Source: Fibrobacterota bacterium (GTDB lineage: Bacteria; Fibrobacterota; Fibrobacteria; UBA11236). From it: 64,000 bases of DNA. Under the pieces are notes generated by a model. That model was not told the DNA's origin and did no database searches. It saw only the letters and a program-made list of their open reading frames with translations. Below are positions 1 to 64,000 of the stretch, piece by piece. The stretch spans positions 62,001 through 126,000 of the forward strand of contig CANKII010000004.1 in the NCBI GenBank assembly GCA_947482115.1, in the 5' to 3' direction. Each line of letters starts with the position of its first letter. Positions within the stretch are counted from its first letter, which is position 1. The translations under genes were made by a program, and so were the position numbers.

Positions 1-1659
1 CCATTCGGGATAAAACGCCAATCGCGAAATGTGGGTTTTTTCCTCCAGCCAATCTGCCAGATGTCCCAGATTAAAGGCGATGGCTTCAAAAACCTGATCG
101 CCACTGCGCACGGCAAATTTGAGATGCTTCTCCCCCACCTTGCGCGGCTCGCCGCTTAACTCCACATTCTCGGCATAGAACAACGGCGCCACATTGCTGG
201 GACCAAACGGTTCGAAACGGCGCAGCCACAATAATCCGTCCGCATCGAGCTCTTCCAGATTCAGCCGCACGGTCGGGGCAACTTCCGGTGCCTGTGGCCC
301 GTTCACAAATGCGATGGCCGCGCGTGCCGCCATGGCTTCCCGGAAAGCGGGGATGTTTCCCTCGCGAATGGTGAAGCCGCAGGCGAATTCATGGCCGCCG
401 AATTTTTCGAACAACTCGGCGCAGGAGGATAATGCCTGCGTGAGATGAAAGCCCTTGATGGTGCGGCCGCTGCCTTTCGCAAAACCTTCAGCATCGATGG
501 CCAACACAAACGAAGGGCGGCGGAAGCGATCCACGAGCCGCGCGGCCACAATGCCGATCACGCCTTCATGCCAATCTTTGGATGCAAGAACCAAAGATCC
601 GGATTCATTCAAACCGGGTTCATTTTCCACGCGCTCAATGGCTTCAATCGTCATGGCCTGATCCAGTTTGCGGCGTTTGATGTTCTGTACTTCCATCTTG
701 TCCACGTATTCATGCGCCTGTGTTTCATTCTCCGAGAGAAACAATCGCAAACTGATTTCCGGACTGCCCATGCGACCCATGGCATTTAACATGGGTGTGA
801 CCTTGAATAGAATTTCCGTGCTGGTCAGCGCGGCAGAATCCACACCCGTGCGTTTGAGCAAGGTGCGCAAACCCTGATTCGTGGAGGATGCCATGCGACG
901 CAAGCCTGCGCGCAGCAAAGCGCGATTCTCGCCAACGACAGGAACACTGTCGGCCAAACTTCCCATGGCCACCAAATCAAGGTACGGCGTGGGATCGGGA
1001 CCGTTCAATGCAACCGTCAACGCTTCGAGCAGACGATATGCCACGCCGCAACCCGACAAGCCCTTGTTGGTGTAAGAGCAACCGGGTTGATTGGGATTCA
1101 GAATCACTTCGGCATTCGGCAACACCGGCGGAGCCTGGTGATGATCGGTGACGATCACTTTCAAGCCCAATGAACGGGCATATTCCACTTCTTCCACCGC
1201 TGACATTCCCGTGTCCACGGAGATGACCCATTGCGCACCCTGCGCTTTCACCTTGTCAAGACTGGGACGGGACATGCCGTAACCCCCGTCGAAACGGTTG
1301 GGCAGAATCCAGATGGCGTCGAATCCCAAACCCTTCAAACCCAGATACAACACCGCCGTTCCGGTCACGCCGTCCACGTCGTAATCGCCATGCACGCACA
1401 CCCGCTCACCGCGTTCGCGCGCTTCAGTGAGCAATGCAACTGCGCGATCGAGATTCAGAAAAAGATTTTCGGCTTCGGGTGCCGGCTCGGGAAGAAAGAA
1501 GGCGCGCGCCGCATCCTTATCCTGAATGCCGCGCAACAGCAGCAGATCGGCGACGAAGAGCGGGCCGTTAATTTCCTTCGCCAATTGTCGCCGCAACGAT
1601 TCTTCTCCGGCAGAGGATGGTGGGATAATGCGCGGTAAACCTTCAAGAACGGAATTCAT
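1..1659 (-). CDS. recJ: Single-stranded-DNA-specific 5'-3' exonuclease RecJ (3' end outside window)
   Basis: RecJ degrades single-stranded DNA 5' to 3' in recombination and mismatch repair. The reading frame opens at ATG 1659 and is still open at base 1, so about 553 residues of the N-terminal part are visible (family roughly 560-580). DHH-family motifs are in order: HGDYDVDG near residues 90-97, VDTG near 148-151 and TDHH at 171-174, followed by CGVAYRLLEA of the core domain. The start codon overlaps the holB stop by 4 bp (ATGA), implying translational coupling to the upstream replication gene. Identity is secure; only the C-terminus is missing. Confidence 0.95.
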   Translation of the reverse strand, partial: MNSVLEGLPRIIPPSSAGEESLRRQLAKEINGPLFVADLLLLRGIQDKDAARAFFLPEPAPEAENLFLNLDRAVALLTEARERGERVCVHGDYDVDGVTGTAVLYLGLKGLGFDAIWILPNRFDGGYGMSRPSLDKVKAQGAQWVISVDTGMSAVEEVEYARSLGLKVIVTDHHQAPPVLPNAEVILNPNQPGCSYTNKGLSGCGVAYRLLEALTVALNGPDPTPYLDLVAMGSLADSVPVVGENRALLRAGLRRMASSTNQGLRTLLKRTGVDSAALTSTEILFKVTPMLNAMGRMGSPEISLRLFLSENETQAHEYVDKMEVQNIKRRKLDQAMTIEAIERVENEPGLNESGSLVLASKDWHEGVIGIVAARLVDRFRRPSFVLAIDAEGFAKGSGRTIKGFHLTQALSSCAELFEKFGGHEFACGFTIREGNIPAFREAMAARAAIAFVNGPQAPEVAPTVRLNLEELDADGLLWLRRFEPFGPSNVAPLFYAENVELSGEPRKVGEKHLKFAVRSGDQVFEAIAFNLGHLADWLEEKTHISRLAFYPEW

Positions 1660-2792
1660 CGATGAACCTTTGCGTCGTATTCCAGAAACAAACCGAGCAA
1701 GGCGATTTGCGGTTTGGAATAACCTTTGATGGCTTGAAAAGCCGTTTGTAAATACGTTGCGAACGCCGGAAGATCGGCGATATGCTCCAGTGGAGTGAGA
1801 TAATTTGAAAGCGAGGCATCCCATCCTTCGTTTTTCAAAGCCTGTGAAAGATTGGAATGCGCGGCTTTCAGGGATTGATACAATCGAATGCAGCGCAACA
1901 GAAAATGCAGCAGGCGCGTCGACTCTTCCAGGTCCTCCACGGCCGATCCCTGTCCGGTGTAGTCCGCAAAGACGCGCCAATCCGAAGCGGTGATGGCCGC
2001 CAGAAATTTCGCGGATTCCTCAAGCAAGTCTTCGCCGCCATTGTTCAACAAATCGAGATACACTCCCGGTGATCCTTCCGCGAAGGGAAGCAACCGTACG
2101 GAAAGGGGAATTCCAATGCGACTCGATAATGTGGCCGCAGTTTCTCGAAACTCAGCGGAAGACAACGGAGTCAATCCAAGATGCAGACAGCGGGAAAGCA
2201 AGGTTGGAAGCAAAGCCGCGCGATTGTCACTGGCAATCAGGAAATAAACATTGGCTGCCGGTTCTTCCAAAGTCTTGAGCAACTTATTGGCGGCGGCGGG
2301 AACCAAATCTTCCAGATACGGAATCAACACGATGCGAACCTTGCTGCGATCTCCGGCATAACCCAATCGCCCCAACAGTTCGCTGGTTTGCGCGACATGC
2401 ACTTTGGCTTTTTCTTCCACACCAAATGCGTAGGGTTCTTCATGCCATACTTTGATGAGACCCGAAAGCTCTTCGATTTGCGCGGAGTTCAAATCACTTT
2501 CTTCGTCATCCGAATCTTTCGCTTTTTCCTTCTTCACCAGCGGGATTAAATAATGAACCGATTCCAGTGAAGCGCTTTCAAAGGCCTTGCAGGGAAAACA
2601 TTTGCCACAGGCGCGTTCGGTTTTGGATTCGCAAGCGAGGATTTGGGCGAGATCCAACAGCAAAGCATGTTGTCCAAGACCCGGTTCGCCGTGGACTAAT
2701 AAAGCGTGAGGAAAACGGCCTTGCGTCAAAGTCTGACGGAGGCTTTCCCTGGCTTCGTTCTGGCCAAATGTTCTTGGGAACTTGAATTCCAT
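1656..2792 (-). CDS. holB: DNA polymerase III clamp-loader subunit delta' (HolB-like)
   Basis: AAA+ clamp-loader subunit, 378 aa. The N-terminal P-loop is degenerate (GEPGLGQH, residues 35-42, without the Lys of Walker A), as expected for delta', which does not hydrolyse ATP. Four zinc-binding cysteines follow (Cys54, 62, 65, 68, pattern C-x7-C-x2-C-x2-C). The clamp-loader SRC motif occurs in LLSRC, and KLLKTLEEP precedes it. An acidic insertion KDSDDEESD sits after the zinc module. It lies 44 nt after the EnvC-like gene and overlaps recJ by 4 bp. DnaX is the main alternative, but the missing Walker Lys and the length favour delta'. Confidence 0.9.
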   Translation of the reverse strand: MEFKFPRTFGQNEARESLRQTLTQGRFPHALLVHGEPGLGQHALLLDLAQILACESKTERACGKCFPCKAFESASLESVHYLIPLVKKEKAKDSDDEESDLNSAQIEELSGLIKVWHEEPYAFGVEEKAKVHVAQTSELLGRLGYAGDRSKVRIVLIPYLEDLVPAAANKLLKTLEEPAANVYFLIASDNRAALLPTLLSRCLHLGLTPLSSAEFRETAATLSSRIGIPLSVRLLPFAEGSPGVYLDLLNNGGEDLLEESAKFLAAITASDWRVFADYTGQGSAVEDLEESTRLLHFLLRCIRLYQSLKAAHSNLSQALKNEGWDASLSNYLTPLEHIADLPAFATYLQTAFQAIKGYSKPQIALLGLFLEYDAKVHR

Positions 2793-2836
2793 GGATGCAA
2801 AATTACGAACGAATTACGGACGACAGGTGATCGGGA

Positions 2837-3991
2837 TCAACGTCCGGCACCTTTCAACCACTTTTCCGGGTCCAACGTTTCCGTGCCTTTGCGAACCTCG
2901 AAATAAACACGACCGGGATCGGGCGCTTCTGAGGCGATTTCCTGACAGGTTCGAACCTTGTCACCCGTGGCCACGCGGATATTGTCCAGATTGGCATAGA
3001 TGGTGAAATAACCCGAACCATTGTCAAGAATGATTCCCTGCCCGTAACCCGGAATGCGCGTGATCAACGCCACCTCTCCGGACACCGCCGCCCGCACAGG
3101 CGTTGCAGCCGGAGCTTCGAGTTCAATGCCGAGATTGCGCGTGGAAGTGCCGAGTAGGGCGTGATATTGGAGCCCATAGCGCGACACCACCGGTCCCTCC
3201 ACAGGAGAACAATAGCGCCGGCCGATTTCCAACTGGGGGGCTTTCCTTTTGGGATTGCGAGCCAGATCGGCCTGGCGTCTTTTCTCAAGAGCGGTAATGA
3301 TGTCGTTCAATTGCTTCGCGTTCTGCTGAAGTTTGCGCAAAGCCGACGCCTTTACGGATTCACTCTGCTGCAAAGTCACAAGGGTTTGTTCCTGATCGGC
3401 TTTGGCGCGGGCGAACCGATCCATTTCCTGATGTTTGCGGCGTTGAAACTCGTCGAGTTCCTGCCGTTTGGCCAGCAGCTCCTTGAGATTCTCCTGCTTG
3501 CGATCCATGTCTTCCCGGGTTTCCCCCACCAAACGATGATCATAACGCACCATGCGTTTCACCCAATAGGCCCGCGTGAAAAGATTTCCGTTTCCGGTGG
3601 GCGGCGCGTCCAGCAGCAACTTTTCAGGGCGACCCATCATATAAAGAAGGCGCACACGACGGGCCATGACGGAGGAGCGTGTGTCGAGACTTCCTTGAAT
3701 GCTCCGCAAGTCCTCCTGGGTGGAATTGACCGATGCCACCAATTGCTGTTCCATGCTTTCCAGTTTGCGCAGGTATTCATCGGTCAAGGCGATGCTGCTG
3801 GAAAGGCGTTCCAACTCCTCGAGTGTGGCGGATTTCTTGGCTTTTAAAAGCAGCAAATCCTTTTGTCCCGCTTCCACCTGATTGCGCAAATCATCCAGCT
3901 CTCTGCGCTGCCGGGAAATTTCCCGGTCGTAATCCCGGGACAAAGCCGGCGCAGCGGCGAGAAGCAAGAGGATGGCCAGCAGGGCCTTCAC
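2837..3991 (-). CDS. EnvC-like murein hydrolase activator with degenerate LytM (M23) domain
   Basis: Predicted periplasmic activator of cell-wall amidases at division, 384 aa from a GTG start at 3991 that forms a GTGA overlap with the ftsX stop. A signal peptide (residues 1-18, AILLLLAAAPALS) is followed by a long coiled coil (about 20-240) and a LytM domain (about 258-380). Zinc and catalytic positions of active M23 peptidases are replaced: the H-x-G-x-D site reads N286-L-G-I-E, the YxHL-type His is Asn334, and the last His is Tyr363. This matches E. coli EnvC, which activates amidases rather than cutting. The frame stays open upstream to 4240, but that extension overlaps ftsX and lacks a signal sequence. 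Confidence 0.85.
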   Translation of the reverse strand: MKALLAILLLLAAAPALSRDYDREISRQRRELDDLRNQVEAGQKDLLLLKAKKSATLEELERLSSSIALTDEYLRKLESMEQQLVASVNSTQEDLRSIQGSLDTRSSVMARRVRLLYMMGRPEKLLLDAPPTGNGNLFTRAYWVKRMVRYDHRLVGETREDMDRKQENLKELLAKRQELDEFQRRKHQEMDRFARAKADQEQTLVTLQQSESVKASALRKLQQNAKQLNDIITALEKRRQADLARNPKRKAPQLEIGRRYCSPVEGPVVSRYGLQYHALLGTSTRNLGIELEAPAATPVRAAVSGEVALITRIPGYGQGIILDNGSGYFTIYANLDNIRVATGDKVRTCQEIASEAPDPGRVYFEVRKGTETLDPEKWLKGAGR

Positions 3992-4884
3992 GCTGGAAAA
4001 CCCCGGAAGAAAGCGCGCACCGTACGCCAGCTGGAGAGAAGCGCGATGATAGCGCCACCGCCCACCAGAATTACAGCAAGGGTGAAGAAGGAAATTTGTG
4101 TCGAAAGCGCGGGAAAGAGAAAGCGACCCAATTGCAGAAGTCCTGCCAGCGCAATAGTGCCCAATAAACTTCCACCCAATCCGAGCAACACGCCTTCCAA
4201 TACAAAAGGCATGAGAATGAAAGACTCGGAAGCGCCGCAATACTTCATGTTCTCAACCAAAGCACGACGTGCGTACAAGCTGACCTTGATGGCATTGTGC
4301 ACCACCAATGCCAATGCACCGCCCATGAAGCCGAGTAACAAAAGCGAACCGACTTGAACCGGAAGACGCCAGCGATCGAGCCATTGTAAATAGGAGGCTT
4401 CGCTGGAAACCTCCTCCACCTCCGCAAAACCGCTGATGACGGATTTCAACTGTGTAACCCGCGCAGCGGACAAAGGTTTTTCGGAAGGATACAGGGCGAA
4501 GGAATGCGGCAACGGATTGACTTCCAGATATTGCAGCATCTCATCGCCAAAGTCGTGGCGGAATTCCCCGAGTGCATCATCCTTGCTGATGAAAACCACC
4601 GAGTCGAACGCTTCCAGCTTCTCCAGTTTGTGTCGAAGACTTGCAAGTCCGGCGTTGTCCTCAAACTCGGGTCGAGTGAAAGCGCGCAAAGGCGGTTCCG
4701 TTCCCAATCCCATTTTATTGAGCGAGAACACCAAGGTCAAACCCAGCAGCAGAAACGACATGACGGCACTGCACACGCCGATGGTGATGACCGAGGTCAG
4801 GGAGAGAAAGCGATCCGCGCGCAATCCGCGAAACGCCTCGCGCCACAGAAAACTGAATTGATTTGCCATGGGGTAAAAATGCAT
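3988..4884 (-). CDS. ftsX: Cell division protein FtsX (ABC-type membrane subunit)
   Basis: Inner-membrane subunit of the FtsEX complex that signals to periplasmic amidase activators, 298 aa. Topology is FtsX-like: cytoplasmic N-tail, TM1 near residues 30-52, a periplasmic loop of about 120 residues, then three TM segments near 177-200, 225-247 and 262-284. Of several in-frame ATGs, 4884 is preferred because GGAGG lies 5 nt upstream; starts at 4896 and 4869 are less well placed. Overlap with the EnvC-like gene suggests a FtsX-EnvC pair made together. ftsE is not adjacent; the upstream neighbour is divergent tsaD. Confidence 0.88.
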   Translation of the reverse strand: MHFYPMANQFSFLWREAFRGLRADRFLSLTSVITIGVCSAVMSFLLLGLTLVFSLNKMGLGTEPPLRAFTRPEFEDNAGLASLRHKLEKLEAFDSVVFISKDDALGEFRHDFGDEMLQYLEVNPLPHSFALYPSEKPLSAARVTQLKSVISGFAEVEEVSSEASYLQWLDRWRLPVQVGSLLLLGFMGGALALVVHNAIKVSLYARRALVENMKYCGASESFILMPFVLEGVLLGLGGSLLGTIALAGLLQLGRFLFPALSTQISFFTLAVILVGGGAIIALLSSWRTVRAFFRGFPA

Positions 4885-4889
4885 CTTTG

Positions 4890-4894
4890 CCTCC
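4890..4894 (-). promoter_or_regulatory. Ribosome binding site deciding the ftsX start
   Basis: GGAGG on the minus strand, 5 nt before ATG 4884. It abuts the first base of divergent tsaD (4895), so the 5' ends of the two genes are only 10 bp apart. Confidence 0.7.
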
Positions 4895-5893
4895 ATGATT
4901 GTTCTGGGAATTGAAACCTCCTGCGACGAAACCGGCTGCGGTCTGGTGGACGGGGATTACCGCGTGCTGGGCCAAAGCCTGTACAGCCAGGTGGAGACCC
5001 ATGCCCGCTTCGGCGGCGTCGTGCCCGAAGTTGCGGCCCGTGCCCATCTGGAAAAAATCGGCCCGGTGGTTCGCGCCGCCATGGACGAAGCGGGTCTCGA
5101 CTTCGCAGCCGCGGATGTCATCGCCTACACGCGCGGCCCCGGTTTGCTCGGCCCCTTGCTGGTCGGCTCCTCGTTCGCGCAGGGACTGGCCCGCACCTTG
5201 AACAAACCCGCCATGGGTTTGAACCATCTCGAAGGCCATCTCGCCTCGGCGTATTTAACCGATCCGAAACTGGAACCCCCTTTTCTGGCATTGCTCGTTT
5301 CCGGTGGTCACACCGAATTAGTCCATGTTGGCGAAGGATTGAAATTCACACTCTTGGGTCAAACGCGGGATGATGCGGCGGGAGAGGCGTTTGATAAATG
5401 CGGAAAAATTTTGGGTCTCGGATATCCTGCGGGACCGGAAGTTGCCCAATTGGCTGCATCAGGACGTAGAGATTTTTTGCATCTCCCCCGCGCTTTAATG
5501 GATCATGGCAATCTGGAATTTTCATTCAGCGGATTGAAGACGGCGACGACACGAGAGATTGGAAAACTGGGTGACAGCATTGGTGCACGAATCAACGATG
5601 TTTGTGCGAGTCTGGAAACCGCGATTGTGGATGTGCTCGTGTCCAAAACATTATGGGCTCTGGAAGCCTGCGGAGAAAATCAATTGATCGTGGCCGGTGG
5701 CGTGGCGGCGAATTCCTATCTGCGGCAACGCATGACGGAACTTTGCCAGCGCGAAGGCATCAAACTCACCTTGCCGGATCGAAAATTCTGCGGAGATAAT
5801 GGCGTGATGATGGCGGCGGCTGCGCAGAAGCGGTTGCAGATTGGGAAATGGCCGGTGGCGGGAAGTGCAAGCTCCGGATTGAGTTGGGAGTAA
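4895..5893 (+). CDS. tsaD: tRNA N6-adenosine threonylcarbamoyltransferase TsaD
   Basis: Transfers threonylcarbamoyl to A37 of ANN-decoding tRNAs (t6A), with TsaB/TsaE. 332 aa, normal length. The N-terminus MIVLGIETSCDE is the family signature. Metal-ligand histidines are in NHLEGHLAS, and VSGGHTEL, FSFSGLKTA, VAGGVAANS and the DNGVMMA end are all present. There is no convincing ribosome binding site before 4895, and the upstream bases are the ftsX 5' region on the other strand. The stop codon abuts the left repeat of the DUF559 element. Confidence 0.97.
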   Translation: MIVLGIETSCDETGCGLVDGDYRVLGQSLYSQVETHARFGGVVPEVAARAHLEKIGPVVRAAMDEAGLDFAAADVIAYTRGPGLLGPLLVGSSFAQGLARTLNKPAMGLNHLEGHLASAYLTDPKLEPPFLALLVSGGHTELVHVGEGLKFTLLGQTRDDAAGEAFDKCGKILGLGYPAGPEVAQLAASGRRDFLHLPRALMDHGNLEFSFSGLKTATTREIGKLGDSIGARINDVCASLETAIVDVLVSKTLWALEACGENQLIVAGGVAANSYLRQRMTELCQREGIKLTLPDRKFCGDNGVMMAAAAQKRLQIGKWPVAGSASSGLSWE

Positions 5894-5895
5894 AG

Positions 5896-5923
5896 CCCCC
5901 TTGCCCCCGAAGGGGGAAGGTCT
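5896..5923. repeat. Left arm of 28-bp inverted repeat flanking the DUF559 gene
   Basis: Perfect inverted copy of 6592-6619 (28/28). The arm is itself palindromic (CCCCC...GGGGG with CTTG/GAAG flanks). It starts 2 bp after the tsaD stop. The downstream stretch TCTATAGNG-AATCACA recurs in the copy at 6432-6470. Confidence 0.85.
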
Positions 5924-5956
5924 ATAGCGTAATCACACTTGTTGTCTGTTCTTCGC

Positions 5957-5980
5957 TGTAAGGACCCCGTTCTCAGACCT
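5957..5980. repeat. 24-bp direct repeat, copy 1
   Basis: The segment TGTAAGGACCC-NN-TTCTCAGACCT recurs at 6574-6597 with two mismatches, so it brackets the DUF559 gene. A more diverged third copy starts near 6510 (TGTAAGGCTCAATTCTC). Copy 1 is followed by the GC-rich palindrome CCCCCGCCTGCGCGGGGG. Confidence 0.7.
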
Positions 5981-6065
5981 GCCCCCGCCTGCGCGGGGGA
6001 AAGGGGGTGCCGAAGAATTGATCCCGATCACATGCGTGGCCTTCCTTATCAAATATTCTTTGCGC

Positions 6066-6461
6066 ATGACCTTTTTCTCACACATTCGCAAACGTCTCAT
6101 TCCCACCAAACTCAAATTCGCAACCTGGAGGATGCGGGATGATCCCACTTGGGCGGAGAAAATGCTTTGGGAGGAGCTTCGGCTAAAACGGTTGGAGGGT
6201 TTCCGATTCCGACAGCAGCATGTGATCAGTAATTTTATCGCGGACTTTTATTGCCATCAGGCAAAACTGGTGATTGAAGTGGATGGCAGCAGTCATGATA
6301 ACAGGAAGGTACAGGATTTTCATCGCGATCAATTCATGATGGGTTTGGGACTGACCGTTTTGCGGGTTACCAACGAGGAGGTACTGAACAGTATGGAAAC
6401 GGTGAAGGAAAAGATCCGGGTTTTACTTTCTCCCTTGCCCCCGAAGGGGGAAAGTCTATAG
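6066..6461 (+). CDS. DUF559 endonuclease-like protein (Vsr/PD-(D/E)XK fold)
   Basis: Small DUF559 protein, 131 aa from ATG 6066; the frame is open back to 6018, and no start has a good ribosome binding site. Family hallmarks are AEKMLWEEL, GFRFRQQHVI, FIADFYC, KLVIEVDGSSHD (catalytic-type Asp/Glu with His) and LTVLRVTNEEV. The fold is related to very-short-patch repair nucleases, but no activity is established for the family. The last residues (SPLPPKGESL) and the stop codon are encoded by a copy of the GC-rich palindromic repeat, and the gene sits between 28-bp inverted repeats. This suggests a small mobile cassette. Confidence 0.85.
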   Translation: MTFFSHIRKRLIPTKLKFATWRMRDDPTWAEKMLWEELRLKRLEGFRFRQQHVISNFIADFYCHQAKLVIEVDGSSHDNRKVQDFHRDQFMMGLGLTVLRVTNEEVLNSMETVKEKIRVLLSPLPPKGESL

Positions 6462-6470
6462 GGCAATCAC
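6432..6470. repeat. Second, direct copy of the GC-rich palindromic repeat, spanning the DUF559 stop codon
   Basis: CCCTTGCCCCCGAAGGGGGAA followed by AGTCTATAGGGCAATCACA closely matches 5897-5937 in the same orientation. It supplies the C-terminal codons and TAG stop of the DUF559 gene. Confidence 0.75.
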
Positions 6471-6591
6471 AGCCATGCACCGGGGTTACGCTCCCTTTGG
6501 CTCCCTCCCTGTAAGGCTCAATTCTCTCACCGGTGCCCCTCCTGCAGGGAAACGCAAACGTTTGCTGCCTTGTTGTAAGGACCCAATTCTC

Positions 6592-6619
6592 AGACCTTCC
6601 CCCTTCGGGGGCAAGGGGG
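6592..6619. repeat. Right arm of 28-bp inverted repeat flanking the DUF559 gene
   Basis: Exact reverse complement of 5896-5923. With the direct repeats (5957-5980 and 6574-6597) it frames a unit of about 720 bp containing only the DUF559 gene. Confidence 0.85.
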
Positions 6620-6634
6620 AAAACAACAAGTACC

Positions 6635-7156
6635 TCAGTCCTCCCTCTTCAACTCCAACCTATATCTAAAATACCTCATCCCCAATCTCGGTGGAATCTC
6701 GCATTCTCGAACGAATCCTAACCTTTCGTAAAGCCTCTGCGCCGAAACCATCCTCTCGCTTGTGAAAAGCCCCATAACCCCAGCTGGTCGCTGAGCCTGT
6801 CGAAGCGCAACCGCAGCCCTCCGCAGACATTCCTTCGTCAACAATTCCCCCAAACCCTTGCCCCGGTGATCCGGCGCCACGGCCAGCAGCAGAATCGATG
6901 CCCATTCGGTCGGGATGGGATCGACGGATTTGCCGGCCAGGCAATAGGCAACGGACGCGGCAATCGCACCGTCGATCTTCACGACCATGAAAGTGGCGCG
7001 ATCCGTGAGCCGTTCCGGTTTGGAAAGATTGGACGACATCATCTCCCATGCCTCCGGCGTGAGATATTCCGAGAACTCGCGATACGCGACCACCTTCAAC
7101 TCACCAATGGCAGGAAGATCCGCCGCGCTGGCATTTTCAAGGATGAAGGATTTCAT
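6635..7156 (-). CDS. GNAT-family N-acetyltransferase
   Basis: 173-aa acyl-CoA transferase of the GNAT fold. The acetyl-CoA loop is visible as LLAVAPDHRGKGLGELLTK (motif A, about residues 90-108), followed by AQRLYERLGFV typical of motif B. The substrate is unknown. It overlaps the upstream glycosylase-like gene by 20 bp. The segment ALRQAQRPAG just after motif A is encoded by a half-site of the TGAGCCTGTCGAAG repeat (6786-6806), so part of the protein derives from a repeat insertion. Confidence 0.85.
   Translation of the reverse strand: MKSFILENASAADLPAIGELKVVAYREFSEYLTPEAWEMMSSNLSKPERLTDRATFMVVKIDGAIAASVAYCLAGKSVDPIPTEWASILLLAVAPDHRGKGLGELLTKECLRRAAVALRQAQRPAGVMGLFTSERMVSAQRLYERLGFVRECEIPPRLGMRYFRYRLELKRED
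6786..6806. repeat. Half-site of TGAGCCTGTCGAAG repeat inside the GNAT gene
   Basis: GGTCGCTGAGCCTGTCGAAG closely matches the right arm of the uvrD element at 17755-17774. No inverted partner is nearby. It is translated in frame as part of LRQAQRP. Confidence 0.6.
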
Positions 7157-7712
7157 CTGTTTTCCTCTTCAAAGCCGGCAGAACTTCCGATTTAAACCAC
7201 TCGTTTTTCGCCTGCCAAATATTGTTTCTCGGTGAAGGATGCGGCAGGGGGAAATATTTCGGAAAATAAGTTTTGAAATTCCGAACCGTTTCCGTTAAGG
7301 ACTCTTTCATACGGTCGCCCAGATAATAATCCTGCGCATACTGCCCGATCAACAGAATCAATTTCACATGCGGCATCCGGTTCAATAATTGCTCGTGCCA
7401 CAAAGGCGCGCATTCCGGACGCGGCGGCAAATCGCCGGACTTGCCCGTTCCGGGAAAACAAAATCCCATCGGCATCAAGGCAAACAGACCCGTATCATAA
7501 AAGGCCTCTTTCTCAACACCCAGCCAGGTTCGCAAATTATCGCCGCTCTTGTCGTTCCAGGGAATGCCGGTGTTATGAACGATTCGACCCGGCGCCTGTC
7601 CAATCACAATGATCCGGCTTTGTGGACTTGCGGCCACAACGGGGTTCGGACCCAAGGCAAGATGTTTTTTACACTCCTTGCAATTTCTGATCTGTTCCAG
7701 CAGTTTCTTCAT
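7137..7712 (-). CDS. Uracil-DNA glycosylase superfamily protein
   Basis: 191 aa. An N-terminal CKECKKHLALGPNP segment precedes the glycosylase motif GQAPGRIVHNTGIPWNDKSG (about residues 38-57), FALMPMGFCFPG, a core strand LILLIGQYAQ and the C-terminal HPSPRNN loop with the conserved His. These are hallmarks of the UDG fold used for uracil excision from DNA. The exact family (4, 6 or an uncharacterised branch) cannot be decided here. The two N-terminal cysteines could be remains of a cluster-type ligand set, but four cysteines in family-4 spacing are not seen. Confidence 0.8.
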   Translation of the reverse strand: MKKLLEQIRNCKECKKHLALGPNPVVAASPQSRIIVIGQAPGRIVHNTGIPWNDKSGDNLRTWLGVEKEAFYDTGLFALMPMGFCFPGTGKSGDLPPRPECAPLWHEQLLNRMPHVKLILLIGQYAQDYYLGDRMKESLTETVRNFKTYFPKYFPLPHPSPRNNIWQAKNEWFKSEVLPALKRKTDEILHP

Positions 7713-7719
7713 GGCAGAT

Positions 7720-8355
7720 TCATTTCTTCAACATCCGGATATCCGCCTTTAACCGTTCCATCTCCGCAGGTAAAGCGCCGTTGTACACACCGCGTATGTG
7801 ACGATTGCCATCGACCAGAAAAACTTTTTCCGTGTGCAGAAAGTCCCCGTCCGCATCCGGCACAGACGCCGCTTCATCCGCGAAATAGGACTGCCGCGCA
7901 ATCGCGTAAATGGCATCCTTCGATCCGGTCACAAAATGCCACTTGCCGGAAAGGGCATGATGTTCCTCCGCATAACGCTTCAACACCGGGACGGAATCAT
8001 GATCCGGGGTCACGGAATGGGAAATCAATTGAACGCTCGAATCCTCCTTGAAAGCATCCTGCACCACCAGCAGATTTTTCACCATCAACTTGCAAATTCC
8101 CGGACAGGAGGCGAAGAAGAAATTGGCCACATAAATTGTTCCCGCAAATGTTTTTTCAGAAACCGTGTCCCCGTCTTGATTCACAAAGGAAAACGGAGCG
8201 ATGCGATGCAGGGAACGAGCCAAATCGGCATTGGCCCACACCGGTGTGAAATCTGCGGAGACATAATAAGGAAGCTGGCCATTGTGTTTGCAACCTGTGA
8301 AAGTGAGGCAGGTAAATCCCAACAGGAAAACCCCATAGACTTTAACGCGGTACAC
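7720..8355 (-). CDS. SCO1/SenC family copper-binding lipoprotein
   Basis: Thioredoxin-fold protein of the SCO family, which delivers copper to cytochrome oxidase CuA or acts as a thiol redox protein. Copper ligands are present: CPGIC (CxxxC) after VANFFFAS, and a C-terminal His in FLHTEKVFLVD. A lipobox (LTFTGC) ends the signal peptide, so it is membrane-tethered in the periplasm. The start is set at GTG 8355 because GGAAGGGG lies 6 nt upstream; ATG 8373 is also open but less well placed. The gene overlaps the MORN lipoprotein gene. Context with YHYH suggests copper or redox handling. Confidence 0.88.
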   Translation of the reverse strand: MYRVKVYGVFLLGFTCLTFTGCKHNGQLPYYVSADFTPVWANADLARSLHRIAPFSFVNQDGDTVSEKTFAGTIYVANFFFASCPGICKLMVKNLLVVQDAFKEDSSVQLISHSVTPDHDSVPVLKRYAEEHHALSGKWHFVTGSKDAIYAIARQSYFADEAASVPDADGDFLHTEKVFLVDGNRHIRGVYNGALPAEMERLKADIRMLKK

Positions 8356-8791
8356 GGAATACCCCTTCCCCATCTTTTATCGAATAACACAGACGCGCGT
8401 TGACAACGCCGTACCGTTTGCCGTCCCGCACTTCGTAATTCGCGTACAGCGTTCCGTTCTCGCGCCAGGCCCGTTGCAAGCCGACCTCAACCCCGTTCGC
8501 ATAATGCATGAGCAAGGATGGGTTTCCGTCCGGATACCATTCCTTCACATCACCGTCATAGGCTCCCTGATTAAAATGATATTCGAATTTCCGCGCACCA
8601 TTTTCCCACCAGCCTTCATGCACGCCATCTTTCACACCATGGACATAAGTCCTTCGCCATTGCAATGCGCCGGAGGGGTAATGGACGATGTCCACGGCAA
8701 GAATTTCCTTGTCCGTACTTTTCTCACAAGCCAGTGAAAAGGCAAGGCCGGAGGCAAAAAGAAAATGCGGGAAAAAGTTGCGGAGTTTCAT
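8342..8791 (-). CDS. MORN-repeat lipoprotein (YwqK-like)
   Basis: 149 aa. The signal peptide ends in a lipobox-like FSLAC (Cys about 22). The body is a run of MORN/YwqK repeats of the form G-x-x-x-W-Y-x-x-G-x-x-x-x, for example YPSGALQWRRTYVHGVKDG, WWENGARKFEYHFNQGAYDG and WYPDGNPSLLMHYANG. Such repeats form beta-hairpin sheets; their role in secreted bacterial proteins is mostly unknown. It lies 7 bp after YHYH and overlaps SCO1, so the three are probably one operon. Confidence 0.8.
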   Translation of the reverse strand: MKLRNFFPHFLFASGLAFSLACEKSTDKEILAVDIVHYPSGALQWRRTYVHGVKDGVHEGWWENGARKFEYHFNQGAYDGDVKEWYPDGNPSLLMHYANGVEVGLQRAWRENGTLYANYEVRDGKRYGVVNARLCYSIKDGEGVFRVPR

Positions 8792-8798
8792 GGGAGGG

Positions 8799-9554
8799 CT
8801 ATTGCGTCACCGTTCCTGGCGTTCCGTAATATTGTCCACCATTGATGTACGGCGCGGTGGCGGTGATGTGATAGTGGTAGATGCCGTTGGGATATTCCGC
8901 AGTCACCTTGAAATGCCCGTGATAAACGTCCAGCGCACCATCTAACACCAACGCGCCGTCCTCCATCGGACCATAGACGGGAAACCCATCCAGCAAAAAT
9001 CCAATCAAGGTGGATTTGCCGTATTTTGCAGTCAAATATTTCGGCTCGACGTGATAATGATATTGACCTGATTGCTGGGGATGACCGTTGTATTGATCGA
9101 AGGAGTAAATCTCGTTGGTCAAAGGCTGGTTCGGACCGGCAAACTGATTGTAAAGAGGAACGCCGTTCAGCGCGACGCCAATGGGGCCGAGCGCTGTATT
9201 GGTGTGAGTCGTTGCCACAGCAGGATTCATCGGAATTCTGAAAGTGAGACTTTGTGTTTGAATACTGTTCGGATTCTTGGCGAACCCCGAAAGCGTGTCC
9301 GCTTCATAGCGCGAATCGGTGGTGCCGAAGTACGGACTTTTGTGACTGGGAATTCCGTTCGATTGAATGACCACGTTATTCCCGCTTTTTAAAAGCGCAA
9401 CCGTACTGTCAAAAAGCTGGTAGCCAAGGGAAAGGCTGTCCCGGATCCCCGGAGGTGTAATCACCGTGCTGGTGGTCGAACTGGTATTGCAGCCGTTCAA
9501 ACAAAAAAACAAAAGAACCGCCAAAGAGACCGGTGACACCATTGCGTTGCGCAT
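8799..9554 (-). CDS. YHYH-domain lipoprotein
   Basis: 251 aa with signal peptide and lipobox (CLNGC, Cys about 22). Both diagnostic YHYH motifs are present, in GQYHYHVEP and GIYHYHITA, plus GVALNGVPLYN, IGFLLDGFPVYGP and DVYHGHFKVT, giving many potential metal-binding histidines. YHYH proteins are uncharacterised biochemically. First gene of the YHYH-MORN-SCO1 set; being beside SCO1 suggests copper binding, which is inference. Confidence 0.88.
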   Translation of the reverse strand: MRNAMVSPVSLAVLLFFCLNGCNTSSTTSTVITPPGIRDSLSLGYQLFDSTVALLKSGNNVVIQSNGIPSHKSPYFGTTDSRYEADTLSGFAKNPNSIQTQSLTFRIPMNPAVATTHTNTALGPIGVALNGVPLYNQFAGPNQPLTNEIYSFDQYNGHPQQSGQYHYHVEPKYLTAKYGKSTLIGFLLDGFPVYGPMEDGALVLDGALDVYHGHFKVTAEYPNGIYHYHITATAPYINGGQYYGTPGTVTQ

Positions 9555-9578
9555 GACAACTCCCTTGATGGGTTGAAT

Positions 9579-10574
9579 TTAGTTCTTCGGAATAATGGAG
9601 GATCGAAAACCCATCTTCCATAACAATGACTGACGCGCATAGCGCATCAGAGAACCTCCGGCAAAGGCCCGAAGCACCGCAATAAAATCGCGAACAGGGA
9701 ATTGCCGCGATTGCGAAACACAATAAAACGACTGCCAGGAATCCGGATGAAACTTGGCTTTGAACGCTTCAAGGCCCCCGAAGGAATACCATGGCGATCC
9801 CAAATGTCGCGCGACTGCAGCGAGTAGGGTGAACCAAAGTGGCGACTTCAAATGCGGAGATTGGGAATGCGCGGACAGGGGTGCCAAATCCAAAGTGGCA
9901 CGCTCCAATCCCCTTTGCATTCCGTCCTGAAAGGCCGCGGCCACCAGAAGTTCGGCGGTCCCATTGGGCGCATGTGGGATGCGCACCACCGCGTCAATTC
10001 GCAATATGTCGCGATGCAAAGAATGCGAGGAAACCAGAAATCCGCACACGCGATCCTTTGTTTCAGCCACAAAAATTCCGTGACTTGGCCACGGGTCCAA
10101 TAGAAAAGGAGTGGTTGCAAATCCCATCGGAGGCAATCCCTTGTGGCGCAACCAGTCGGACAAACATTTTTGCAGGGAACTCATATCTGAGGGAGGCAAA
10201 GCCACATGCCGCACCGTCACGCCATGTCTCATGGCGCGGCGCATTTGGGAGCGAATCTCACGCGGCATTTGATGGAGATGTTCCCAGTTGCGCAGATTAA
10301 AAACAGGGATATCTCCGAGATGCAACACACCGCGATGATTCGAAGCATTCAACTCCAGAATATCCGCCTGCGGGAGCCCGAAGTAAATCACGCGGCGGTT
10401 TTTACGGCGACAATCTTCTTCAAATTCGGCAAAGGTTTCCTTCAGCGCATCCTGCGGGCATTGCGGTTCCCCGGCTGCGAGGCGGTATCCCGGCGCATCG
10501 GCAAAGGCCAGACAGGCGGATCTTCGGGAGGAAGTCCAGACATCGAGTCCCAGATGGGCTTCGATGCGGAACAT
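9579..10574 (-). CDS. DUF2156 / MprF C-terminal-like GNAT-fold protein
   Basis: 331 aa, resembling the soluble aminoacyl-transferase half of phosphatidylglycerol lysyltransferase (DUF2156): NLRNWEHLHQMPREIRSQMRRAMRHGV, then LPPMGF, FVAETKDRVCGFLVSSHS, LRIDAVVRIPHAPNGTAELLV and a C-terminal YSFGGLEAFKAKFHP. No membrane domain is fused, so it is a stand-alone enzyme. It begins 3 nt after the tolC stop and ends the efflux operon. A role in lipid or envelope aminoacylation is possible but unproven. Confidence 0.7.
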   Translation of the reverse strand: MFRIEAHLGLDVWTSSRRSACLAFADAPGYRLAAGEPQCPQDALKETFAEFEEDCRRKNRRVIYFGLPQADILELNASNHRGVLHLGDIPVFNLRNWEHLHQMPREIRSQMRRAMRHGVTVRHVALPPSDMSSLQKCLSDWLRHKGLPPMGFATTPFLLDPWPSHGIFVAETKDRVCGFLVSSHSLHRDILRIDAVVRIPHAPNGTAELLVAAAFQDGMQRGLERATLDLAPLSAHSQSPHLKSPLWFTLLAAVARHLGSPWYSFGGLEAFKAKFHPDSWQSFYCVSQSRQFPVRDFIAVLRAFAGGSLMRYARQSLLWKMGFRSSIIPKN

Positions 10575-10577
10575 GAG

Positions 10578-11903
10578 TTAGCGGGAAATGGTGGAGTCTA
10601 ACAGCGATTCCAAACGACCGGCAGAGCGGAGCAGATCGAGCCGCGCACGCATGGCTTCAAACGCCGTATTCTCGCTGCGCGTGAACGCATCGAGATATTG
10701 TTCCTGCGCATGGCGTGCATCGACATAGGAAAGCGAACCGGATTTCCAGCGGCCAAAAGTCAACCCGAGATTTTCCTGCGCATAACCCAATCCCTGACTT
10801 TCCAAGGCGAAAGCGGAATCCGCCGCCGTGAAAACCGCGTGGTTCTGCATCACTTCCGCCTGGGCGGCTGAAAGAACATCGCGCTGCCGGAGTTCGGCGG
10901 AGGTGACGGCGATATGGGCCCGATTGTAGGCATGCCAGGGGAATTCTCCCGTAAACAGATTGAAATTCAATTGCAGACCCACACTGGGACCCAAGGTACG
11001 GCTTTGCAATACCACATTGGCGGGACTGTTGGTGAGGGAGTAATTGTATCCCGCTAACGCATCGAGTTTGGGCAGCCAGCCTGTGGCCTTTTGTTTTGCC
11101 ACCACTTCAGACAGCGCGAGATTGGTTTCCGCAATGCGCAATTCGGGGCGATGATCCGGCAAACCCAGAATCAATGCATCCAAGTCCATCGGAGCTTTTG
11201 CAAGACCCACGCTATCCACATCCTCCGACACAGCCTTGCTACGGCCCAGAATTTGTCCCAGTAAAATACGCGCGGCCTGCAGCGATGATTTTTGTCGCAA
11301 CAACGCGGCTTGATCGGCATTCAAATCCACCTGCGCCGAAAGCCAGTCGGATTTGGAAGCTGCGCCCACCGCAAGACTGCGTTTTAAAATCGAAACCCTT
11401 TCGTATGAAATATTCGCCAGCGTATCCAGTGCGGCATGGAGTCGAATCTGGCGCACGAGATCGGCATAAGCCAGCACCGTGTTGCGCAACAGACTTTCGC
11501 GCGATTGTCCTTCATACGCTTTTGCCTGATCGACTTGCAAATGCAGACGGCGCTGGGCCAGCGGTCCGGAAAAACCTTGGAACAATGTCCAGTTCATGTT
11601 CACACCTGCCGTGCGGGAGGTGGATTGCGCTCCTTTGAGATCGGTAACCGAAGTACCGGTCGCCGTGGCCCGTTCCTGATGACTGTCCAGCCAACTGCGG
11701 TTGATTCCACCCGAAGCGGTGACCGTGGGCAAATAGCCCGCAATGGCCGTGTCCAAAGTTTTTTCCGCAAAGCGGGTGTCGTTTCGCGAAGCCTGATATC
11801 CCGGATTGTTTTCCAACGCTTCGCGCATGGCTTGCGACAAAGTCAATTCGGCCGCACCCGCAGATGCCACGGCGACACATCCGAGAAGCCACGCCTTAAA
11901 CAT
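10578..11903 (-). CDS. TolC-family outer membrane efflux protein
   Basis: Outer-membrane channel of a tripartite efflux pump, 441 aa from ATG 11903. A signal peptide MFKAWLLGCVAVASAGA is followed by ELTLSQAMREALENNPGYQAS, typical of TolC/OEP proteins, and two repeats of long amphipathic helices. ATG 11930 is also in frame, but it adds a lysine-rich leader and more overlap with the RND gene. The chosen start overlaps the RND stop by 8 bp. Confidence 0.85.
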   Translation of the reverse strand: MFKAWLLGCVAVASAGAAELTLSQAMREALENNPGYQASRNDTRFAEKTLDTAIAGYLPTVTASGGINRSWLDSHQERATATGTSVTDLKGAQSTSRTAGVNMNWTLFQGFSGPLAQRRLHLQVDQAKAYEGQSRESLLRNTVLAYADLVRQIRLHAALDTLANISYERVSILKRSLAVGAASKSDWLSAQVDLNADQAALLRQKSSLQAARILLGQILGRSKAVSEDVDSVGLAKAPMDLDALILGLPDHRPELRIAETNLALSEVVAKQKATGWLPKLDALAGYNYSLTNSPANVVLQSRTLGPSVGLQLNFNLFTGEFPWHAYNRAHIAVTSAELRQRDVLSAAQAEVMQNHAVFTAADSAFALESQGLGYAQENLGLTFGRWKSGSLSYVDARHAQEQYLDAFTRSENTAFEAMRARLDLLRSAGRLESLLDSTISR

Positions 11904-14900
11904 GGATCGTCTCTTTTTCTTTTTTGCCATGGAACAGAAGGATCATGTTGGGAATGATGAACAACGTAAGCACCATGCCGAAGATCAATCCACCCACCAC
12001 GGCAATACCCATCGGCCTGCGGCTTTCTGCACCGGTGCCGGCAGCCAGCGCAATGGGGAGCATGCCCAATGCGGCGGTCAAGGTGGTCATCAGAATGGGG
12101 CGTAAACGCGCCGAGGCTGCTTCAATCACAGCCTGTTCCAGAGGCAAACCCTTCTCGCGCTTTTGACGTGTGAACTCCACAATCAGAATGCCGTTCTTGG
12201 TCACCAATCCCACCAGCATGATGAGCCCGATTTGACTGAAGATGTTGATGGTCTGATTGAAAACCAGCAAAGCGATCAAGGCACCCAAAAGCGACAGCGG
12301 AACCGTGATGAGAATGATGACGGGATCGCGGAAACTTTCGAACTGCGCCGCCAGCACGAGGTAGATGAGAATCAGGGCGAGGGCGAATATGAAGAAGGCG
12401 CTGGAGGAACTTTCGGCAAAGTCGCGTGCCGGACCTGCAAGCTCGGTCGTGAAAGAGGAGTTCAGTGTTTTGGCGGCAATGCGACGCATGGCGGCAATGC
12501 CATCGCCCATGGAAACACCCGGTGCGAGACTGGCTGAAACCGTGGCCGACACCCAGCGGTTGTAATGGAACAGTTGCGGCGGCGAAGCCTGTTCATGGTA
12601 CTGAATCAAATTTCCGAGGGGAATGATTTGCCCGTTCTGACTGCGCACCTGCAACACATTCATGTCGCTGGGCGCACCGCGATATTGATCCGGCACTTGC
12701 GCCAACACCTGAAACTGCCGGTTGTCCTTGAGATAATATCCGAGTCGCGTTTCCCCCAACCCAAGTTGCAGAGCCTGCGCCACACTGAAATAAGAAACAC
12801 CCAAGGTGCGCAGACGATCGCGATCCACCGTCACCTGTAATTCAGGCCGTGTGAATTTCAAATCCTCGTTCACCGCGGCAAAGTCCTTGTCCTCGCGCGC
12901 CAAGGCGAGGAAATGCGGAAGCGCGGAAGCCAGACTGTCGAAGTTCGGCGCTTGAATCACGAATTGCAACGGCAATGCCGCGCGTGTTCCGCCGGTTTGA
13001 ATGGTTTCATCCTGCGTCACCAGAATCCGGGCATCCGTCAGAGTGCGGACCGCTCCACCCATCTTGACGACCATTTCCTGCTGGCTGCGTTTGCGGGTTT
13101 CGGAATCTTTGAGCAACACACGCGCAAAGCCGGAATTCACCGTGCTGCCAAAACCCACCACCGTCAAAACACCAGTCGCCTCGGGAACCTGCGTCCGCGT
13201 CAATTCGCCGACGCGATCCATGAAATGATCCATGACACCGAAAGTCGCGCCCTCGGGTGCGCTCACGATGATGCTGAATTGGCTGCGATCCTGAACGGGA
13301 GGCTTGTCCCATTTCAACCCCCAGATAAAGAGGTACGCGCAACCCGCCAACGCCACAGCAACCAGCGAAGTGGCGAGGACGCGGCGATGGAGAAAACCAC
13401 GCAAGCCGCTGGCATAGGCCCCGTAAAATTTCTGGAAGGCCGGTTCGGTGCGTTCGTAAAAAGCAGAATGCTTGCGGCGCAGAAGCCGTGTGGAAAGCAT
13501 GGGAGTCAAAGTCAGGGAGACGATTGCGGAGAGGATCACCGATCCCGCCACGGCAAGACCGAATTCGCGAAAGAGCTTTCCCATGAAACCCTGAACGAAG
13601 AACAGCGGCAGGAATACCACAGCGAGAACAGCAGTGGTAGACACTACAGCGAGGAAAATTTCCTCAAGTCCCGCGTACCCCGCCTTCCGGGGCTCTTCGC
13701 CTTCCTCAATTTTACGGTAGATGTTTTCCAGCACCACGATGGCATCATCCACCACCAAACCAATGGCGAGAACCAGGCCCAGCAAGGTGAGTACGTTGAT
13801 GGTAAACCCGGCCGAGTAAATCAGGAATAGCGAACCGATCAAGGACACCGGAATGGCGAAGGCGGGAATCAATGCCGAGCGCACATCGCGCAGGAAAAAG
13901 AACAGCACGCCCATCACCAGCAAAAAGGCAATGCCTAGTGTCGCACCCACTTCCTTCAGCGAGCGGCGGACAAATACGGTGCCGTCAAACCCGATGCCGA
14001 TCTGAATGTCCGGGGGCAGATCCTTCTGAATCTGGGCATAGCGCTTGTAAAATTCATTGCCGATGGCGATGCTATTGGCACCGGGTTGGGCAATCAGACC
14101 GAGTCCGATCATCGGTTTGCCGTTCATCTTGAGAATGGTGCGCTCATTCTCGGCGCCCAGATGTGCCTGACCCACATCCCTGAGCCGGACCAAACCATTC
14201 GAAGAACGAATCACAAGGTTGTTGAATTCTTCGGCGGAACGCATGCGTCCCGATGCCGTCACGGTAATTTCGACGGTCTTTCCATCCAGAAGTCCCGAGG
14301 GTAATTCCACATTCTCCGCGTTCAACGCAGCCTGAACATCCGCCAGAGTGACATTGTGCGCCGTGAGCTGAATCGGATCCAGATAGAGGCGCATGGCGTA
14401 TTTCTTCTCGCCCCAGATGCGCACTTCCGCCACACCGGGAATGGTTTGCAGACGTTCGGACAGAGTCGTGCCCATGCGGGAAATGTCGAGGATATCACGC
14501 GTATCGCTTTGCACGGTCATGAGGAGAATGGGAAAGGAATTGGCATCCGCCTTGGCCACCACGGGCGGATCCGTGCTGGCGGGAAGACTGCGTACAATGC
14601 GCGAAACGCGATCGCGCACATCGTTAGCCGCTGCTTCGAGATCCGTGGCCAAAGTAAATTCCACCGTGATGACACTGCTGCCCTGACGGCTCACCGAAGT
14701 AATGGTCCGGATGCCGTCCACGCCGTTTACCGATTGCTCGAGAGGTTCGGTGATCTGGGAAGCGATCACCTCGGCGCTGGCACCGGCATAGTTGGTGGTG
14801 ACCGTGATGGAGGGAGGATCGACGGCCGGAAATTCACGAATGCCGAGCTGGGGCATGGCGATGAATCCCAGCACGGTGAGGAACAGGGAGATCACCACGG

Positions 14901-14940
14901 TCAAAACCGGGCGATCAATGCTGATATGCGACAGGCGCAT
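11896..14940 (-). CDS. RND-family efflux transporter (AcrB/HAE1 type)
   Basis: Inner-membrane proton-driven pump subunit, 1014 aa, full length for HAE1 proteins. The N-terminus LSHISIDRPVLTVVISLFLT, the TM4 proton-relay pair in LAIGLVVDDAIVVLENIYRKIEEG, the conserved FFVQGFMGKLFREFGLAV and the C-terminal GRGRPIL-type box LRPILMTTLTAALGMLPIAL are present. TTG at 14943 immediately precedes ATG 14940; the ATG is preferred. It lies 3 nt after the adaptor gene and upstream of TolC, giving a complete tripartite pump. Substrate unknown. Confidence 0.95.
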   Translation of the reverse strand: MRLSHISIDRPVLTVVISLFLTVLGFIAMPQLGIREFPAVDPPSITVTTNYAGASAEVIASQITEPLEQSVNGVDGIRTITSVSRQGSSVITVEFTLATDLEAAANDVRDRVSRIVRSLPASTDPPVVAKADANSFPILLMTVQSDTRDILDISRMGTTLSERLQTIPGVAEVRIWGEKKYAMRLYLDPIQLTAHNVTLADVQAALNAENVELPSGLLDGKTVEITVTASGRMRSAEEFNNLVIRSSNGLVRLRDVGQAHLGAENERTILKMNGKPMIGLGLIAQPGANSIAIGNEFYKRYAQIQKDLPPDIQIGIGFDGTVFVRRSLKEVGATLGIAFLLVMGVLFFFLRDVRSALIPAFAIPVSLIGSLFLIYSAGFTINVLTLLGLVLAIGLVVDDAIVVLENIYRKIEEGEEPRKAGYAGLEEIFLAVVSTTAVLAVVFLPLFFVQGFMGKLFREFGLAVAGSVILSAIVSLTLTPMLSTRLLRRKHSAFYERTEPAFQKFYGAYASGLRGFLHRRVLATSLVAVALAGCAYLFIWGLKWDKPPVQDRSQFSIIVSAPEGATFGVMDHFMDRVGELTRTQVPEATGVLTVVGFGSTVNSGFARVLLKDSETRKRSQQEMVVKMGGAVRTLTDARILVTQDETIQTGGTRAALPLQFVIQAPNFDSLASALPHFLALAREDKDFAAVNEDLKFTRPELQVTVDRDRLRTLGVSYFSVAQALQLGLGETRLGYYLKDNRQFQVLAQVPDQYRGAPSDMNVLQVRSQNGQIIPLGNLIQYHEQASPPQLFHYNRWVSATVSASLAPGVSMGDGIAAMRRIAAKTLNSSFTTELAGPARDFAESSSSAFFIFALALILIYLVLAAQFESFRDPVIILITVPLSLLGALIALLVFNQTINIFSQIGLIMLVGLVTKNGILIVEFTRQKREKGLPLEQAVIEAASARLRPILMTTLTAALGMLPIALAAGTGAESRRPMGIAVVGGLIFGMVLTLFIIPNMILLFHGKKEKETIHV

Positions 14941-14943
14941 CAA

Positions 14944-15993
14944 TTAATTCGCAAGGATCGGGTTGACGGCCGCACCGGGCTTGAGCTGCATCAGGCCGGA
15001 GACCATAATGGTATCGCCGGCGGATAACCCCTGTTTGACTTCCACAGCTTCGGGAGTCCGGGTTCCGGGCTGAAAGACTTGCAATTCGGCTTTGCCTTCG
15101 CGCATGCGCCAGACTTGCGTCCCCCGTGCGCTTTCCACAACGGCGTGGGCGGGAACCCATAACGCTGCGGTTTCCTGCAACGGCAACACCACGCTGGCAA
15201 AAGCACCCGGACGAAGCCCGCCCTTGGGAGGAGCGCAACGCGCGCGCATTTTCAACAGTCGGGTATCCGGATCCACACCGGGTTCAATTGCAAAAATGGA
15301 TGCGCTCAAAGTATCTGCTCGACCCGCAACGGTAAAATTTACCGACATTCCGGTATGAACACCTGCCATCTGATTTTCAGGTATGGAAAATTCAATCCGG
15401 TAGGAATGCAAATCCTGCAAGGTGGTCACTTTGGTTCCGGGCTGAAGCACCATGCCCAATTCCACTTTGCGCAGCCCCGCTTCTCCGGCAAACGGCGCCT
15501 TGATTTCACATTTGTCCAATTGGGCTTTAAACAAAGCCGCATCTCCCTTAGCGGATTCCAATTGGGCGTGAATTTGGTCGTATTGCTGTGCGCTGACGGC
15601 ACCGGCATCCGTCTGTTCCTTGGCGCGTTTTTCCTGCGCTTCGGCGAGTTGAAGCTGGGCCGAAGCTTTTTCAAACTGGGCGCGCAATTCGGAATCATTC
15701 AATTTCACCAAAACCTGCCCGGCGGAAACATGCCCCCCTTCGGGAAAACCGATGTGAACCACCTTGCCGGAAATCTCCGCTTGGACATCCACTTGTTGTT
15801 CGGCCAGAACGGTACCTGTCGTGGCAATTCCGGAAGTAATCGTGGACGCATGAAGAATGATGGCGGCAAGTTTTGCAGGAGGCACTCCACTAGGACGGAC
15901 GCTCGCGGCATCTTTTTTGCCACAGGCAGTCAAACTCAAAAAGGAGACAATTCCAACCAGAACGCTTAGCGTTCGCAATGAATAATGAAGCAT
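14944..15993 (-). CDS. RND efflux periplasmic adaptor (membrane fusion protein), lipoprotein
   Basis: 349 aa. The lipobox LTAC (Cys about 24) anchors it to the inner membrane. The beta-barrel/lipoyl hairpin parts GTVLAEQQVDVQAEISGKV and APFAGEAGLRKVELG flank a coiled-coil hairpin (about residues 105-165). The late segment LKPGAFASVVLPL is typical of HlyD/AcrA adaptors. First gene of the adaptor-pump-channel operon, divergent from uvrD. Confidence 0.9.
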   Translation of the reverse strand: MLHYSLRTLSVLVGIVSFLSLTACGKKDAASVRPSGVPPAKLAAIILHASTITSGIATTGTVLAEQQVDVQAEISGKVVHIGFPEGGHVSAGQVLVKLNDSELRAQFEKASAQLQLAEAQEKRAKEQTDAGAVSAQQYDQIHAQLESAKGDAALFKAQLDKCEIKAPFAGEAGLRKVELGMVLQPGTKVTTLQDLHSYRIEFSIPENQMAGVHTGMSVNFTVAGRADTLSASIFAIEPGVDPDTRLLKMRARCAPPKGGLRPGAFASVVLPLQETAALWVPAHAVVESARGTQVWRMREGKAELQVFQPGTRTPEAVEVKQGLSAGDTIMVSGLMQLKPGAAVNPILAN

Positions 15994-16025
15994 GCTTTGA
16001 ACCGCTCTTTCTGACGGGGCTGTAA

Positions 16026-16073
16026 GTTACAAAACCGTTGTGACAACGAACATCAAGGTTACACGATGTTACA
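16026..16073. promoter_or_regulatory. Triple GTTACA direct repeat between efflux operon and uvrD
   Basis: GTTACA occurs at 16026, 16058 and 16068. The last two are exactly 10 bp apart (one helical turn) and the first is 32 bp (about three turns) upstream. Direct repeats on one helix face are typical for response-regulator or dimeric activator binding. A regulator for the divergent pump operon is plausible, but none is encoded nearby. Confidence 0.35.
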
Positions 16074-16081
16074 GCGATGGA

Positions 16082-18430
16082 ATGCTACCATTATCCGCCG
16101 TGGAAAACCTTTTTGATACTCCCCCCGCGCGACCCGAATTAACCGAAGAATCGCTCCGAAAACTGCTCAATCCCTCCCAATTGGAGGCTGTTTTGCATGC
16201 GCCCGGTCCACAACTCGTCCTCTCCGGTGCAGGAAGCGGCAAAACACGCGTACTCACCTACAAGATTGCGTGGTTGATTCGCGAGCATGGATTTCGCCCA
16301 CATGAAATTCTGGCGGTGACTTTCACCAACAAGGCCGCGCGGGAAATGCGTGAACGTGTCGCCGTTCTATTGGGTTACGATGCTTCGTTGCGATGGATGG
16401 GAACTTTCCACTCCATTTGCGCCCGTCTGCTGCGCTTTCACGCCGACCGGCTTGGATACACCTCCCACTTTACCATCTACGATGTGGATGATCAAAAACG
16501 CCATGTGAAAAAATTGATTCAGGCCGAAGGGCTTGAGAACGACATGCGCTTCTCGGTGGACAGCATCCGTCGCTTCATCGGCCAATCCAAGAATCAGAAT
16601 ATTGGGCCAGAAGAAGCCGCACGACGCGCACTCGATCCTTATGCGCAACGCATGGCAAAGCTTTACCACCGCTATCAGGAGGATTTGCGTAATCAGGACG
16701 CGATGGATTTCGACGATCTGATTTTCCTTTCCATCCGTCTGTTGCAAACCTTTCCCGAAGTCCGCCAGGTTTTTTCGTCCTCCTTCCGCTACGTCCTCAT
16801 CGACGAATATCAGGACACGAACAAGGCGCAATACCAGCTCATCCAATTGTTGATGGGACCACACCGCAATCTCGTCACCGTCGGCGACGACGATCAAAGC
16901 ATTTACGGTTGGCGCGGCGCAGATGTCGGTATCATCCTCAACTTCAAAGAGGATTTTCCGGAAGCCAAGGTCACCAAGCTCGAACAGAACTATCGCTCCA
17001 CCGCCAATATTCTCGGTGTGGCCGGTTCGGTGATTCGCAACAACCGCAGCCGTCTGGAAAAAACGCTCTGGACCGACAATCCTCCGGGCGACAAAGTCAC
17101 CTTGATGGAACTCGACGATGAAATGATGGAAGCCGCATGGGTGGCGCGCCGCATTCAAAGCGATGATCGTTTTCGTCCCGGACAGACGGCGGTATTCTAT
17201 CGCACCAACGCCCAGTCCCGCGTCATGGAAGATGAGTTCCGGCGGCGGCAAATTCCTTATTTGATCGTCGGCGGCATTCGTTTTTACGAGCGCAAGGAAG
17301 TGAAAGATATTCTCGCCTATTTGCGTTTGCTGGCCAACCCCCGCGATGATGTGGCTTTTCTCCGAGTCATCAATGTGCCTCGCCGTGGACTCGGTGACAA
17401 ATCGCTCGAGCAATTGCAGGAATTGGCAAGAACGCAAAGCCTTCCCCTGTCCGAGTCTCTCCCTTTTGCCGCAGAAGCAGGAATTGGTTCGGGAGCAGTG
17501 AAAAAAATGCTGGAGTTCCATGAACTCCTTGTCGGCTTGCGCGCCAGTTCACAGCCTTTGCCGGAATTAATCGCCGAAGTCATCACCCGTTCCGGTTATA
17601 AAGCCGCGTTGGAAAATGAGGACACCGAAGAGGCGATGGATCGTTTGGCCAACGTGGAGGAATTGGTTTCCGCTGCGCAGGATTTTCTGGATCGACAGGA
17701 CGACCCCTCGACAGGCTCGGGGACCAACGAAAACGATTTTGTCGAAACAACCACGGTCCCTGAGCCTGTCGAAGGGCCCGAATCATCCCCGTTGGAATTA
17801 TTCCTTCAGGAAATTTCTCTAGTCTCCGATGCCGACTCGCTGAAAGCCAATCAGGAAGCAGTGACTTTGATGACCGTACACAGTGCCAAGGGACTGGAAT
17901 TTCCCCGCGTGTTCGTCACCGGATTGGAAGACGGACTTTTCCCGTTGATTCGCGAAGACGATGAGAGTGCGGAAGAAGAGCGCCGGTTGTTTTACGTGGC
18001 CGTTACCCGGGCACGGGAAGATCTTTCCCTCACCTATGCCCGTCGCCGTCGCCGATACGGTGGTTATGAAGATGCGATGGGTTCGCGCTTTCTGTTGGAA
18101 ATTGACAAACAGCATCTGGAATTGTCGGGGCGTTCCGTAGGGGCAAACAGCCATTCGCCCCTACGGCGTCCCGACCAACGGTTCCAGCGCAGTGCGACTC
18201 CCGCCAGAACTTTTGAAAAAGCCGATCCGATGCCGCGTTATGAAGACATGAGTCAGGATGACAATGGCGTTTTTCGGGCCGGGCAGCGCGTGCGACATGC
18301 CAAATTTGGCAATGGACAGGTGGTTCGAATCGACGGCTCCGGCGACTCGGCGCATATCGACGTCATCTTCAGCGATCGCATTCGCCGGACCCTGATTCTC
18401 CGGTTTGCTAAACTCGAAGTCCTCGATTAG
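16082..18430 (+). CDS. UvrD/PcrA superfamily 1A DNA helicase
   Basis: 3'-5' helicase of repair and replication, 782 aa from ATG 16082 (GTG 16040 is also in frame but would place the GTTACA repeats in coding sequence). SF1A motifs are in order: LNPSQLEAV (Q), GAGSGKTR (I), TFTNKAAREM (Ia), LIDEYQDTN (II), GDDDQSIYGWRGA (III), LEQNYRST (IV), MTVHSAKGLEFP (V) and YVAVTRAR (VI). A C-terminal Tudor-like tail (GQRVRHAKFGNGQVV) is as in PcrA/UvrD. Two palindromic repeats are translated in frame: residues about 542-565 and 683-698, both in loop regions. Confidence 0.95.
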   Translation: MLPLSAVENLFDTPPARPELTEESLRKLLNPSQLEAVLHAPGPQLVLSGAGSGKTRVLTYKIAWLIREHGFRPHEILAVTFTNKAAREMRERVAVLLGYDASLRWMGTFHSICARLLRFHADRLGYTSHFTIYDVDDQKRHVKKLIQAEGLENDMRFSVDSIRRFIGQSKNQNIGPEEAARRALDPYAQRMAKLYHRYQEDLRNQDAMDFDDLIFLSIRLLQTFPEVRQVFSSSFRYVLIDEYQDTNKAQYQLIQLLMGPHRNLVTVGDDDQSIYGWRGADVGIILNFKEDFPEAKVTKLEQNYRSTANILGVAGSVIRNNRSRLEKTLWTDNPPGDKVTLMELDDEMMEAAWVARRIQSDDRFRPGQTAVFYRTNAQSRVMEDEFRRRQIPYLIVGGIRFYERKEVKDILAYLRLLANPRDDVAFLRVINVPRRGLGDKSLEQLQELARTQSLPLSESLPFAAEAGIGSGAVKKMLEFHELLVGLRASSQPLPELIAEVITRSGYKAALENEDTEEAMDRLANVEELVSAAQDFLDRQDDPSTGSGTNENDFVETTTVPEPVEGPESSPLELFLQEISLVSDADSLKANQEAVTLMTVHSAKGLEFPRVFVTGLEDGLFPLIREDDESAEEERRLFYVAVTRAREDLSLTYARRRRRYGGYEDAMGSRFLLEIDKQHLELSGRSVGANSHSPLRRPDQRFQRSATPARTFEKADPMPRYEDMSQDDNGVFRAGQRVRHAKFGNGQVVRIDGSGDSAHIDVIFSDRIRRTLILRFAKLEVLD
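17706..17775. repeat. In-frame palindromic element in uvrD (TGAGCCTGTCGA family)
   Basis: Left arm CCTCGACAGGCTCGGGGACC (17706-17725) is the near-perfect reverse complement of the right arm GGTCCCTGAGCCTGTCGAAGG (17755-17775), with a spacer of about 29 bp. It encodes a low-complexity loop containing STGSGTNEN and VPEPVEGPE between two conserved helicase blocks. Confidence 0.85.
18135..18166. repeat. Second in-frame palindromic element in uvrD (GTAGGGGC family)
   Basis: CCGTAGGGGC (18135-18144) and GCCCCTACGG (18157-18166) form a perfect 10-bp inverted repeat around 12 bp, with weaker pairing extending outward. Encodes SVGANSHSPLRRP in the linker before the C-terminal tail. Same family as the kdsB element at 19228-19269. 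Confidence 0.8.
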
Positions 18431-18454
18431 TTTTGAAGAAAGGGCATTTAATTT

Positions 18455-18745
18455 ATGCGTGTTGAAAAAGAAGAAATCCTCAAACTGGCCAAGCTCGCCC
18501 GACTCGAGTTCACGGAAGAAGAAATAGCCAACATGGGCGATTCGCTGGGTCAGCTGGTGGAATATCTCGACATGCTCAAGCAATTGAAGCTGGACGATAT
18601 GGAACCTATGACCGCCGTGGACTCCGCACCGCGTCCTTTGCGACCCGATGTGCAGGGAAAAATGCTTTCCAAGGAACAGGCTCTTCGCAACGCACCCGAG
18701 ATCAATCTCGAACATTTTTCCATTCCCAAAGTCATCGGCGGCTGA
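18455..18745 (+). CDS. gatC: Asp-tRNA(Asn)/Glu-tRNA(Gln) amidotransferase subunit C
   Basis: 96 aa, usual GatC length. Typical sequence: ILKLAKLARLEFTEEEI, LVEYLDMLKQLKLDDMEPM and LRPDVQGKMLSKEQALRNAPE. GatC stabilises the GatA-GatB heterodimer that makes Gln-tRNA and/or Asn-tRNA by transamidation. gatA and gatB are not in the window. It sits 24 nt after uvrD and 3 nt before kdsB. Confidence 0.93.
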   Translation: MRVEKEEILKLAKLARLEFTEEEIANMGDSLGQLVEYLDMLKQLKLDDMEPMTAVDSAPRPLRPDVQGKMLSKEQALRNAPEINLEHFSIPKVIGG

Positions 18746-18748
18746 CGG

Positions 18749-19501
18749 ATGCTGGATGCTGATGTGACTTGCGTGGTTCCGGCCCGCCTTGGCTCGACCC
18801 GTTTTCCCAGAAAACTTTTGCAACCGTTATTCGGCAAGCCAATCATCGTCCATACGCTGGAACGCGCCGCCGAAGCGGAATGCTTCGCAGACATTGTGTG
18901 CTTTACGGATTCGGAAGAAATTGGATCCGTTGTCGCAGATCACGGCTTCCGTTATGTGTTAACAGGTGAAGCAGCGAACGGAACGGATCGCATCGGCCAC
19001 AACGTGGATTCCATTCAAACCGATCTGGTGGTGAATCTTCAGGGCGATGAACCTGCCTTTCCGATTGAAGGATTGGTGCGCATTTGTGTGGCATTACGCC
19101 GTCATCCCCAATGGGTTCACACTTTGGTGCATTCGGAATCGCCTACAGATGCGGATATGATGAATCTGAATCGGGTCAAAGCGGTGATGGATTCAGAAAA
19201 TTTTGTTTTGAATTTCCAGAGACACGGACGGTTTGTAGGGGCGAAAAATATTTCGCCCCTACAAACCGTTGCCATCCATTTGGGCGTGTATGGGTATTCC
19301 AAAAATTTCCTGCGGCGATATGCTGCATCGCCGGTGTCCGCGCGCGAAATCGAATTGTCCCATGAATTATTGCGCGATCTCAATCTCGCACCCGTTCGCG
19401 CCCATGCCGCACCCTGCGGCGCACCCGTGGATGTGCCTGCGGATTTGGAAATGGCGTGTGAACGCTTGAAAACTTTGGCACTGCAAGGAGCCCTGTCATG
19501 A
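18749..19501 (+). CDS. kdsB: 3-deoxy-manno-octulosonate cytidylyltransferase (CMP-KDO synthetase)
   Basis: Activates KDO with CTP for LPS core synthesis, so the cell has KDO-type LPS. 250 aa. Family blocks: VVPARLGSTRFPRKLL, GKPIIVHTLERA, CFTDSEEI, GTDRIGHN, VVNLQGDEP and IHLGVYGYSKNFL, ending with PVDVPADLEMA. The segment corresponding to the conserved YFSR-x-x-IP-x-x-R loop reads NFQRHGRFVGAKNISPLQT, because a 42-bp perfect hairpin (19228-19269) is translated in frame there. Activity should be checked. It overlaps pyrG by 4 bp, linking CTP supply to CTP use. Confidence 0.92.
   Translation: MLDADVTCVVPARLGSTRFPRKLLQPLFGKPIIVHTLERAAEAECFADIVCFTDSEEIGSVVADHGFRYVLTGEAANGTDRIGHNVDSIQTDLVVNLQGDEPAFPIEGLVRICVALRRHPQWVHTLVHSESPTDADMMNLNRVKAVMDSENFVLNFQRHGRFVGAKNISPLQTVAIHLGVYGYSKNFLRRYAASPVSAREIELSHELLRDLNLAPVRAHAAPCGAPVDVPADLEMACERLKTLALQGALS
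19228..19269. repeat. In-frame palindromic element in kdsB (GTAGGGGC family)
   Basis: Perfect 19-bp stem (19228-19246 with 19251-19269) and a 4-nt AATA loop. Core TTTGTAGGGGCGAAA; translated as residues about 160-174. Shares GTAGGGGC/GCCCCTAC with uvrD 18135-18166. Confidence 0.9.
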
Positions 19502-21132
19502 AAAATCGGAAAACCGGCTGCAAATATATCGTGGTCACTGGCGGCGTTTTGTCCGGCTTGGGCAAGGGAATCGCTGCCGCCTCCATTGGCAATCTTCTTT
19601 CAGGTCGTTTGAAACTGGTGTCGGTAAAATGCGACGGTTATTTGAACACCGATCCCGGCACCATGAATCCCATCGAGCATGGCGAAGTGTTTGTGTTGGA
19701 CGATGGCGGCGAAGTGGACATGGATTTCGGCCATTACGAACGCTTCATGAACACCACCACCAAGTTCCACTGGAATCTCACCATGGGCAAAGTGTTCAAG
19801 AACATTCTCGAGAAGGAACGCCGCGGCGATTATCTCGGCAAAACGGTGCAGTTCATTCCGCATGTCACCGACAGCATCAAAGCCTGGTTTTTCGACATCG
19901 CGAAAACCGAGGAAGCCGATGTCATGCTCATTGAAGTGGGCGGCACGGTGGGTGATTTGGAAAACCAGTTTTATCTCGAAGCCATCCGCCAGCTCAAGCG
20001 CGACGTCGGCAGCGACAACATCATCTATGTGCATTTGACCTATGTGCCCGTTCCCGAAGGCGTGAACGAACAGAAAAGCAAGCCCACGCAAATGTCCGTA
20101 CGGTTATTGAACGAAAAAGGCATCGACCCGGATATCGTAATCGGTCGCTGCCCGGAAATGCTGACGCCTTCCATCAAGGAAAAAATCGCGTCTTATTGCA
20201 ACATTCCCGCCAGAAATGTCATCTCGGGGCCGGATGTGAAATCCGTCTATGAAATCCCGCTGATTTATGAACGCGAGGGGTTGCCGGAATTGTTGCATTC
20301 GGCGCTCGGCATTTATTCCCCGCCGGATTTGCGGCAATGGGAAGGCTGGGTTCAGAACATCAAAAAAAATCTGGTGAATCCCGCCCGCACGGTAAGCATA
20401 GCCCTGTGCGGCAAATACACGGCGTTGGAAGATTCCTATGCGTCTGTGGTCGAGTCTCTCGTGCATGCCGGAGCACATTTGGATGTGCGCGTCGATTTAA
20501 AATGGGTGGACACCTCCAAAGTCGAAACCGTGGAAGATGCCGCTGCGGCGTTGGCGGGTGTGGATGGAATCATCGTCCCGGGTGGATTTGGCAAGCGCGG
20601 AATCGAAGGCAAGATTCGTGTGATTCAATACGCCCGTGAGAACGGAGTTCCCTATCTCGGCATTTGCTACGGCATGCAACTGGCCGTGGTGGAATTCGCG
20701 CGCAACGTGTGCGGGCTGAAGAATGCCAACACCAGCGAAGTGCGCGATGAAGGCGTGGTGGTGGATCATCCGGTAATCGATATTCTGCCGGGACAGATCA
20801 ACGTGTCGCAAAAAGGCGGCACCATGCGTCTGGGTGGCCATGATGTGGAGATCAAGGAAGGCAGCCGTGCCTATTCCATCTATGGAAACAAGACGATGAT
20901 CCGCGAACGCTTCCGCCATCGCTATGAAGTGAATCCGGAATACATTGAAAGACTCGAAGCTCAAGGTCTGGTCTTCTCAGGGAAACATCCGGAAGAAAAC
21001 ATCATGCAGGTGATGGAACTTCCGAATCACAAATATTTCATGGGCTGCCAGTTCCATCCGGAATTGACCAGCAATCTGCGCAAACCCTCGCCGCTGTTTT
21101 ATCATCTGGTCAAAGCGGCGTTGAAGGAATAG
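19498..21132 (+). CDS. pyrG: CTP synthase (glutamine-hydrolysing)
   Basis: Converts UTP to CTP using glutamine. 544 aa, full length. The synthetase domain starts with KYIVVTGGVLSGLGKGI, and the UTP/Mg region is visible as DPGTMNPIEHGEVFVLDDG. The C-terminal class I amidotransferase has its catalytic Cys in GICYGMQLAVVEFAR (position 4 is Tyr instead of the usual Leu) and the His-Glu pair in CQFHPELTSN. Translationally coupled to kdsB by an ATGA overlap. Confidence 0.97.
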   Translation: MKNRKTGCKYIVVTGGVLSGLGKGIAAASIGNLLSGRLKLVSVKCDGYLNTDPGTMNPIEHGEVFVLDDGGEVDMDFGHYERFMNTTTKFHWNLTMGKVFKNILEKERRGDYLGKTVQFIPHVTDSIKAWFFDIAKTEEADVMLIEVGGTVGDLENQFYLEAIRQLKRDVGSDNIIYVHLTYVPVPEGVNEQKSKPTQMSVRLLNEKGIDPDIVIGRCPEMLTPSIKEKIASYCNIPARNVISGPDVKSVYEIPLIYEREGLPELLHSALGIYSPPDLRQWEGWVQNIKKNLVNPARTVSIALCGKYTALEDSYASVVESLVHAGAHLDVRVDLKWVDTSKVETVEDAAAALAGVDGIIVPGGFGKRGIEGKIRVIQYARENGVPYLGICYGMQLAVVEFARNVCGLKNANTSEVRDEGVVVDHPVIDILPGQINVSQKGGTMRLGGHDVEIKEGSRAYSIYGNKTMIRERFRHRYEVNPEYIERLEAQGLVFSGKHPEENIMQVMELPNHKYFMGCQFHPELTSNLRKPSPLFYHLVKAALKE

Positions 21133-21202
21133 GCCGAAAATCCTGCTTGCCTCGGTACACCTGCCCTTGGCGGGCACTCGGCCAGCGAAAATCCGCATCC
21201 AC

Positions 21203-21216
21203 GTGACCTACGTCAC
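21203..21216. promoter_or_regulatory. GTGAC-CTAC-GTCAC palindrome upstream of comEA-like gene
   Basis: A perfect 5-bp inverted repeat with a 4-bp spacer lies 34 bp before ATG 21251, in the 118-bp pyrG-comEA gap. It could be an operator. The gap also holds two GCGAAAATCC-like direct repeats (near 21134 and 21185) and no clear sigma-70 promoter. Confidence 0.3.
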
Positions 21217-21250
21217 CCCTACCCCAAAATCCACGCCTTAAATTCTGGGC

Positions 21251-21817
21251 ATGAGATTTCCACGATTCACTTTTCCCGTTCTCACCAAGGCCGAAAAGAC
21301 TGCGGCTGCGGTTTTGATCCTCGTGCTTTCCAGCGGAGCCGCATTGCGGGCTTGGGAAGGATCCGGCGTCAAGCTGGGACCCGTTAATGATTGGGAAACA
21401 TTAAGGGCATTGGTGATTCAGGCAAGAAACACTGCAGGTAGCGACACGGTATTCCCCTGTTTCGAACCACCCCCCGGTTTTTCGGAAGAGCATTGGCTAC
21501 AACGGGCACAGGACTCCACCGAAGCAAAACCTCATCCTTCCAATCATTCCCGATCCAAAAAAATGCCGCCAGCTAATCCAATCGATTTGAATGTCGCAAA
21601 CCTTGAAGCTTTACAAAGTCTTCCCGGAGTGGGAACCTCGACCGCCAAAGCCATCTTGAACCAGCGCAACCAAAACGGGAAATTCAAGACAGTGGAGGAT
21701 TTGCTTGAAGTGAAAGGAATTGGCCCCAAAAAATTCGAGGCTTTACGCAAATTCATACGGGTAGGCAAGGTCAAAACCCCCGTCCAACCGGATCCCCAAA
21801 AGTCTCCGGAATCTTGA
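21251..21817 (+). CDS. ComEA-like helix-hairpin-helix DNA-binding protein
   Basis: 188 aa. A single N-terminal TM segment (about residues 17-35, TAAAVLILVLSSGAALRAW) is followed by a variable region and a C-terminal double HhH domain: PIDLNVANLEALQSLPGVG and FKTVEDLLEVKGIGPKKFEALR. This is the ComEA pattern, a membrane-anchored receptor for DNA in natural transformation. The neighbouring PilM-PilN-like fusion supports a pilus/DNA-uptake role. It overlaps or abuts the next gene depending on that gene's start. Confidence 0.8.
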   Translation: MRFPRFTFPVLTKAEKTAAAVLILVLSSGAALRAWEGSGVKLGPVNDWETLRALVIQARNTAGSDTVFPCFEPPPGFSEEHWLQRAQDSTEAKPHPSNHSRSKKMPPANPIDLNVANLEALQSLPGVGTSTAKAILNQRNQNGKFKTVEDLLEVKGIGPKKFEALRKFIRVGKVKTPVQPDPQKSPES

Positions 21818-21840
21818 CATCCAAATTGTATACTTCGGGG

Positions 21841-23415
21841 ATGGTGGAAGAAACGCGCAGCGTCGTCGCGGTGGAATTAAACCCCGTCTCACTCAAACTC
21901 GTCGAATATTTGCCCTCTGAAAACCGTGTTTTGGCGGTGGCCATGGAAACTCTCGAACCCGAGCGTTGGGGGAACAGCTTTTATCTCGAAGAACGGCTGA
22001 AGGCTTTCGTGTCGCGATATCGGCGCATGGAAACTTCCGATTTGGTAAGCTCCGTTCCCGGACTCAACGCAATTGTCCGCATCGTGGAAATCCCGGCCGG
22101 CGAGGAGAATATCCTGGACGCGATTCAATGGGACATGGAACAATATCTGGCGCGTCCGCTTGATCAATATGCCATGGACTATCGTCCTTTGCAATCCGGT
22201 GGCGGATTGACTTATCTCGTAGCCGCTTATCGGCGATCCGAAGTGGCACGAATTCAAAATCTTTTCGAATCATCCATCGGTATTCGATTGGCCGCACTAA
22301 GTGTGGATGCTGAAGCGCTGCCAAATCACGTGGATCCCCTGAATGCTTTTAAAGACGTTGCAGTAAACCCAGACATAGACATGCGTGACCTGTCTGTTCA
22401 ATGCGCAGGAACTTTGGAACTGGCTCTGCAATATGCGGAAGGTTCCGGCATCAATCTTCTCAAGCCACGGCAAGCTCATCTTCCGAAAAATGAACCGTTG
22501 GAATTCACGGAAGAACGCGAAGAATTTTCCGAATGGCTGGAAGAAGCCCCGAAAAGCAATCGCACATGGGTCGTTATTTTATCGATGCTTGTCCTTGTTG
22601 GCGCGGGTGTTTACTTCGCCGTACGGCATCGTGGCCGGCCCCAGGAAAAAATGGACATCCTGCGAGGACCCCAGCCCGTTGCATCGTCCCCAATCTCCGC
22701 GCCTACAGCCACTCCTGCAGCAGCTCCAGAACCTGTCGCCACCAAAACAGATACACCATCCATGCCGGATACCTCGTTTGGGGCAAGGGCGGAACGCATT
22801 TTCCCCGGCTATTCCAAACTGAGTCCGTCGAAACTCATTGCCTTTCAACAATCTTCCGGAGCTCAACTGCTGCACGACCTACTTGCTGCCGCACCTGAAG
22901 GCGTGGGTTTCTCGCGCATCGCCTTCACCCCGCCGGGGGAGTTTTATATACACGGCGTGGCCACTACTGCAGCGGACATGCAACATTTTCAAAAGGGGTT
23001 TAACACCCTGCCCGGACTGGAGCTTCAGGAAAACAAAATCCAGTCGGTGGGAGCCGATCAACATGAATTCGTTTTTTCGGGACGGGTTGCCTATTCCGGA
23101 ATGGAAATCGATTCTTCGAAGAATCGGGTCCTTGCTGCGAATCAATCTGACGCTTCGCTGCAACGTTTTTTAAAGACGGCGAAAGCACAAAACATTGACA
23201 TGGACCCGCCTCAATTGCGGGATTCCTCAAACGTGGACGGAGTAAGGCACCGGGTCTATCATACGGAGGCCCGTTGTGATTACGTCAAACTGCAGGCCTT
23301 ATTGGAGGCCTTGAGGAAAGCGCGATCCAATGTGGGCTTTCAGCAACTGGCTTTGGAAGCTCGCGGTGAGGAAAGCATGACGGCCAGTCTCGATTTGATT
23401 CTTTACTGCAAGTGA
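21841..23415 (+). CDS. Fused PilM-PilN-like type IV pilus assembly protein
   Basis: 524 aa from ATG 21841 (TTG 21814, overlapping the upstream stop, is the alternative). The N-terminal 170 residues resemble the first lobe of PilM (VVAVELNPVSLKLVEYLP, SSVPGLNAIVRIVEIPA, IQWDMEQYL), but the actin-like second lobe is missing. A PilN-type INLLKPR motif follows near residues 204-210, then a TM helix (about 242-261), a Pro/Ala-rich linker and a periplasmic domain with two PilN/GspL-like ferredoxin-type halves. PilM and PilN are normally separate and interact through that INLLP motif, so this appears to be a shortened fusion. Family assignment is moderate. Confidence 0.6.
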   Translation: MVEETRSVVAVELNPVSLKLVEYLPSENRVLAVAMETLEPERWGNSFYLEERLKAFVSRYRRMETSDLVSSVPGLNAIVRIVEIPAGEENILDAIQWDMEQYLARPLDQYAMDYRPLQSGGGLTYLVAAYRRSEVARIQNLFESSIGIRLAALSVDAEALPNHVDPLNAFKDVAVNPDIDMRDLSVQCAGTLELALQYAEGSGINLLKPRQAHLPKNEPLEFTEEREEFSEWLEEAPKSNRTWVVILSMLVLVGAGVYFAVRHRGRPQEKMDILRGPQPVASSPISAPTATPAAAPEPVATKTDTPSMPDTSFGARAERIFPGYSKLSPSKLIAFQQSSGAQLLHDLLAAAPEGVGFSRIAFTPPGEFYIHGVATTAADMQHFQKGFNTLPGLELQENKIQSVGADQHEFVFSGRVAYSGMEIDSSKNRVLAANQSDASLQRFLKTAKAQNIDMDPPQLRDSSNVDGVRHRVYHTEARCDYVKLQALLEALRKARSNVGFQQLALEARGEESMTASLDLILYCK

Positions 23416-23972
23416 GCCTCTCCCTCACCGGTGGCCGGTTCAAAGGCGCTGTTTTGCGCACACCCTCCGGCCAAAACCTCACGCGTCCCACTTCGGGCAA
23501 AGTGCGGCAGGCATTGTTCAACATTCTCATGGATCGAATCGAGGGTGCTGATTTTCTCGATTTGTACGCCGGTTCCGGCTCGGTGGGTCTGGAAGCCCTA
23601 AGCCGCGGCTGCAAGCAGGTTACCCTGGTCGAACACCATCCCGCCGCTTTCAAAGTTCTGGCTGGCAACTGTCAGCTTCTCCTCACGCGCGGAGCGGATG
23701 CGAAGTCCCTGGAATCGATTCGAGAGGATGCGTTGAAATTCGCCGGACGGATGTTCAAACAAGAACGGCGGTTTGATATTGTATTCGCCGATCCACCGTT
23801 CTCGCAGGATTTTTCGGGATTGTGGGAACAAATGCTACCCCTATTAACCAACGACGGCATTGGCATAGTGCAATTTCCCACCCGAAATCCCCCGGATTTC
23901 ACGGGAAAAGCCGACCGGGTCTATGCTTACGGAGAATCCTCCCTGGCGGTCTTCAACACCGGGCATTGTTAG
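23412..23972 (+). CDS. rsmD: 16S rRNA (guanine(966)-N(2))-methyltransferase RsmD
   Basis: SAM-dependent m2G966 methyltransferase, 186 aa. GGRFKGAVLRTPSGQNLTRPTSGKVRQALFN is the family signature, followed by FLDLYAGSGSVGLEALSRG (SAM site) and the catalytic FADPPF (DPPY in most members). GTG start overlaps the previous stop (GTGA). rsmD followed by coaD is a common pairing. Confidence 0.93.
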   Translation: MSLSLTGGRFKGAVLRTPSGQNLTRPTSGKVRQALFNILMDRIEGADFLDLYAGSGSVGLEALSRGCKQVTLVEHHPAAFKVLAGNCQLLLTRGADAKSLESIREDALKFAGRMFKQERRFDIVFADPPFSQDFSGLWEQMLPLLTNDGIGIVQFPTRNPPDFTGKADRVYAYGESSLAVFNTGHC

Positions 23973-24023
23973 CTTAATAAGCGAAAATTTTCCTGCTCAT
24001 TTTGCATAAGGAAAGAGAGACTA

Positions 24024-24515
24024 GTGGCTCGAGCTTTATATCCCGGAACCTTCGACCCCATCACCAACGGGCATCTTGATATCATCCATCGGGCCTCGCA
24101 GCTTTTCGAAGCCGTGGATGTTGTCATTGCAGTGAATGTGCGCAAAGCCTCCCTGTTTTCCGTGGAGGAGCGCGTCGAGATGGCGCGGGAGTGCACACGC
24201 AACCTGCCCAATGTGGAGGTTCTATCGCATGCCGGGCTGATGGTGGATTGTCTGCGCAAGCGCAATGCGCAGGTATTGCTGCGCGGCCTTCGCGCTGTCA
24301 GTGATTTTGAATATGAATTCCAGATGGCGTTGATGAACAAGAAACTTGATGCGCGTTGCGAGACGATGTATCTGATGCCATCCGAAAAATACACCTACCT
24401 CGCCTCCAGTCTCGTCCGGGAACTGGCCGCATTGGGCGGTGATATTTCCGAATTTGTTCCGTCCGGAGTGGAAGTGCGATTGCGCGACCGGTTGAAGGAA
24501 ACGGGGAACGGATGA
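24024..24515 (+). CDS. coaD: Phosphopantetheine adenylyltransferase
   Basis: Fourth step of coenzyme A synthesis, 163 aa. Nucleotidyl-transferase motifs are clear: LYPGTFDPITNGHLDII ([T/H]xGH box), LLRGLRAVSDFEYEFQMA and YTYLASSLVREL. GTG start with AAGGAAAGAG upstream. Overlaps the rhomboid gene by 4 bp. Confidence 0.96.
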   Translation: MARALYPGTFDPITNGHLDIIHRASQLFEAVDVVIAVNVRKASLFSVEERVEMARECTRNLPNVEVLSHAGLMVDCLRKRNAQVLLRGLRAVSDFEYEFQMALMNKKLDARCETMYLMPSEKYTYLASSLVRELAALGGDISEFVPSGVEVRLRDRLKETGNG

Positions 24516-25354
24516 ATTTCGGTTACCGGGAACAGACGTTACCCCAGTCCATTCGCATCCTGTTGATCCTCAACGTCGCCATTTTTTTCATCGACTACAT
24601 CACGCACGGAGCGTATCTGTTTCCGTGGATGGCGCTCGATCCCCAACTCGTGACTCACGGACATTATCAATACTGGCGGATTTTCACCTACATGTTCGTG
24701 CATGATCACGGCAGTTTCATGCACATCCTGTTCAACATGCTGACTTTGTGGATGTTCGGCACTCCGGTTGCGCAGCAAATGGGCGACAAGCGATTTTGGA
24801 GATTTTACATCCTTGCCGGAGTCTTTGCCGGATTCTGCTCTCTGCTGTTTTACGCCGTCACGCGAAACGATGCCATCGTCATCGGCGCCTCCGGAGCCAT
24901 CTTCGCCGTGATGTTTGCTTTTGCCCGCTTCTTTCCTACGAGTCAAATCCTGCTGTTCTTTTTCTTCCCCGTGTCCGCCAAATACGCCGTGCTCATTATC
25001 GGAGCCATTGAACTCATGCTCATCACCAGCAACGACCACATCGCCCATATCGCGCATTTGGGCGGAGCACTCTTTGCATGGTTGTATCTGCGTTGGGACA
25101 ACGGAGGCGACGGCCTTTTTGATGGATGGAAGCAATGGCAAACACGCCGCCGCTGGGAAAAAGCCCGGCGCGAAACTGAAAAAATGGAAGCTGTGATGGA
25201 GGACATCGATCCCATTCTTGAAAAAATCGCCCGGCACGGCATTCAATCCCTGTCGCGCGACGAAAAAGAAAAACTGGATCGGGTCAGCGAGCTCAAACGC
25301 AAACAGCGCAGCACCAATATCGTGTCGTTTGAGGATTACCGATCCAGAAGGTGA
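24512..25354 (+). CDS. Rhomboid-family intramembrane serine protease
   Basis: 280 aa with six predicted TM helices. The HN-type loop is HDHGSFMHILFNMLTLWMFG, the catalytic serine lies in GASGAIFAVMFAF, and the catalytic His is in HIAHLGGALFAWLYL. The cytoplasmic C-terminal tail (about residues 205-280) is charged, with SRDEKEKLDRVSEL, as in many bacterial rhomboids. Substrates unknown. Confidence 0.9.
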   Translation: MNFGYREQTLPQSIRILLILNVAIFFIDYITHGAYLFPWMALDPQLVTHGHYQYWRIFTYMFVHDHGSFMHILFNMLTLWMFGTPVAQQMGDKRFWRFYILAGVFAGFCSLLFYAVTRNDAIVIGASGAIFAVMFAFARFFPTSQILLFFFFPVSAKYAVLIIGAIELMLITSNDHIAHIAHLGGALFAWLYLRWDNGGDGLFDGWKQWQTRRRWEKARRETEKMEAVMEDIDPILEKIARHGIQSLSRDEKEKLDRVSELKRKQRSTNIVSFEDYRSRR

Positions 25355-25386
25355 GCCCTTTCGCGAGGTTGCTCTCTTGAAGGAGC

Positions 25387-25515
25387 CTACTCCTTCCGCC
25401 CCAATATCTTCCCAAATACCACGCTCGACAGAATCATCAACAGAATAAACACCGCGACGATGCAGGGTCCCGCCGACCAGTCCAGGCGCAACGAGGCTTC
25501 AAGCCCCAACACACA
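25387..25515 (-). pseudogene. Remnant of a ZnuB/MntB-type metal ABC transporter permease (C-terminus)
   Basis: The minus-strand frame ending at TAG 25387 reads GLEASLRLDWSAGPCIVAVF then ILLMILSSVVFGKILGRKE, which resembles the last TM helix and tail of zinc/manganese ABC permeases (S-Y-x-L-D-W-P-S-G-P pattern). Upstream of about 25515 the frame is closed by a stop and resemblance ends, so only about 40 residues remain. No ATPase or binding-protein gene is nearby. Confidence 0.5.
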
Positions 25516-25781
25516 ACCCATCCGCATTCACAACAGGATTTGTGGAACCGGAATCACCGGTTTGATACGCGATTTCTGAACTTGGATAAATATCGTCCAG
25601 GGCATGCCACGCGGCGGTCATTCCCAACAGCAAATACAGCAATGCCAGCGGTGCACGAAGCTTGTGACTTGCGTCCCGCATATGCCATATGACTGAGAAT
25701 AGATTTACCAAGAAGACGGAATATACAAGATTCTTCGCCTTCCCCCTTTCGTCCGGAAAGGCGGAGGCAATGGGGAAAGCG
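25516..25781. other. Intergenic stretch without a convincing gene
   Basis: A minus-strand frame at 25499-25711 (70 codons) has a hydrophobic middle (LALLYLLLGMTAAWHAL) but no ribosome binding site or family resemblance, and it runs into the permease remnant. The rest contains an imperfect GC-rich repeat near 25740-25780 (CCTTCCCCCTTTCGTCCGG). Likely decayed sequence. Confidence 0.4.
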
Positions 25782-26540
25782 TCAGAATGTAAAGGGAATG
25801 CGCACCTTGAAAATCACCGGCCAATTTTTGCCCGTGATGAAAAAAAACTTTTTTCGAGTATCATAAGCAATGCCATTGAGCACGTCATCCCTTGAACGCC
25901 GATGGCTTCTAGAGACCAGATCCGATGCGTCTACCACTGCCAGCACACGGCCATCATGTGGATCGACAATGATCAGCGAATCCGAATACCAGATATTGGC
26001 CACTATTTTATTGGCCACACCTTCGAGTTCATTCAGGCGCTCAACAGGCCTTCCCTCAAGCTTCACTGGTACCTTCCCGGTAATCTTGAAAGCGCCGTTA
26101 CGGCGGAAAAGCGTGTCAGAACCGTTGCTCATCCAGATGTTCTGGCCTAATGTTGCGAGACCCCAACCTTCGCCGGAATAGTTGAAATGTGCAGGACGGC
26201 CCCAACTTTTCATCGGATAACGAAAAGCAACGCCCTCCTTCCATGTCAGTTGGATCAATTCACCGTGAAATTGCGCCAACCCTTCCGCAAAGTATTGTTG
26301 CGGCACTGTTTGAATGTGTAATATCGTACCCGTATTGGGGTTCAATTCCCGCAACGAGGATTTCCCATACAAACCCGTGCTTTCAAAAAGCTTTCCGTCG
26401 ATCCAAATCAAACCCTGCGTGAATGCGGCCGAATCGTGTGGAATCTCCGAGATGATTTGGGGTTTAATCAAGGGAGGTGCAGACCATTGCGCCTGTGCCA
26501 GCGCCAAGCCCAACCCGAACAGTAAAATGGTGAACTGCAT
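25782..26540 (-). CDS. Secreted glutaminyl-peptide cyclotransferase (glutamine cyclotransferase family)
   Basis: 252 aa with signal peptide (cleavage near ALAQAQ). Five-bladed propeller family that cyclises N-terminal Gln to pyroglutamate. Blade motifs are clear: HDSAAFTQGLIW, FESTGLYGKSSLRE, QLTWKEGVAFRY, YSGEGWGLA, RLNELEGV, IWYSDSLIIVDP, VLNGIAYD and FFITGKNWP. These give the conserved active-site Glu and Asp positions. It lies 18 bp after the DUF2341 protein. Pyroglutamate caps protect secreted proteins in FCB bacteria, which fits the exported neighbours. Confidence 0.87.
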   Translation of the reverse strand: MQFTILLFGLGLALAQAQWSAPPLIKPQIISEIPHDSAAFTQGLIWIDGKLFESTGLYGKSSLRELNPNTGTILHIQTVPQQYFAEGLAQFHGELIQLTWKEGVAFRYPMKSWGRPAHFNYSGEGWGLATLGQNIWMSNGSDTLFRRNGAFKITGKVPVKLEGRPVERLNELEGVANKIVANIWYSDSLIIVDPHDGRVLAVVDASDLVSRSHRRSRDDVLNGIAYDTRKKFFFITGKNWPVIFKVRIPFTF

Positions 26541-26558
26541 TACAGGGTAAATGTACTC

Positions 26559-27893
26559 TCAACGAATAAGCGTCACTCTGTGTTCCGCCTTGGCCCCGGA
26601 TTTCCATGCCTTTCCGTGTCGTGTTTTGTGACCCAAAACATCTGAAACGAAAATTTTCGCGCTATGTGATTGTTTGGAAATCGATGGAATAATCGCTGTG
26701 GGTACCAGAGAAGTGCCAAGGGTCACGGCATTCACACCCGGTTTTTGTGTCTGGTAACAAAGTTTCACCCAATCCCGCGAACGCACCGTTTTGGACACGG
26801 TCAATTCATCAAGGGATCCATTCCAGTACCGGGAAAGTGTCGCTCCATTGGGAGGCGATGTGTTCGAGGGCAAGGTCCCGATGAAGACATTAAAATTCTC
26901 ATTGCGCCCGTTGTTGTTCATGTTGACATACGCCGATACGCTTATCGGGTTGCCGTCATAAAAAAGGGTTTCGGCGATTGCCCCCATAACAGCCGCCCCT
27001 TTATAGGTTCCCATGAGGTGATGCCAACTTCCCACGCTGCCATTCGCGGTGACGGCCGGGAAGCCGGCAGTTGGAAACCCGGTCGATCGGGCGTTCAGAA
27101 AGGTGTTATTGCCACGCGCTTCCACCACCCAATATTTCGGAGTTGCCGCATTATCCTGTGCTTCAAAGGTCCATTGATTATCGCCCTTGTTCATAATCAC
27201 AATTCCGGAACCCGCCACGGCTGGAACAGCCGCGACATATAACCACGCTGAAACCGTGAAATTATCCGTGAGATGAAAGTTTAAAACTCCGGTCGCGGAA
27301 TTAAGTACCGTGAAATACTGCGTCGTTCCATCAAAAGTCCGTGCCAGACCGACTGCACCGGAGGGATTGTTCGCGGGAGCACCGGTATTTGTGGCGACAA
27401 GACCGTCCACCGTGGCATCCGTTTCATTACCGGTACCGCCGTTCATGTGCCATACGGCCCGAAAGCCATTCACGGTATCGAACACAGCAGCCCCATTGGA
27501 ACTGTCCGCAGCACCGATTTTCCCCCAATACATTCGAATGGGTGTAGTGAGAAGGTAGCCCGCGATACTCGGAACCAGAACCCAGAATTCCGCGACGTGA
27601 TTTACCGCATCCCATCGTTCCCGTTGATGTTTTAATCGCGTGACACCATTCGAAGTGGTGAAGCGGATGTCCGCGCCGTTGGCAGTCGCTTGGGTGAAAA
27701 CATCCGTGTTGGCCGCAGTCAAGCGCACCAGAAGGGGGAAATTAGCGACCGTAGCGGCCACATTGGCCCCGCCATTCACCGTATCGGCTGTAGTGTTGAT
27801 ACTGATGGCTTTATAGTGAGACCATGATGAATAATTCTCCTGGGCGGATACACAAGCAACAGCCAGCAGAATTCCCCATAATTTTATTTTCAT
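26559..27893 (-). CDS. Secreted DUF2341 + LamG-like protein
   Basis: 444 aa. Signal peptide (LLAVACVSAQ), then a DUF2341 domain (ENYSSWSHYKAISINT, FPLLVRLTAANTDVF, ADIRFT, EFWVLVPSI, RMYWGK) and a concanavalin-like LamG domain (GLARTFDGTTQYF, FTVSAWLYV, SWHHLMGTYKG, GSLDELTVSKTVRS). DUF2341-LamG proteins are secreted and probably bind carbohydrate or surfaces. The C-terminus (KIFVSDVLGHKTRH, ending RVTLIR) looks like an eroded sorting module. Paralogue of 53813-55783, sharing most of the first 150 residues. Confidence 0.8.
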   Translation of the reverse strand: MKIKLWGILLAVACVSAQENYSSWSHYKAISINTTADTVNGGANVAATVANFPLLVRLTAANTDVFTQATANGADIRFTTSNGVTRLKHQRERWDAVNHVAEFWVLVPSIAGYLLTTPIRMYWGKIGAADSSNGAAVFDTVNGFRAVWHMNGGTGNETDATVDGLVATNTGAPANNPSGAVGLARTFDGTTQYFTVLNSATGVLNFHLTDNFTVSAWLYVAAVPAVAGSGIVIMNKGDNQWTFEAQDNAATPKYWVVEARGNNTFLNARSTGFPTAGFPAVTANGSVGSWHHLMGTYKGAAVMGAIAETLFYDGNPISVSAYVNMNNNGRNENFNVFIGTLPSNTSPPNGATLSRYWNGSLDELTVSKTVRSRDWVKLCYQTQKPGVNAVTLGTSLVPTAIIPSISKQSHSAKIFVSDVLGHKTRHGKAWKSGAKAEHRVTLIR

Positions 27894-27918
27894 GGCCTCT
27901 CCCTATCCGAAAAAAGTA

Positions 27919-29475
27919 TTACGGTGCAATGTTCGAGGAATCGGCACTTGGAATCCTGAAGAAGTAAAAACCCGCGGCACGACTGGAACCCGGATCCATC
28001 CAGAAAACCGGACCCGTTGCGCCCGCATGCACCGGAAGATCACGCCCCCGCAAATCCCACAAGTGTGTTCCGGAAAAATTCAGACCGGGACGCCAGCGCA
28101 TTGTGGCACGGGAACTGGCGCGATCCCAGACAAACGAACCTATTCCGGAACCCCCCGAGGATAAAATTCGACTCGCCTCATTTGCCCTCACCAATCCGTA
28201 ACCCGAAGCACTGTCGGGGTGCAATGTTTTTGACGCAGTGGACATAAGTGCCAAGCGGATGGTTTGTGCGGAAATTGTCGGGTGTAACTGACGAAGGAGT
28301 GCTCCAATTCCAGCCACCACTGGGGCGGCAAAACTCGTCCCCCCCTGATATTCAACCCCTGAAGTCGTCTTGGGATCTGCAGTCGGTGTGGCACAGGCAT
28401 TGGGTCCGATGGACGCCACATCCGGCTTGACTCGATGATCATAGGTGGGGCCGGTTCCAGAATAGGAACAAGGCTTGAGATTCAAGTCCAATATTCCCAC
28501 GCTCAAAACGCTGTCCGCATCGGCAGGAGCAGTAATGGTCGGACCGCTGGCGCGAGTCGGGCCTTCATTGCCCATCGAAACGCAAAGAAGAACGCCGCGT
28601 CGTGCCGCACCCAGAGCGGCAATGGAAGAAGGTCTTGTGCGACCATTCATGGAGGCATAAGGAATATCCGGACTACCATCGCTGTAATCATAGCGATACC
28701 CCAGACTGATGCTGATGACTTGCGCACCCGAATCCACCGCCCGCTCCATGGCTGCGGCAACGTAGTCCTCCTCGACATAGGTTTCACTCGCTCCGTTTTC
28801 AGCGCGATAGAGAAGATATTTCGCGTCAGGAACAAGGCCTTCAAAAGTCGCAGTCTTTCCCGCCAGCAATGACAAAACCGCAGCGCCATGGCTTTCAGTG
28901 AATGTGTCGCGGACCACAGTATTTTTGTTCGCGACGAAGTCCCGTTGATCCACGATAAGCCCGGCCTGCTTGAGGTGGGCAAAGGCCTCGTGCTTCAAAT
29001 CAAAATCGACGTCAATAACCGCAATGCGCAATCCCTGGCCGGCGCTTTGTCCGGCAGGAAGAGCTGTGCGCAACAAGGAAGCTTGCGTAGTATCAAATGC
29101 TTGTTGAAAAGATCCGAAAGCAGATGCCACACCCGCTTTGGCCAACCCGCTTCCGACAGGAATGCGTGGTAAATGGTTGTAAGGCGCCTTATGTGGCATG
29201 CCTTCAACATGGCGCACAATGGCCATCCGATTCAAGTCCGATATATTTTTAGGATCGATCCAACCCGAAACTCGGTTCTGCCACTTTAGAGAAATATCCG
29301 GCGTAAAACCCGCATGACGCAATTGTTGTAAATAGGGTGCGTATACCGGCAGGTCTTCCCATGCCCGACCTGCAACGGAAGACGGCCCCTTATCCCTTAA
29401 TTCCACCCAAACCTTGACAGGCTGAGACGCAAAAATCGCGGTGAATCCGAAGGTCAACAAATAGAGCAGGCGCAC
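27919..29475 (-). CDS. Secreted subtilisin-like serine protease (S8)
   Basis: 518 aa with signal peptide (YLLTFGFTAIFA). Catalytic triad: Asp in RIAVIDVDFDLKH, His in ESHGAAVLSLLAG, Ser in YQGGTSFAAPVVAG; the oxyanion Asn is in SMGNEGP. The N-terminal VKVWVELRDKGP resembles the inhibitor-like propeptide of FCB subtilases. The C-terminal region (THLWDLRGRDLPVH, AAGFYFFRIP) resembles a sorting domain. It is divergent from trpE, with only 32 bp between. Confidence 0.9.
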   Translation of the reverse strand: MRLLYLLTFGFTAIFASQPVKVWVELRDKGPSSVAGRAWEDLPVYAPYLQQLRHAGFTPDISLKWQNRVSGWIDPKNISDLNRMAIVRHVEGMPHKAPYNHLPRIPVGSGLAKAGVASAFGSFQQAFDTTQASLLRTALPAGQSAGQGLRIAVIDVDFDLKHEAFAHLKQAGLIVDQRDFVANKNTVVRDTFTESHGAAVLSLLAGKTATFEGLVPDAKYLLYRAENGASETYVEEDYVAAAMERAVDSGAQVISISLGYRYDYSDGSPDIPYASMNGRTRPSSIAALGAARRGVLLCVSMGNEGPTRASGPTITAPADADSVLSVGILDLNLKPCSYSGTGPTYDHRVKPDVASIGPNACATPTADPKTTSGVEYQGGTSFAAPVVAGIGALLRQLHPTISAQTIRLALMSTASKTLHPDSASGYGLVRANEASRILSSGGSGIGSFVWDRASSRATMRWRPGLNFSGTHLWDLRGRDLPVHAGATGPVFWMDPGSSRAAGFYFFRIPSADSSNIAP

Positions 29476-29507
29476 ACCCTTAAACTATTATTAGAGAACC
29501 GTATTTA

Positions 29508-31010
29508 GTGGGGTTTTTCGCCGTGATTCAGTCAATTGACAATGTCCGTTCCGAGATGGAGCGGCTGGGGTGTAATGTCTATCCCGTGTCCAAGGATTTC
29601 CTGCCGGACCTGGAGACACCCATTACAGCTTTGATGAAACTTCGCAACCCCGGCGGCCGGACATTCCTGCTGGAAAGTGTGGAGATTGGTGAAAAGCTGG
29701 CGCGCTATTCCTTTCTGGGCCGCGATCCGCTCTATGTGTTCCGCGCTCGCGCTCGTCGCATCGAGATTCTGGGCAAAGAGTCCAAATCCTTTGAAGGGGA
29801 TGCACTCCAAGAATTGCGAACCTTTCTTGCGCGTTTTCGCGGAGTGGAAGATGCCAACCTTCCCGCCTTCGCGGGCGGCGCGGTGGGTTTCTTCGCTTAT
29901 GATGCCATCCGGTTGATGGAAAAGATTCCCGAACAAGGACGTGATGATTACGGATTGAACGATTTGGATTTTGGGATTTACGAAGCCTTCTTAGTCTTTG
30001 ATCATTTGAAACATCAATTGCGCATCGTGGCCAATGTCATGCCGGATGAATTCGGCGGACTCGAACCCGCTTACAAACGCGCCTTAACTTTGATCGAAAA
30101 ATTGGAACGCGATCTCAATGTGCCCAATCCTGACAGCTCGAAAATGCATTCCGATCCCCGGCAGGAATTTTCCGGCAAGAGCTGGGTTTCCAACATGACG
30201 CAGGGTCGCTTCATCGCCGGAGTCAACGAATGCAAGGAATACATCCGCGCCGGAGATGCCTTTCAAATCGTTTTGTCGCAGCGGTTTCAAATGAAGACTG
30301 CGGCGCAGGCCGTTTCGATTTACCGGTATTTGCGGAGCATCAATCCGTCGCCGTACATGTATTACCTCGACTATGGCGACTTTGAAATCGTGGGTGCGTC
30401 TCCGGAAACTTTGGTGAAGGTGCAGAACGGCTTTGCAGAAACCAAACCCATTGCGGGAACGCGACCGCGCGGGTCGGATGAAGCGAAGGATGCCGCATTG
30501 GCGGAAGAGTTGCTCAAGGATCCCAAGGAAATCGCCGAGCATATCATGCTTGTGGATTTGGGCCGCAATGATTTGGGCCGCGTCTGCGCTTATGGCAGTG
30601 TTTCAGTTCCGCAGTTCATGCAAATCGAGCGGCTCAGTCATGTCATGCATATCGTTTCACGGGTGACGGGACAACTCAAGAAGGAGGCACATTCCCTCGA
30701 TGCGTTGATGTCCTGTTTGCCGGCAGGAACACTTTCTGGGGCGCCGAAAATCCGTGCCATGCAAATCATCGACGGGTTGGAACCGACGCGACGCGGCATT
30801 TACGGCGGCGCGGTGTGCTATCTCGACTTTCGCGGAAACCTCGACTCCTGCATCGCCATTCGCACCTTGATGCTCAAGGACGGTATCGCGTATGCGCAGG
30901 CCGGCGGCGGACTCGTGGCCGACTCCGTGCCACAAACTGAATACGAGGAAACGCTTCACAAGGCGCGCGCCGCCATGCTGGCCGTGGAACGCGCAGAGGC
31001 GGATTTATGA
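29508..31010 (+). CDS. trpE: Anthranilate synthase component I
   Basis: Chorismate to anthranilate with TrpG ammonia; first step of tryptophan synthesis. 500 aa. The N-terminal feedback-site region has [18 protein letters not shown] (LLES Trp-binding motif). The catalytic domain has [62 protein letters not shown] and [14 protein letters not shown] 29508 is the first start; GTG 29523 is possible. No Trp-rich leader peptide is seen in the short upstream gap. Confidence 0.95.
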
Positions 31011-31576
31011 TTCTCTTCCTCGACAATTACGATTCTTTCACTTACAATCTCGTGCAATATTTGGGCGAGATGCAGCCGGATTTGCGCGTGGTTCGCAATG
31101 ATCAAATGACAGTGGAAGAAGTGTTGGCATTGAAACCCTCGCATATTGTGGTGTCACCCGGGCCTTGCACTCCCGCCGAAGCGGGAATTTCCATTCCGCT
31201 CATAAAGGCAGTTCCGAAATCCATTCCGTTGCTCGGCGTATGCCTCGGACATCAATCCATTGGTGCGGCTTTTGGCGGCAACGTGATTCGCGCTGAAGCA
31301 CCCATGCACGGAAAGACTTCAACCATCGAATGCAACCAGCGCGATCTGTTTGCGGGCCTGCCGAAAACCTTCACGGCCACGCGCTATCATTCACTGATTG
31401 TGGAACGTTCCTCTCTTCCGGCGGAACTGGAGATCACCGCAACGTGCGGCGACGTGATCATGGGATTAAAGCACAGGGAACGTCCGATCTTCGGCGTGCA
31501 ATTTCATCCCGAATCCATTTTAACTGAGCATGGAAAAATCATGCTGAAAAATTTTCTTGCGGTGAAAGGTTCCTGA
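31007..31576 (+). CDS. trpG: Anthranilate synthase component II (glutamine amidotransferase)
   Basis: Class I amidotransferase supplying ammonia to TrpE, 189 aa. [18 protein letters not shown] opens the protein, the nucleophile Cys is in [11 protein letters not shown], and the His-Glu dyad is in [14 protein letters not shown] overlap with trpE. A dual role in p-aminobenzoate synthesis is possible, as in other bacteria with one such subunit. Confidence 0.94.
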
Positions 31577-31577
31577 A

Positions 31578-32618
31578 ATGGACACGGCGTTATTGGGCAA
31601 ATTGATTCGCGGGGAAAATCTTTCCTTTGCCGAAATGCAATCGGCCATGGAAGGCATCGTGGAAGGCCGATGGACTCCTGCGCAAATCGCGGGTTTCCTG
31701 ATCGCCTTGCGCATCAAGGGCGAAACGCCGGAAGAAATCGCCGCCGCCGCGCAAGCTTTGCGTTCCAATGCGATCAAGGTTCCCGTCACGCGCTCGAATG
31801 TCATCGACACTTGCGGTACGGGCGGGGATCACAGTGGGACGTTCAACATCTCCACTGCCGCCGCCATTGTGGCTGCATCCTCCGGAGCCGCCGTGGCGAA
31901 GCACGGGAATCGCGCCATCAGCAGCCGCTGTGGCAGCGCGAACGTGTTGCAGGAACTGGGCATCAACATCGAATTGACGCCGGAACAAGTCGGCGCATGC
32001 ATCGACAAAGTCGGCATTGGATTTCTCTTCGCACCGAAATTGAATCCCGGCATGAAGCATGTGGCAGGGCCGCGTCAGGAACTGGGCCAACGGACGATGT
32101 TTAATCTCATGGGCCCGCTGCTGAATCCTGCACAGGCAAAACGTCAAGTGATTGGCGTGTTCGGCAGTTCCGCGCTCTCGGCGCAGGGCGACAAGCTGAC
32201 ACGCGTGATAGCCGACGTATTGCAACGATTGGGTTCGGAACATGTGATGGTTGTATCCGGCACGGATGGGATCGACGAGATCAGTTTATGCGCTCCGACT
32301 TTGGTCGCTGAATTGAAAGACGGTGCGATTAAGGAATATATCCTGAACCCGCAAGACCTTGGATTCTCTTTGGCTACCAAGGAAGATTTACTCGGTGGAG
32401 ATGCTCCGCAAAACGCGGCCATTCTGCGCGATGTTTTCTCAGGGGCCAAAGGTCCTAAGCGCGATGTAGTCTCATTGAACGCCGCTGCCGCGCTGTATGT
32501 TTCCGGCATGGCCACGAATCTCAAAGACGGCGTAGCCAAGGTCAAGGCCGCGTTGGACGCCGGAGCTGCAAAGACGACATTGGAAAAATGGGCTGCGTTC
32601 TCACAGAACCCTGCGTAG
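31578..32618 (+). CDS. trpD: Anthranilate phosphoribosyltransferase
   Basis: Transfers phosphoribosyl from PRPP to anthranilate; 346 aa. Family signatures: AEMQSAMEGIVEG, the PRPP loop VIDTCGTGGDHSGTFNIST, KHGNRAISSRCGSANVLQELGI, FLFAPKLNPGMKHVAGPRQELGQRT and FNLMGPLLNP. Separated from trpG by one base. Confidence 0.95.
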   Translation: MDTALLGKLIRGENLSFAEMQSAMEGIVEGRWTPAQIAGFLIALRIKGETPEEIAAAAQALRSNAIKVPVTRSNVIDTCGTGGDHSGTFNISTAAAIVAASSGAAVAKHGNRAISSRCGSANVLQELGINIELTPEQVGACIDKVGIGFLFAPKLNPGMKHVAGPRQELGQRTMFNLMGPLLNPAQAKRQVIGVFGSSALSAQGDKLTRVIADVLQRLGSEHVMVVSGTDGIDEISLCAPTLVAELKDGAIKEYILNPQDLGFSLATKEDLLGGDAPQNAAILRDVFSGAKGPKRDVVSLNAAAALYVSGMATNLKDGVAKVKAALDAGAAKTTLEKWAAFSQNPA

Positions 32619-32621
32619 TTC

Positions 32622-33413
32622 ATGGAAGACATTCTCGCAAAAATCCTGAAAGACAAAGCCACACGTCTGGCCGAGCGCAAGCGCGTCCTCTCCCCTGCTG
32701 ATGCGGAGAAACAGGCGCGGGCGTTGCCTCCGCCTCGATTCAACCTGCTGGAAATCCTGCGCAGTCCCGCACTACATGGCATGCATGTCATCGCCGAGGT
32801 GAAAAAGGCCTCGCCTTCCAAAGGAATCATCCGCGAGAATTTTCACCCGCTGGAAATAGCACAGGCGTATGCACGCGGTGGGGCTTCAGCGTTGTCGGTT
32901 TTGACGGAGCAGGATTCGTTTCAAGGTTCCGATGATTATTTGCAAACCATTTCGTCATCGGTTGCTTTGCCCACATTGCGGAAAGACTTCCTCACCGAAG
33001 CGTATCAAATCTTCGAGGCCAAACTGCTTGGAGCCAGCGCTTATCTGTTGATCGTCGCCTGTCTGGAAGAATCCCAACTTCGCGATCTGATTGCATTGGG
33101 CAGCGAATTGGGTCTCACACCCTTGGTCGAAGCCCATGATGAGCAGGAAACGGAAATAGCGCTACGCGCCGGAACAACATTGCTTGGCGTCAACAATCGC
33201 AATCTGCGCACTTTCCATACTTCGTTGGACACAACCTTCCGTTTGCGCAAACTGGTTCCTGCAAACATTCCGTTTGTTTCCGAATCGGGAATCTTCAAAC
33301 GCGACGACGTGCTGCGATTAAAAGACGCAGGGGTGAACGCGGTTTTGGTCGGCGAAAGTTTGATGCGGGAATCCAACGAGGAAGCCAAGCTCCGCGAATT
33401 GCTCGGTCTATGA
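32622..33413 (+). CDS. trpC: Indole-3-glycerol phosphate synthase
   Basis: TIM-barrel enzyme closing the indole ring, 263 aa. HVIAEVKKASPSKGIIREN carries the catalytic Lys, and PTLRKDFLTEAYQI, LLGVNNRNLRTFHT, PFVSESGI and AVLVGESLMRE complete the active site. trpF, trpB and trpA are absent from the window, so the pathway genes are split. GTGA/ATGA-type overlap with the phosphatase gene. Confidence 0.95.
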   Translation: MEDILAKILKDKATRLAERKRVLSPADAEKQARALPPPRFNLLEILRSPALHGMHVIAEVKKASPSKGIIRENFHPLEIAQAYARGGASALSVLTEQDSFQGSDDYLQTISSSVALPTLRKDFLTEAYQIFEAKLLGASAYLLIVACLEESQLRDLIALGSELGLTPLVEAHDEQETEIALRAGTTLLGVNNRNLRTFHTSLDTTFRLRKLVPANIPFVSESGIFKRDDVLRLKDAGVNAVLVGESLMRESNEEAKLRELLGL

Positions 33414-33886
33414 CCAAGCTTCTCTTTGTCTGCATGGGAAATATCTGCCGGTCGCCGCTGGCTGAGGGGATTTTTCTGCATCTCGCGAAGGAACGCGGAC
33501 AACAGGATCATTATAGCATCGATTCGGCGGGCATTGGCGATTGGCATGTGGGTCATGCACCCGATCCACGATCCGAAGCCGTGGCCAATGTGCACGGCAT
33601 CAAACTGGTGTGCCGCGCACGGCAGGTGAGTACGCCGGAGGATTTTGAGGAATTCGATTTGCTGCTGGCAATGGACCGGCAAAATCAGCGGGACTTACTT
33701 CATCTTTCCCCACCGGAGCATCACGGGAAAATCCGGTTGATGCGGTCGTTTGATCCGCAAGGCGATTCGGACTCCGAAGTTCCCGATCCGTATTATGGTG
33801 GACCTAAGGGTTTCGATCATGTTTACGAAATGTTACATCGTTCCTGCAAAACGCTCCTCGATATGCTGGAAAAAGGGGATCTTTAA
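33410..33886 (+). CDS. Low-molecular-weight protein tyrosine phosphatase
   Basis: 158 aa. The P-loop near the N-terminus is LLFVCMGNICRSPLAEGIF (C-x5-R-S, Cys8 nucleophile, Arg14), and the general acid is in VPDPYYGGPKGFDHVYEM. Such enzymes dephosphorylate tyrosine kinases that control polysaccharide export, or arsenate-like substrates. No kinase or polysaccharide gene is adjacent. It overlaps trpC by 4 bp, so it is probably co-transcribed with the trp genes. Confidence 0.9.
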   Translation: MTKLLFVCMGNICRSPLAEGIFLHLAKERGQQDHYSIDSAGIGDWHVGHAPDPRSEAVANVHGIKLVCRARQVSTPEDFEEFDLLLAMDRQNQRDLLHLSPPEHHGKIRLMRSFDPQGDSDSEVPDPYYGGPKGFDHVYEMLHRSCKTLLDMLEKGDL

Positions 33887-33889
33887 AAT

Positions 33890-33919
33890 TTGATCCTTTT
33901 CGGAGAAAAACCGTATAGT
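33890..33919 (+). promoter_or_regulatory. Sigma-70-like promoter before the protease-lipoprotein cassette
   Basis: TTGATC (33890-33895) and TATAGT (33914-33919) with an 18-bp spacer lie 36 bp before ATG 33955. A strong ribosome binding site, AAGGAGGA (33943-33950), follows. Gives the three-gene cassette its own promoter apart from the trp operon. Confidence 0.6.
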
Positions 33920-33954
33920 TTAAGAGTGGGATCATTCATTTCAAGGAGGATGCC

Positions 33955-34434
33955 ATGAACAAGCTCTTTTCATTTTCCTTCCGAACATCATTCCTGTCCG
34001 CATTATTACTGGTTTTTATCCTGAATTTACCCGGAAGGGCGGAACAACCCTCCGCCGTTTTACAGGAACGATTCAAAGCGTCGGTTAACACCATGGTTCA
34101 ACAAGTGCAGACAGCCCAAGATCCCGTCGCCAAGCGGGAGATTCTCGGAAATTTCCTGACGCGCATGGATCAAAGGTTGGGAATGGTCAGAGGCTTAATC
34201 CCGGAACAAGATAGGGCGGGACTTGACGTGATAAGGACGAAAGTCGAGTCGCAATACGCCGAGCTCAACGGTTTGAACGGAAAAGAGAAGGTGACGGATG
34301 CCGATTTGAACCCATTCGCCCGCTATATCCAGCAGGATATGGAGCAATCGGACGCCTATTGGACGGGAGGCGGCCTGTATATCAGCGCCGGCTTGCTCAT
34401 TTTCATTCTGGTTATCCTCCTTATCCTGCGGTGA
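33955..34434 (+). CDS. Small exported helical protein with C-terminal membrane anchor (paralogue A)
   Basis: 159 aa, no recognised family. Signal peptide (residues 1-29, LSALLLVFILNLPGRA), a helical charged middle (VLQERFKASVNTMVQQVQT, ILGNFLTRMDQRLGM) and one C-terminal TM helix (about 137-158, ISAGLLIFILVILLILR). Predicted to sit in the periplasm or envelope, anchored by its tail. It is closely related to the protein at 35655-36101 (shared ARYIQQDMEQ, DADLN, NFLxRMDxxxGM). The gene between them encodes a predicted cysteine protease lipoprotein. Confidence 0.65.
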   Translation: MNKLFSFSFRTSFLSALLLVFILNLPGRAEQPSAVLQERFKASVNTMVQQVQTAQDPVAKREILGNFLTRMDQRLGMVRGLIPEQDRAGLDVIRTKVESQYAELNGLNGKEKVTDADLNPFARYIQQDMEQSDAYWTGGGLYISAGLLIFILVILLILR

Positions 34435-34447
34435 GAACGGGGAACAC

Positions 34448-35557
34448 TTGCCATTTTCATTTCGAGGCTCCCTCGCCATCCCGGTTCTCGCCGGGATGGC
34501 GCTTTTGCTGGCAGCCTGCGCGGGTTCAAGACAGGAGCCCGACCAAACCCGTGATCAAACTTCCAAGTCCTCAGTTCCATCCGATTCCAACATCAACTTC
34601 CAACTGATTTACATCGTGCATGGAGATGCGGATTACAACTGGCATGATTCAACCGGACAACAACATCGTGCAGATGCGGAAGCGGTGGCGCAGGCTTTGG
34701 ACGTTGCCCGGAATTCCCCCCATTCCGAAGTTTTCATTTTTCATCAATCCCCGCGCCATGTGAAATGGTTCGGGAAAAATTTGGAAGGAATGTTCTACCA
34801 GTATCGCCATGGAATCCTCTTACACCAGGAACCTTATTCCCGCATGGATGACAGCGACTTCGAGGAGGAAGCCCGTTTGTTTCATCAGCATGTCCTATCC
34901 CCCGCCAACAGGGCGCCGACTCGGTTTTTCATTTACTTCGGTCATGAAATTCCCGTGCAGAACGGTGAAAATTATTCCCACTCCTATCCCGATAAAAACT
35001 TCTCCCAGGCCGACTTTGTGCGCGGGTTGGACCGCCTTGAACCGCCGCAATCCACCGCCGATGCCACCAAGTCTTTCGCGCTTGCGGTTCTTTCCACCTG
35101 CTATGGCGGAACACCGGGCATGTTAACCGCCATCGCCCCTTATGCACAATACGTGGTAGCATCTCCGGCCTATCTTCACCTTTCCTTTTTGGACACGCGT
35201 GCTTTCAAGGAATTGGACGGAGATTCCACCCCGTTGGATGCGGAAAAAGTTCATGCCCTCGCGGATTCGATGGCGGAACAATCGTTCGTATCGTTGCGGA
35301 AAAACACTCAGACGGAAATCACGGTGGGGGTGTACGACATGGACAGAAGTTCCGCGTTTCTTCATTCCTTTGCCGCCAAGGCGTGGAAAACAGCATCCCA
35401 TGGCTATCATGACTGTGCGGAAGATTACGGCTTCGACTCCGCATCGGCACGGGCCGGAGTGGATTTGTTTTATCAAACCCCGCGTTTCGGGGTCCTGAAA
35501 AACAAACAGAACCATTCCGGTTGGGAATGTCCCGGCCAAGAAACTGCGCAAAGGTAG
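34448..35557 (+). CDS. Predicted clan CD (clostripain/C11-like) cysteine peptidase lipoprotein
   Basis: 369 aa from TTG 34448 (GGGGA 6 nt upstream). Signal peptide with lipobox LLLAAC (Cys24). Strand-His and strand-Cys elements of caspase-fold peptidases are visible: FFIYFGHEIPV (His166) and ALAVLSTCYGGTPGML (Cys218), followed by APYAQYVVASPAYLHLSF, which resembles the YVVASE segment of clostripain relatives. An early FQLIYIVHGDADYNWHD strand fits the same fold. No activity can be asserted. The position between two paralogous anchored proteins suggests that they are partners, substrates or inhibitors. Confidence 0.6.
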   Translation: MPFSFRGSLAIPVLAGMALLLAACAGSRQEPDQTRDQTSKSSVPSDSNINFQLIYIVHGDADYNWHDSTGQQHRADAEAVAQALDVARNSPHSEVFIFHQSPRHVKWFGKNLEGMFYQYRHGILLHQEPYSRMDDSDFEEEARLFHQHVLSPANRAPTRFFIYFGHEIPVQNGENYSHSYPDKNFSQADFVRGLDRLEPPQSTADATKSFALAVLSTCYGGTPGMLTAIAPYAQYVVASPAYLHLSFLDTRAFKELDGDSTPLDAEKVHALADSMAEQSFVSLRKNTQTEITVGVYDMDRSSAFLHSFAAKAWKTASHGYHDCAEDYGFDSASARAGVDLFYQTPRFGVLKNKQNHSGWECPGQETAQR

Positions 35558-35586
35558 GTGTACACCCACCTCGTCACTCCCTGTAT

Positions 35587-35600
35587 ATTACGTAAGTAAT
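35587..35600. promoter_or_regulatory. ATTAC-GTAA-GTAAT palindrome upstream of paralogue B
   Basis: A perfect 5-bp inverted repeat with a 4-bp centre overlaps a TATATTA box (35584-35590), 55 bp before ATG 35655. It could be an operator over a promoter. No good -35 hexamer is seen. Confidence 0.3.
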
Positions 35601-35654
35601 GACGATGGACATCCTTGAAAATTCATTCGGGATGTGGATTGAGAGGAGCACAAC

Positions 35655-36101
35655 ATGAACAAGCTCACTTTGACATCGGCGAAAATCCTCGTGGCGGCCT
35701 TTGCAATTCTTGCGCCTTTGCGGGTGCATGCGGATGCGGGGTTTGTGCGGGAGCGGCTGAACGCCTCCATCAACCAGATCATTCAAAACGTCCGCGAAAC
35801 GGAAGATCCCGCCCTCAAACGACAAATGCTGGAGAACTTCCTGAACCGGATGGACCGCGGGATCGGAATGGCGGAACAGATCGGGTCTAAGGAGGAGGTC
35901 CGAAGCCTCGAAGCCATGCGAATCAAAGTCCAGGCCGACCGCACGGAATTGAACGGGTTGCAGGGCCGCGACAGGGTGGCCGATGCGGATTTGAACCGTT
36001 TTGCGAATTATATCCAGCAGGATATGGAACAGGCCAGCTATGTTTACATCGGCACAGGAACCTTGATCATCATCCTGTTGATTCTGCTCATCCTCTTATA
36101 A
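35655..36101 (+). CDS. Small exported helical protein with C-terminal membrane anchor (paralogue B)
   Basis: 148 aa, no recognised family. Signal peptide (KILVAAFAILAPLRVHA), helical body (VRERLNASINQIIQNVRET, MLENFLNRMDRGIGM, NGLQGRDRVADADLNRFANY) and a C-terminal TM helix (TLIIILLILLILL). Same architecture as paralogue A, with similar blocks in the same order, so the pair arose by duplication. GAGAGGA precedes the start. Confidence 0.65.
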   Translation: MNKLTLTSAKILVAAFAILAPLRVHADAGFVRERLNASINQIIQNVRETEDPALKRQMLENFLNRMDRGIGMAEQIGSKEEVRSLEAMRIKVQADRTELNGLQGRDRVADADLNRFANYIQQDMEQASYVYIGTGTLIIILLILLILL

Positions 36102-36190
36102 AGGCCTTAATGCCAACCGCCGCGATCCCGAAGGGACTACGGCGGCGTATTCCCAAAAACGATAGCATAGACGCCTGCCAAGGTCGATCG

Positions 36191-39025
36191 CTAAAACATT
36201 CTCTTTCCCAACAAAATCAACCGTACCGCATCCAACCTCAACTCCGCCTGCGCAATATGCCTTAACACTTCCTCCGCATGGCGTTCCGCATCCTTGACCT
36301 CGGCATCCGTCACCGCCGGATTCATCGCCTGTAAATCCTTCAACCGATCCCGTTCCGCGAGCAGCCGCTTCTCCGCTTCCTGATGCGCAGCTTTCTTCAC
36401 TGTAGATTCCTTGAACGCCACCTGTTGCCGCGCAGCGTCCAGCAATTTCGGAACGAGTTCCTCGAACAGTTCATGCTGTTCCTCCAGCATCAACACCGGA
36501 GCCATGTCCAGCTTCACCGCATCCATCGCATTCAACAGATGACCCAGCGATTCGCCCTTGTCATCCACCATCACGCGCAGCGGAGTCGGCGGGAGAAAAC
36601 GATCGAGATGCAATGCGCCCGGAGCCGTGGCTTCGAGCGAGAACACGGCTTCCAATGCAACACCGCGCACAGGAGCCTCGCGCCATTCCGCAAAACCCAC
36701 CGTACCTTCATCGCCTTCCAACAGTAAATCCACCACGCCGCGCACCAGCGGATGATCGATTGAGAGAAACGCCTGATCCTCACGAACCAAAACTTCACTG
36801 CGATCAAAGCTGATGGCCAACCCGGCTTCGGAAATTCCAGGAAAGGAATCGATCCACAACCGCTCGCCGGGAAACACGAAATAACCCCGTTTTACAGCGG
36901 TTTCCTGCACCTCGAGTCCGAAGTGATCGAAGACTTCGACCAGATATTCTTGCAAGTCTGTTTTCTGATCTTCATCCAGAATCTCGGCGATGAGGTCCTG
37001 CGCCAGATCGGATTTGTTGCTGTTCAATTCCAGCAAACGATCGCGCCCCTTTTCCAAAGTCGCTCGCACTTCCAGAACCAACGCCTGCGTTTCACGAATC
37101 AGTTCCGCAATTTTTTCTTCACGGTTCTCAGGAAGAGCAGAACATACCGCTAACAATTTCCCAATCAAGGCTTCATGAAAATAATCTGCGCCAAGCACCG
37201 TATCGCAGAAGGCATTGATTCCCTCATGGTACCAGCGGAATACAATCTCATGCGGCGTGCCCTTGAGATACGGAATGTGGATGTGAATGTCGCTTTTCTG
37301 CCCAATGCGATCCAGCCGGCCAATGCGCTGTTCCAATACACTCGGATCGAGCGGGAGATCAAACAGCACCAGATGATGGGCGAACTGGAAGTTGCGACCT
37401 TCACTGCCGATCTCGGAGCAAATCAAAAGTTGCGCACCGTCAGACTGCGCGAAATAGGCCGCGTTTTTATCGCGCGTGGTCATGGTCAAATTTTCATGAA
37501 ACGAAACGAAGGTCGCCGTCGTGAGCGTGGGTAAAACTTCCTGCAAAGTGAATACCACGTTCTTATGGGCGCAGAGCAGCAATATTTTCTCGCCGGGATT
37601 TTGCTTCAGGAATTCCACCAACCACAATAACCGGGGATCATTGCGTGACACATTCAGCATGAACTTTCCGGGATCCGTTTCCGTGGAATCTCCATTCGAT
37701 TCCAAAGGCACTGCATGCACGATGCGTTTCGGAAATCCGCCCAAGGCCTGACGGCGGTTGCGGAACATCAAACGACCGGTGCCATGCCGATCGACCAAAT
37801 CATCCACCAGCTTTTGACGTGCGCCGGATTTGGCTGCAAGATAATCCGCGATACGACCATGCAACGGGGCATCGCCCGGAAACATACGCTGCAAACCATC
37901 GGCCACGTCGGGTTGCGCTTCCTCGGTGGAAAGCAATGCGTTGGCCAATGATGCGATCTCTTCATAACGCCGCGTCTCGGCGAGATATTTTTCGAGATCG
38001 GAAAATCGATCCGGGTCCAATAATCGCAAACGCCCAAAATGCCCAGCCTGTCCCAATTGAATCGGAGTCGCCGTGAGCAACAATACTCCGTTCGCAGTAC
38101 GCGCCAGCTTCTCCACCGCAGCATATTCGGGAGAAACGTGCTCCGGTGTCCATGCCAGATGATGCGCTTCATCCACAATCAACAGATCGATGCCCGCTGC
38201 CACGGCCTGTTCCACACGGCGCGGCGACGCAGCGAGAAAATCCGTGGCGCAGAGAATGGTTTGGCGCAAGGCGAAGGGATTCTTCGAGGTATCGCCTTTT
38301 TCCTCGGCACGACACAAGTCTTCGTCCAGCACGGTGAACATGTGATTAAATCGCCGGTACATTTCCACCAGCCATTGATGCACGAGCTGCGAGGGAGCCA
38401 CGATAAGCACACGCTGCGCCTGACCGGTGACATACAGGCGATGGAAGATCAAACCCGCCTCGATGGTTTTTCCGAGTCCCACTTCATCGGCCAATAAAAC
38501 GCGGGGATGATGGCGGGATGCAACTTCGTAAGCAATGGAAATTTGATGCGGCAACAAATCCATGCGCGCACCGGCAAGACCGCGTACCCGCGATCCCTGC
38601 ATCTCACGTCGAAATTCCTGCGTCCGAAGTCGCAGCGAAAATGCACGTGGTTTGCTGACTTGACCGGCAAGCAAACGCTTGTCTGGATCAGAAAAACTCA
38701 TGCGGTCGAGTAATTCCTGTTCAGGCAACACGCCGGTTTCACCGAGATAGGTCAGCAATCCGTCTTTTACTTTCACCTGACGAATCACAAACACCTGGCC
38801 TTCACGACCGCGCGCACGATCGCCCACGCGCAGCCGCGCGCGACGCAACGGAGCATTGCGCTGCATGTACATGCGCGTCTCTCCTGCGGCGGGGAAATGA
38901 ATTTTCACATCACGGAATCCGACTTCAATGACGCTGCCCAAACCGAGTTCGGGTTCGCTGTCACTCACCCAACGCTGGCCGGGAATAAACTTAGGGGGGG
39001 GATTTACGGACAAACTCAGCTCCAA
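36191..39025 (-). CDS. rapA: RNA polymerase-associated SNF2-family ATPase RapA
   Basis: 944 aa, close to E. coli RapA (968). RapA recycles RNA polymerase. N-terminal Tudor-like region (FIPGQRWVSDSEPELGLG), then SNF2 motifs: LLPHQISIAYEV, LLADEVGLGKTIEAG (Walker A), LIVDEAHHLAW (DEAH), LLTATPIQLG, and the second lobe LLICSEIGSEGRNFQFAHHL and LEQRIGRLDRIGQ. The long C-terminal domain ends with a coiled-coil region. Adjacent genes give no further clue. Confidence 0.92.
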   Translation of the reverse strand: MELSLSVNPPPKFIPGQRWVSDSEPELGLGSVIEVGFRDVKIHFPAAGETRMYMQRNAPLRRARLRVGDRARGREGQVFVIRQVKVKDGLLTYLGETGVLPEQELLDRMSFSDPDKRLLAGQVSKPRAFSLRLRTQEFRREMQGSRVRGLAGARMDLLPHQISIAYEVASRHHPRVLLADEVGLGKTIEAGLIFHRLYVTGQAQRVLIVAPSQLVHQWLVEMYRRFNHMFTVLDEDLCRAEEKGDTSKNPFALRQTILCATDFLAASPRRVEQAVAAGIDLLIVDEAHHLAWTPEHVSPEYAAVEKLARTANGVLLLTATPIQLGQAGHFGRLRLLDPDRFSDLEKYLAETRRYEEIASLANALLSTEEAQPDVADGLQRMFPGDAPLHGRIADYLAAKSGARQKLVDDLVDRHGTGRLMFRNRRQALGGFPKRIVHAVPLESNGDSTETDPGKFMLNVSRNDPRLLWLVEFLKQNPGEKILLLCAHKNVVFTLQEVLPTLTTATFVSFHENLTMTTRDKNAAYFAQSDGAQLLICSEIGSEGRNFQFAHHLVLFDLPLDPSVLEQRIGRLDRIGQKSDIHIHIPYLKGTPHEIVFRWYHEGINAFCDTVLGADYFHEALIGKLLAVCSALPENREEKIAELIRETQALVLEVRATLEKGRDRLLELNSNKSDLAQDLIAEILDEDQKTDLQEYLVEVFDHFGLEVQETAVKRGYFVFPGERLWIDSFPGISEAGLAISFDRSEVLVREDQAFLSIDHPLVRGVVDLLLEGDEGTVGFAEWREAPVRGVALEAVFSLEATAPGALHLDRFLPPTPLRVMVDDKGESLGHLLNAMDAVKLDMAPVLMLEEQHELFEELVPKLLDAARQQVAFKESTVKKAAHQEAEKRLLAERDRLKDLQAMNPAVTDAEVKDAERHAEEVLRHIAQAELRLDAVRLILLGKRMF

Positions 39026-39111
39026 TCAGGCCGAAAATCGGCAGAGCCCTCAAATCTAGCCCTTTCTATGCTTGCCTTTCGGACAGAGTGGGATGCAAGA
39101 AAAGCCTAGGC

Positions 39112-39141
39112 TTGACGGTCTCCGGTTTTGTGTCGTATACT
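39112..39141 (+). promoter_or_regulatory. Sigma-70-like promoter upstream of the orphan gene
   Basis: TTGACG (39112-39117), an 18-bp spacer and TATACT (39136-39141). The start codon is at 39293, giving a leader of about 145 nt with no recognised structure. Confidence 0.6.
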
Positions 39142-39292
39142 TTTGGACAGGAATCAAGCGCCCAGGTTGAGAGTGACCGAAACGCGAGGCAATAACAGTA
39201 ATAGCCTACAGCAAACCACCATTAAAGTTGCTGGCATGGTTGTCTTTAAACACTCTCGGCGACTACAAGTCCAGTCTTTAAGGAGGTTGCTC

Positions 39293-39901
39293 GTGAAACA
39301 TGACATCGCTAAACTCTCCGCAGATTCTCTGCGTTCCTATTTCATCGACAAGTATGGCATTAAGGTAAAGTCGGGACACGCCCATGAAATTGTAGCGGCG
39401 TTTTTCGGCTTTAAATCCCGTATCGCCATGCTTGCGGATAAAAATCAGATAGTCAACAATTGGGAGGCGGAATTCATCCTGCTTGATCCACCCATATACT
39501 TCATTCTCGATCCAACTATATCCTTAATAAACCAGCGCCTCCAAAATCTTCAAGATTTGTCGCCTGATTTACCACTAGGTCACGTGTTGGCCGAAGAAAT
39601 TTATGCCGTCTTAGTTGCTCAACTAAGCCAGTATCGGCGATTGAGAATATTCTTCAAATCAGGCCTTCCCTCCACAAAATGGGAAAGGGATGTGAATATA
39701 GAACACAAAGACGATGGCGTTTTATTGACCGTTGATGTGGGATATCGCACCGATGCAAAAGAACGCCTTAGGGACAGCAAATACGTCATCTATCTTCCAC
39801 GCATTGCCGCCAACTTAGGCTATAGCACACCAAGGATTGAGGAAACCCTTTTTTCGGGATGGGCGAGAAAATATAGCGACGAAGAATGGCTTAAGCTTTA
39901 A
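39293..39901 (+). CDS. Hypothetical protein, AT-rich orphan
   Basis: 202 aa from GTG 39293, chosen because AAGGAGG lies 6 nt upstream; the frame is open back to 39128 but has no ribosome binding site there. The N-terminal block KSGHAHEIVAAFFGFKSRIA resembles a short helical motif seen at the start of various uncharacterised proteins; no named family was recognised. Later parts have WERDVNIEHKDDGVLLTVDV and YVIYLPRIAANLGYSTPRIEE. Base composition is more AT-rich than the flanking rapA and leuA, and the gene has its own promoter and terminator, suggesting acquisition. Function unknown. Confidence 0.6.
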   Translation: MKHDIAKLSADSLRSYFIDKYGIKVKSGHAHEIVAAFFGFKSRIAMLADKNQIVNNWEAEFILLDPPIYFILDPTISLINQRLQNLQDLSPDLPLGHVLAEEIYAVLVAQLSQYRRLRIFFKSGLPSTKWERDVNIEHKDDGVLLTVDVGYRTDAKERLRDSKYVIYLPRIAANLGYSTPRIEETLFSGWARKYSDEEWLKL

Positions 39902-39914
39902 TCGCTTGAAGGAC

Positions 39915-39949
39915 TTTCCCGGCTTGCGGTTTTTCCACAAGCCGGGAAA
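39915..39949. terminator. Bidirectional hairpin terminator between orphan gene and leuA
   Basis: TTTCCCGGCTTG (39915-39926) pairs perfectly with CAAGCCGGGAAA (39938-39949) around an 11-nt loop. It sits in the gap between convergent genes. T/A runs on each side are short. Confidence 0.7.
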
Positions 39950-39961
39950 TAAAATGGCTCT

Positions 39962-41542
39962 CTAAGTCTTCGCCAACAGCAAATTCATGCCATTGAACAA
40001 AGCCTTCACATTGGCTTTAATCGTATCCTTATCCTTGCCGCGTCCAATGGCAATCGCACCTTCCGGCTGACCACCGGCTCCGGACTTGCGCTGGAGTTTG
40101 ATCTCCGACAACGCGTACGCTGCAAAGTCCAGATGTTCAATGTCCACGGCATGTTGGGCGTACTCTACGAGATGGAAATACAACCCGATGTTTTCCACCG
40201 CGTGCATGCACGCATCCACTGGACCGGTGCCATGCGCCTTCAATGTTTGATCCTTGCCCTGATAGCGAATGTCAAACGAGAATTGTTTCTCATTCGGATT
40301 CATCTCGTCGGAGTCCACGCGCAAGGCCTTGAATTCCAATGGGCCTGCGGATTGCAGCAAGGCTTCTTCGTAAGCCTTCACCAAATCCGCATCGGACAAT
40401 TCACCGCCGCGCTCCTCGGACATTTGCTTCAACACCGGCTGCAACTTCGCAGCTTCCTCCACCGTAATGGGCAAACCCAATCCCTGAATGATTTCATGGA
40501 CCGCCGCTTTTCCAGATTGACTCGTGAACACCAATTTGTCCGCTTCCTTGCGGCCAATCAAGTCCGCCTCAAAAGCACGGTACGCGCCTTTCTTCATGCC
40601 CTTGGTTTTGGCCGCACCGTCCTGATGAATGCCGCTGCGATGCGCCACCACGTCGGCCCCGACCAGCGGAGCTTTTTCGTAAATGGGAACGCGCGACCAT
40701 TCGGAGATCAACAACGCCGTCTCGTAAATCTCCTCCATGTTCAGTCCGGTATCGACTTCGCAGTTGTGCAACGACACCGCAACCTCATACAAGTTGGTGT
40801 TGCCTGCGCGCTCGCCCAATCCGTTCAAGGCACATTCCAGTTGCGTGGCTCCGGCGAAGAAGCTCTCCACCGTCGTGGCCGTGGCCATTCCCAAATCGTT
40901 GTGTGTATGCACGGCGATGGTGATATGCTTCGGCAATGCCGCAACGACTTTGTTCACCATGTTCACAAACACCATGGGACGATAGCGCTCCACCGTGTTG
41001 GGCAAATTGATGACCGTGGCCCCGGCTTCGATGACAGCATGGAATGTTTCGATGACGAAATCCATGTTGCCCATGCAATCGCCGAAATGCTCCGCCGAAA
41101 ACTGGATGCTGCCGCGTCCGCCCATCAATTTCTTGATCAGCCCGACGGATTCGACCGCGCGCTTTTGCACCTGTGCCGGCGTCATGCGCAACACATGTTC
41201 CATGTTGTACTCGGACGTCGTGATGAAAGTGTGAATGCGCGGGTTGGGCGCATACTGCACCGCTTCCCATGCGCGCTCAATGTCGCGCGGAATGGTCCGC
41301 GCCAGACTCGAGATCACTACATCCTTCGGGGCCATGCGGGCCAAATGTTCGACGGATGCGAAATCCATTTCACTGGCACCGGCATAACCGACTTCAATTC
41401 CCTGCGCACCGAGTTTCAACAACTGCCGGAACACGCGCTCCTTCTCCTGGGTGTTCCAGGGATGGCGCAGCGCCTGATTGCCGTCCCGCAAGGTGACGTC
41501 ATAGAAAAAAGGTTTCCTGTTTGTCTGTTCGAACCCGTTCAT
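39962..41542 (-). CDS. leuA: 2-isopropylmalate synthase
   Basis: First committed step of leucine synthesis (acetyl-CoA + 2-oxoisovalerate). 526 aa. Catalytic barrel with FYDVTLRDGNQALRHPWN, metal ligands in AVHTHNDLGMATA and NGLGERAGNTNL, and GADVVAHRSGIHQDG. The C-terminal LeuA dimerisation/regulatory domain (GPLEFKALRVDSDE, GTGPVDACMHAVENI) confers feedback control in the family. RDGNQAL is the variant seen in the LeuA2-type branch. Citramalate synthase is the main alternative. The upstream leader suggests leucine-dependent attenuation. Confidence 0.85.
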   Translation of the reverse strand: MNGFEQTNRKPFFYDVTLRDGNQALRHPWNTQEKERVFRQLLKLGAQGIEVGYAGASEMDFASVEHLARMAPKDVVISSLARTIPRDIERAWEAVQYAPNPRIHTFITTSEYNMEHVLRMTPAQVQKRAVESVGLIKKLMGGRGSIQFSAEHFGDCMGNMDFVIETFHAVIEAGATVINLPNTVERYRPMVFVNMVNKVVAALPKHITIAVHTHNDLGMATATTVESFFAGATQLECALNGLGERAGNTNLYEVAVSLHNCEVDTGLNMEEIYETALLISEWSRVPIYEKAPLVGADVVAHRSGIHQDGAAKTKGMKKGAYRAFEADLIGRKEADKLVFTSQSGKAAVHEIIQGLGLPITVEEAAKLQPVLKQMSEERGGELSDADLVKAYEEALLQSAGPLEFKALRVDSDEMNPNEKQFSFDIRYQGKDQTLKAHGTGPVDACMHAVENIGLYFHLVEYAQHAVDIEHLDFAAYALSEIKLQRKSGAGGQPEGAIAIGRGKDKDTIKANVKALFNGMNLLLAKT

Positions 41543-41570
41543 AAGTTTTTCCTTTCTTTTCCCCCGGAAT

Positions 41571-41603
41571 AAAAAAAGCCCACTCCGGGGAGTGGGCTTT
41601 TTT
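41571..41603 (-). terminator. Attenuator-type intrinsic terminator before leuA
   Basis: GCCCACTCC (41578-41586) and GGAGTGGGC (41589-41597), flanked by A7 and T6 runs, form a strong hairpin plus U-tract on the minus strand, ending 28 nt before the leuA start. It also works on the plus strand. A terminator inside the leuA 5' leader indicates attenuation. Confidence 0.8.
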
Positions 41604-41622
41604 CCAAACGCTTCACTCCTGC

Positions 41623-41679
41623 TTAGCCAAGAAGGCTAAGAAGTAGTCCGAGAGTGTTTGCCGGGGCCGTGAAGGTCAT
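41623..41679 (-). CDS. Candidate leucine leader peptide (attenuator)
   Basis: An 18-codon frame, ATG 41679 to TAA 41623, encodes MTFTAPANTLGLLLSLLG: six leucines among the last nine residues. It ends 20 nt before the terminator stem, as in classic leu attenuators where ribosome stalling at Leu codons prevents termination. The Leu codons CTT AGC CTT CTT lie in a stem (CTTAGCC 41634-41640 with GGCTAAG 41622-41628), which could compete with other pairings. A TATATAAA box is just upstream (near 41686-41693). No Shine-Dalgarno is obvious, so translation might be leaderless; this is the main weakness. Confidence 0.65.
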   Translation of the reverse strand: MTFTAPANTLGLLLSLLG

Positions 41680-41839
41680 GTGGAGAATTTATATAAAACG
41701 GAAAAAATCACAAGTGCGGGAAAAAAGGATAATTGGGGCAAAATTCAATCTGACACGGTACCTTTTTTTGAGGATTGGAGATTTGATGGTGTGTATAACA
41801 TGCTTTTGGGGTACCTTCGTTAAACAAAGGAGGCGTTAC

Positions 41840-42307
41840 CTGAAACGATTCAATCTTTTATTCTCGCTCGGTATCTTGATCTTCATTCCGCTTTTGAATT
41901 CTTGCGACGAAGGAGATTGTTCTGGTACACCCACTGTCCCGAAAAATGTGGTAGCCATTGCGGGTAATAATCAAGTGGTTATCTCATGGCAGGCCAAACC
42001 ACTAAAATCGTCCTTAGGAGAGGTGAATTCCGAAGTTCTATACCAACTAGGGGGAGGACCCGGCACAAACTGTACTACGATTCCAAAGGGCGATAATTGT
42101 GTTATGGGATGCCAGGTGTCGACCTGCCAGGGGGGATGCAGTACGTCACCTACTGATACCAACTTCAGTTGTACAGTCAAGGGCCTAACTAACGGCGTAG
42201 CCTATACCTTTACTGTAGTCACCGGTACCTCATCCGCTAACAATTCCTGCAGTTCTGTAGGGTATTCTTACGCAAGATCACCATCAGCAACCCCCAATGC
42301 GAACTAA
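41840..42307 (+). CDS. Fibronectin-like lipoprotein (tandem copy 1)
   Basis: 155 aa if begun at CTG 41840, which has AAAGGAGG 6 nt upstream; the alternative ATG 41784 (GGAG upstream) adds 19 residues. Signal peptide and lipobox (IPLLNSC) precede one beta-sandwich domain of fibronectin type III style (PTVPKNVVAIAGNNQVVISW ... CTVKGLTNGVAYTFTVVTG) with six or more cysteines. It ends SATPNAN. Copy 2 follows directly. AT-rich compared with its surroundings. Function unknown; probably a surface lipoprotein. Confidence 0.6.
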   Translation: MKRFNLLFSLGILIFIPLLNSCDEGDCSGTPTVPKNVVAIAGNNQVVISWQAKPLKSSLGEVNSEVLYQLGGGPGTNCTTIPKGDNCVMGCQVSTCQGGCSTSPTDTNFSCTVKGLTNGVAYTFTVVTGTSSANNSCSSVGYSYARSPSATPNAN

Positions 42308-42326
42308 ACGGCTCTTTGAATTCAAT

Positions 42327-42779
42327 ATGAATCGCATGAATCTTTTATTCTCGCTCGGCGTCTTACTCTGCATGGCACTTTTAACTTCTTGCGACATTCC
42401 GATTCAGGATCCTGATCCACTCCCTCCGCTCCCTACCGGTATTACTCTAGCGAATGTTGTAACTATTCCGGGTAATAGTGAAATGACAGTTTCATGGAAC
42501 GCGGTAAACAATGAATCGACCTTACCGGACTCCATAAGGTTTTCTGTTAAATACCAACTAACTGGAGAATCTTTAGATAGCTGCAATAATGCGGTCACGA
42601 AAGGAAGTTGCATGGTAGGATGCGACTGGTTTTCTTCAGGAACCAGCTGCAAAATAACGGGTCTAACCAATGGCACATCTTATAACTTCATTGTGATTTC
42701 ATTCGCCACGTATCAGAACCCTTACAAGGAATTTTCCGCTTTTATCCGGTCAGCACCAGCAACTCCAAATGCGAATTGA
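42327..42779 (+). CDS. Fibronectin-like lipoprotein (tandem copy 2)
   Basis: 150 aa from ATG 42327 (ATG 42336 also possible). Shares MNLLFSLGVLL-type signal sequence, lipobox LLTSC, the fibronectin-like fold (NVVTIPGNSEMTVSWNAV ... CKITGLTNGTSYNFIVIS) and the APATPNAN end with copy 1. An 18-bp identical stretch (TCTTTTATTCTCGCTCGG) begins both signal peptides, and both genes are followed by GCTCTTTGAA, so the duplication looks recent at the ends and diverged inside. Confidence 0.65.
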   Translation: MNRMNLLFSLGVLLCMALLTSCDIPIQDPDPLPPLPTGITLANVVTIPGNSEMTVSWNAVNNESTLPDSIRFSVKYQLTGESLDSCNNAVTKGSCMVGCDWFSSGTSCKITGLTNGTSYNFIVISFATYQNPYKEFSAFIRSAPATPNAN

Positions 42780-42807
42780 ATTGCTCTTTGAACTGAGAAT
42801 TTTTGCG

Positions 42808-43542
42808 TTAGAACGTCACCGCTAAACGCATCCCGCTGACATCGGGACTGATCACGGGATCCACGTGCATGGACAGTCCTTTTCCACTGGTGCGATGATA
42901 CACCCGCAGGGTATGCGCCAAAGCCACCACGCGATTTAAAGCGAGCGCCCCCACGGCAAAGGAAATGGCCACGTTCGCACCGCGATAATAGCGCATCACG
43001 GATTGGAACGATTTCCAATGCGCCGTGTTCTCCGGCGTATTGGAGCTTCCAAAATCCCACGCGGTGGCGGAAGAGATTGCGTAATTTCCATCACGCTGAT
43101 TCGATAAAACCTGCGCCAGTTCATAGCTATCCTGACGATGTGCCGCTTCGGCATAAGAGCGATAACTCGCGAGATTTTCCAGCTCCGACGCGCTCATGCT
43201 TGCGGCGTTGGCCCCGGCAAAATCGCTCGCGTAATTGCGTCCGGACTGCAAATAACTGTCCCGAACCTGCCATGCGATGAATAGGCTGGCCCAGAAACCA
43301 GCTTCCACGAGAATAAAATTCCGGGCTGTTTTATCCTCGTGCAAATAAGCCTCACCTGCTCCGGGCAAAATCGCGGAACCCAACAGGGCCAAGCCAAGGG
43401 ATTTGTCGTGATTCCTTGTCTGCGAAGAATCCACTTCAATGGTGATTTCCTTCGGAGACCCTTGCGCACCGCCATCCGGACCGGATTGGCTCCAAACCCA
43501 AGAGGCCGCCAGCAGGATAAAGGTGAAAAGAATGCGCAGCAT
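42808..43542 (-). CDS. DUF5683-like membrane-associated protein
   Basis: 244 aa. Signal peptide (FILLAASWVWSQ), then the DUF5683 pattern: SLGLALLGSAILPGAGEAYL, a TM-like ILVEAGFWASLFIAWQV, and SYLQSGRNYASDF. A late hydrophobic stretch (GANVAISFAVGALALN) follows. It lies 1 bp after a second protein of the same type, so the two probably work together at the envelope. Function of DUF5683 is unknown. Confidence 0.65.
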   Translation of the reverse strand: MLRILFTFILLAASWVWSQSGPDGGAQGSPKEITIEVDSSQTRNHDKSLGLALLGSAILPGAGEAYLHEDKTARNFILVEAGFWASLFIAWQVRDSYLQSGRNYASDFAGANAASMSASELENLASYRSYAEAAHRQDSYELAQVLSNQRDGNYAISSATAWDFGSSNTPENTAHWKSFQSVMRYYRGANVAISFAVGALALNRVVALAHTLRVYHRTSGKGLSMHVDPVISPDVSGMRLAVTF

Positions 43543-43543
43543 G

Positions 43544-44968
43544 TTAAAAGGAAAGAGAGGCCGTCACATTGGTTTTCGGCCAGCCCTGATCGAAGGCGAG
43601 GCCTCCGTCGAGATGCAACCGATCATACCACATCGCATTGCTTTCATACAACCGCTTGTTGTTGTACCGCGCGGTCAGGGCCGCATCCAACGCCGAAACA
43701 ATATGGTTCAGAACCATGCCGCCGACGAACCATGCCTGCATGCGGGAATACCGGTTCGCCTGTGCGCGCATGCTGATATATTGATTCCGCAAGGCGCTCG
43801 TTCCGACAATGGTGGAATCCGTGAATACGATGGAACCCTCTGTGGAGAGTCTTTGCCATCCGGTGATGAATTCCTGTTCCTGCCCGATCATTTCATAAAA
43901 CTGGTAAGGGTCGGTAAAGCCGCTTCGCAACAGGCCAATGGAGTCCGCCGATAAGTTATCCTGCAAATGAACAGTTGCATTGAAGTTGTCATAGCTGCTT
44001 TTATTGGCAACGGTAACGGGGTCCTTGCATCCGACCAAGCTCGGATCGCCCGGCGCCAACACTGCGTCGCAATAACCTTTTTCCACAGCGCGGGTCGGAT
44101 TTCTCAAATCAAACCCGGTTCCCAGATGATTCGCGATCCCATCCTCATAACGACTCTGGCTCCAAAAAGTGTCGGCGAAATGATGATAGTTCTTCACCAC
44201 GCGATCGTGTTTCACCACGACGTAGTGATACCACAGCACTCCCATGAGAATATCCGTGCTCAAATACGCAGCAGCCCTGGCATAGTTGAACGTGCTTTGC
44301 CCGACATAGGCCTGCCCCAGTCCCGGAATGACGAGGGACATGAACAGTGCGCGCTTGGGGCTGCGATAATTCCCCTTCATCTGATTGATGGTGTTGATGG
44401 TCGTCTCGCGGACCAACCGGGGTTTGGATTTGCGCGTGGCATGGGCGCTGTCGGCTGCCTTGGCCGTTGTATCCACGGGCTTTGCCGCCGCAACTGCGGG
44501 CGCAACCACAGAATCCTTCTTGACGCCCAACAGCGTATCCTTGATCGCCGTCTTGGCCAACGCCGTATCTTTCTTTTGCAAAGCCACGCTGTCTTTTTTT
44601 GCCAACGCCTTGGTTGAATCTTTCTTTGCGACCACCTTTGCAACACTGTCCTTCTTCGCCGCAAGCTTGGCGGCTTTCAAAGAATCTTTGACTGCCACGG
44701 ATTTTTTCTTGACCTCCGCAACACTGTCTTTTACCGCTTTGGCTTTTGCCACCTTTGCGGCCGCAACGCTGTCCTTCGTGGGTTTCTCGGAAGCAACAGG
44801 GGCCGGTGCGGTCACCTTTGGAGCCGATTTGGCGGTATCAACCAACTTCGGCGCATCCACTCCGTAGGGATTATCGTCATCTGAAGCAGGCGCGGAAGAC
44901 GGAGCGGCTGAAAGTCCGGAGACCAGCACAAAAAAACCAAGGCTGAATGCAGCAATCATTGAACGCAA
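43544..44968 (-). CDS. DUF5683-like protein with KDS/KDSVA low-complexity region
   Basis: 474 aa. Signal peptide, then about 150 residues (50-200) of Lys/Ala/Asp/Ser/Val-rich repeats built on KDSVA and KDS (AAKKDSVAKVVAKKDSTKAL), resembling a periplasm-spanning or wall-associated linker. The C-terminal half is DUF5683-like: KRALFMSLVIPGLGQAYVG, AAAYLSTDILMGVLWYHYV, and a closing beta-rich DRLHLDGGLAFDQG ... VTASLSF that could be an outer-membrane strand. Paired with 42808-43542. Confidence 0.65.
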   Translation of the reverse strand: MRSMIAAFSLGFFVLVSGLSAAPSSAPASDDDNPYGVDAPKLVDTAKSAPKVTAPAPVASEKPTKDSVAAAKVAKAKAVKDSVAEVKKKSVAVKDSLKAAKLAAKKDSVAKVVAKKDSTKALAKKDSVALQKKDTALAKTAIKDTLLGVKKDSVVAPAVAAAKPVDTTAKAADSAHATRKSKPRLVRETTINTINQMKGNYRSPKRALFMSLVIPGLGQAYVGQSTFNYARAAAYLSTDILMGVLWYHYVVVKHDRVVKNYHHFADTFWSQSRYEDGIANHLGTGFDLRNPTRAVEKGYCDAVLAPGDPSLVGCKDPVTVANKSSYDNFNATVHLQDNLSADSIGLLRSGFTDPYQFYEMIGQEQEFITGWQRLSTEGSIVFTDSTIVGTSALRNQYISMRAQANRYSRMQAWFVGGMVLNHIVSALDAALTARYNNKRLYESNAMWYDRLHLDGGLAFDQGWPKTNVTASLSF

Positions 44969-45029
44969 AGGCGGGTCCCCGTTTCCGGGTCAATCTACAA
45001 AATCACGGGGTTCGGGATAACACCCGGAC

Positions 45030-45836
45030 TCAAAGTCCGAGTACGTCCAACATGGTATAAAGACCCGCCGGCTTGCCCTTGAGAAACAAAGCGGCACGAA
45101 CGGCCCCTTGCGCAAAGGTTTGACGGCTGTGGGCCACATGACGCAGCTCAATACGTTCACCGTCTCCGGCGAAAAGAACGGTGTGGTCACCCACAATATC
45201 CCCGCCACGTACGGCGTGAATGCCGATTTCACCCTTGGGGCGGGCTCCAACCATTCCATGGCGGCCATAAACCGCCACGTCATCCAGCGAAGCATCCAGA
45301 CCTTTGGCCACGGCTTCGGCAAAACCGAGTGCAGTACCGCTGGGAGAATCCTTCTTCTGGTTGTGATGAGCCTCGATGATTTCCACATCGAAATCCTGCC
45401 CCAAAGCACGGGCGACCATTTCCGCCACCTTGAACATGACACTGACGCCGATGCTCATGTTCGGAGAAAGTACCACGGGTATTTTTTGCGAGGCCTTCTG
45501 AATGCGCTGCTTCTGCTCCGGAGTAAAACCAGTGGTGCATAAAACATGCGCCGCGCCGGCGCGTTCCGCGATTTCCAACGAAGCCATGGAGGATTCCGGG
45601 GAGGTAAAATCGATCAAAACACAACCCGGCTTAATCACGGCTTCCAGCGAATCCCCGATCTTCACTTCCAAACCATCCACGGAAAGGATTTGCCCAATTG
45701 AAGGATTTCCCTTCGCTTCCACGGCACCGATTACGGCCAAAGAAGTCGAACCCTTTTCGCGCAAAATCTTGGCGCATGCCCAGAGCACCATTTGGCCCAT
45801 GCGACCACGCGCACCCAGTACAATGATTTCAACCAT
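45030..45836 (-). CDS. dapB: 4-hydroxy-tetrahydrodipicolinate reductase
   Basis: Lysine/diaminopimelate pathway enzyme, 268 aa. NAD(P)-binding IIVLGARGRMGQMV (usual GxxGRMG), FTSPESSM, VLCTTGFTPEQ and the active-site EAHHNQKKDSPSGTAL are present. Provides DAP for peptidoglycan. Separated from rplI by an 82-bp gap holding a palindromic repeat. Confidence 0.95.
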   Translation of the reverse strand: MVEIIVLGARGRMGQMVLWACAKILREKGSTSLAVIGAVEAKGNPSIGQILSVDGLEVKIGDSLEAVIKPGCVLIDFTSPESSMASLEIAERAGAAHVLCTTGFTPEQKQRIQKASQKIPVVLSPNMSIGVSVMFKVAEMVARALGQDFDVEIIEAHHNQKKDSPSGTALGFAEAVAKGLDASLDDVAVYGRHGMVGARPKGEIGIHAVRGGDIVGDHTVLFAGDGERIELRHVAHSRQTFAQGAVRAALFLKGKPAGLYTMLDVLGL

Positions 45837-45872
45837 GTGGGGGAAAATAGAAAAGGCGGGGAATTACGGGGG

Positions 45873-45909
45873 TTGCTGTTGGGGCGGGGTTATCCCGCCC
45901 CAACAGCAA
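45873..45909. repeat. Palindromic repeat between dapB and rplI (TTGGGGCGG family)
   Basis: Perfect 16-bp stem TTGCTGTTGGGGCGGG / CCCGCCCCAACAGCAA with a 5-nt loop. It could end the ribosomal operon transcript, although no T-run follows. Shares CTGTTGGGGCGG with the element in the secA tail. Confidence 0.8.
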
Positions 45910-45918
45910 ATCAGTTCT

Positions 45919-46371
45919 TTATTTCGATTCGTCGGAAATAACCCACAACTTCACTTTGGCTTCGACATCCTTGTGAAGCTGCAGCTTGATGTTGTACATG
46001 CCCAGCTGTTTGATCGGCTCGGCAAGCAACACGGCTTTCTTGTCCAAGTCGTAACCGGCTTCGCGAAGTTTAATCGCGATGTCGGAAGCCTGAATGGAAC
46101 CGAAAAGCTTTTCGCCGTCATGCACCTTGGCGGTGATGGTGATCGACAAGTCCTTCAGTTTTTCAGCCTTGACCTGATAATCGGCCTTTTCCTTCTGGTA
46201 TCGTGCTTCGATCTTGGCGCGCATGGAATCCAACTGACGGCGCGCAGCCGGAGTGGACAACACCGCGAGATCACGGGGGAACAGGTAATTGTGGGCGTAG
46301 CCGGTTTTCACCTTGACCACGTCGAGGGTATTTCCCAACCCGGCGATTTCTTCTTTAAGAATGACTTCCAT
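45919..46371 (-). CDS. rplI: 50S ribosomal protein L9
   Basis: 150 aa. N-domain signature MEVILKEEIAGLGNTLDVVKVKTGYAHNYLFP (split here by residues) is diagnostic, followed by the long connecting helix and C-domain (KLFGSIQASDIAIKL). Last gene of rpsF-rpsR-rplI. Confidence 0.96.
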   Translation of the reverse strand: MEVILKEEIAGLGNTLDVVKVKTGYAHNYLFPRDLAVLSTPAARRQLDSMRAKIEARYQKEKADYQVKAEKLKDLSITITAKVHDGEKLFGSIQASDIAIKLREAGYDLDKKAVLLAEPIKQLGMYNIKLQLHKDVEAKVKLWVISDESK

Positions 46372-46389
46372 GATTCACTCCTTCCCGGC

Positions 46390-46635
46390 TCAGCGCATGT
46401 TCTCTGCCACGAAGGGCAAGAGAGCAAGGTGGCGGGCGCGCTTGATGGCCGTGGCTAGCTCGCGCTGGTAACGGGCCGATGTTCCGGACATTTTGCGGGA
46501 AACGATTTTTCCGCGCTCGTTGACAAATTTTCTGAGCAGACGCTCGTCCTTGTAGTCGATGTGCGCGATTTTATTTTCTGTGAAGTAGCAGGTTTTCCGT
46601 TTCCGGATCTTGCTTTCTTTTTCCTTGATGGCCAT
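46390..46635 (-). CDS. rpsR: 30S ribosomal protein S18
   Basis: 81 aa, normal length. [34 protein letters not shown] and [14 protein letters not shown] are the S18 hallmarks. The start overlaps the rpsF stop by one base (TGATG). ssb, often located between rpsF and rpsR, is absent. Confidence 0.96.
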
Positions 46636-47003
46636 CAGTCGTCTCCTTCTTCATCGGATTTTTTCTCCGCGAGTTCGGGAGCAGGCGAACCGTCTGCCGC
46701 AGGTGCGGGCGGGATGCCACAGGGGTTTTCAGCCACGGTGAGCCAGCGCAGCACATTCTCATTGATGCGGAGGCGTTTTTCCAGTTCGGCAGGCAAGGCG
46801 GATTCGGCTTCGTAATAAAACGCGCCGTATTCCCCGTGACTGCGCTTGTTAATCGCATAGGCAAGGCGGCGCTTGCCCCAACGGTCCACGCGGATAATTT
46901 TTCCCTGGGACTCGATCAGTTTCGAGACGGCTTCAAATTCCGAGGCGATGGACTCGTCGGGAATCATGGCGTCCACAACCAGGACGGTTTCGTATTGCTT
47001 CAC
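46635..47003 (-). CDS. rpsF: 30S ribosomal protein S6
   Basis: 122 aa from GTG 47003 (AAGGAAG 7 nt upstream); the frame continues to 47060 but that extension is not S6-like. [31 protein letters not shown] and [11 protein letters not shown] are typical. The acidic C-terminal tail ([13 protein letters not shown]) is longer than in E. coli. S6 and S18 form a complex that can repress its own mRNA. Confidence 0.95.
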
Positions 47004-47051
47004 GGATGTCTTCCTTTGGTCTTCCGCAGGGTGGATTCCCGTTGGATTGGC

Positions 47052-47093
47052 CCTCCACAATGCGGAGGACAGGAACCCCCGAATTTTCCGGGG
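47052..47093 (-). promoter_or_regulatory. Candidate S6:S18 leader RNA structure upstream of rpsF
   Basis: Two adjacent hairpins on the minus strand: CCTCC-GCATTGT-GGAGG (47052-47068) and CCCCG-GAAAATT-CGGGG (47077-47093), 49 nt upstream of GTG 47003. S6:S18 autoregulatory leaders are known in many bacteria; fit to that consensus was not verified. Confidence 0.35.
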
Positions 47094-47140
47094 AAGGCAA
47101 ACTTATTTAAACGGAATCAATCCGCCAACCCTATTAACCC

Positions 47141-48310
47141 TTATTTGGCGCTCCACAAAATGGCCAAGCCGGCGGCCAAAACAGCCATTCCTCCCACAAT
47201 AATCGCAATCATTTTCTTGGAAGGCCCCTTTTCTGCCTGCGTATCATCGGTGGGTTCCCTGGCGTCTTCATCCCAATTGGGACGGGCAGCGCCTAGGGGC
47301 TGGGCATCTTTTTCCCCTCCCAGTCTTGGCAATACAAGCGAATAGGTCACCGCATCCATCTTCTTCACTTCAAAGTCACGACAAAGGGTCTGATACCCGG
47401 GACTGTTGCCGCATACGCTGTGCTTTCCCGGATTGACCGGAAACCGTCGTACGGAAGCTTCCAGCGGGGAGCCATCCAAGGTGAGATTGGTATGAGTGGG
47501 TTGAAGAGACAAGTTCAACCACGCTGCTTCCTGATTTTGGAGGGCTTCGACCAGATCGGGCAGTCCGGTCGCCAGCACATCGGCAAGCGTACCGGTATAC
47601 ACCTTCCGCAAAACAGTGCTGTTTTGTCCCGTTTCAACCGAAACAAAAGTGAGCTGAAACGTGTAAACAGAATCGATGCGCGCCACTTCGCCCATCACCA
47701 TGTATTCGGCCATGAACCGCCGCGCAATATCGAGGCGGCATTCACGATCCTCACAGGTTCCGGCCTGCTTGTGTAAACGATGCATGGTTTCCGCCACCGA
47801 AGGACGATCAAATGTGTGGAAGATGGGAACCTTCCCCATCTCCCCTATGAATTGATTCGTCAGACTCACCCGCTCCTGCGGCGTGAATCCAAAACCCTCG
47901 AAATCAAAAACCACCACGGGGGGAACCAGTGCTTTCCCGCCCTTCCGGCTCTGATAGTTCTTGCGAATTTTTTGAAAGCGACCCATGATGGCGTTGCTGG
48001 CATAGGTGTCATACAGGGAGGCAAAGGGATCCAGAATCAAAAGCGTTTCAAAAAGCGTGTCCGCTTGCGCTTGTTTCTCGGGATTGGAGGCGTAAAGAAC
48101 TCCGAGATTTTTCAGGAGATAAACACTGTCCTGATAGGCCAGTTCCTCGGGCTTTGCGAGAAGATCCAATATGGTTTTCTCCGCCTGATCCAAATCCCCG
48201 TTGGCAAAATCCGCATCGATTTGATCCCGGGGGGCAGTTTGAGCCCACAGGCCGGCCACCAAAACCAGCATGAAAAAAACCGGCGTGTTTAAAAAGCCCT
48301 GCTTCTTCAT
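47141..48310 (-). CDS. Exported TPR/TolB-like/PEGA-like protein with C-terminal membrane helix
   Basis: 389 aa. Signal peptide (FFMLVLVAGLWA), an N-terminal TPR-like helical part (FANGDLDQAEKTILDLLAKP, DTLFETLLILDP), a central domain resembling TolB/CsgG-type nucleotide-free folds (PVVVFDFEGFGFTPQER, YMVMGEVARIDSVYTFQLTFV), a PEGA-like beta domain (WLNLSLQPTHTNLTLDGSPL) and a C-terminal TM helix (IAIIVGGMAVLAAGLAIL). It overlaps the parA-like gene by 4 bp. No family name fits the whole protein. Function unknown. Confidence 0.6.
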   Translation of the reverse strand: MKKQGFLNTPVFFMLVLVAGLWAQTAPRDQIDADFANGDLDQAEKTILDLLAKPEELAYQDSVYLLKNLGVLYASNPEKQAQADTLFETLLILDPFASLYDTYASNAIMGRFQKIRKNYQSRKGGKALVPPVVVFDFEGFGFTPQERVSLTNQFIGEMGKVPIFHTFDRPSVAETMHRLHKQAGTCEDRECRLDIARRFMAEYMVMGEVARIDSVYTFQLTFVSVETGQNSTVLRKVYTGTLADVLATGLPDLVEALQNQEAAWLNLSLQPTHTNLTLDGSPLEASVRRFPVNPGKHSVCGNSPGYQTLCRDFEVKKMDAVTYSLVLPRLGGEKDAQPLGAARPNWDEDAREPTDDTQAEKGPSKKMIAIIVGGMAVLAAGLAILWSAK

Positions 48311-49119
48311 ACGGCTGTGCGCTCCCGGATTTTTTCGTGAATGGTTTCCGCGGACATCCCAAACAATTCAAAACACAGGGAATACATGTCCAGCGCGGCG
48401 GAAGAAGCCGGCGCATGTTCAAAAACACTGAGGCCGGAACGGGCCGCTTCTGCGAAGTCGATGGTGAGGCGAACCTTCTGTTTCGCCACACGTCCCGGAT
48501 AAGTGGCTTCAATGCGTTCCGCCAGCATTTTATGCAGCTGCGTATTCCCGCGATACATGTTGATCACCACACGAAAAAGCTGCGCGGTGGCCGTCATGCG
48601 ATCGAGCCAGGGCACGAGATCTTCCAACCCCTGCAAGGCGTAAGCTTCGGGTTGGGTTGGAATGATGACTTCCGAAGTGGCCATGAGCGCCATGCGCGTA
48701 AGCCAGTTCAAGGCGGGCGCGCAATCCACGAGGATGTAATCGTATTCCGGCAGCAGGGGTGCGAGAATGGATTGGAGTCGTGTCGGTTCACGGGTCAGAC
48801 GCTGATCCAGCAAGGGCAAATCATCCAGCTCGGGGCTTCCGGCCAGCAACTGAAGGCCGGGATATCCGCTTTCGAGAATGCTGTCCGCCGCCTCGCGACG
48901 CCGCAAAAGAATTTTGGCAATGTCCGGCAATTCCGTCTTCCGGAAATCCTCACCGAGGGATTTCGTCAGCAAATGTTTGGTCAAATTGGATTGGGCGTCC
49001 AAATCCACCAGCAAGGTGCGGAAACCGGAAAAGGCCAGCGCATGCGCGCAGTTGAGCGCGAAGGTGGTTTTACCGACTCCGCCTTTTTTGGAAAGCAGAC
49101 AATAGGTTTTTGCCGTCAT
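48307..49119 (-). CDS. ParA/MinD-family ATPase
   Basis: 270 aa with deviant Walker A LLSKKGGVGKTTFALN, switch LLVDLDAQSNLTKHLL and Walker B-type YDYILVDCAPAL. Such ATPases position chromosomes, plasmids or surface complexes. No ParB follows; instead it is translationally coupled to the exported TPR/TolB-like gene and sits 18 nt after murA. A role in positioning an envelope complex is therefore as likely as DNA segregation. Confidence 0.85.
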   Translation of the reverse strand: MTAKTYCLLSKKGGVGKTTFALNCAHALAFSGFRTLLVDLDAQSNLTKHLLTKSLGEDFRKTELPDIAKILLRRREAADSILESGYPGLQLLAGSPELDDLPLLDQRLTREPTRLQSILAPLLPEYDYILVDCAPALNWLTRMALMATSEVIIPTQPEAYALQGLEDLVPWLDRMTATAQLFRVVINMYRGNTQLHKMLAERIEATYPGRVAKQKVRLTIDFAEAARSGLSVFEHAPASSAALDMYSLCFELFGMSAETIHEKIRERTAV

Positions 49120-49137
49120 GAGTGCCTCCCCATTCCC

Positions 49138-50451
49138 CTATTCCTCGACCACTTCAATGGAAGCGCCGAGTGAACGGAATTTTTCCACCACATGATCATA
49201 ACCCCGCTCAATATAACGCACGCCGGTCAAAGTACTTTTACCCTTTGCCAGCACGGCTGCGACGAGATAAGAAAAGCCCGCGCGCAAATCCGGAATTTCC
49301 ATCTCCGCGCCCCGCAACGGCGTGGGACCCAGGATCACGGCGGAATGCCTGTGACCGAGATGACGGAAACGGCAATCCTTGCCACCGAGACATTCATCGA
49401 AAACCTGAATGTGAGCGCCCATGCGATTCAATGCTTCCACATATCCGAAGCGATTCTCATACACCGTTTCGTGAATCACCGACATGCCTGTGGCTTGGGT
49501 CAGCAAAATCACCAGCGGTTGCTGCCAGTCGGTCATGAGACCGGGATGCACGCCGGTTTCCGCGGCGATGGATTTCAATTTGCGATCGCGCCCGTAAAAA
49601 CGAATGCCGTCGGGTTTCACGTCGAACTCTCCGCCTGCACGACGGAGCCAGTTGAGAAAGGTCAAGAGGTGTAACTGATCCGCACCTCGAATAAAAACAT
49701 CGCCACCCGTAGCCACAGCAGAAACCGCGAAAGATGCGGCTTCAATGCGATCGTTCAACACGCGGTGATCCGCAGGACGAAGGCTGTCCACACCCTGAAT
49801 CACCCAGGTGCGATCCGTTTCCTGCGAAATGATGGCGCCCATGGCCTGCAGTAACAAGGCCAAATCCACAATCTCAGGCTCAATGGCCGCATTGCGAATC
49901 TCCGTGGTGCCATGTGCTAGCGCGGCCGCCATCATCAAATTCTCCGTTGCCCCCACGCTGGGAAACGGCAAAGTAATGCGGGTGCCTGTTAATCTCTCTG
50001 CGGAGAAGTGATAAGCACCGTCGTGATATTCCACTTTCGCACCAAGACTTTCAAAACCCTGCAAGTGAAAATCAATGGGCCGCTCGCCAATTCCACAGCC
50101 GCCCATCATGGGAACTACAGCGCGGCCAAAGCGATGCAGCAACGGACCCACCATCAAGATGGGAATACGGTTCAGCCCCGAATATTCCGCCGGAACTTCC
50201 GGGGTGGACAAGGTCGATCCGTCTATCTCCAAAGTTCCGGCTGCGGCGTCATGTCGTACCCCACATCCCAGAGACTCCAGAACACGCCGTGTGATGTCCA
50301 CATCGCCGATATCCGGCACATTGCGCAGGCGCGAAACGCCTGGAGCAAGCAAAGCCGCAACCATTTCCTTGGTCACAGCATTTTTCGCCCCCCGGATGGT
50401 GATCTCACCCTGGAGATTGGTGCCGCCTTCAACGATGTATTTACGCGCCAT
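49138..50451 (-). CDS. murA: UDP-N-acetylglucosamine 1-carboxyvinyltransferase
   Basis: First committed step of peptidoglycan synthesis; 437 aa from ATG 50451 (GAAGG upstream). Start region YIVEGGTNLQGEITIRGAKNA, catalytic-loop Cys in MMGGCGIGERPID (the fosfomycin-target Cys position), GATENLMMAAALA, and RAGFSYLVAAVLAKG near the end. ATG 50484 is also open but adds residues not typical of the family. Confidence 0.95.
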   Translation of the reverse strand: MARKYIVEGGTNLQGEITIRGAKNAVTKEMVAALLAPGVSRLRNVPDIGDVDITRRVLESLGCGVRHDAAAGTLEIDGSTLSTPEVPAEYSGLNRIPILMVGPLLHRFGRAVVPMMGGCGIGERPIDFHLQGFESLGAKVEYHDGAYHFSAERLTGTRITLPFPSVGATENLMMAAALAHGTTEIRNAAIEPEIVDLALLLQAMGAIISQETDRTWVIQGVDSLRPADHRVLNDRIEAASFAVSAVATGGDVFIRGADQLHLLTFLNWLRRAGGEFDVKPDGIRFYGRDRKLKSIAAETGVHPGLMTDWQQPLVILLTQATGMSVIHETVYENRFGYVEALNRMGAHIQVFDECLGGKDCRFRHLGHRHSAVILGPTPLRGAEMEIPDLRAGFSYLVAAVLAKGKSTLTGVRYIERGYDHVVEKFRSLGASIEVVEE

Positions 50452-50576
50452 TTGACCTTCAAATCTACACAAGGGTTTCGTCAAAGAACATTCCCTAAGT
50501 CCCTAAAACAAAAAAGGCCGGAGGATTTTCCATAGGTCACCGGAGGATGAGCCGTGAAACTCTTGGGAATAACTCC

Positions 50577-50605
50577 TTGCGTTTTTGTGACAATCGGGAT
50601 ATTAT
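50577..50605 (+). promoter_or_regulatory. Sigma-70-like promoter for the FG-GAP gene
   Basis: TTGCGT (50577-50582), 17-bp spacer, TATTAT (50600-50605), 33 bp before ATG 50639. Confidence 0.5.
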
Positions 50606-50638
50606 TTTTTGAAAAGCCTCGCCGTTTCCGGGGGAATC

Positions 50639-52024
50639 ATGATTCGCAGAACATTGGCAGCGGCGACGATTCCGTTTCTTTTCGCCTTGGGACATGGACA
50701 AAGTTCCGGCCCCGCTTCCTTCCGCAAGATCCAGTTGAACCTGCAGTTCTATTCCGAAGGGATTAATTTCGGGGATCTCAATCGCGACGGGATACAGGAT
50801 ATCGTTTCCGGTCCCTATTGGTATCCCGGTCCGAATTACACCTTGAAAACGGCCTTCCGACTTCCCAAATCAACGCCTTTCGATTCCACAGTCGATTCAG
50901 ACTGCTATTTGATCTTCCTCTTTGACTTTAACCAGGATGGATGGCCGGATATTCTTTCATTCCGGCTGGCCGGTGGCGCGCAGGCCGTTTGGTATGAGAA
51001 TCCGAAGGGCGCAACGGGATACTGGACGGAACACGCCGCCTTCGATACTTCGTTCAGCGAATCCCCGGCTTTCGCTGACATGGATGGTGATGGCAAACCG
51101 GAAATGGTGACCATTGCCCGCAGCTATGGAGGATGGGCACAACCAGACTGGGCGAACCCCAACAATCGGTGGACGTTCCGAAACATGACGCAAAAGGGCA
51201 CGTGGCAGATCTATACTCACGGGCTGGGAACCTCCGATGTCAACGGCGATGGCCGCCCCGATCTTTTGCTTCCCGAAGGCTGGTGGGAGCAACCCGTCAC
51301 CTTATCAAGCACAGCTTGGGTTAAACATGCCGGTGCCTTTTGGGGTCAGGCCGATCCCTCCGAGTCTTATGGAGGCGCGCAGATGTTCGCCTACGACGTG
51401 GATGGCGATGGAGACAATGATATTGTCACCAGTTTGCAGGCACACGCCTGGGGTTTGGCGTGGTTTGAAAATCAAAATCAGGGTTCAACCTGGGTGCAAC
51501 ATATGATCATGGGCACCTCTGCGGAGAAAGCGCAATACGGGCTGTCGTTCTCACAGCTTCACGCGCTGGCAGTGGCGGATTTGGACGGCGATGGATTGAA
51601 GGATATTATCACGGGCAAACGCAAGGGTGCGCATGGAATGGGATTGACCACCGCCGAATTAAACTCTCCTGCCGTGCTTTATTGGTTCAAGTTGATACGC
51701 CAGCCCGGACAACTGCCGCATTACCAGCCTTATCCCATTGATAGCGTTGCCGGAGTGGGAACCCAATTGATTGTCGCGGACATTAATGGAGACGGGCTGT
51801 TGGATATCCTTACCGCCGCGCGGCATGGCGCATACGCTTTCATGGGCCAGTCCACTACTGGCATAACACAGAAATCACGCACCAAAAAAACATCGGCGTA
51901 CTTGCCGACTTATTTGCAAATACCGGGCGGCTTTCCAAAGCGGGACTTAAAGGGAAGGGCGCTTCAATGGGAAGCCATTCGCTGTTCGTTTTGCAGTGAT
52001 CGTTTGAATTTCCTCAAGCCTTAA
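50639..52024 (+). CDS. Secreted FG-GAP/VCBS repeat protein
   Basis: 461 aa from ATG 50639 (GGGGGAA upstream). Signal peptide (TLAAATIPFLFALGHG). A seven-bladed beta-propeller with FG-GAP calcium loops DLNRDGIQDI, DFNQDGWPDIL, DMDGDGKPEMV, DVNGDGRPDLL, DVDGDGDNDIV, DLDGDGLKDII and DINGDGLLDIL. After the last blade a short DLKGRALQW segment resembles the beginning of a sorting domain, but the frame then ends; another frame continues with sorting-like residues (see findings). Upstream of a diheme cytochrome gene. Confidence 0.85.
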   Translation: MIRRTLAAATIPFLFALGHGQSSGPASFRKIQLNLQFYSEGINFGDLNRDGIQDIVSGPYWYPGPNYTLKTAFRLPKSTPFDSTVDSDCYLIFLFDFNQDGWPDILSFRLAGGAQAVWYENPKGATGYWTEHAAFDTSFSESPAFADMDGDGKPEMVTIARSYGGWAQPDWANPNNRWTFRNMTQKGTWQIYTHGLGTSDVNGDGRPDLLLPEGWWEQPVTLSSTAWVKHAGAFWGQADPSESYGGAQMFAYDVDGDGDNDIVTSLQAHAWGLAWFENQNQGSTWVQHMIMGTSAEKAQYGLSFSQLHALAVADLDGDGLKDIITGKRKGAHGMGLTTAELNSPAVLYWFKLIRQPGQLPHYQPYPIDSVAGVGTQLIVADINGDGLLDILTAARHGAYAFMGQSTTGITQKSRTKKTSAYLPTYLQIPGGFPKRDLKGRALQWEAIRCSFCSDRLNFLKP

Positions 52025-52110
52025 AAAGCATTCCGGCCGTTGGCGGGCAAAACGGGTACTTTCTGATGGAGTTTTATTCTGTCGGAGACGATGTGGTGGG
52101 AAGAATAGGC

Positions 52111-53790
52111 GTGACATTTTTAAGCTGGGCTCTGGTCTTTCCATCGCTTTGCCTTGCGGCCGTCAATTTTTTCAATCCAACGGACACCGGCACAATTCCA
52201 AAGCGACTTTCCCAAACCGGGGTTTACTCCAACATCACGTCCAAAACAGTGGATACGGCGTTGAAGTATTTCGAAGTTAACGCCCCTCTTTGGTCCGATG
52301 GCGCCGCAAAAACGCGATGGATTGTCCTGCCTCCAGGAACACATGTCACTTATTCAGACAGCACCGATCTTTTCGATTATCCGAATGGAACGCGATTCGT
52401 CAAACTTTTCCGCCACGAAAGAATACAGAACGATTCCACAACCCTTGTTTACTGGGAAACACGACTGCTGGTGAACAGGGAAAACGTGCAAGGATATGAC
52501 GAATGGTACGGGTTCTCATACAAATGGAACGCCGATGCCACCGAAGCCTCCCTCGTAAATCCGGAAAATGGATTTGACACCTCATTTTACTATTACCCCA
52601 AAAGCACCTCCCAACCCCAGTCCTACAAGAAGTGGCATTTCCCCAGTCAAAGCCAGTGTCGAACCTGTCATCAAACCTTGCTGGTAAACACCGGGGTGGG
52701 AAGCAGCACCACCCGCGGTGTACTGGGGTTCTTCCCCGCTCAATTAAAGCGAGCGGCCCCCCTCCAAACCGGCATCGATCAAATCACCTATCTGTTTAAC
52801 CAAGGTGTGTTCACGGGATTCCCTCCCACACAATCTCAATTAGGCCGCCGCTGGAAGGGCATTCATGAAACCATTCCTGCGGGACTCACCCCGGATCAAC
52901 GCTTCGCGATAATCGACACCATGGCACGTTCCTATCTCGCGGCGAATTGCTCGGGATGTCACGGCACACGCGGAGCTCCGGTAACACCCCAAATTCCGGC
53001 ATCCCTCAATTATGACTTCTTCAATCTGCATCCGGTCATGGAATTCGCCTATCAAGGCACGTCATCCTGGGATTTGGAAAGGCTGGATACAAACTCGCTC
53101 GCCGGAAGAAACCGATACATTCTTTCCATTCTCATGGCGGGACTGGATACTTCAACGGGTTCCACATGGAACCTGACCGTGCCTCCGGGCAACTCCAATA
53201 CGGTTTATCCCGGCTTGATCTATCCCAAGTATCCCTCCTACTCCACCCTGCTTTACCGGATTGCCGCGCGCTCGGCCCCTTGGTTCGACTCTGCCAATGT
53301 CCGCAAAAGCCTCACGAAAGGCGATCCCAATGGAATGCTTGCATGGATTTTTTCACAGCCTTGGGGGTCCGCAACGTGGAGGGATTTGCTTTTCCAGCAC
53401 CATGTCAAAATCGATTCCCTCATCAGCTATTTCTATGACGATCAACAAATGCCGCCTCTGGCCACCTATATGCCGGACACGGCCGCTCTGAAGATCCTGG
53501 GCGAATGGGTTCGAAATTATCGCACTCTTTACATCGTAGATTCCAGCAACATTGTAACCCGGCTGAATTCCAAACCGGTTCCCCCCCGTAACATTCCGCT
53601 GATTCGAAACCGGATCCTTTTTGTCCCGAAGGATTGGCTGGGCGGGGCGCTTATGATTGGAATTCAGGGGCGCGCCTACCGACTCTATTCATCGGGTAAA
53701 AACCGCTACCTCATTCCGCCGTTCGCTCCGGCTGGAGTTTACTTCTTTGCGGTGGGAAGCCACTATTTCAAGGCTTCAATACTACGCTGA
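52111..53790 (+). CDS. SO2930-family diheme c-type cytochrome
   Basis: 559 aa from GTG 52111 (GGGAAG 7 nt upstream; ATG 52066 also in frame). Signal-like FLSWALVFPSLCLA. Diagnostic FEVNAPLWSDGAAKTRWIVLPPG region, VYWETRLLVNRENVQGYDEWYGFSYKWN, and two heme sites: CRTCH and CSGCH. A C-terminal extension (GGALMIGIQGRAYRLYSSG ... GVYFFAVGSHYFKASILR) resembles a sorting domain. Likely a periplasmic or surface electron carrier; partner unknown. Confidence 0.85.
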   Translation: MTFLSWALVFPSLCLAAVNFFNPTDTGTIPKRLSQTGVYSNITSKTVDTALKYFEVNAPLWSDGAAKTRWIVLPPGTHVTYSDSTDLFDYPNGTRFVKLFRHERIQNDSTTLVYWETRLLVNRENVQGYDEWYGFSYKWNADATEASLVNPENGFDTSFYYYPKSTSQPQSYKKWHFPSQSQCRTCHQTLLVNTGVGSSTTRGVLGFFPAQLKRAAPLQTGIDQITYLFNQGVFTGFPPTQSQLGRRWKGIHETIPAGLTPDQRFAIIDTMARSYLAANCSGCHGTRGAPVTPQIPASLNYDFFNLHPVMEFAYQGTSSWDLERLDTNSLAGRNRYILSILMAGLDTSTGSTWNLTVPPGNSNTVYPGLIYPKYPSYSTLLYRIAARSAPWFDSANVRKSLTKGDPNGMLAWIFSQPWGSATWRDLLFQHHVKIDSLISYFYDDQQMPPLATYMPDTAALKILGEWVRNYRTLYIVDSSNIVTRLNSKPVPPRNIPLIRNRILFVPKDWLGGALMIGIQGRAYRLYSSGKNRYLIPPFAPAGVYFFAVGSHYFKASILR

Positions 53791-53812
53791 TTGAAATATG
53801 CCGCTCGCCTCG

Positions 53813-55783
53813 TCAAGGAACCAAGGTAAACTTCGTTTCAGCAAGCACCTTGGGATTACGTCCTGTGTCGGTGGTCAGGCGGACGAAATAAACTCCCGAA
53901 GCCGGTAAACCACTTTTGAGCCTGCCGTCCCAAGATGCTTCAGGCGCTCCCGAGTTCATGTTGTGACTCCACACCTTTCGGCCCCAAACATCCATAATCG
54001 TAACACGCGCTGCGTAAATTCCGTCTGGAAGCTGAAACTTCACGAACGATCCCAAGGTTTGAATCGCGAAAGCACGGCCATTTTTTCCTGAAAGAATTCC
54101 CACGGGAATCGACACATTGAAGGTGGCTGCAGAGCTAACAGCAGATCCCACGACATTGCCCACCTTGCATTTGAATGTCGAGCCACTGTCCGCTTTCGTT
54201 GCATCGGTAAACCTGAGCGTATCGGTGGCTGTGCCCGAAAAAATTCCCGTGCTGGTAAGCGTGTCCGTGGTCACACCCTTGGTGCGAATCCATTGATACG
54301 TAAATGGGGCCGTTCCATTCGCAACCACCCAAAACTTTCCATTGTTTACAGGGGTGCCAATACTGACATCCACGGGATTCGTGACAATGACCGGAGCCAC
54401 CATTAACGCCAAGGTTGCAGATCCGCTCACCGCCTGACCGAGGCTATTGCGAACCACGCACTTGTACGAACCGGTATCCGCATTGGAAACATTGGCAAGT
54501 GTAAGGGAGTCGGAATTCGTGCCCACGGTATCGAGATTGCGGCGCACCCATTTATAAACCAAAGTGGCGTTGCCTGCAGCAACCACTCCAAATTTGACCG
54601 TGCTACCGGCCAACACTGTTTTGCTTGCCGGGCTTGAAGTGACATACGGGGCTCCGGGAACAAGGGTGATGGAAGAACCCAGTGTCACGGCAGTGGCACC
54701 GGCTTTTTGCGTTTCGTAATCCAGCTTGATCCAGTCCGCGCTCCGTTCCGTATTCACGGACAACTCAACCTCATCAATCGATCCAATGAAGGGCTGGGTA
54801 TTGGCCCTTTCCATCGCACCAATCAAAGGACGTGCAGCATCGCTGGTGTTGACAAAAGGATCTATCGCGTCGGCAACGCCATTCAAGCCTTGATTGACTC
54901 CATCCACAAATATTCGAATGCCGTTGGCCGGACTCATCGATCCCACCACATGATGCCATGCTGCATTGGAAAATGTTGCGGAAGTCGCAGGGATACGATC
55001 ATCGGCCGTTCCGCCGGATGAAACCTGCACCGCGTAGGATCCGTTTGACTTTTGTTCAAGGATGTAAGAGCGTGTGGCTCCGGAGGAATAACGCCAGTTG
55101 GAAAAAATGCCTTCATACTGACTGGAGTTTGCTGCGGGGCGATTCACCCACGCCGATATGGTAAACATCATGTTGGTCACATTGAATTTGTCGCTTCTGG
55201 CAATGGAATCGGGAGTACCTGCCGTTCCACCCGCATAGGTTCTGGCACTGTCAATGATTCCAACGGCACGGGTGACGCTGGCATGAGCGGTGAAATGGAG
55301 TGAATTAGCCGTGGCGTCCTTGGGGCCCGTGCCCTGAGCCTCGTTCATGTGCCACACACCTGTGAAGCCATTGCTCGTGTCAAACACCGCCTTGCCGTTT
55401 GAACTGTCCGAGGCGCCGATTTTACCCCAGTAAATGCGAAAGGTGGTGACCGCATTACCCGCAACACTGGGAACCAAAACCCAGAACTCCGCAACTTTCC
55501 CGGTCGTGTCCCAGCGTTCGCGCTCATGTTTCAAACGCACCGTTCCCGTGGAATCCGTAAAACGTATATCCGCACCATTGAACGCGGACTGACTGAAGAC
55601 GTCGGCATTGGCCGAAGTCAATCGAACAAGCAGGGGGAAATTCGCAACACCTCCACTGACATTCGCTCCAGTACTGGTCGTGTTAATGGTCACGTCCTTG
55701 TATTTGGCCCAGGTCGAATAGTTTTCCTGACAAAACACGTTTCCCAAACACAACAACGCGAAGATTCCAAAATTGATTCTCAT
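53813..55783 (-). CDS. Secreted DUF2341 + LamG + Ig-like protein with sorting-type C-terminus
   Basis: 656 aa from ATG 55783 (AGGA 5 nt upstream; ATG 55798 also open). Signal peptide, DUF2341 (ENYSTWAKYKDVTINT, FPLLVRLTSANADVF, EFWVLVPSVAG, FRIYWGKIGA), LamG (FTISAWVNRP, AAWHHVVGSMSP, GSIDEVELSVNTERS), then two Ig-like domains (SSPASKTVLAGSTVKFGV, ADTGSYKCVVRNSLG; GKFWVVANGTAPFTYQWIRT). It ends with a FlgD/sorting-like module (VTIMDVWGRKVWSHNM, ASGVYFVRLTTDTG). Paralogue of 26559-27893. Confidence 0.82.
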   Translation of the reverse strand: MRINFGIFALLCLGNVFCQENYSTWAKYKDVTINTTSTGANVSGGVANFPLLVRLTSANADVFSQSAFNGADIRFTDSTGTVRLKHERERWDTTGKVAEFWVLVPSVAGNAVTTFRIYWGKIGASDSSNGKAVFDTSNGFTGVWHMNEAQGTGPKDATANSLHFTAHASVTRAVGIIDSARTYAGGTAGTPDSIARSDKFNVTNMMFTISAWVNRPAANSSQYEGIFSNWRYSSGATRSYILEQKSNGSYAVQVSSGGTADDRIPATSATFSNAAWHHVVGSMSPANGIRIFVDGVNQGLNGVADAIDPFVNTSDAARPLIGAMERANTQPFIGSIDEVELSVNTERSADWIKLDYETQKAGATAVTLGSSITLVPGAPYVTSSPASKTVLAGSTVKFGVVAAGNATLVYKWVRRNLDTVGTNSDSLTLANVSNADTGSYKCVVRNSLGQAVSGSATLALMVAPVIVTNPVDVSIGTPVNNGKFWVVANGTAPFTYQWIRTKGVTTDTLTSTGIFSGTATDTLRFTDATKADSGSTFKCKVGNVVGSAVSSAATFNVSIPVGILSGKNGRAFAIQTLGSFVKFQLPDGIYAARVTIMDVWGRKVWSHNMNSGAPEASWDGRLKSGLPASGVYFVRLTTDTGRNPKVLAETKFTLVP

Positions 55784-55811
55784 AAAGATCCTGTCCATTC
55801 AAAAAAAAGCG

Positions 55812-57980
55812 CTAGAATAACACCACCGGTCTTAAAAAACTCTTATCCCCGACCCGCGCTTCGACCACATATCCACCCTTGGCAAAATTTTCCACGGACA
55901 ACTCCTGCTGACTTCGTCCTGCAGGCACGTTCATCCGGGCGTGAATACGGCCTTGCAGATCCCTCACCAGTATTCTTGAAGGTTGCTCAAATGGAATTTC
56001 CAAAACAAGTTTGGCCCCGCTCCTATGGACTTTGAATTCCTGCGAACGGTTTCGAGCGGAAGCAAATCTGGAATCAATGGGAGTCACTGCCGAAAATGCA
56101 CTGTCCGGCGAGATGAAATTCAAGGTATACCACGCCGCGATATTGGAGGGAACCGCACCTGCAGACGGAGGAACACCCCAAGGAACATCTCCAGCAGCCG
56201 AACGGACACCGGTTCCGGTGATATAAACCACTCTGGAATTCCCGCTGCCACTACTGGTGTTCGGATTGGCAGAAGGGCGCACCGAAGCGGCGGGCATTGT
56301 ACCCAGTTGCAAGAATACCTTTGTCGAATCCGGATTGATCCGTACGTTGCTTATAGAAAGGGTGGAAGTTCCTCCGGCTGCAGCGCCAGCACCGTAACTC
56401 AGAAGACTCAACGTGTTTACCCAGGTACGGACAGTATAATTTGACGCGACACCTGCGGAGGGTCCCACTTTCTTCGTGAATTGAAGTTCAAATCCATTCA
56501 CGCGGGAACGCACTGCGAGCAACTCAAAGACAGTCGTATCTTTGGGAACGAGTTTGAAAAAGTCATATTCCTGATTGCAGGCCCCGCTGGGTTTGTCAGC
56601 CGTTAATGCACCTACACCACCTGCGCCCCCCCAGCACCAATTGCCTGATGCTTGAGCCGTGCCACCCGCCTGACTTCCAGCATAAATCGCACCGTCCGAT
56701 CCCATTTTCAAACGCCCTACTCCAGCATGAAATCCGCCGGAGAAATGAAATACCGCTCCCTGCCATTCGTTGTTCACTTTTTCGAGGAAGACCCGTTGAA
56801 TGCCTCCGAAGGCAACATCTCCAATCAGCATCTGCCCGGAATATCGGCCTGATGTCATATACAGGGGCTCTCCAGGAGAATTGGCATTATTATAGGTCGC
56901 GCTTTGATCCATAACGACCGAAGGAAACGACTCGGCAACGGAATTTGCCCCGGCTTGGATATAAGGATTGTTCGGGTCGCAGCGCATGCCATAGAATCGT
57001 CCCGGACGGTAATTCACAAGTTTGTCGGCAGGGTTGTAACTTCCCTGAATATCCGTGCCGAAAAGCTCTCCTTCAGGCCCAATTACCAGCCCGCTTGGCG
57101 ATCTCAGGCCGCCGGCAATGACCCGCTGTGTCCCGTTTTTAGGATCCATTTTCAGCAGGGCACACCTGTCCCTGCCCTGATTTGGGGAAACCGAGGAACC
57201 GTCCACATACTGAGAAACCGTACCCGTATAAAGGAAGCCTGCCGAATCCCGGACGAGGCCGGCCACGAAATGATGCCACCGTCTTCCGGTACCGGTACTC
57301 TCGCCTGTACCCGTATAGTTCAGAGGAGGATAGGCCGTGAAACTCTTGTAAAGTCCAGGACCGACAGAATCGAAAGTGCATACGCGCGCATGACAGGTAT
57401 TCACCACTTTTATGGGATTGACGCCGTTCGTATAAGGTCCCGTGCCTATGAATCGCAGCAGGCCTGTTTTGGTGATGGTATAAATCGTGTCAGAAGCAAC
57501 ATTGTTGGTCGCGCTGTGAGCCACATAAATGCCAAGTGGCTCCCATAACCCGTTATAAATTTGAGTGATATTTGATGCACTAATGCTGCTGCCCGCTGTA
57601 CCTGTGACGATCGATAACGACCCCGGCCCGCCGCCGTTTGGCGCCGCCTGAACATCGCCGTAATAGACCCCGGAATTTGTGCCGGTAGTCACGTAGGACA
57701 CATCATTACCCCAAATCGCCACCACCATGCTGCCATCTGAGAGCCAGTCCATGCCGCCGAAACGCCAAGTCGTGGAAATCGCGTTGCGAAACGATACAAG
57801 ATTAAAACCCGGATGGATACCAGGACCGCTGGGACTGGGGACGCCGTTTGCACCGCCGCCTGACGTGGAAGTACCCAATGTGGCATTACCCAAGGGAGTG
57901 GATCCGCCTATTCCATCGTGCAAACCCAACAAAATTCCCAATGCAACAAACGCGCCCATTCTTAAACTGACTTTCAACAT
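55812..57980 (-). CDS. Secreted beta-propeller (sorbosone-dehydrogenase-like) protein with sorting-type C-terminus
   Basis: 722 aa. Signal peptide, then a propeller resembling PQQ sugar/sorbosone dehydrogenases and PVC-type secreted dehydrogenases: RFGGMDWLSDGSMVVAIWG, HHFVAGLVRDSAGFLYTG, RVIAGGLRSPSGLVIGPEG, QMLIGDVAFGGIQRVFLE and GRLKMGSDGAIYAGS. A later beta domain (NGFELQFTKKVGPSAGVASNY) follows, then a sorting-like end (RILVRDLQGRIHARMNVP, GGYVVEARVG). No heme site. The substrate is unknown and PQQ binding was not verified. 13 bp after it lies the DUF2341 protein gene. Confidence 0.75.
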   Translation of the reverse strand: MLKVSLRMGAFVALGILLGLHDGIGGSTPLGNATLGTSTSGGGANGVPSPSGPGIHPGFNLVSFRNAISTTWRFGGMDWLSDGSMVVAIWGNDVSYVTTGTNSGVYYGDVQAAPNGGGPGSLSIVTGTAGSSISASNITQIYNGLWEPLGIYVAHSATNNVASDTIYTITKTGLLRFIGTGPYTNGVNPIKVVNTCHARVCTFDSVGPGLYKSFTAYPPLNYTGTGESTGTGRRWHHFVAGLVRDSAGFLYTGTVSQYVDGSSVSPNQGRDRCALLKMDPKNGTQRVIAGGLRSPSGLVIGPEGELFGTDIQGSYNPADKLVNYRPGRFYGMRCDPNNPYIQAGANSVAESFPSVVMDQSATYNNANSPGEPLYMTSGRYSGQMLIGDVAFGGIQRVFLEKVNNEWQGAVFHFSGGFHAGVGRLKMGSDGAIYAGSQAGGTAQASGNWCWGGAGGVGALTADKPSGACNQEYDFFKLVPKDTTVFELLAVRSRVNGFELQFTKKVGPSAGVASNYTVRTWVNTLSLLSYGAGAAAGGTSTLSISNVRINPDSTKVFLQLGTMPAASVRPSANPNTSSGSGNSRVVYITGTGVRSAAGDVPWGVPPSAGAVPSNIAAWYTLNFISPDSAFSAVTPIDSRFASARNRSQEFKVHRSGAKLVLEIPFEQPSRILVRDLQGRIHARMNVPAGRSQQELSVENFAKGGYVVEARVGDKSFLRPVVLF

Positions 57981-58284
57981 GATTTCTCTCCCTCATTATA
58001 AACCATCAATAATTGAGCTGTAATTTTAATGCATTTGTTGAAACCCCACCCATGGTTTATCCGTATCAAATCTGGTCATACCAAAATCTTTTGGTGTTTC
58101 CAAAGCTTCAAGTGTTTCCATTCTCAAATTCTCATCTCTCAAGGGTCTAAAAATCGGGATTTTAGCCCGACACCTCAATTATTGTGCTGTATCGCTGGAA
58201 AAAGAGCGGTATACTTAACCTCAAACCAAGTCTTGTATATCAGGCTAAAGTGAGTTTTTGTCTTTTTAATTCGGAGAGAGAACA
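57981..58284. other. AT-rich intergenic region between divergent secreted-protein genes
   Basis: 304 bp without a gene. Contains a GTGTTTCCA direct repeat (near 58094 and 58112), a GGG-ATTTTAG-CCC hairpin (near 58157), and a TATACT box at 58210-58215, 70 bp before ATG 58285, without a well spaced -35. Probably holds the promoters of both flanking genes. Confidence 0.4.
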
Positions 58285-59598
58285 ATGAAATCATCCCGGT
58301 TTTCAGCGGCAATTTTGGGTATTTCTGTTTTGGGCCTGACGGCATCGACTTGGGCGCAGTCAGACTATATGCCTCCGATGAGCGGATGGCCCGCGGCCAT
58401 TCAAACCGCATGGCAGGTTCAGGGTGAATATTACGGTTCGCAAGTAGCCGATACCACCCAGCATGTGGGAGCTTGGGTGATTACACGCGGTGGAACAAAC
58501 TACAGCCTTGTGATTCTTCCCGGCGGATTGCTTACCCTACCCGGACAGCCTTATGGAGGTTGGAACCCCGTGAACACCCGCTATCAGGGCGCATCGGGTC
58601 CCGCTACCTTGACCCTTAATGGAACCATCTTCAACGTCACCACCTCAACGGGCGGTTTTACCAGTGACAGTTTGACTGGCACGGGCGAAAACCGGACTCT
58701 TTATGTCCATACCTCGAGCGCACGTTACATTTTAAAGCGCGTTAAACTGGGAGAACGCCACAGCCCTACTCTGGGTTTGCGGTCTTCCCAAGTAGGGAGC
58801 TTGGTTCCTACGGGCTCTACCTTGGTGCCCCTGTTCGACTCCACTACGGGAGCCGCCGATTTAACCAAATGGGCTGCAAGTGAAAATGCCGTTCAATTGA
58901 AATACGGCCAGCTTTATCGGGGAATTAAAACCAATCAAAAATTCGGCAGATATTTTTTGCATGCCGAATTCCTGAGTTGTTTTAATCCCACGGCCACGGG
59001 TCAAGGTCGTGCGAACAGCGGGCTTTACACACAGGGGCGCTACGAATCCCAGGTTCTGGACAGCTACGGTTTATCGGGAGCCATTGACGAATACGGTGGA
59101 CTTTACAGCATCAAGGCACCCAGTGTCAACGCCGAGTTGCCGCCCCAGATTACCTACCAGACCTATGACATTTACTTCACGCCCAGAACCGGAACGGGTA
59201 CATCCGTGGTACCGGGTTATTTCACGGTTTACGCCAACGGTGTGAAAGTTCAGGACTCGACCGTCGCCACTGTCACAGGCACGGGCGCCTTCCTCAGCTT
59301 GGGCACCACGGACGAAGCCATTTACCTCCAGAATCATGGCAACGAAGTGATCTTCGCCAACATCTGGGCGATTGTCGGTTCCACGGTCACCACTCAATCA
59401 TTACCCTACAGCAGCGTTCTCGCTGCTGGCGGCACTACTGCCATTCAGGACTACGCCATCAAACCTTTTTCGCGTACGAACTCCTTGAAAGTGCTTGGGT
59501 TTGACGGGAACTACAACATGATTGGGCGGCAAATCAAACACAATGGAAATACACTCTCGATTCAACCTACCGTAATGGTGAATCCCAAAAACCCCTGA
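58285..59598 (+). CDS. Secreted DUF1080 (LamG-like, glycoside-hydrolase-related) protein
   Basis: 437 aa. Signal peptide (GISVLGLTASTWA). An N-terminal beta domain (AIQTAWQVQGEYYGSQV) is followed by the DUF1080 domain: FGRYFLHAEFLSCFNP, NSGLYTQGRYESQVLDSYG, YGGLYSIKAPSVNAELPPQ, TYQTYDIYFTP and FTVYANGVKVQDS. DUF1080 proteins include 3-keto-disaccharide hydrolases and carbohydrate binders. It ends with a short, poorly conserved sorting-like tail (VLGFDGNYNMIGRQIKHNG). Ribosome binding site CGGAGAGAG upstream. Confidence 0.85.
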   Translation: MKSSRFSAAILGISVLGLTASTWAQSDYMPPMSGWPAAIQTAWQVQGEYYGSQVADTTQHVGAWVITRGGTNYSLVILPGGLLTLPGQPYGGWNPVNTRYQGASGPATLTLNGTIFNVTTSTGGFTSDSLTGTGENRTLYVHTSSARYILKRVKLGERHSPTLGLRSSQVGSLVPTGSTLVPLFDSTTGAADLTKWAASENAVQLKYGQLYRGIKTNQKFGRYFLHAEFLSCFNPTATGQGRANSGLYTQGRYESQVLDSYGLSGAIDEYGGLYSIKAPSVNAELPPQITYQTYDIYFTPRTGTGTSVVPGYFTVYANGVKVQDSTVATVTGTGAFLSLGTTDEAIYLQNHGNEVIFANIWAIVGSTVTTQSLPYSSVLAAGGTTAIQDYAIKPFSRTNSLKVLGFDGNYNMIGRQIKHNGNTLSIQPTVMVNPKNP

Positions 59599-59631
59599 AC
59601 CATGGTGATTTTATTCACCGGATTTTCACAC

Positions 59632-59660
59632 AGCCACTATCCTTCGAAAGGATAGTGGCT
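59632..59660. terminator. Hairpin between DUF1080 and outer-membrane protein genes
   Basis: AGCCACTATCC (59632-59642) pairs with GGATAGTGGCT (59650-59660), extended by TT/AA to 13 bp around CGA. No U-run follows, so it may be an mRNA-stabilising or partial terminator structure. Confidence 0.5.
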
Positions 59661-59697
59661 TGATAGCCACACTTTTCATCATTGAAAGGAGCCTGTA

Positions 59698-61029
59698 ATG
59701 CTCAATAAATCTGTTGTGACTGTACTATTTGCATCGCTTGCCATGGGCGGTGTTTTTGCGGCAGAAAGCGCTTTCAAATTGGAACCCATGCATGCATCCG
59801 CCAGTTGGGAGGTGGGTGAAATTGAGAACTTTGACAACGGCTCCAACCAAACCATCGCCGTAAATCGCAACAAACAGCTCATCAGCCATAGTGCGGTATG
59901 GCTCCTCGAAGAAGCACGGATTGCAGAAAATGCCCGAGTTTTTCTGGGCGTGGGCGGCATGTATTTCTTCATTCCCTCGGCACCCAATAATCTTTACAGC
60001 TTCGGACAGCGTTCCGCCTTTGGCTTGACCGATGCACACGGAGAATTTGAGTTCTGGAGTCAGGGTGGAACCGATCACGGCTTGCTGCTCAAAGTCGGCG
60101 TTTTCCCTTTCAAGTACAATGAGGACGCCAAAAATCTGGGTGAATACATGTTTCGCACGTACACCTACCCCACCGTTATTTATACGGGAGGGCTGGTCTT
60201 GTTAAACACGGCGGGAGCCCAAATCAACGGCGTGGATGCAAACACCAAATGCCGCGGCATAAACAATGATCTCATGCTGACCATCAAAACGGATCAGGTT
60301 CCCAGCGGAAGCCTCAGCCTGACGGATCTCGTTTCCTATTCGTTCCAAAACTTTTTCACCGTCGGAGCGGGTTATATGTTCGACAACATTTATGACCCGA
60401 CCAATCTTGCGCGCGGGAACTATGATCCCAAGGCCGCCAATTATTACGAACTGAATAACGGCACCGTGGTATACGACAGTGCCGGATTGACCTCCAGCAT
60501 CAAACATATCGGCCATTACACCTTTGTGGGGCAGAAGGCCATGGGCCGGGCATCCCTGGATTTGGGAAACATCATCTCGAAATACGCTCCCAATCCATTC
60601 CTGGGAGACAAGCAGCTTCGCGTCTATTCTGAAGTCGTGCTTATGGGTGTGAAAAACTATCCCGGCTATTACAACAAGATGAAGAACAGGATTGCCTATA
60701 TGTATGGAGTCAACCTCCCGACTTTCGGAATTCTCGATCTCCTTTCCGTGGAAACCGAGTACTGCCGCAACCCCTACTCTGACAATGCCAATCAGGTCGT
60801 GCAGAACCTGAATCCCATCCCCAAGGCCGATCTGGGCCCGAGCACCGCGGACGATGTCAAGTGGACAATTTATGCCCGGAAGAACGTCTTCAAAAGTTTC
60901 TCACTCACCGCCCAGGCGGCCCGGGATCATTTGAGGTTGGTTGATTTTTACGGCCACTACTATGATGAAACCATCATGTCGCACCCCAAGAACTGGTACT
61001 GGGCGCTGCAAATGAGCTACTCGATCTGA
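59698..61029 (+). CDS. Predicted outer-membrane beta-barrel protein
   Basis: 443 aa. Signal peptide (VLFASLAMGGVFA). No named family, but alternating aromatic strands and tight turns are evident (FTVGAGYMFDNIY, HIGHYTFVGQKAMGRASLDLG, LRVYSEVVLMGVKNYPGYY, KWTIYARKNVFKSFSLTAQA), ending in NWYWALQMSYSI with an aromatic/hydrophobic closing strand. Similar Fibrobacter-type barrels are common and uncharacterised. AAAGGAGCC is the ribosome binding site. It converges with ctpA with only 4 bp between stop codons. Confidence 0.65.
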   Translation: MLNKSVVTVLFASLAMGGVFAAESAFKLEPMHASASWEVGEIENFDNGSNQTIAVNRNKQLISHSAVWLLEEARIAENARVFLGVGGMYFFIPSAPNNLYSFGQRSAFGLTDAHGEFEFWSQGGTDHGLLLKVGVFPFKYNEDAKNLGEYMFRTYTYPTVIYTGGLVLLNTAGAQINGVDANTKCRGINNDLMLTIKTDQVPSGSLSLTDLVSYSFQNFFTVGAGYMFDNIYDPTNLARGNYDPKAANYYELNNGTVVYDSAGLTSSIKHIGHYTFVGQKAMGRASLDLGNIISKYAPNPFLGDKQLRVYSEVVLMGVKNYPGYYNKMKNRIAYMYGVNLPTFGILDLLSVETEYCRNPYSDNANQVVQNLNPIPKADLGPSTADDVKWTIYARKNVFKSFSLTAQAARDHLRLVDFYGHYYDETIMSHPKNWYWALQMSYSI

Positions 61030-61033
61030 GGAG

Positions 61034-62740
61034 TTAACCCTTGTCCTTCACTTTTTTAAACACATGGGTAAAGAGGCGGCTGTCACCGAGATAGTGAATC
61101 GCCTCGCCCACTTGGCGATCATTCTTCAATTCAAAAGCGGTGCGGGCGTCCTCGCCCAGTATTGCACCCAACAGCTCCGCCTTTAACTGTTGTTTGATGA
61201 ACACCAGATTGGCGGAGAATTCCTTTTCCACATCCGCCCGCAGCATGGCTTCCAAGGGTCCCACGGCGCGCTGAAACTCCGCAGTCGAAGTGTCCGCAGT
61301 CGAATCCCTTTCTTTGCGTTCCCGCTTCCACGCATCGCGCGCATCGTCAATGGCAAGCAGGGCGTCGCTCTTGAACCGGCTGAAGGCACTGTCGGCAAAG
61401 ACATACTTGTGAAAATCCTCCAGCATTTCGGGAGTCACTTCAAAGTCCGGGGTGACTTTGGCTTTGGCGGTAATCCCCGCGCGCTTCTTGACGACGTATC
61501 CAAAGAACATGGTCTTGCGCAACAACTCCTGGGCAAAGCGCGTATAACGGGGATCGGCCACCGTCACGTCCGGTGTAATGCCGCCGCCTGAAAAAACCTT
61601 GCGGCCAGACTTGGTGGTGAACCATGTTGTGTCCTGTTTATGGGCCGGATCCTTCGCCTCGCGTTCGCGTTTGAAGCGTACGCCATTCTCTGGCTTGTTG
61701 ATGCAACGGCCCGCCGGGGTATAATAATATGCCGTGGTCAGCTTCAGCATATTCCCTTCACCGTCCAGGGGAAGCAAAGTCTGCACCGAACCTTTGCCGT
61801 AAGTATCCTCGCCCATAACAATGCCGCGATCCCAATCCTGAACGGCACCGGCGACAATCTCCGAGGCCGACGCCGAGTTCCCATTCACCAGCACCACCAG
61901 TTTCCCCGTCCACGCCGGATCTCGCTGGCTGTGATATTCCTGATTCTGGTTTTTCATGCGGCCCTGGGTATAAACCACCATGGCGTCCTTATTGAGGAAC
62001 AATTCCGACACAGCAACAGCCTGATTCAACAACCCGCCTGGATTCACGCGCAAATCGAGAATGATTCCCTTCGGATTTTTTTTCTTCAACGTCTCCAGTT
62101 TCTTTTCCAGATCTTCGCCGGTGCGTCTCGCAAATTGCGTGACCTTCACATAGCCGATGGAATCGTTGAGCATGGAGGCATAGGACACACTTTCAATCTT
62201 GATGATTTCACGGGTGATGACAAACTCCAGCGGTTGCAAGGCGCCTTCGCGTAAAATTTGAAGCTTCACCTGAGTGCCGGGCTTGCCGCGTAACTTGTCG
62301 ATGGCATCATCGAGGGTCATATCCCGGGTGACCAAGGTATCTATACGGGCGATTTTATCCCCGGCCTGTAATCCCATGCGCTGTGCGGGCGTACCGGCGA
62401 TGGGTGATACGACAGTTAACATGCGATCACGAACGCCGATTTGAATTCCGAGCCCACCGAACTCCCCCTCGGTACTCACCTTCAAGTCTTCATTTTCCTT
62501 GGGATTGAAGTATGAGGTGTGGGGATCGAGAATTCCGCGCATGCCTCCGATGGCCGCGACGACCAGTTCGTCCGAGGTGACATCCTCCACATAACTTTCA
62601 CGGATTTTGGTCACCACCTTGTCGAGGCGGATGAGATCGGAATAAAATTTCTCGCCGTCGGCACGAACACGGGTTCCCACCAATGCGAAACCCAGCACCA
62701 AGGCGGTTACGGTGAGATAATAGAGTTTGCTTTTTTTCAT
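61034..62740 (-). CDS. C-terminal processing peptidase (S41, Prc/CtpA)
   Basis: Periplasmic tail-specific protease, 568 aa. N-terminal membrane anchor (YYLTVTALVLGFALVGTRV), KVVTKIRESYVEDV helix, PDZ domain (FGGLGIQIGVRDRMLTVVSPIAGTPAQ), then catalytic Ser in GNSASASEIVAGAVQDWDR and Lys in GEDTYGKGSVQTLLPL. A longer C-terminal region (about residues 410-568) is helical. ATGA overlap with tmk. Confidence 0.93.
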   Translation of the reverse strand: MKKSKLYYLTVTALVLGFALVGTRVRADGEKFYSDLIRLDKVVTKIRESYVEDVTSDELVVAAIGGMRGILDPHTSYFNPKENEDLKVSTEGEFGGLGIQIGVRDRMLTVVSPIAGTPAQRMGLQAGDKIARIDTLVTRDMTLDDAIDKLRGKPGTQVKLQILREGALQPLEFVITREIIKIESVSYASMLNDSIGYVKVTQFARRTGEDLEKKLETLKKKNPKGIILDLRVNPGGLLNQAVAVSELFLNKDAMVVYTQGRMKNQNQEYHSQRDPAWTGKLVVLVNGNSASASEIVAGAVQDWDRGIVMGEDTYGKGSVQTLLPLDGEGNMLKLTTAYYYTPAGRCINKPENGVRFKREREAKDPAHKQDTTWFTTKSGRKVFSGGGITPDVTVADPRYTRFAQELLRKTMFFGYVVKKRAGITAKAKVTPDFEVTPEMLEDFHKYVFADSAFSRFKSDALLAIDDARDAWKRERKERDSTADTSTAEFQRAVGPLEAMLRADVEKEFSANLVFIKQQLKAELLGAILGEDARTAFELKNDRQVGEAIHYLGDSRLFTHVFKKVKDKG

Positions 62741-63366
62741 CCCAGTAATTTCCGTACTTCACTCAAAATAACCTTGTGAATTTCATCCGGCGGAAGCGAA
62801 GCATCCAGCACGGTGCCTGAAGCAGGATGGGTCTGTGCCATGGAAAGAAAGCCATCCCGTACCCGCTGGAAGAAAGCGTCGCTTTCCTGCTCCAGCCGAT
62901 CCAGCGCGTTTCCCTTTTGATTCAATCGTGCCGACCGGACTGACACATCCAAATCCAGCACAAAAACATGCGCCGGACGCACATCCCCGCAGGCGATGGC
63001 TTCCAATTCGGCAATGGCTTCCTTCGGCAGCCCGCGGCCCCATCCCTGATAGGCAAAAGTGGACCAGGTGAACCTATCCGAAACCACTGCTTTCCCTGCT
63101 TCCAAAGCCGGGCGGATGATGTCATTCACCAGTTGAGCGCGAGCGGCGGCATACAAACACAATTCGGCTACGGGAGACACGGGAGTGGAGGGCGACAACA
63201 ACACCGCGCGAATGCGATCCGACAACTCGGTGCCACCCGGATCACGAACTCTTACAACCGAACGGCCTTCGCGTTCCAGCGCTTCAGCGAGTAAAGCAAC
63301 CTGGGTGGATTTTCCGGCCCCGTCAATGCCGTCGATTACGAAGAACGGACGGGGGTTTGGATTCAC
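62737..63366 (-). CDS. tmk: Thymidylate kinase
   Basis: Phosphorylates dTMP to dTDP; 209 aa from GTG 63366, which forms a GTGA overlap with the secA stop (ATG 63384 would overlap more). P-loop VIDGIDGAGKSTQ, RDPGGTELSDRIRAVLLS, DR(F/Y) motif in VSDRFTWSTFAYQG, and a LID region after RLNQKGNALDRLEQE. Sits between secA and ctpA. Confidence 0.94.
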   Translation of the reverse strand: MNPNPRPFFVIDGIDGAGKSTQVALLAEALEREGRSVVRVRDPGGTELSDRIRAVLLSPSTPVSPVAELCLYAAARAQLVNDIIRPALEAGKAVVSDRFTWSTFAYQGWGRGLPKEAIAELEAIACGDVRPAHVFVLDLDVSVRSARLNQKGNALDRLEQESDAFFQRVRDGFLSMAQTHPASGTVLDASLPPDEIHKVILSEVRKLLG

Positions 63367-64000
63367 GATTCCTGACCGTGGCATTTCTTGAATTTTTTGC
63401 CGCTACCACAAGGACAAGGATCGTTTCTACCCACATCTTTGAAAGGATCCAGACCCCTGCCGGGTATGGGTGGACGGCCGTCCGCCCCAACAGATCGAAC
63501 AACTGTACCCGGCAAGGGCCCGGCCATGGGGCGAGGCGCTTCGGTGGGTTGGGCATTTTGCACCTGAACTGCGCCACCCGGTTCACCCGGAGCGCTGAAT
63601 TGCAAGGATTGCCGCATGCGCAATTCCGCCTCACGGCCGCGACGGGCCGATTCCTGCTGGCGCGCCAGAAAATCCGGATCGATATGCAGGATGCGTTGCG
63701 TCACATCGGAAGCGGCGCGGCCCATCATGTCGCCGAACATGGCGAAGCCTTCCTTCTTGTATTCCTGCAGCGGATCCTTTTGCGCATAACCCCGATACCG
63801 CGTGGAGTCCCGCAGGCCATCCATGGCATAGAGATGCTCGCGCCACAAATGATCGATCACACCCAGCAATACCTGACGCTCCACTTCGCGAAGCTGCTCC
63901 GAACCAACGGCTTCTTCAATCTCCGCATAACGCGCCTTCACCAAATCCACAACCTGCTGTGCGGTTTCATCGGCGGTTTGATGATGCAGCATATCGTCCG
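63363..64000 (-). CDS. secA: Protein translocase ATPase SecA (C-terminal part; 5' end outside window)
   Basis: The visible 212 residues are the end of SecA: helical-wing/scaffold region with LREVERQVLLGVIDHLWREHLYAMDGLRDSTRYRGYAQKDP (in parts) and FGDMMGRAASDVTQRILHI, a variable Pro/Gly linker, and the zinc-binding SecB-interaction tail NDPCPCGSGKKFKKCHG. The linker segment VGADGRPPIPGRG is encoded by a palindromic repeat (63458-63514). Frame still open at 64000. Confidence 0.95.
   Translation of the reverse strand, partial: DDMLHHQTADETAQQVVDLVKARYAEIEEAVGSEQLREVERQVLLGVIDHLWREHLYAMDGLRDSTRYRGYAQKDPLQEYKKEGFAMFGDMMGRAASDVTQRILHIDPDFLARQQESARRGREAELRMRQSLQFSAPGEPGGAVQVQNAQPTEAPRPMAGPLPGTVVRSVGADGRPPIPGRGLDPFKDVGRNDPCPCGSGKKFKKCHGQES
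63458..63514. repeat. In-frame palindromic element in the secA linker (TTGGGGCGG family)
   Basis: TGCCGGGTA (63458-63466) and TACCCGGCA (63506-63514) form inverted ends around 39 bp that contain GGACGGCCGTCC and CCGCCCCAACAG. The inner CTGTTGGGGCGG (minus strand) matches the dapB-rplI hairpin at 45873-45909. Confidence 0.6.

Follow-up and report, generated by a model that had tools for sequence, protein, structure and literature searches.

Three plus-strand genes lie between a trp operon with a low-molecular-weight phosphatase gene on one side and a rapA-like helicase gene on the other in a 2.7-Mb Fibrobacterota genome, of which a stretch of 64,000 nucleotides (hereafter the window) was analysed. 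The middle gene, single-copy in this genome, encodes a predicted lipoprotein peptidase, and the outer two encode paralogous small proteins (42% identity over 142 aa, E 1e-36) that are the sole two copies of their family there. The genes and their features, in window coordinates, are listed below.

33932..33954, + strand: ribosome-binding region of small gene 1 (TTTCAAGGAGGATGCC), with a strong Shine-Dalgarno sequence; anti-SD duplex -11.4 kcal/mol
33955..34434, + strand: small gene 1, 159 aa; signal peptide, four-helix domain and C-terminal membrane segment (predicted); the conserved partner upstream of the protease
34448..35557, + strand: protease lipoprotein gene, 369 aa; predicted C11-like clan CD caspase-fold cysteine peptidase; TTG start 14 bp past small gene 1
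34517..34519, + strand: Cys24, lipobox cysteine (LLAAC), in 40/40 aligned homologues
34943..34945, + strand: His166, predicted catalytic His (YFGHE), in 40/40 aligned homologues
35099..35101, + strand: Cys218, predicted nucleophile (LSTC; LSTCYGG), in 40/40; aligned with Cys179 of P. merdae C11 (PDB 3uws/4yec; numbering: PMC4850288)
35655..36101, + strand: small gene 2, 148 aa; paralogous to small gene 1 and provided with a separate Shine-Dalgarno sequence; a downstream copy not found in relatives
36018..36035, + strand: QDMEQA juxtamembrane motif of small protein 2 (Q122-A127), directly ahead of the linker and membrane segment

The positions of the three genes, the paralogy of the outer two and their common plan of signal peptide, helices and C-terminal membrane segment had been given in a preliminary description of this DNA, and all were borne out. 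The genes are genuine, since many homologues of each family occur in other genomes and since their third-codon-position G+C (0.58-0.72) resembles the value for the trp and rapA genes on either side (0.56-0.64). Further along the window, a 257-aa ORF without a Pfam match (39128-39901, +) lies between the rapA-like gene and a leuA-like gene.

The same description had presented the middle protein as a clan CD protease-like lipoprotein, for which a caspase-like sheet would be expected in the predicted structure. An AlphaFold model of moderate quality built from 7 sequences (mean pLDDT 69.8, pTM 0.75) agrees with this proposal: the best Foldseek matches are the C11 proteases 6n9j, 6mzo and 6nag (E 6e-11 to 2e-9, prob 1.00), followed by caspases and the V. 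cholerae RTX cysteine protease domain. TM-scores to the C11 structures are modest (0.42-0.47), and the fold predicted by AlphaFold and recognised by Foldseek is the caspase-like alpha/beta fold of clan CD and C11. The lipobox and the paired His166 and Cys218 likewise hold as described; in the 40-sequence alignment, Cys24, His99, His166, Cys218, His244, Cys323, Trp359 and Cys361 are present without exception.

Profile comparisons point to the same family. Pfam Peptidase_C11 matches 31 of the 40 members at E<=1 (best 2.2e-8), and among the matches listed two members score 28.1 and 29.2 bits, above the gathering cut-off of 25.8 bits; the window protein itself returned no Pfam Peptidase_C11 match. 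The family profile aligned weakly (E 0.08) with the P. merdae C11 (PmC11) structures 3uws/4yec, placing Cys218 on the Cys of the FDAC motif, which is Cys179 of PmC11 when counted from the Lys147 cleavage, and Cys179 is the catalytic Cys of that enzyme (PMC4850288). Profile alignment with a set of three C11-like proteins from this phylum, including a classical C11 protein, was stronger (hhalign E 5.6e-6) and covered the same strands, again with Cys218 in register. The register of the catalytic pair with C11 rests on profile alignment for the Cys and on inspection by eye for the His. Judged from model and alignments, the lipoprotein family is a divergent C11-like branch with a predicted caspase fold and a putative His/Cys dyad.

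The branch departs from its relatives at the substrate pocket. Asp177 of PmC11, two residues before the catalytic Cys, is conserved throughout C11 and is the main S1 determinant (PMC4850288). The equivalent position is Ser216 in the window protein and Ser in 39 of the 40 family members, which leaves the S1 pocket without its acidic residue; because the Asp is replaced by Ser, clostripain-type specificity for Arg or Lys is not expected. In Fibrobacter-type genomes, C11-like lipoproteins at three loci (L083-L085) carry His/Asn (FHNC) before the Cys where Asp-Ala is usual; variation at the S1 Asp therefore extends to other C11 branches. With the characterized C11 peptidases (PmC11; iotapain, 6n9j and 6nag; P. 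distasonis C11, 6mzo), the lipoprotein shares an envelope or secreted location as well as the fold, the placement of His and Cys at the ends of successive core strands, and an ASP strand after the Cys helix; it differs from them in the S1 residue, in falling under the Pfam cut-off, and in having an obligate small partner gene. A further group of caspase-fold enzymes, the CHAT-domain proteases (TPR-CHAT/Csx29), has its Cys in an LSxC motif, as here. The window protein differs from these in being a lipoprotein with neither TPR nor CRISPR genes, and the CHAT model is absent among the Pfam families matched by the 40 protease members at E<=1.

The small protein is modelled with a mean pLDDT of 83.5 as a signal-peptide helix, four helices (28-48, 52-76, 79-100 and 110-126) and a C-terminal helix. 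Across 41 aligned members, K55, R56, L99, L113, F116 and Q126 are invariant, and an EQA motif (E125 in 38/41, Q126 in 41/41, A127 in 40/41) marks the end of helix 4, 3-11 residues ahead of the membrane segment. The tail that follows the linker is hydrophobic, its last 15 residues being charge-free in 36 of the 41 proteins. Pfam, NCBIfam and PADLOC gave the protein no name, only scattered weak matches typical of helical sequence, and a Foldseek search with the model found nothing at E<=0.001. A parallel in layout is the PA2779 family (NF033919), a small protein encoded beside a C39-like cysteine peptidase of the PA2778 family. The two families have in common a signal peptide, a C-terminal membrane segment and a cysteine peptidase next door, and differ in protease class. 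NF033919 gives weak matches, confined to the C-terminal tail, in 4 of the 41 members, the best at E 0.009; the window's small protein scores 13 bits there, against a cut-off of 40 bits that no relative reaches.

Homologues of the pair were sought in genome contigs, where a single-protein query found none and an alignment query succeeded. The 43 protease loci comprise 7 from Fibrobacterota and 36 from other phyla; with one at a contig end (L042) left out, 42 were testable, and in 41 of these a small gene lies immediately upstream on the same strand, at a gap of -25 to +77 bp. The pair spans Fibrobacterota, Ignavibacteriota, KSB1, Krumholzibacteriota, Balneolota, Rhodothermota and Bacteroidota. 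A dedicated, anchored small partner, as previously suggested, is thereby upheld; of the proposed three-gene cassette, the adjoining protease and small gene recur elsewhere, while a small gene downstream of the protease occurs in this genome alone among the loci collected. Conservation covers a unit of two genes and not of three. Genome G003 carries two small genes in tandem upstream of its protease gene and the other relatives carry one, and the tree of the small family leaves the correspondence between copies unsettled. At the lone testable locus without a small gene upstream (L044:1-1192), the protease is preceded by an OmpA-like gene and then by a short in-frame extension, hydrophobic in part (SPLLLIMVVVLVKYS).

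Presence and absence of the two families coincide closely. Of 168 Fibrobacterota genomes, both families are present in 7 and missing from 160. The remaining genome (G008), which has no protease gene, carries a truncated small gene (L028:7880-8287), a decaying remnant. A weak, partial C11-type match in genome G101 was excluded by length as a family protease. Outside Fibrobacterota, 12 genomes were examined, and all had a single copy of the small family apart from a Krumholzibacteriia genome with two copies, both next to a protease gene. In the trees of the protease and small families, members cluster mostly by phylum, and inheritance is vertical-looking, with a near-universal one pair per genome. 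Collections of plasmids, phages and viral contigs yielded no homologue at the sensitivity used, and a mobile or viral origin was rejected for want of matches there. In the open-access literature, we found no description of the protease/small-protein pair.

Neighbourhood comparison detected no further gene family recurring beside the pair across phyla. Genes near some Ignavibacteriota and KSB1 loci encode OmpA/Gly-zipper, DUF4398, M48 peptidase, PRC-barrel, YtxH and Band_7 proteins, and suggest, no more, an envelope or stress context; a stress role, one of several entertained in the preliminary description, is weakly hinted at by such neighbours in some phyla. At L053:11261-11836 (-) and in seven other Balneolaceae loci, the opposite strand carries a gene for a PycTM (Pycsar effector-type) protein about 250 bp downstream and a thioredoxin-like gene upstream; both are probably synteny within Balneolaceae.

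Translation signals differ between the two genes of the unit. In the window, small gene 1 has a strong Shine-Dalgarno sequence (AAGGAGG) and small gene 2 a good one, whereas that of the protease gene is weaker and accompanied by a TTG start. In all seven Fibrobacterota units, the small genes (ATG) have the better Shine-Dalgarno sequence than the adjoining protease gene, and most of the protease genes are called with a GTG or TTG start; start calls were mechanical (first-start rule), with one G003 small-gene start mis-set, and the asymmetry is suggestive only. The small protein is probably translated first and made in excess over the protease. The strong ribosome-binding site reported earlier is confirmed for gene 1 and not for the protease, and the promoter reported with it is not established, given a single sigma-70-like match (9/12) at 33890-33919 and a regional total of 4 matches against 1.8 +/- 1.7 expected by chance. 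Within the protease signal-peptide codons (34474-34501, +) lies a 12-bp perfect stem with 9 G-C pairs and a 4-nt loop, followed by CTTTT; such a terminator-like hairpin at the start of the gene could limit protease expression. Its folding z-score is -1.7 in the window, and it is not consistently strong in relatives; the idea of a conserved hairpin was dropped, since for all its strength in the window the structure does not stand out in relatives.

We propose that the two-gene unit may perform proteolysis in the envelope. The large gene would supply a lipid-anchored, periplasm-facing cysteine peptidase of C11/clostripain type, with a His166-Cys218 dyad and a non-acidic S1 pocket, and the small gene a dedicated four-helix-bundle partner, exported by its signal peptide and tethered in the inner membrane by its C-terminal segment. 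The small protein is probably what the protease either cuts or is held back by. The reading that we favour, tentatively and at somewhat less than an even chance, is that it would be the cognate substrate, present in excess, and that the peptidase, if active as predicted, would cut it at or near the helix-end motif QDxEQA, freeing the bundle from its anchor for a putative role in released form. This reading is favoured because the conserved motif sits at the end of a helix, few residues outside the membrane and within reach of a lipid-anchored periplasmic protease. Conservation singles out no one site, since K55-R56 in helix 2 is conserved as well as EQA. That dibasic pair was considered as the cleavage site, given that clostripains cut after Arg or Lys, and was dropped, the S1 Asp being absent and the site lying in a predicted helix.

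The main rival, which we consider rather unlikely, casts the small protein as a membrane-tethered inhibitor or gate that would occlude the active site and be displaced or degraded in response to an envelope signal. Restraint of this kind is expected where an active envelope protease needs it, and obligate pairing, earlier translation of the partner and its probable excess fit an inhibitor equally well. The decay of the sole protease-less small gene is also as expected of an inhibitor, and suggests that the small partner has no use of its own. However, no inhibitor fold was recognised in the Foldseek search of the small model (E<=0.001), and inhibitors of secreted proteases are often without a membrane anchor. 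Taken together, the probable excess of small protein, the two small genes to one protease, the strict pairing and the joint loss are easier to reconcile with a dedicated substrate or inhibitor than with a complex of fixed 1:1 stoichiometry. An alternative that we regard as unlikely has the small protein as an activator, or as a scaffold that would keep the lipoprotein at the inner membrane or bring other envelope substrates to it, in general envelope quality control. A four-helix bundle with an anchor is a plausible adaptor, and the envelope or stress-type genes near several Ignavibacteriota and KSB1 loci would suit such a function, but neighbours vary and no third gene recurs across phyla, and the two small genes per protease found here speak against a fixed complex. 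Both this genome and G003 have two small genes to a single protease, which, together with the stronger small-gene translation signals, is suggestive of a substrate as against an equal partner.

GPI8 and PorU are clan CD enzymes that cut a C-terminal signal and attach the protein elsewhere. By analogy, the small-protein tail could be a sorting signal and the lipoprotein a sortase- or transpeptidase-like enzyme that cuts it and attaches the bundle elsewhere, a scheme that we think quite improbable. The succession of signal peptide, domain, short linker and charge-free hydrophobic C-terminus is what such a client would have and, as in sortase, exosortase and GPI8-type sorting, a dedicated cysteine enzyme is present; here, unlike in those systems, the enzyme is C11-like and no second tail-bearing family was found in the genome. 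A 39-aa tail query of the host genome retrieved the two small proteins alone, which would limit the enzyme to one or two clients at most and gives no support to a sortase-like system with many; no transfer partner is known, and ordinary C-terminal anchoring accounts for the tail. A defence or programmed-death module, in which a triggered protease would release or activate a membrane-damaging small protein, had also been raised at the outset, and a caspase fold beside a membrane-associated partner does recall the logic of protease-gasdermin pairs. The findings give it no support: PADLOC gave no match for the window protein and one weak match (1.7e-4) of a family member to an unnamed candidate profile, no plasmid, phage or viral-contig homologue was found at the sensitivity used, the trees follow phylum with one pair per genome, and the location is the envelope and not the cytoplasm. 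We accordingly hold this last reading to be very improbable.

On sequence and model, what is new here is a predicted lipoprotein branch of the C11-like peptidases with an obligate, unnamed partner. C11 proteases are, to our knowledge, mostly secreted and specific for Arg or Lys, and we know of none with a dedicated partner; the C11-like branch described here is lipid-anchored, has an altered S1 pocket and is accompanied by a single small membrane protein across at least seven phyla. It is possible, if doubtful, that the two form an obligate caspase-fold protease-substrate pair of the diderm envelope across Fibrobacterota and Bacteroidota-related phyla, in which an enzyme of new specificity would free, or re-attach, a tethered four-helix protein and so act as a switch in envelope signalling or sorting. 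The pairing points experimenters to the protein that probably serves a bacterial caspase-fold protease as natural substrate or regulator, and with cultured hosts such as Fodinibius and Balneola the question is directly testable.
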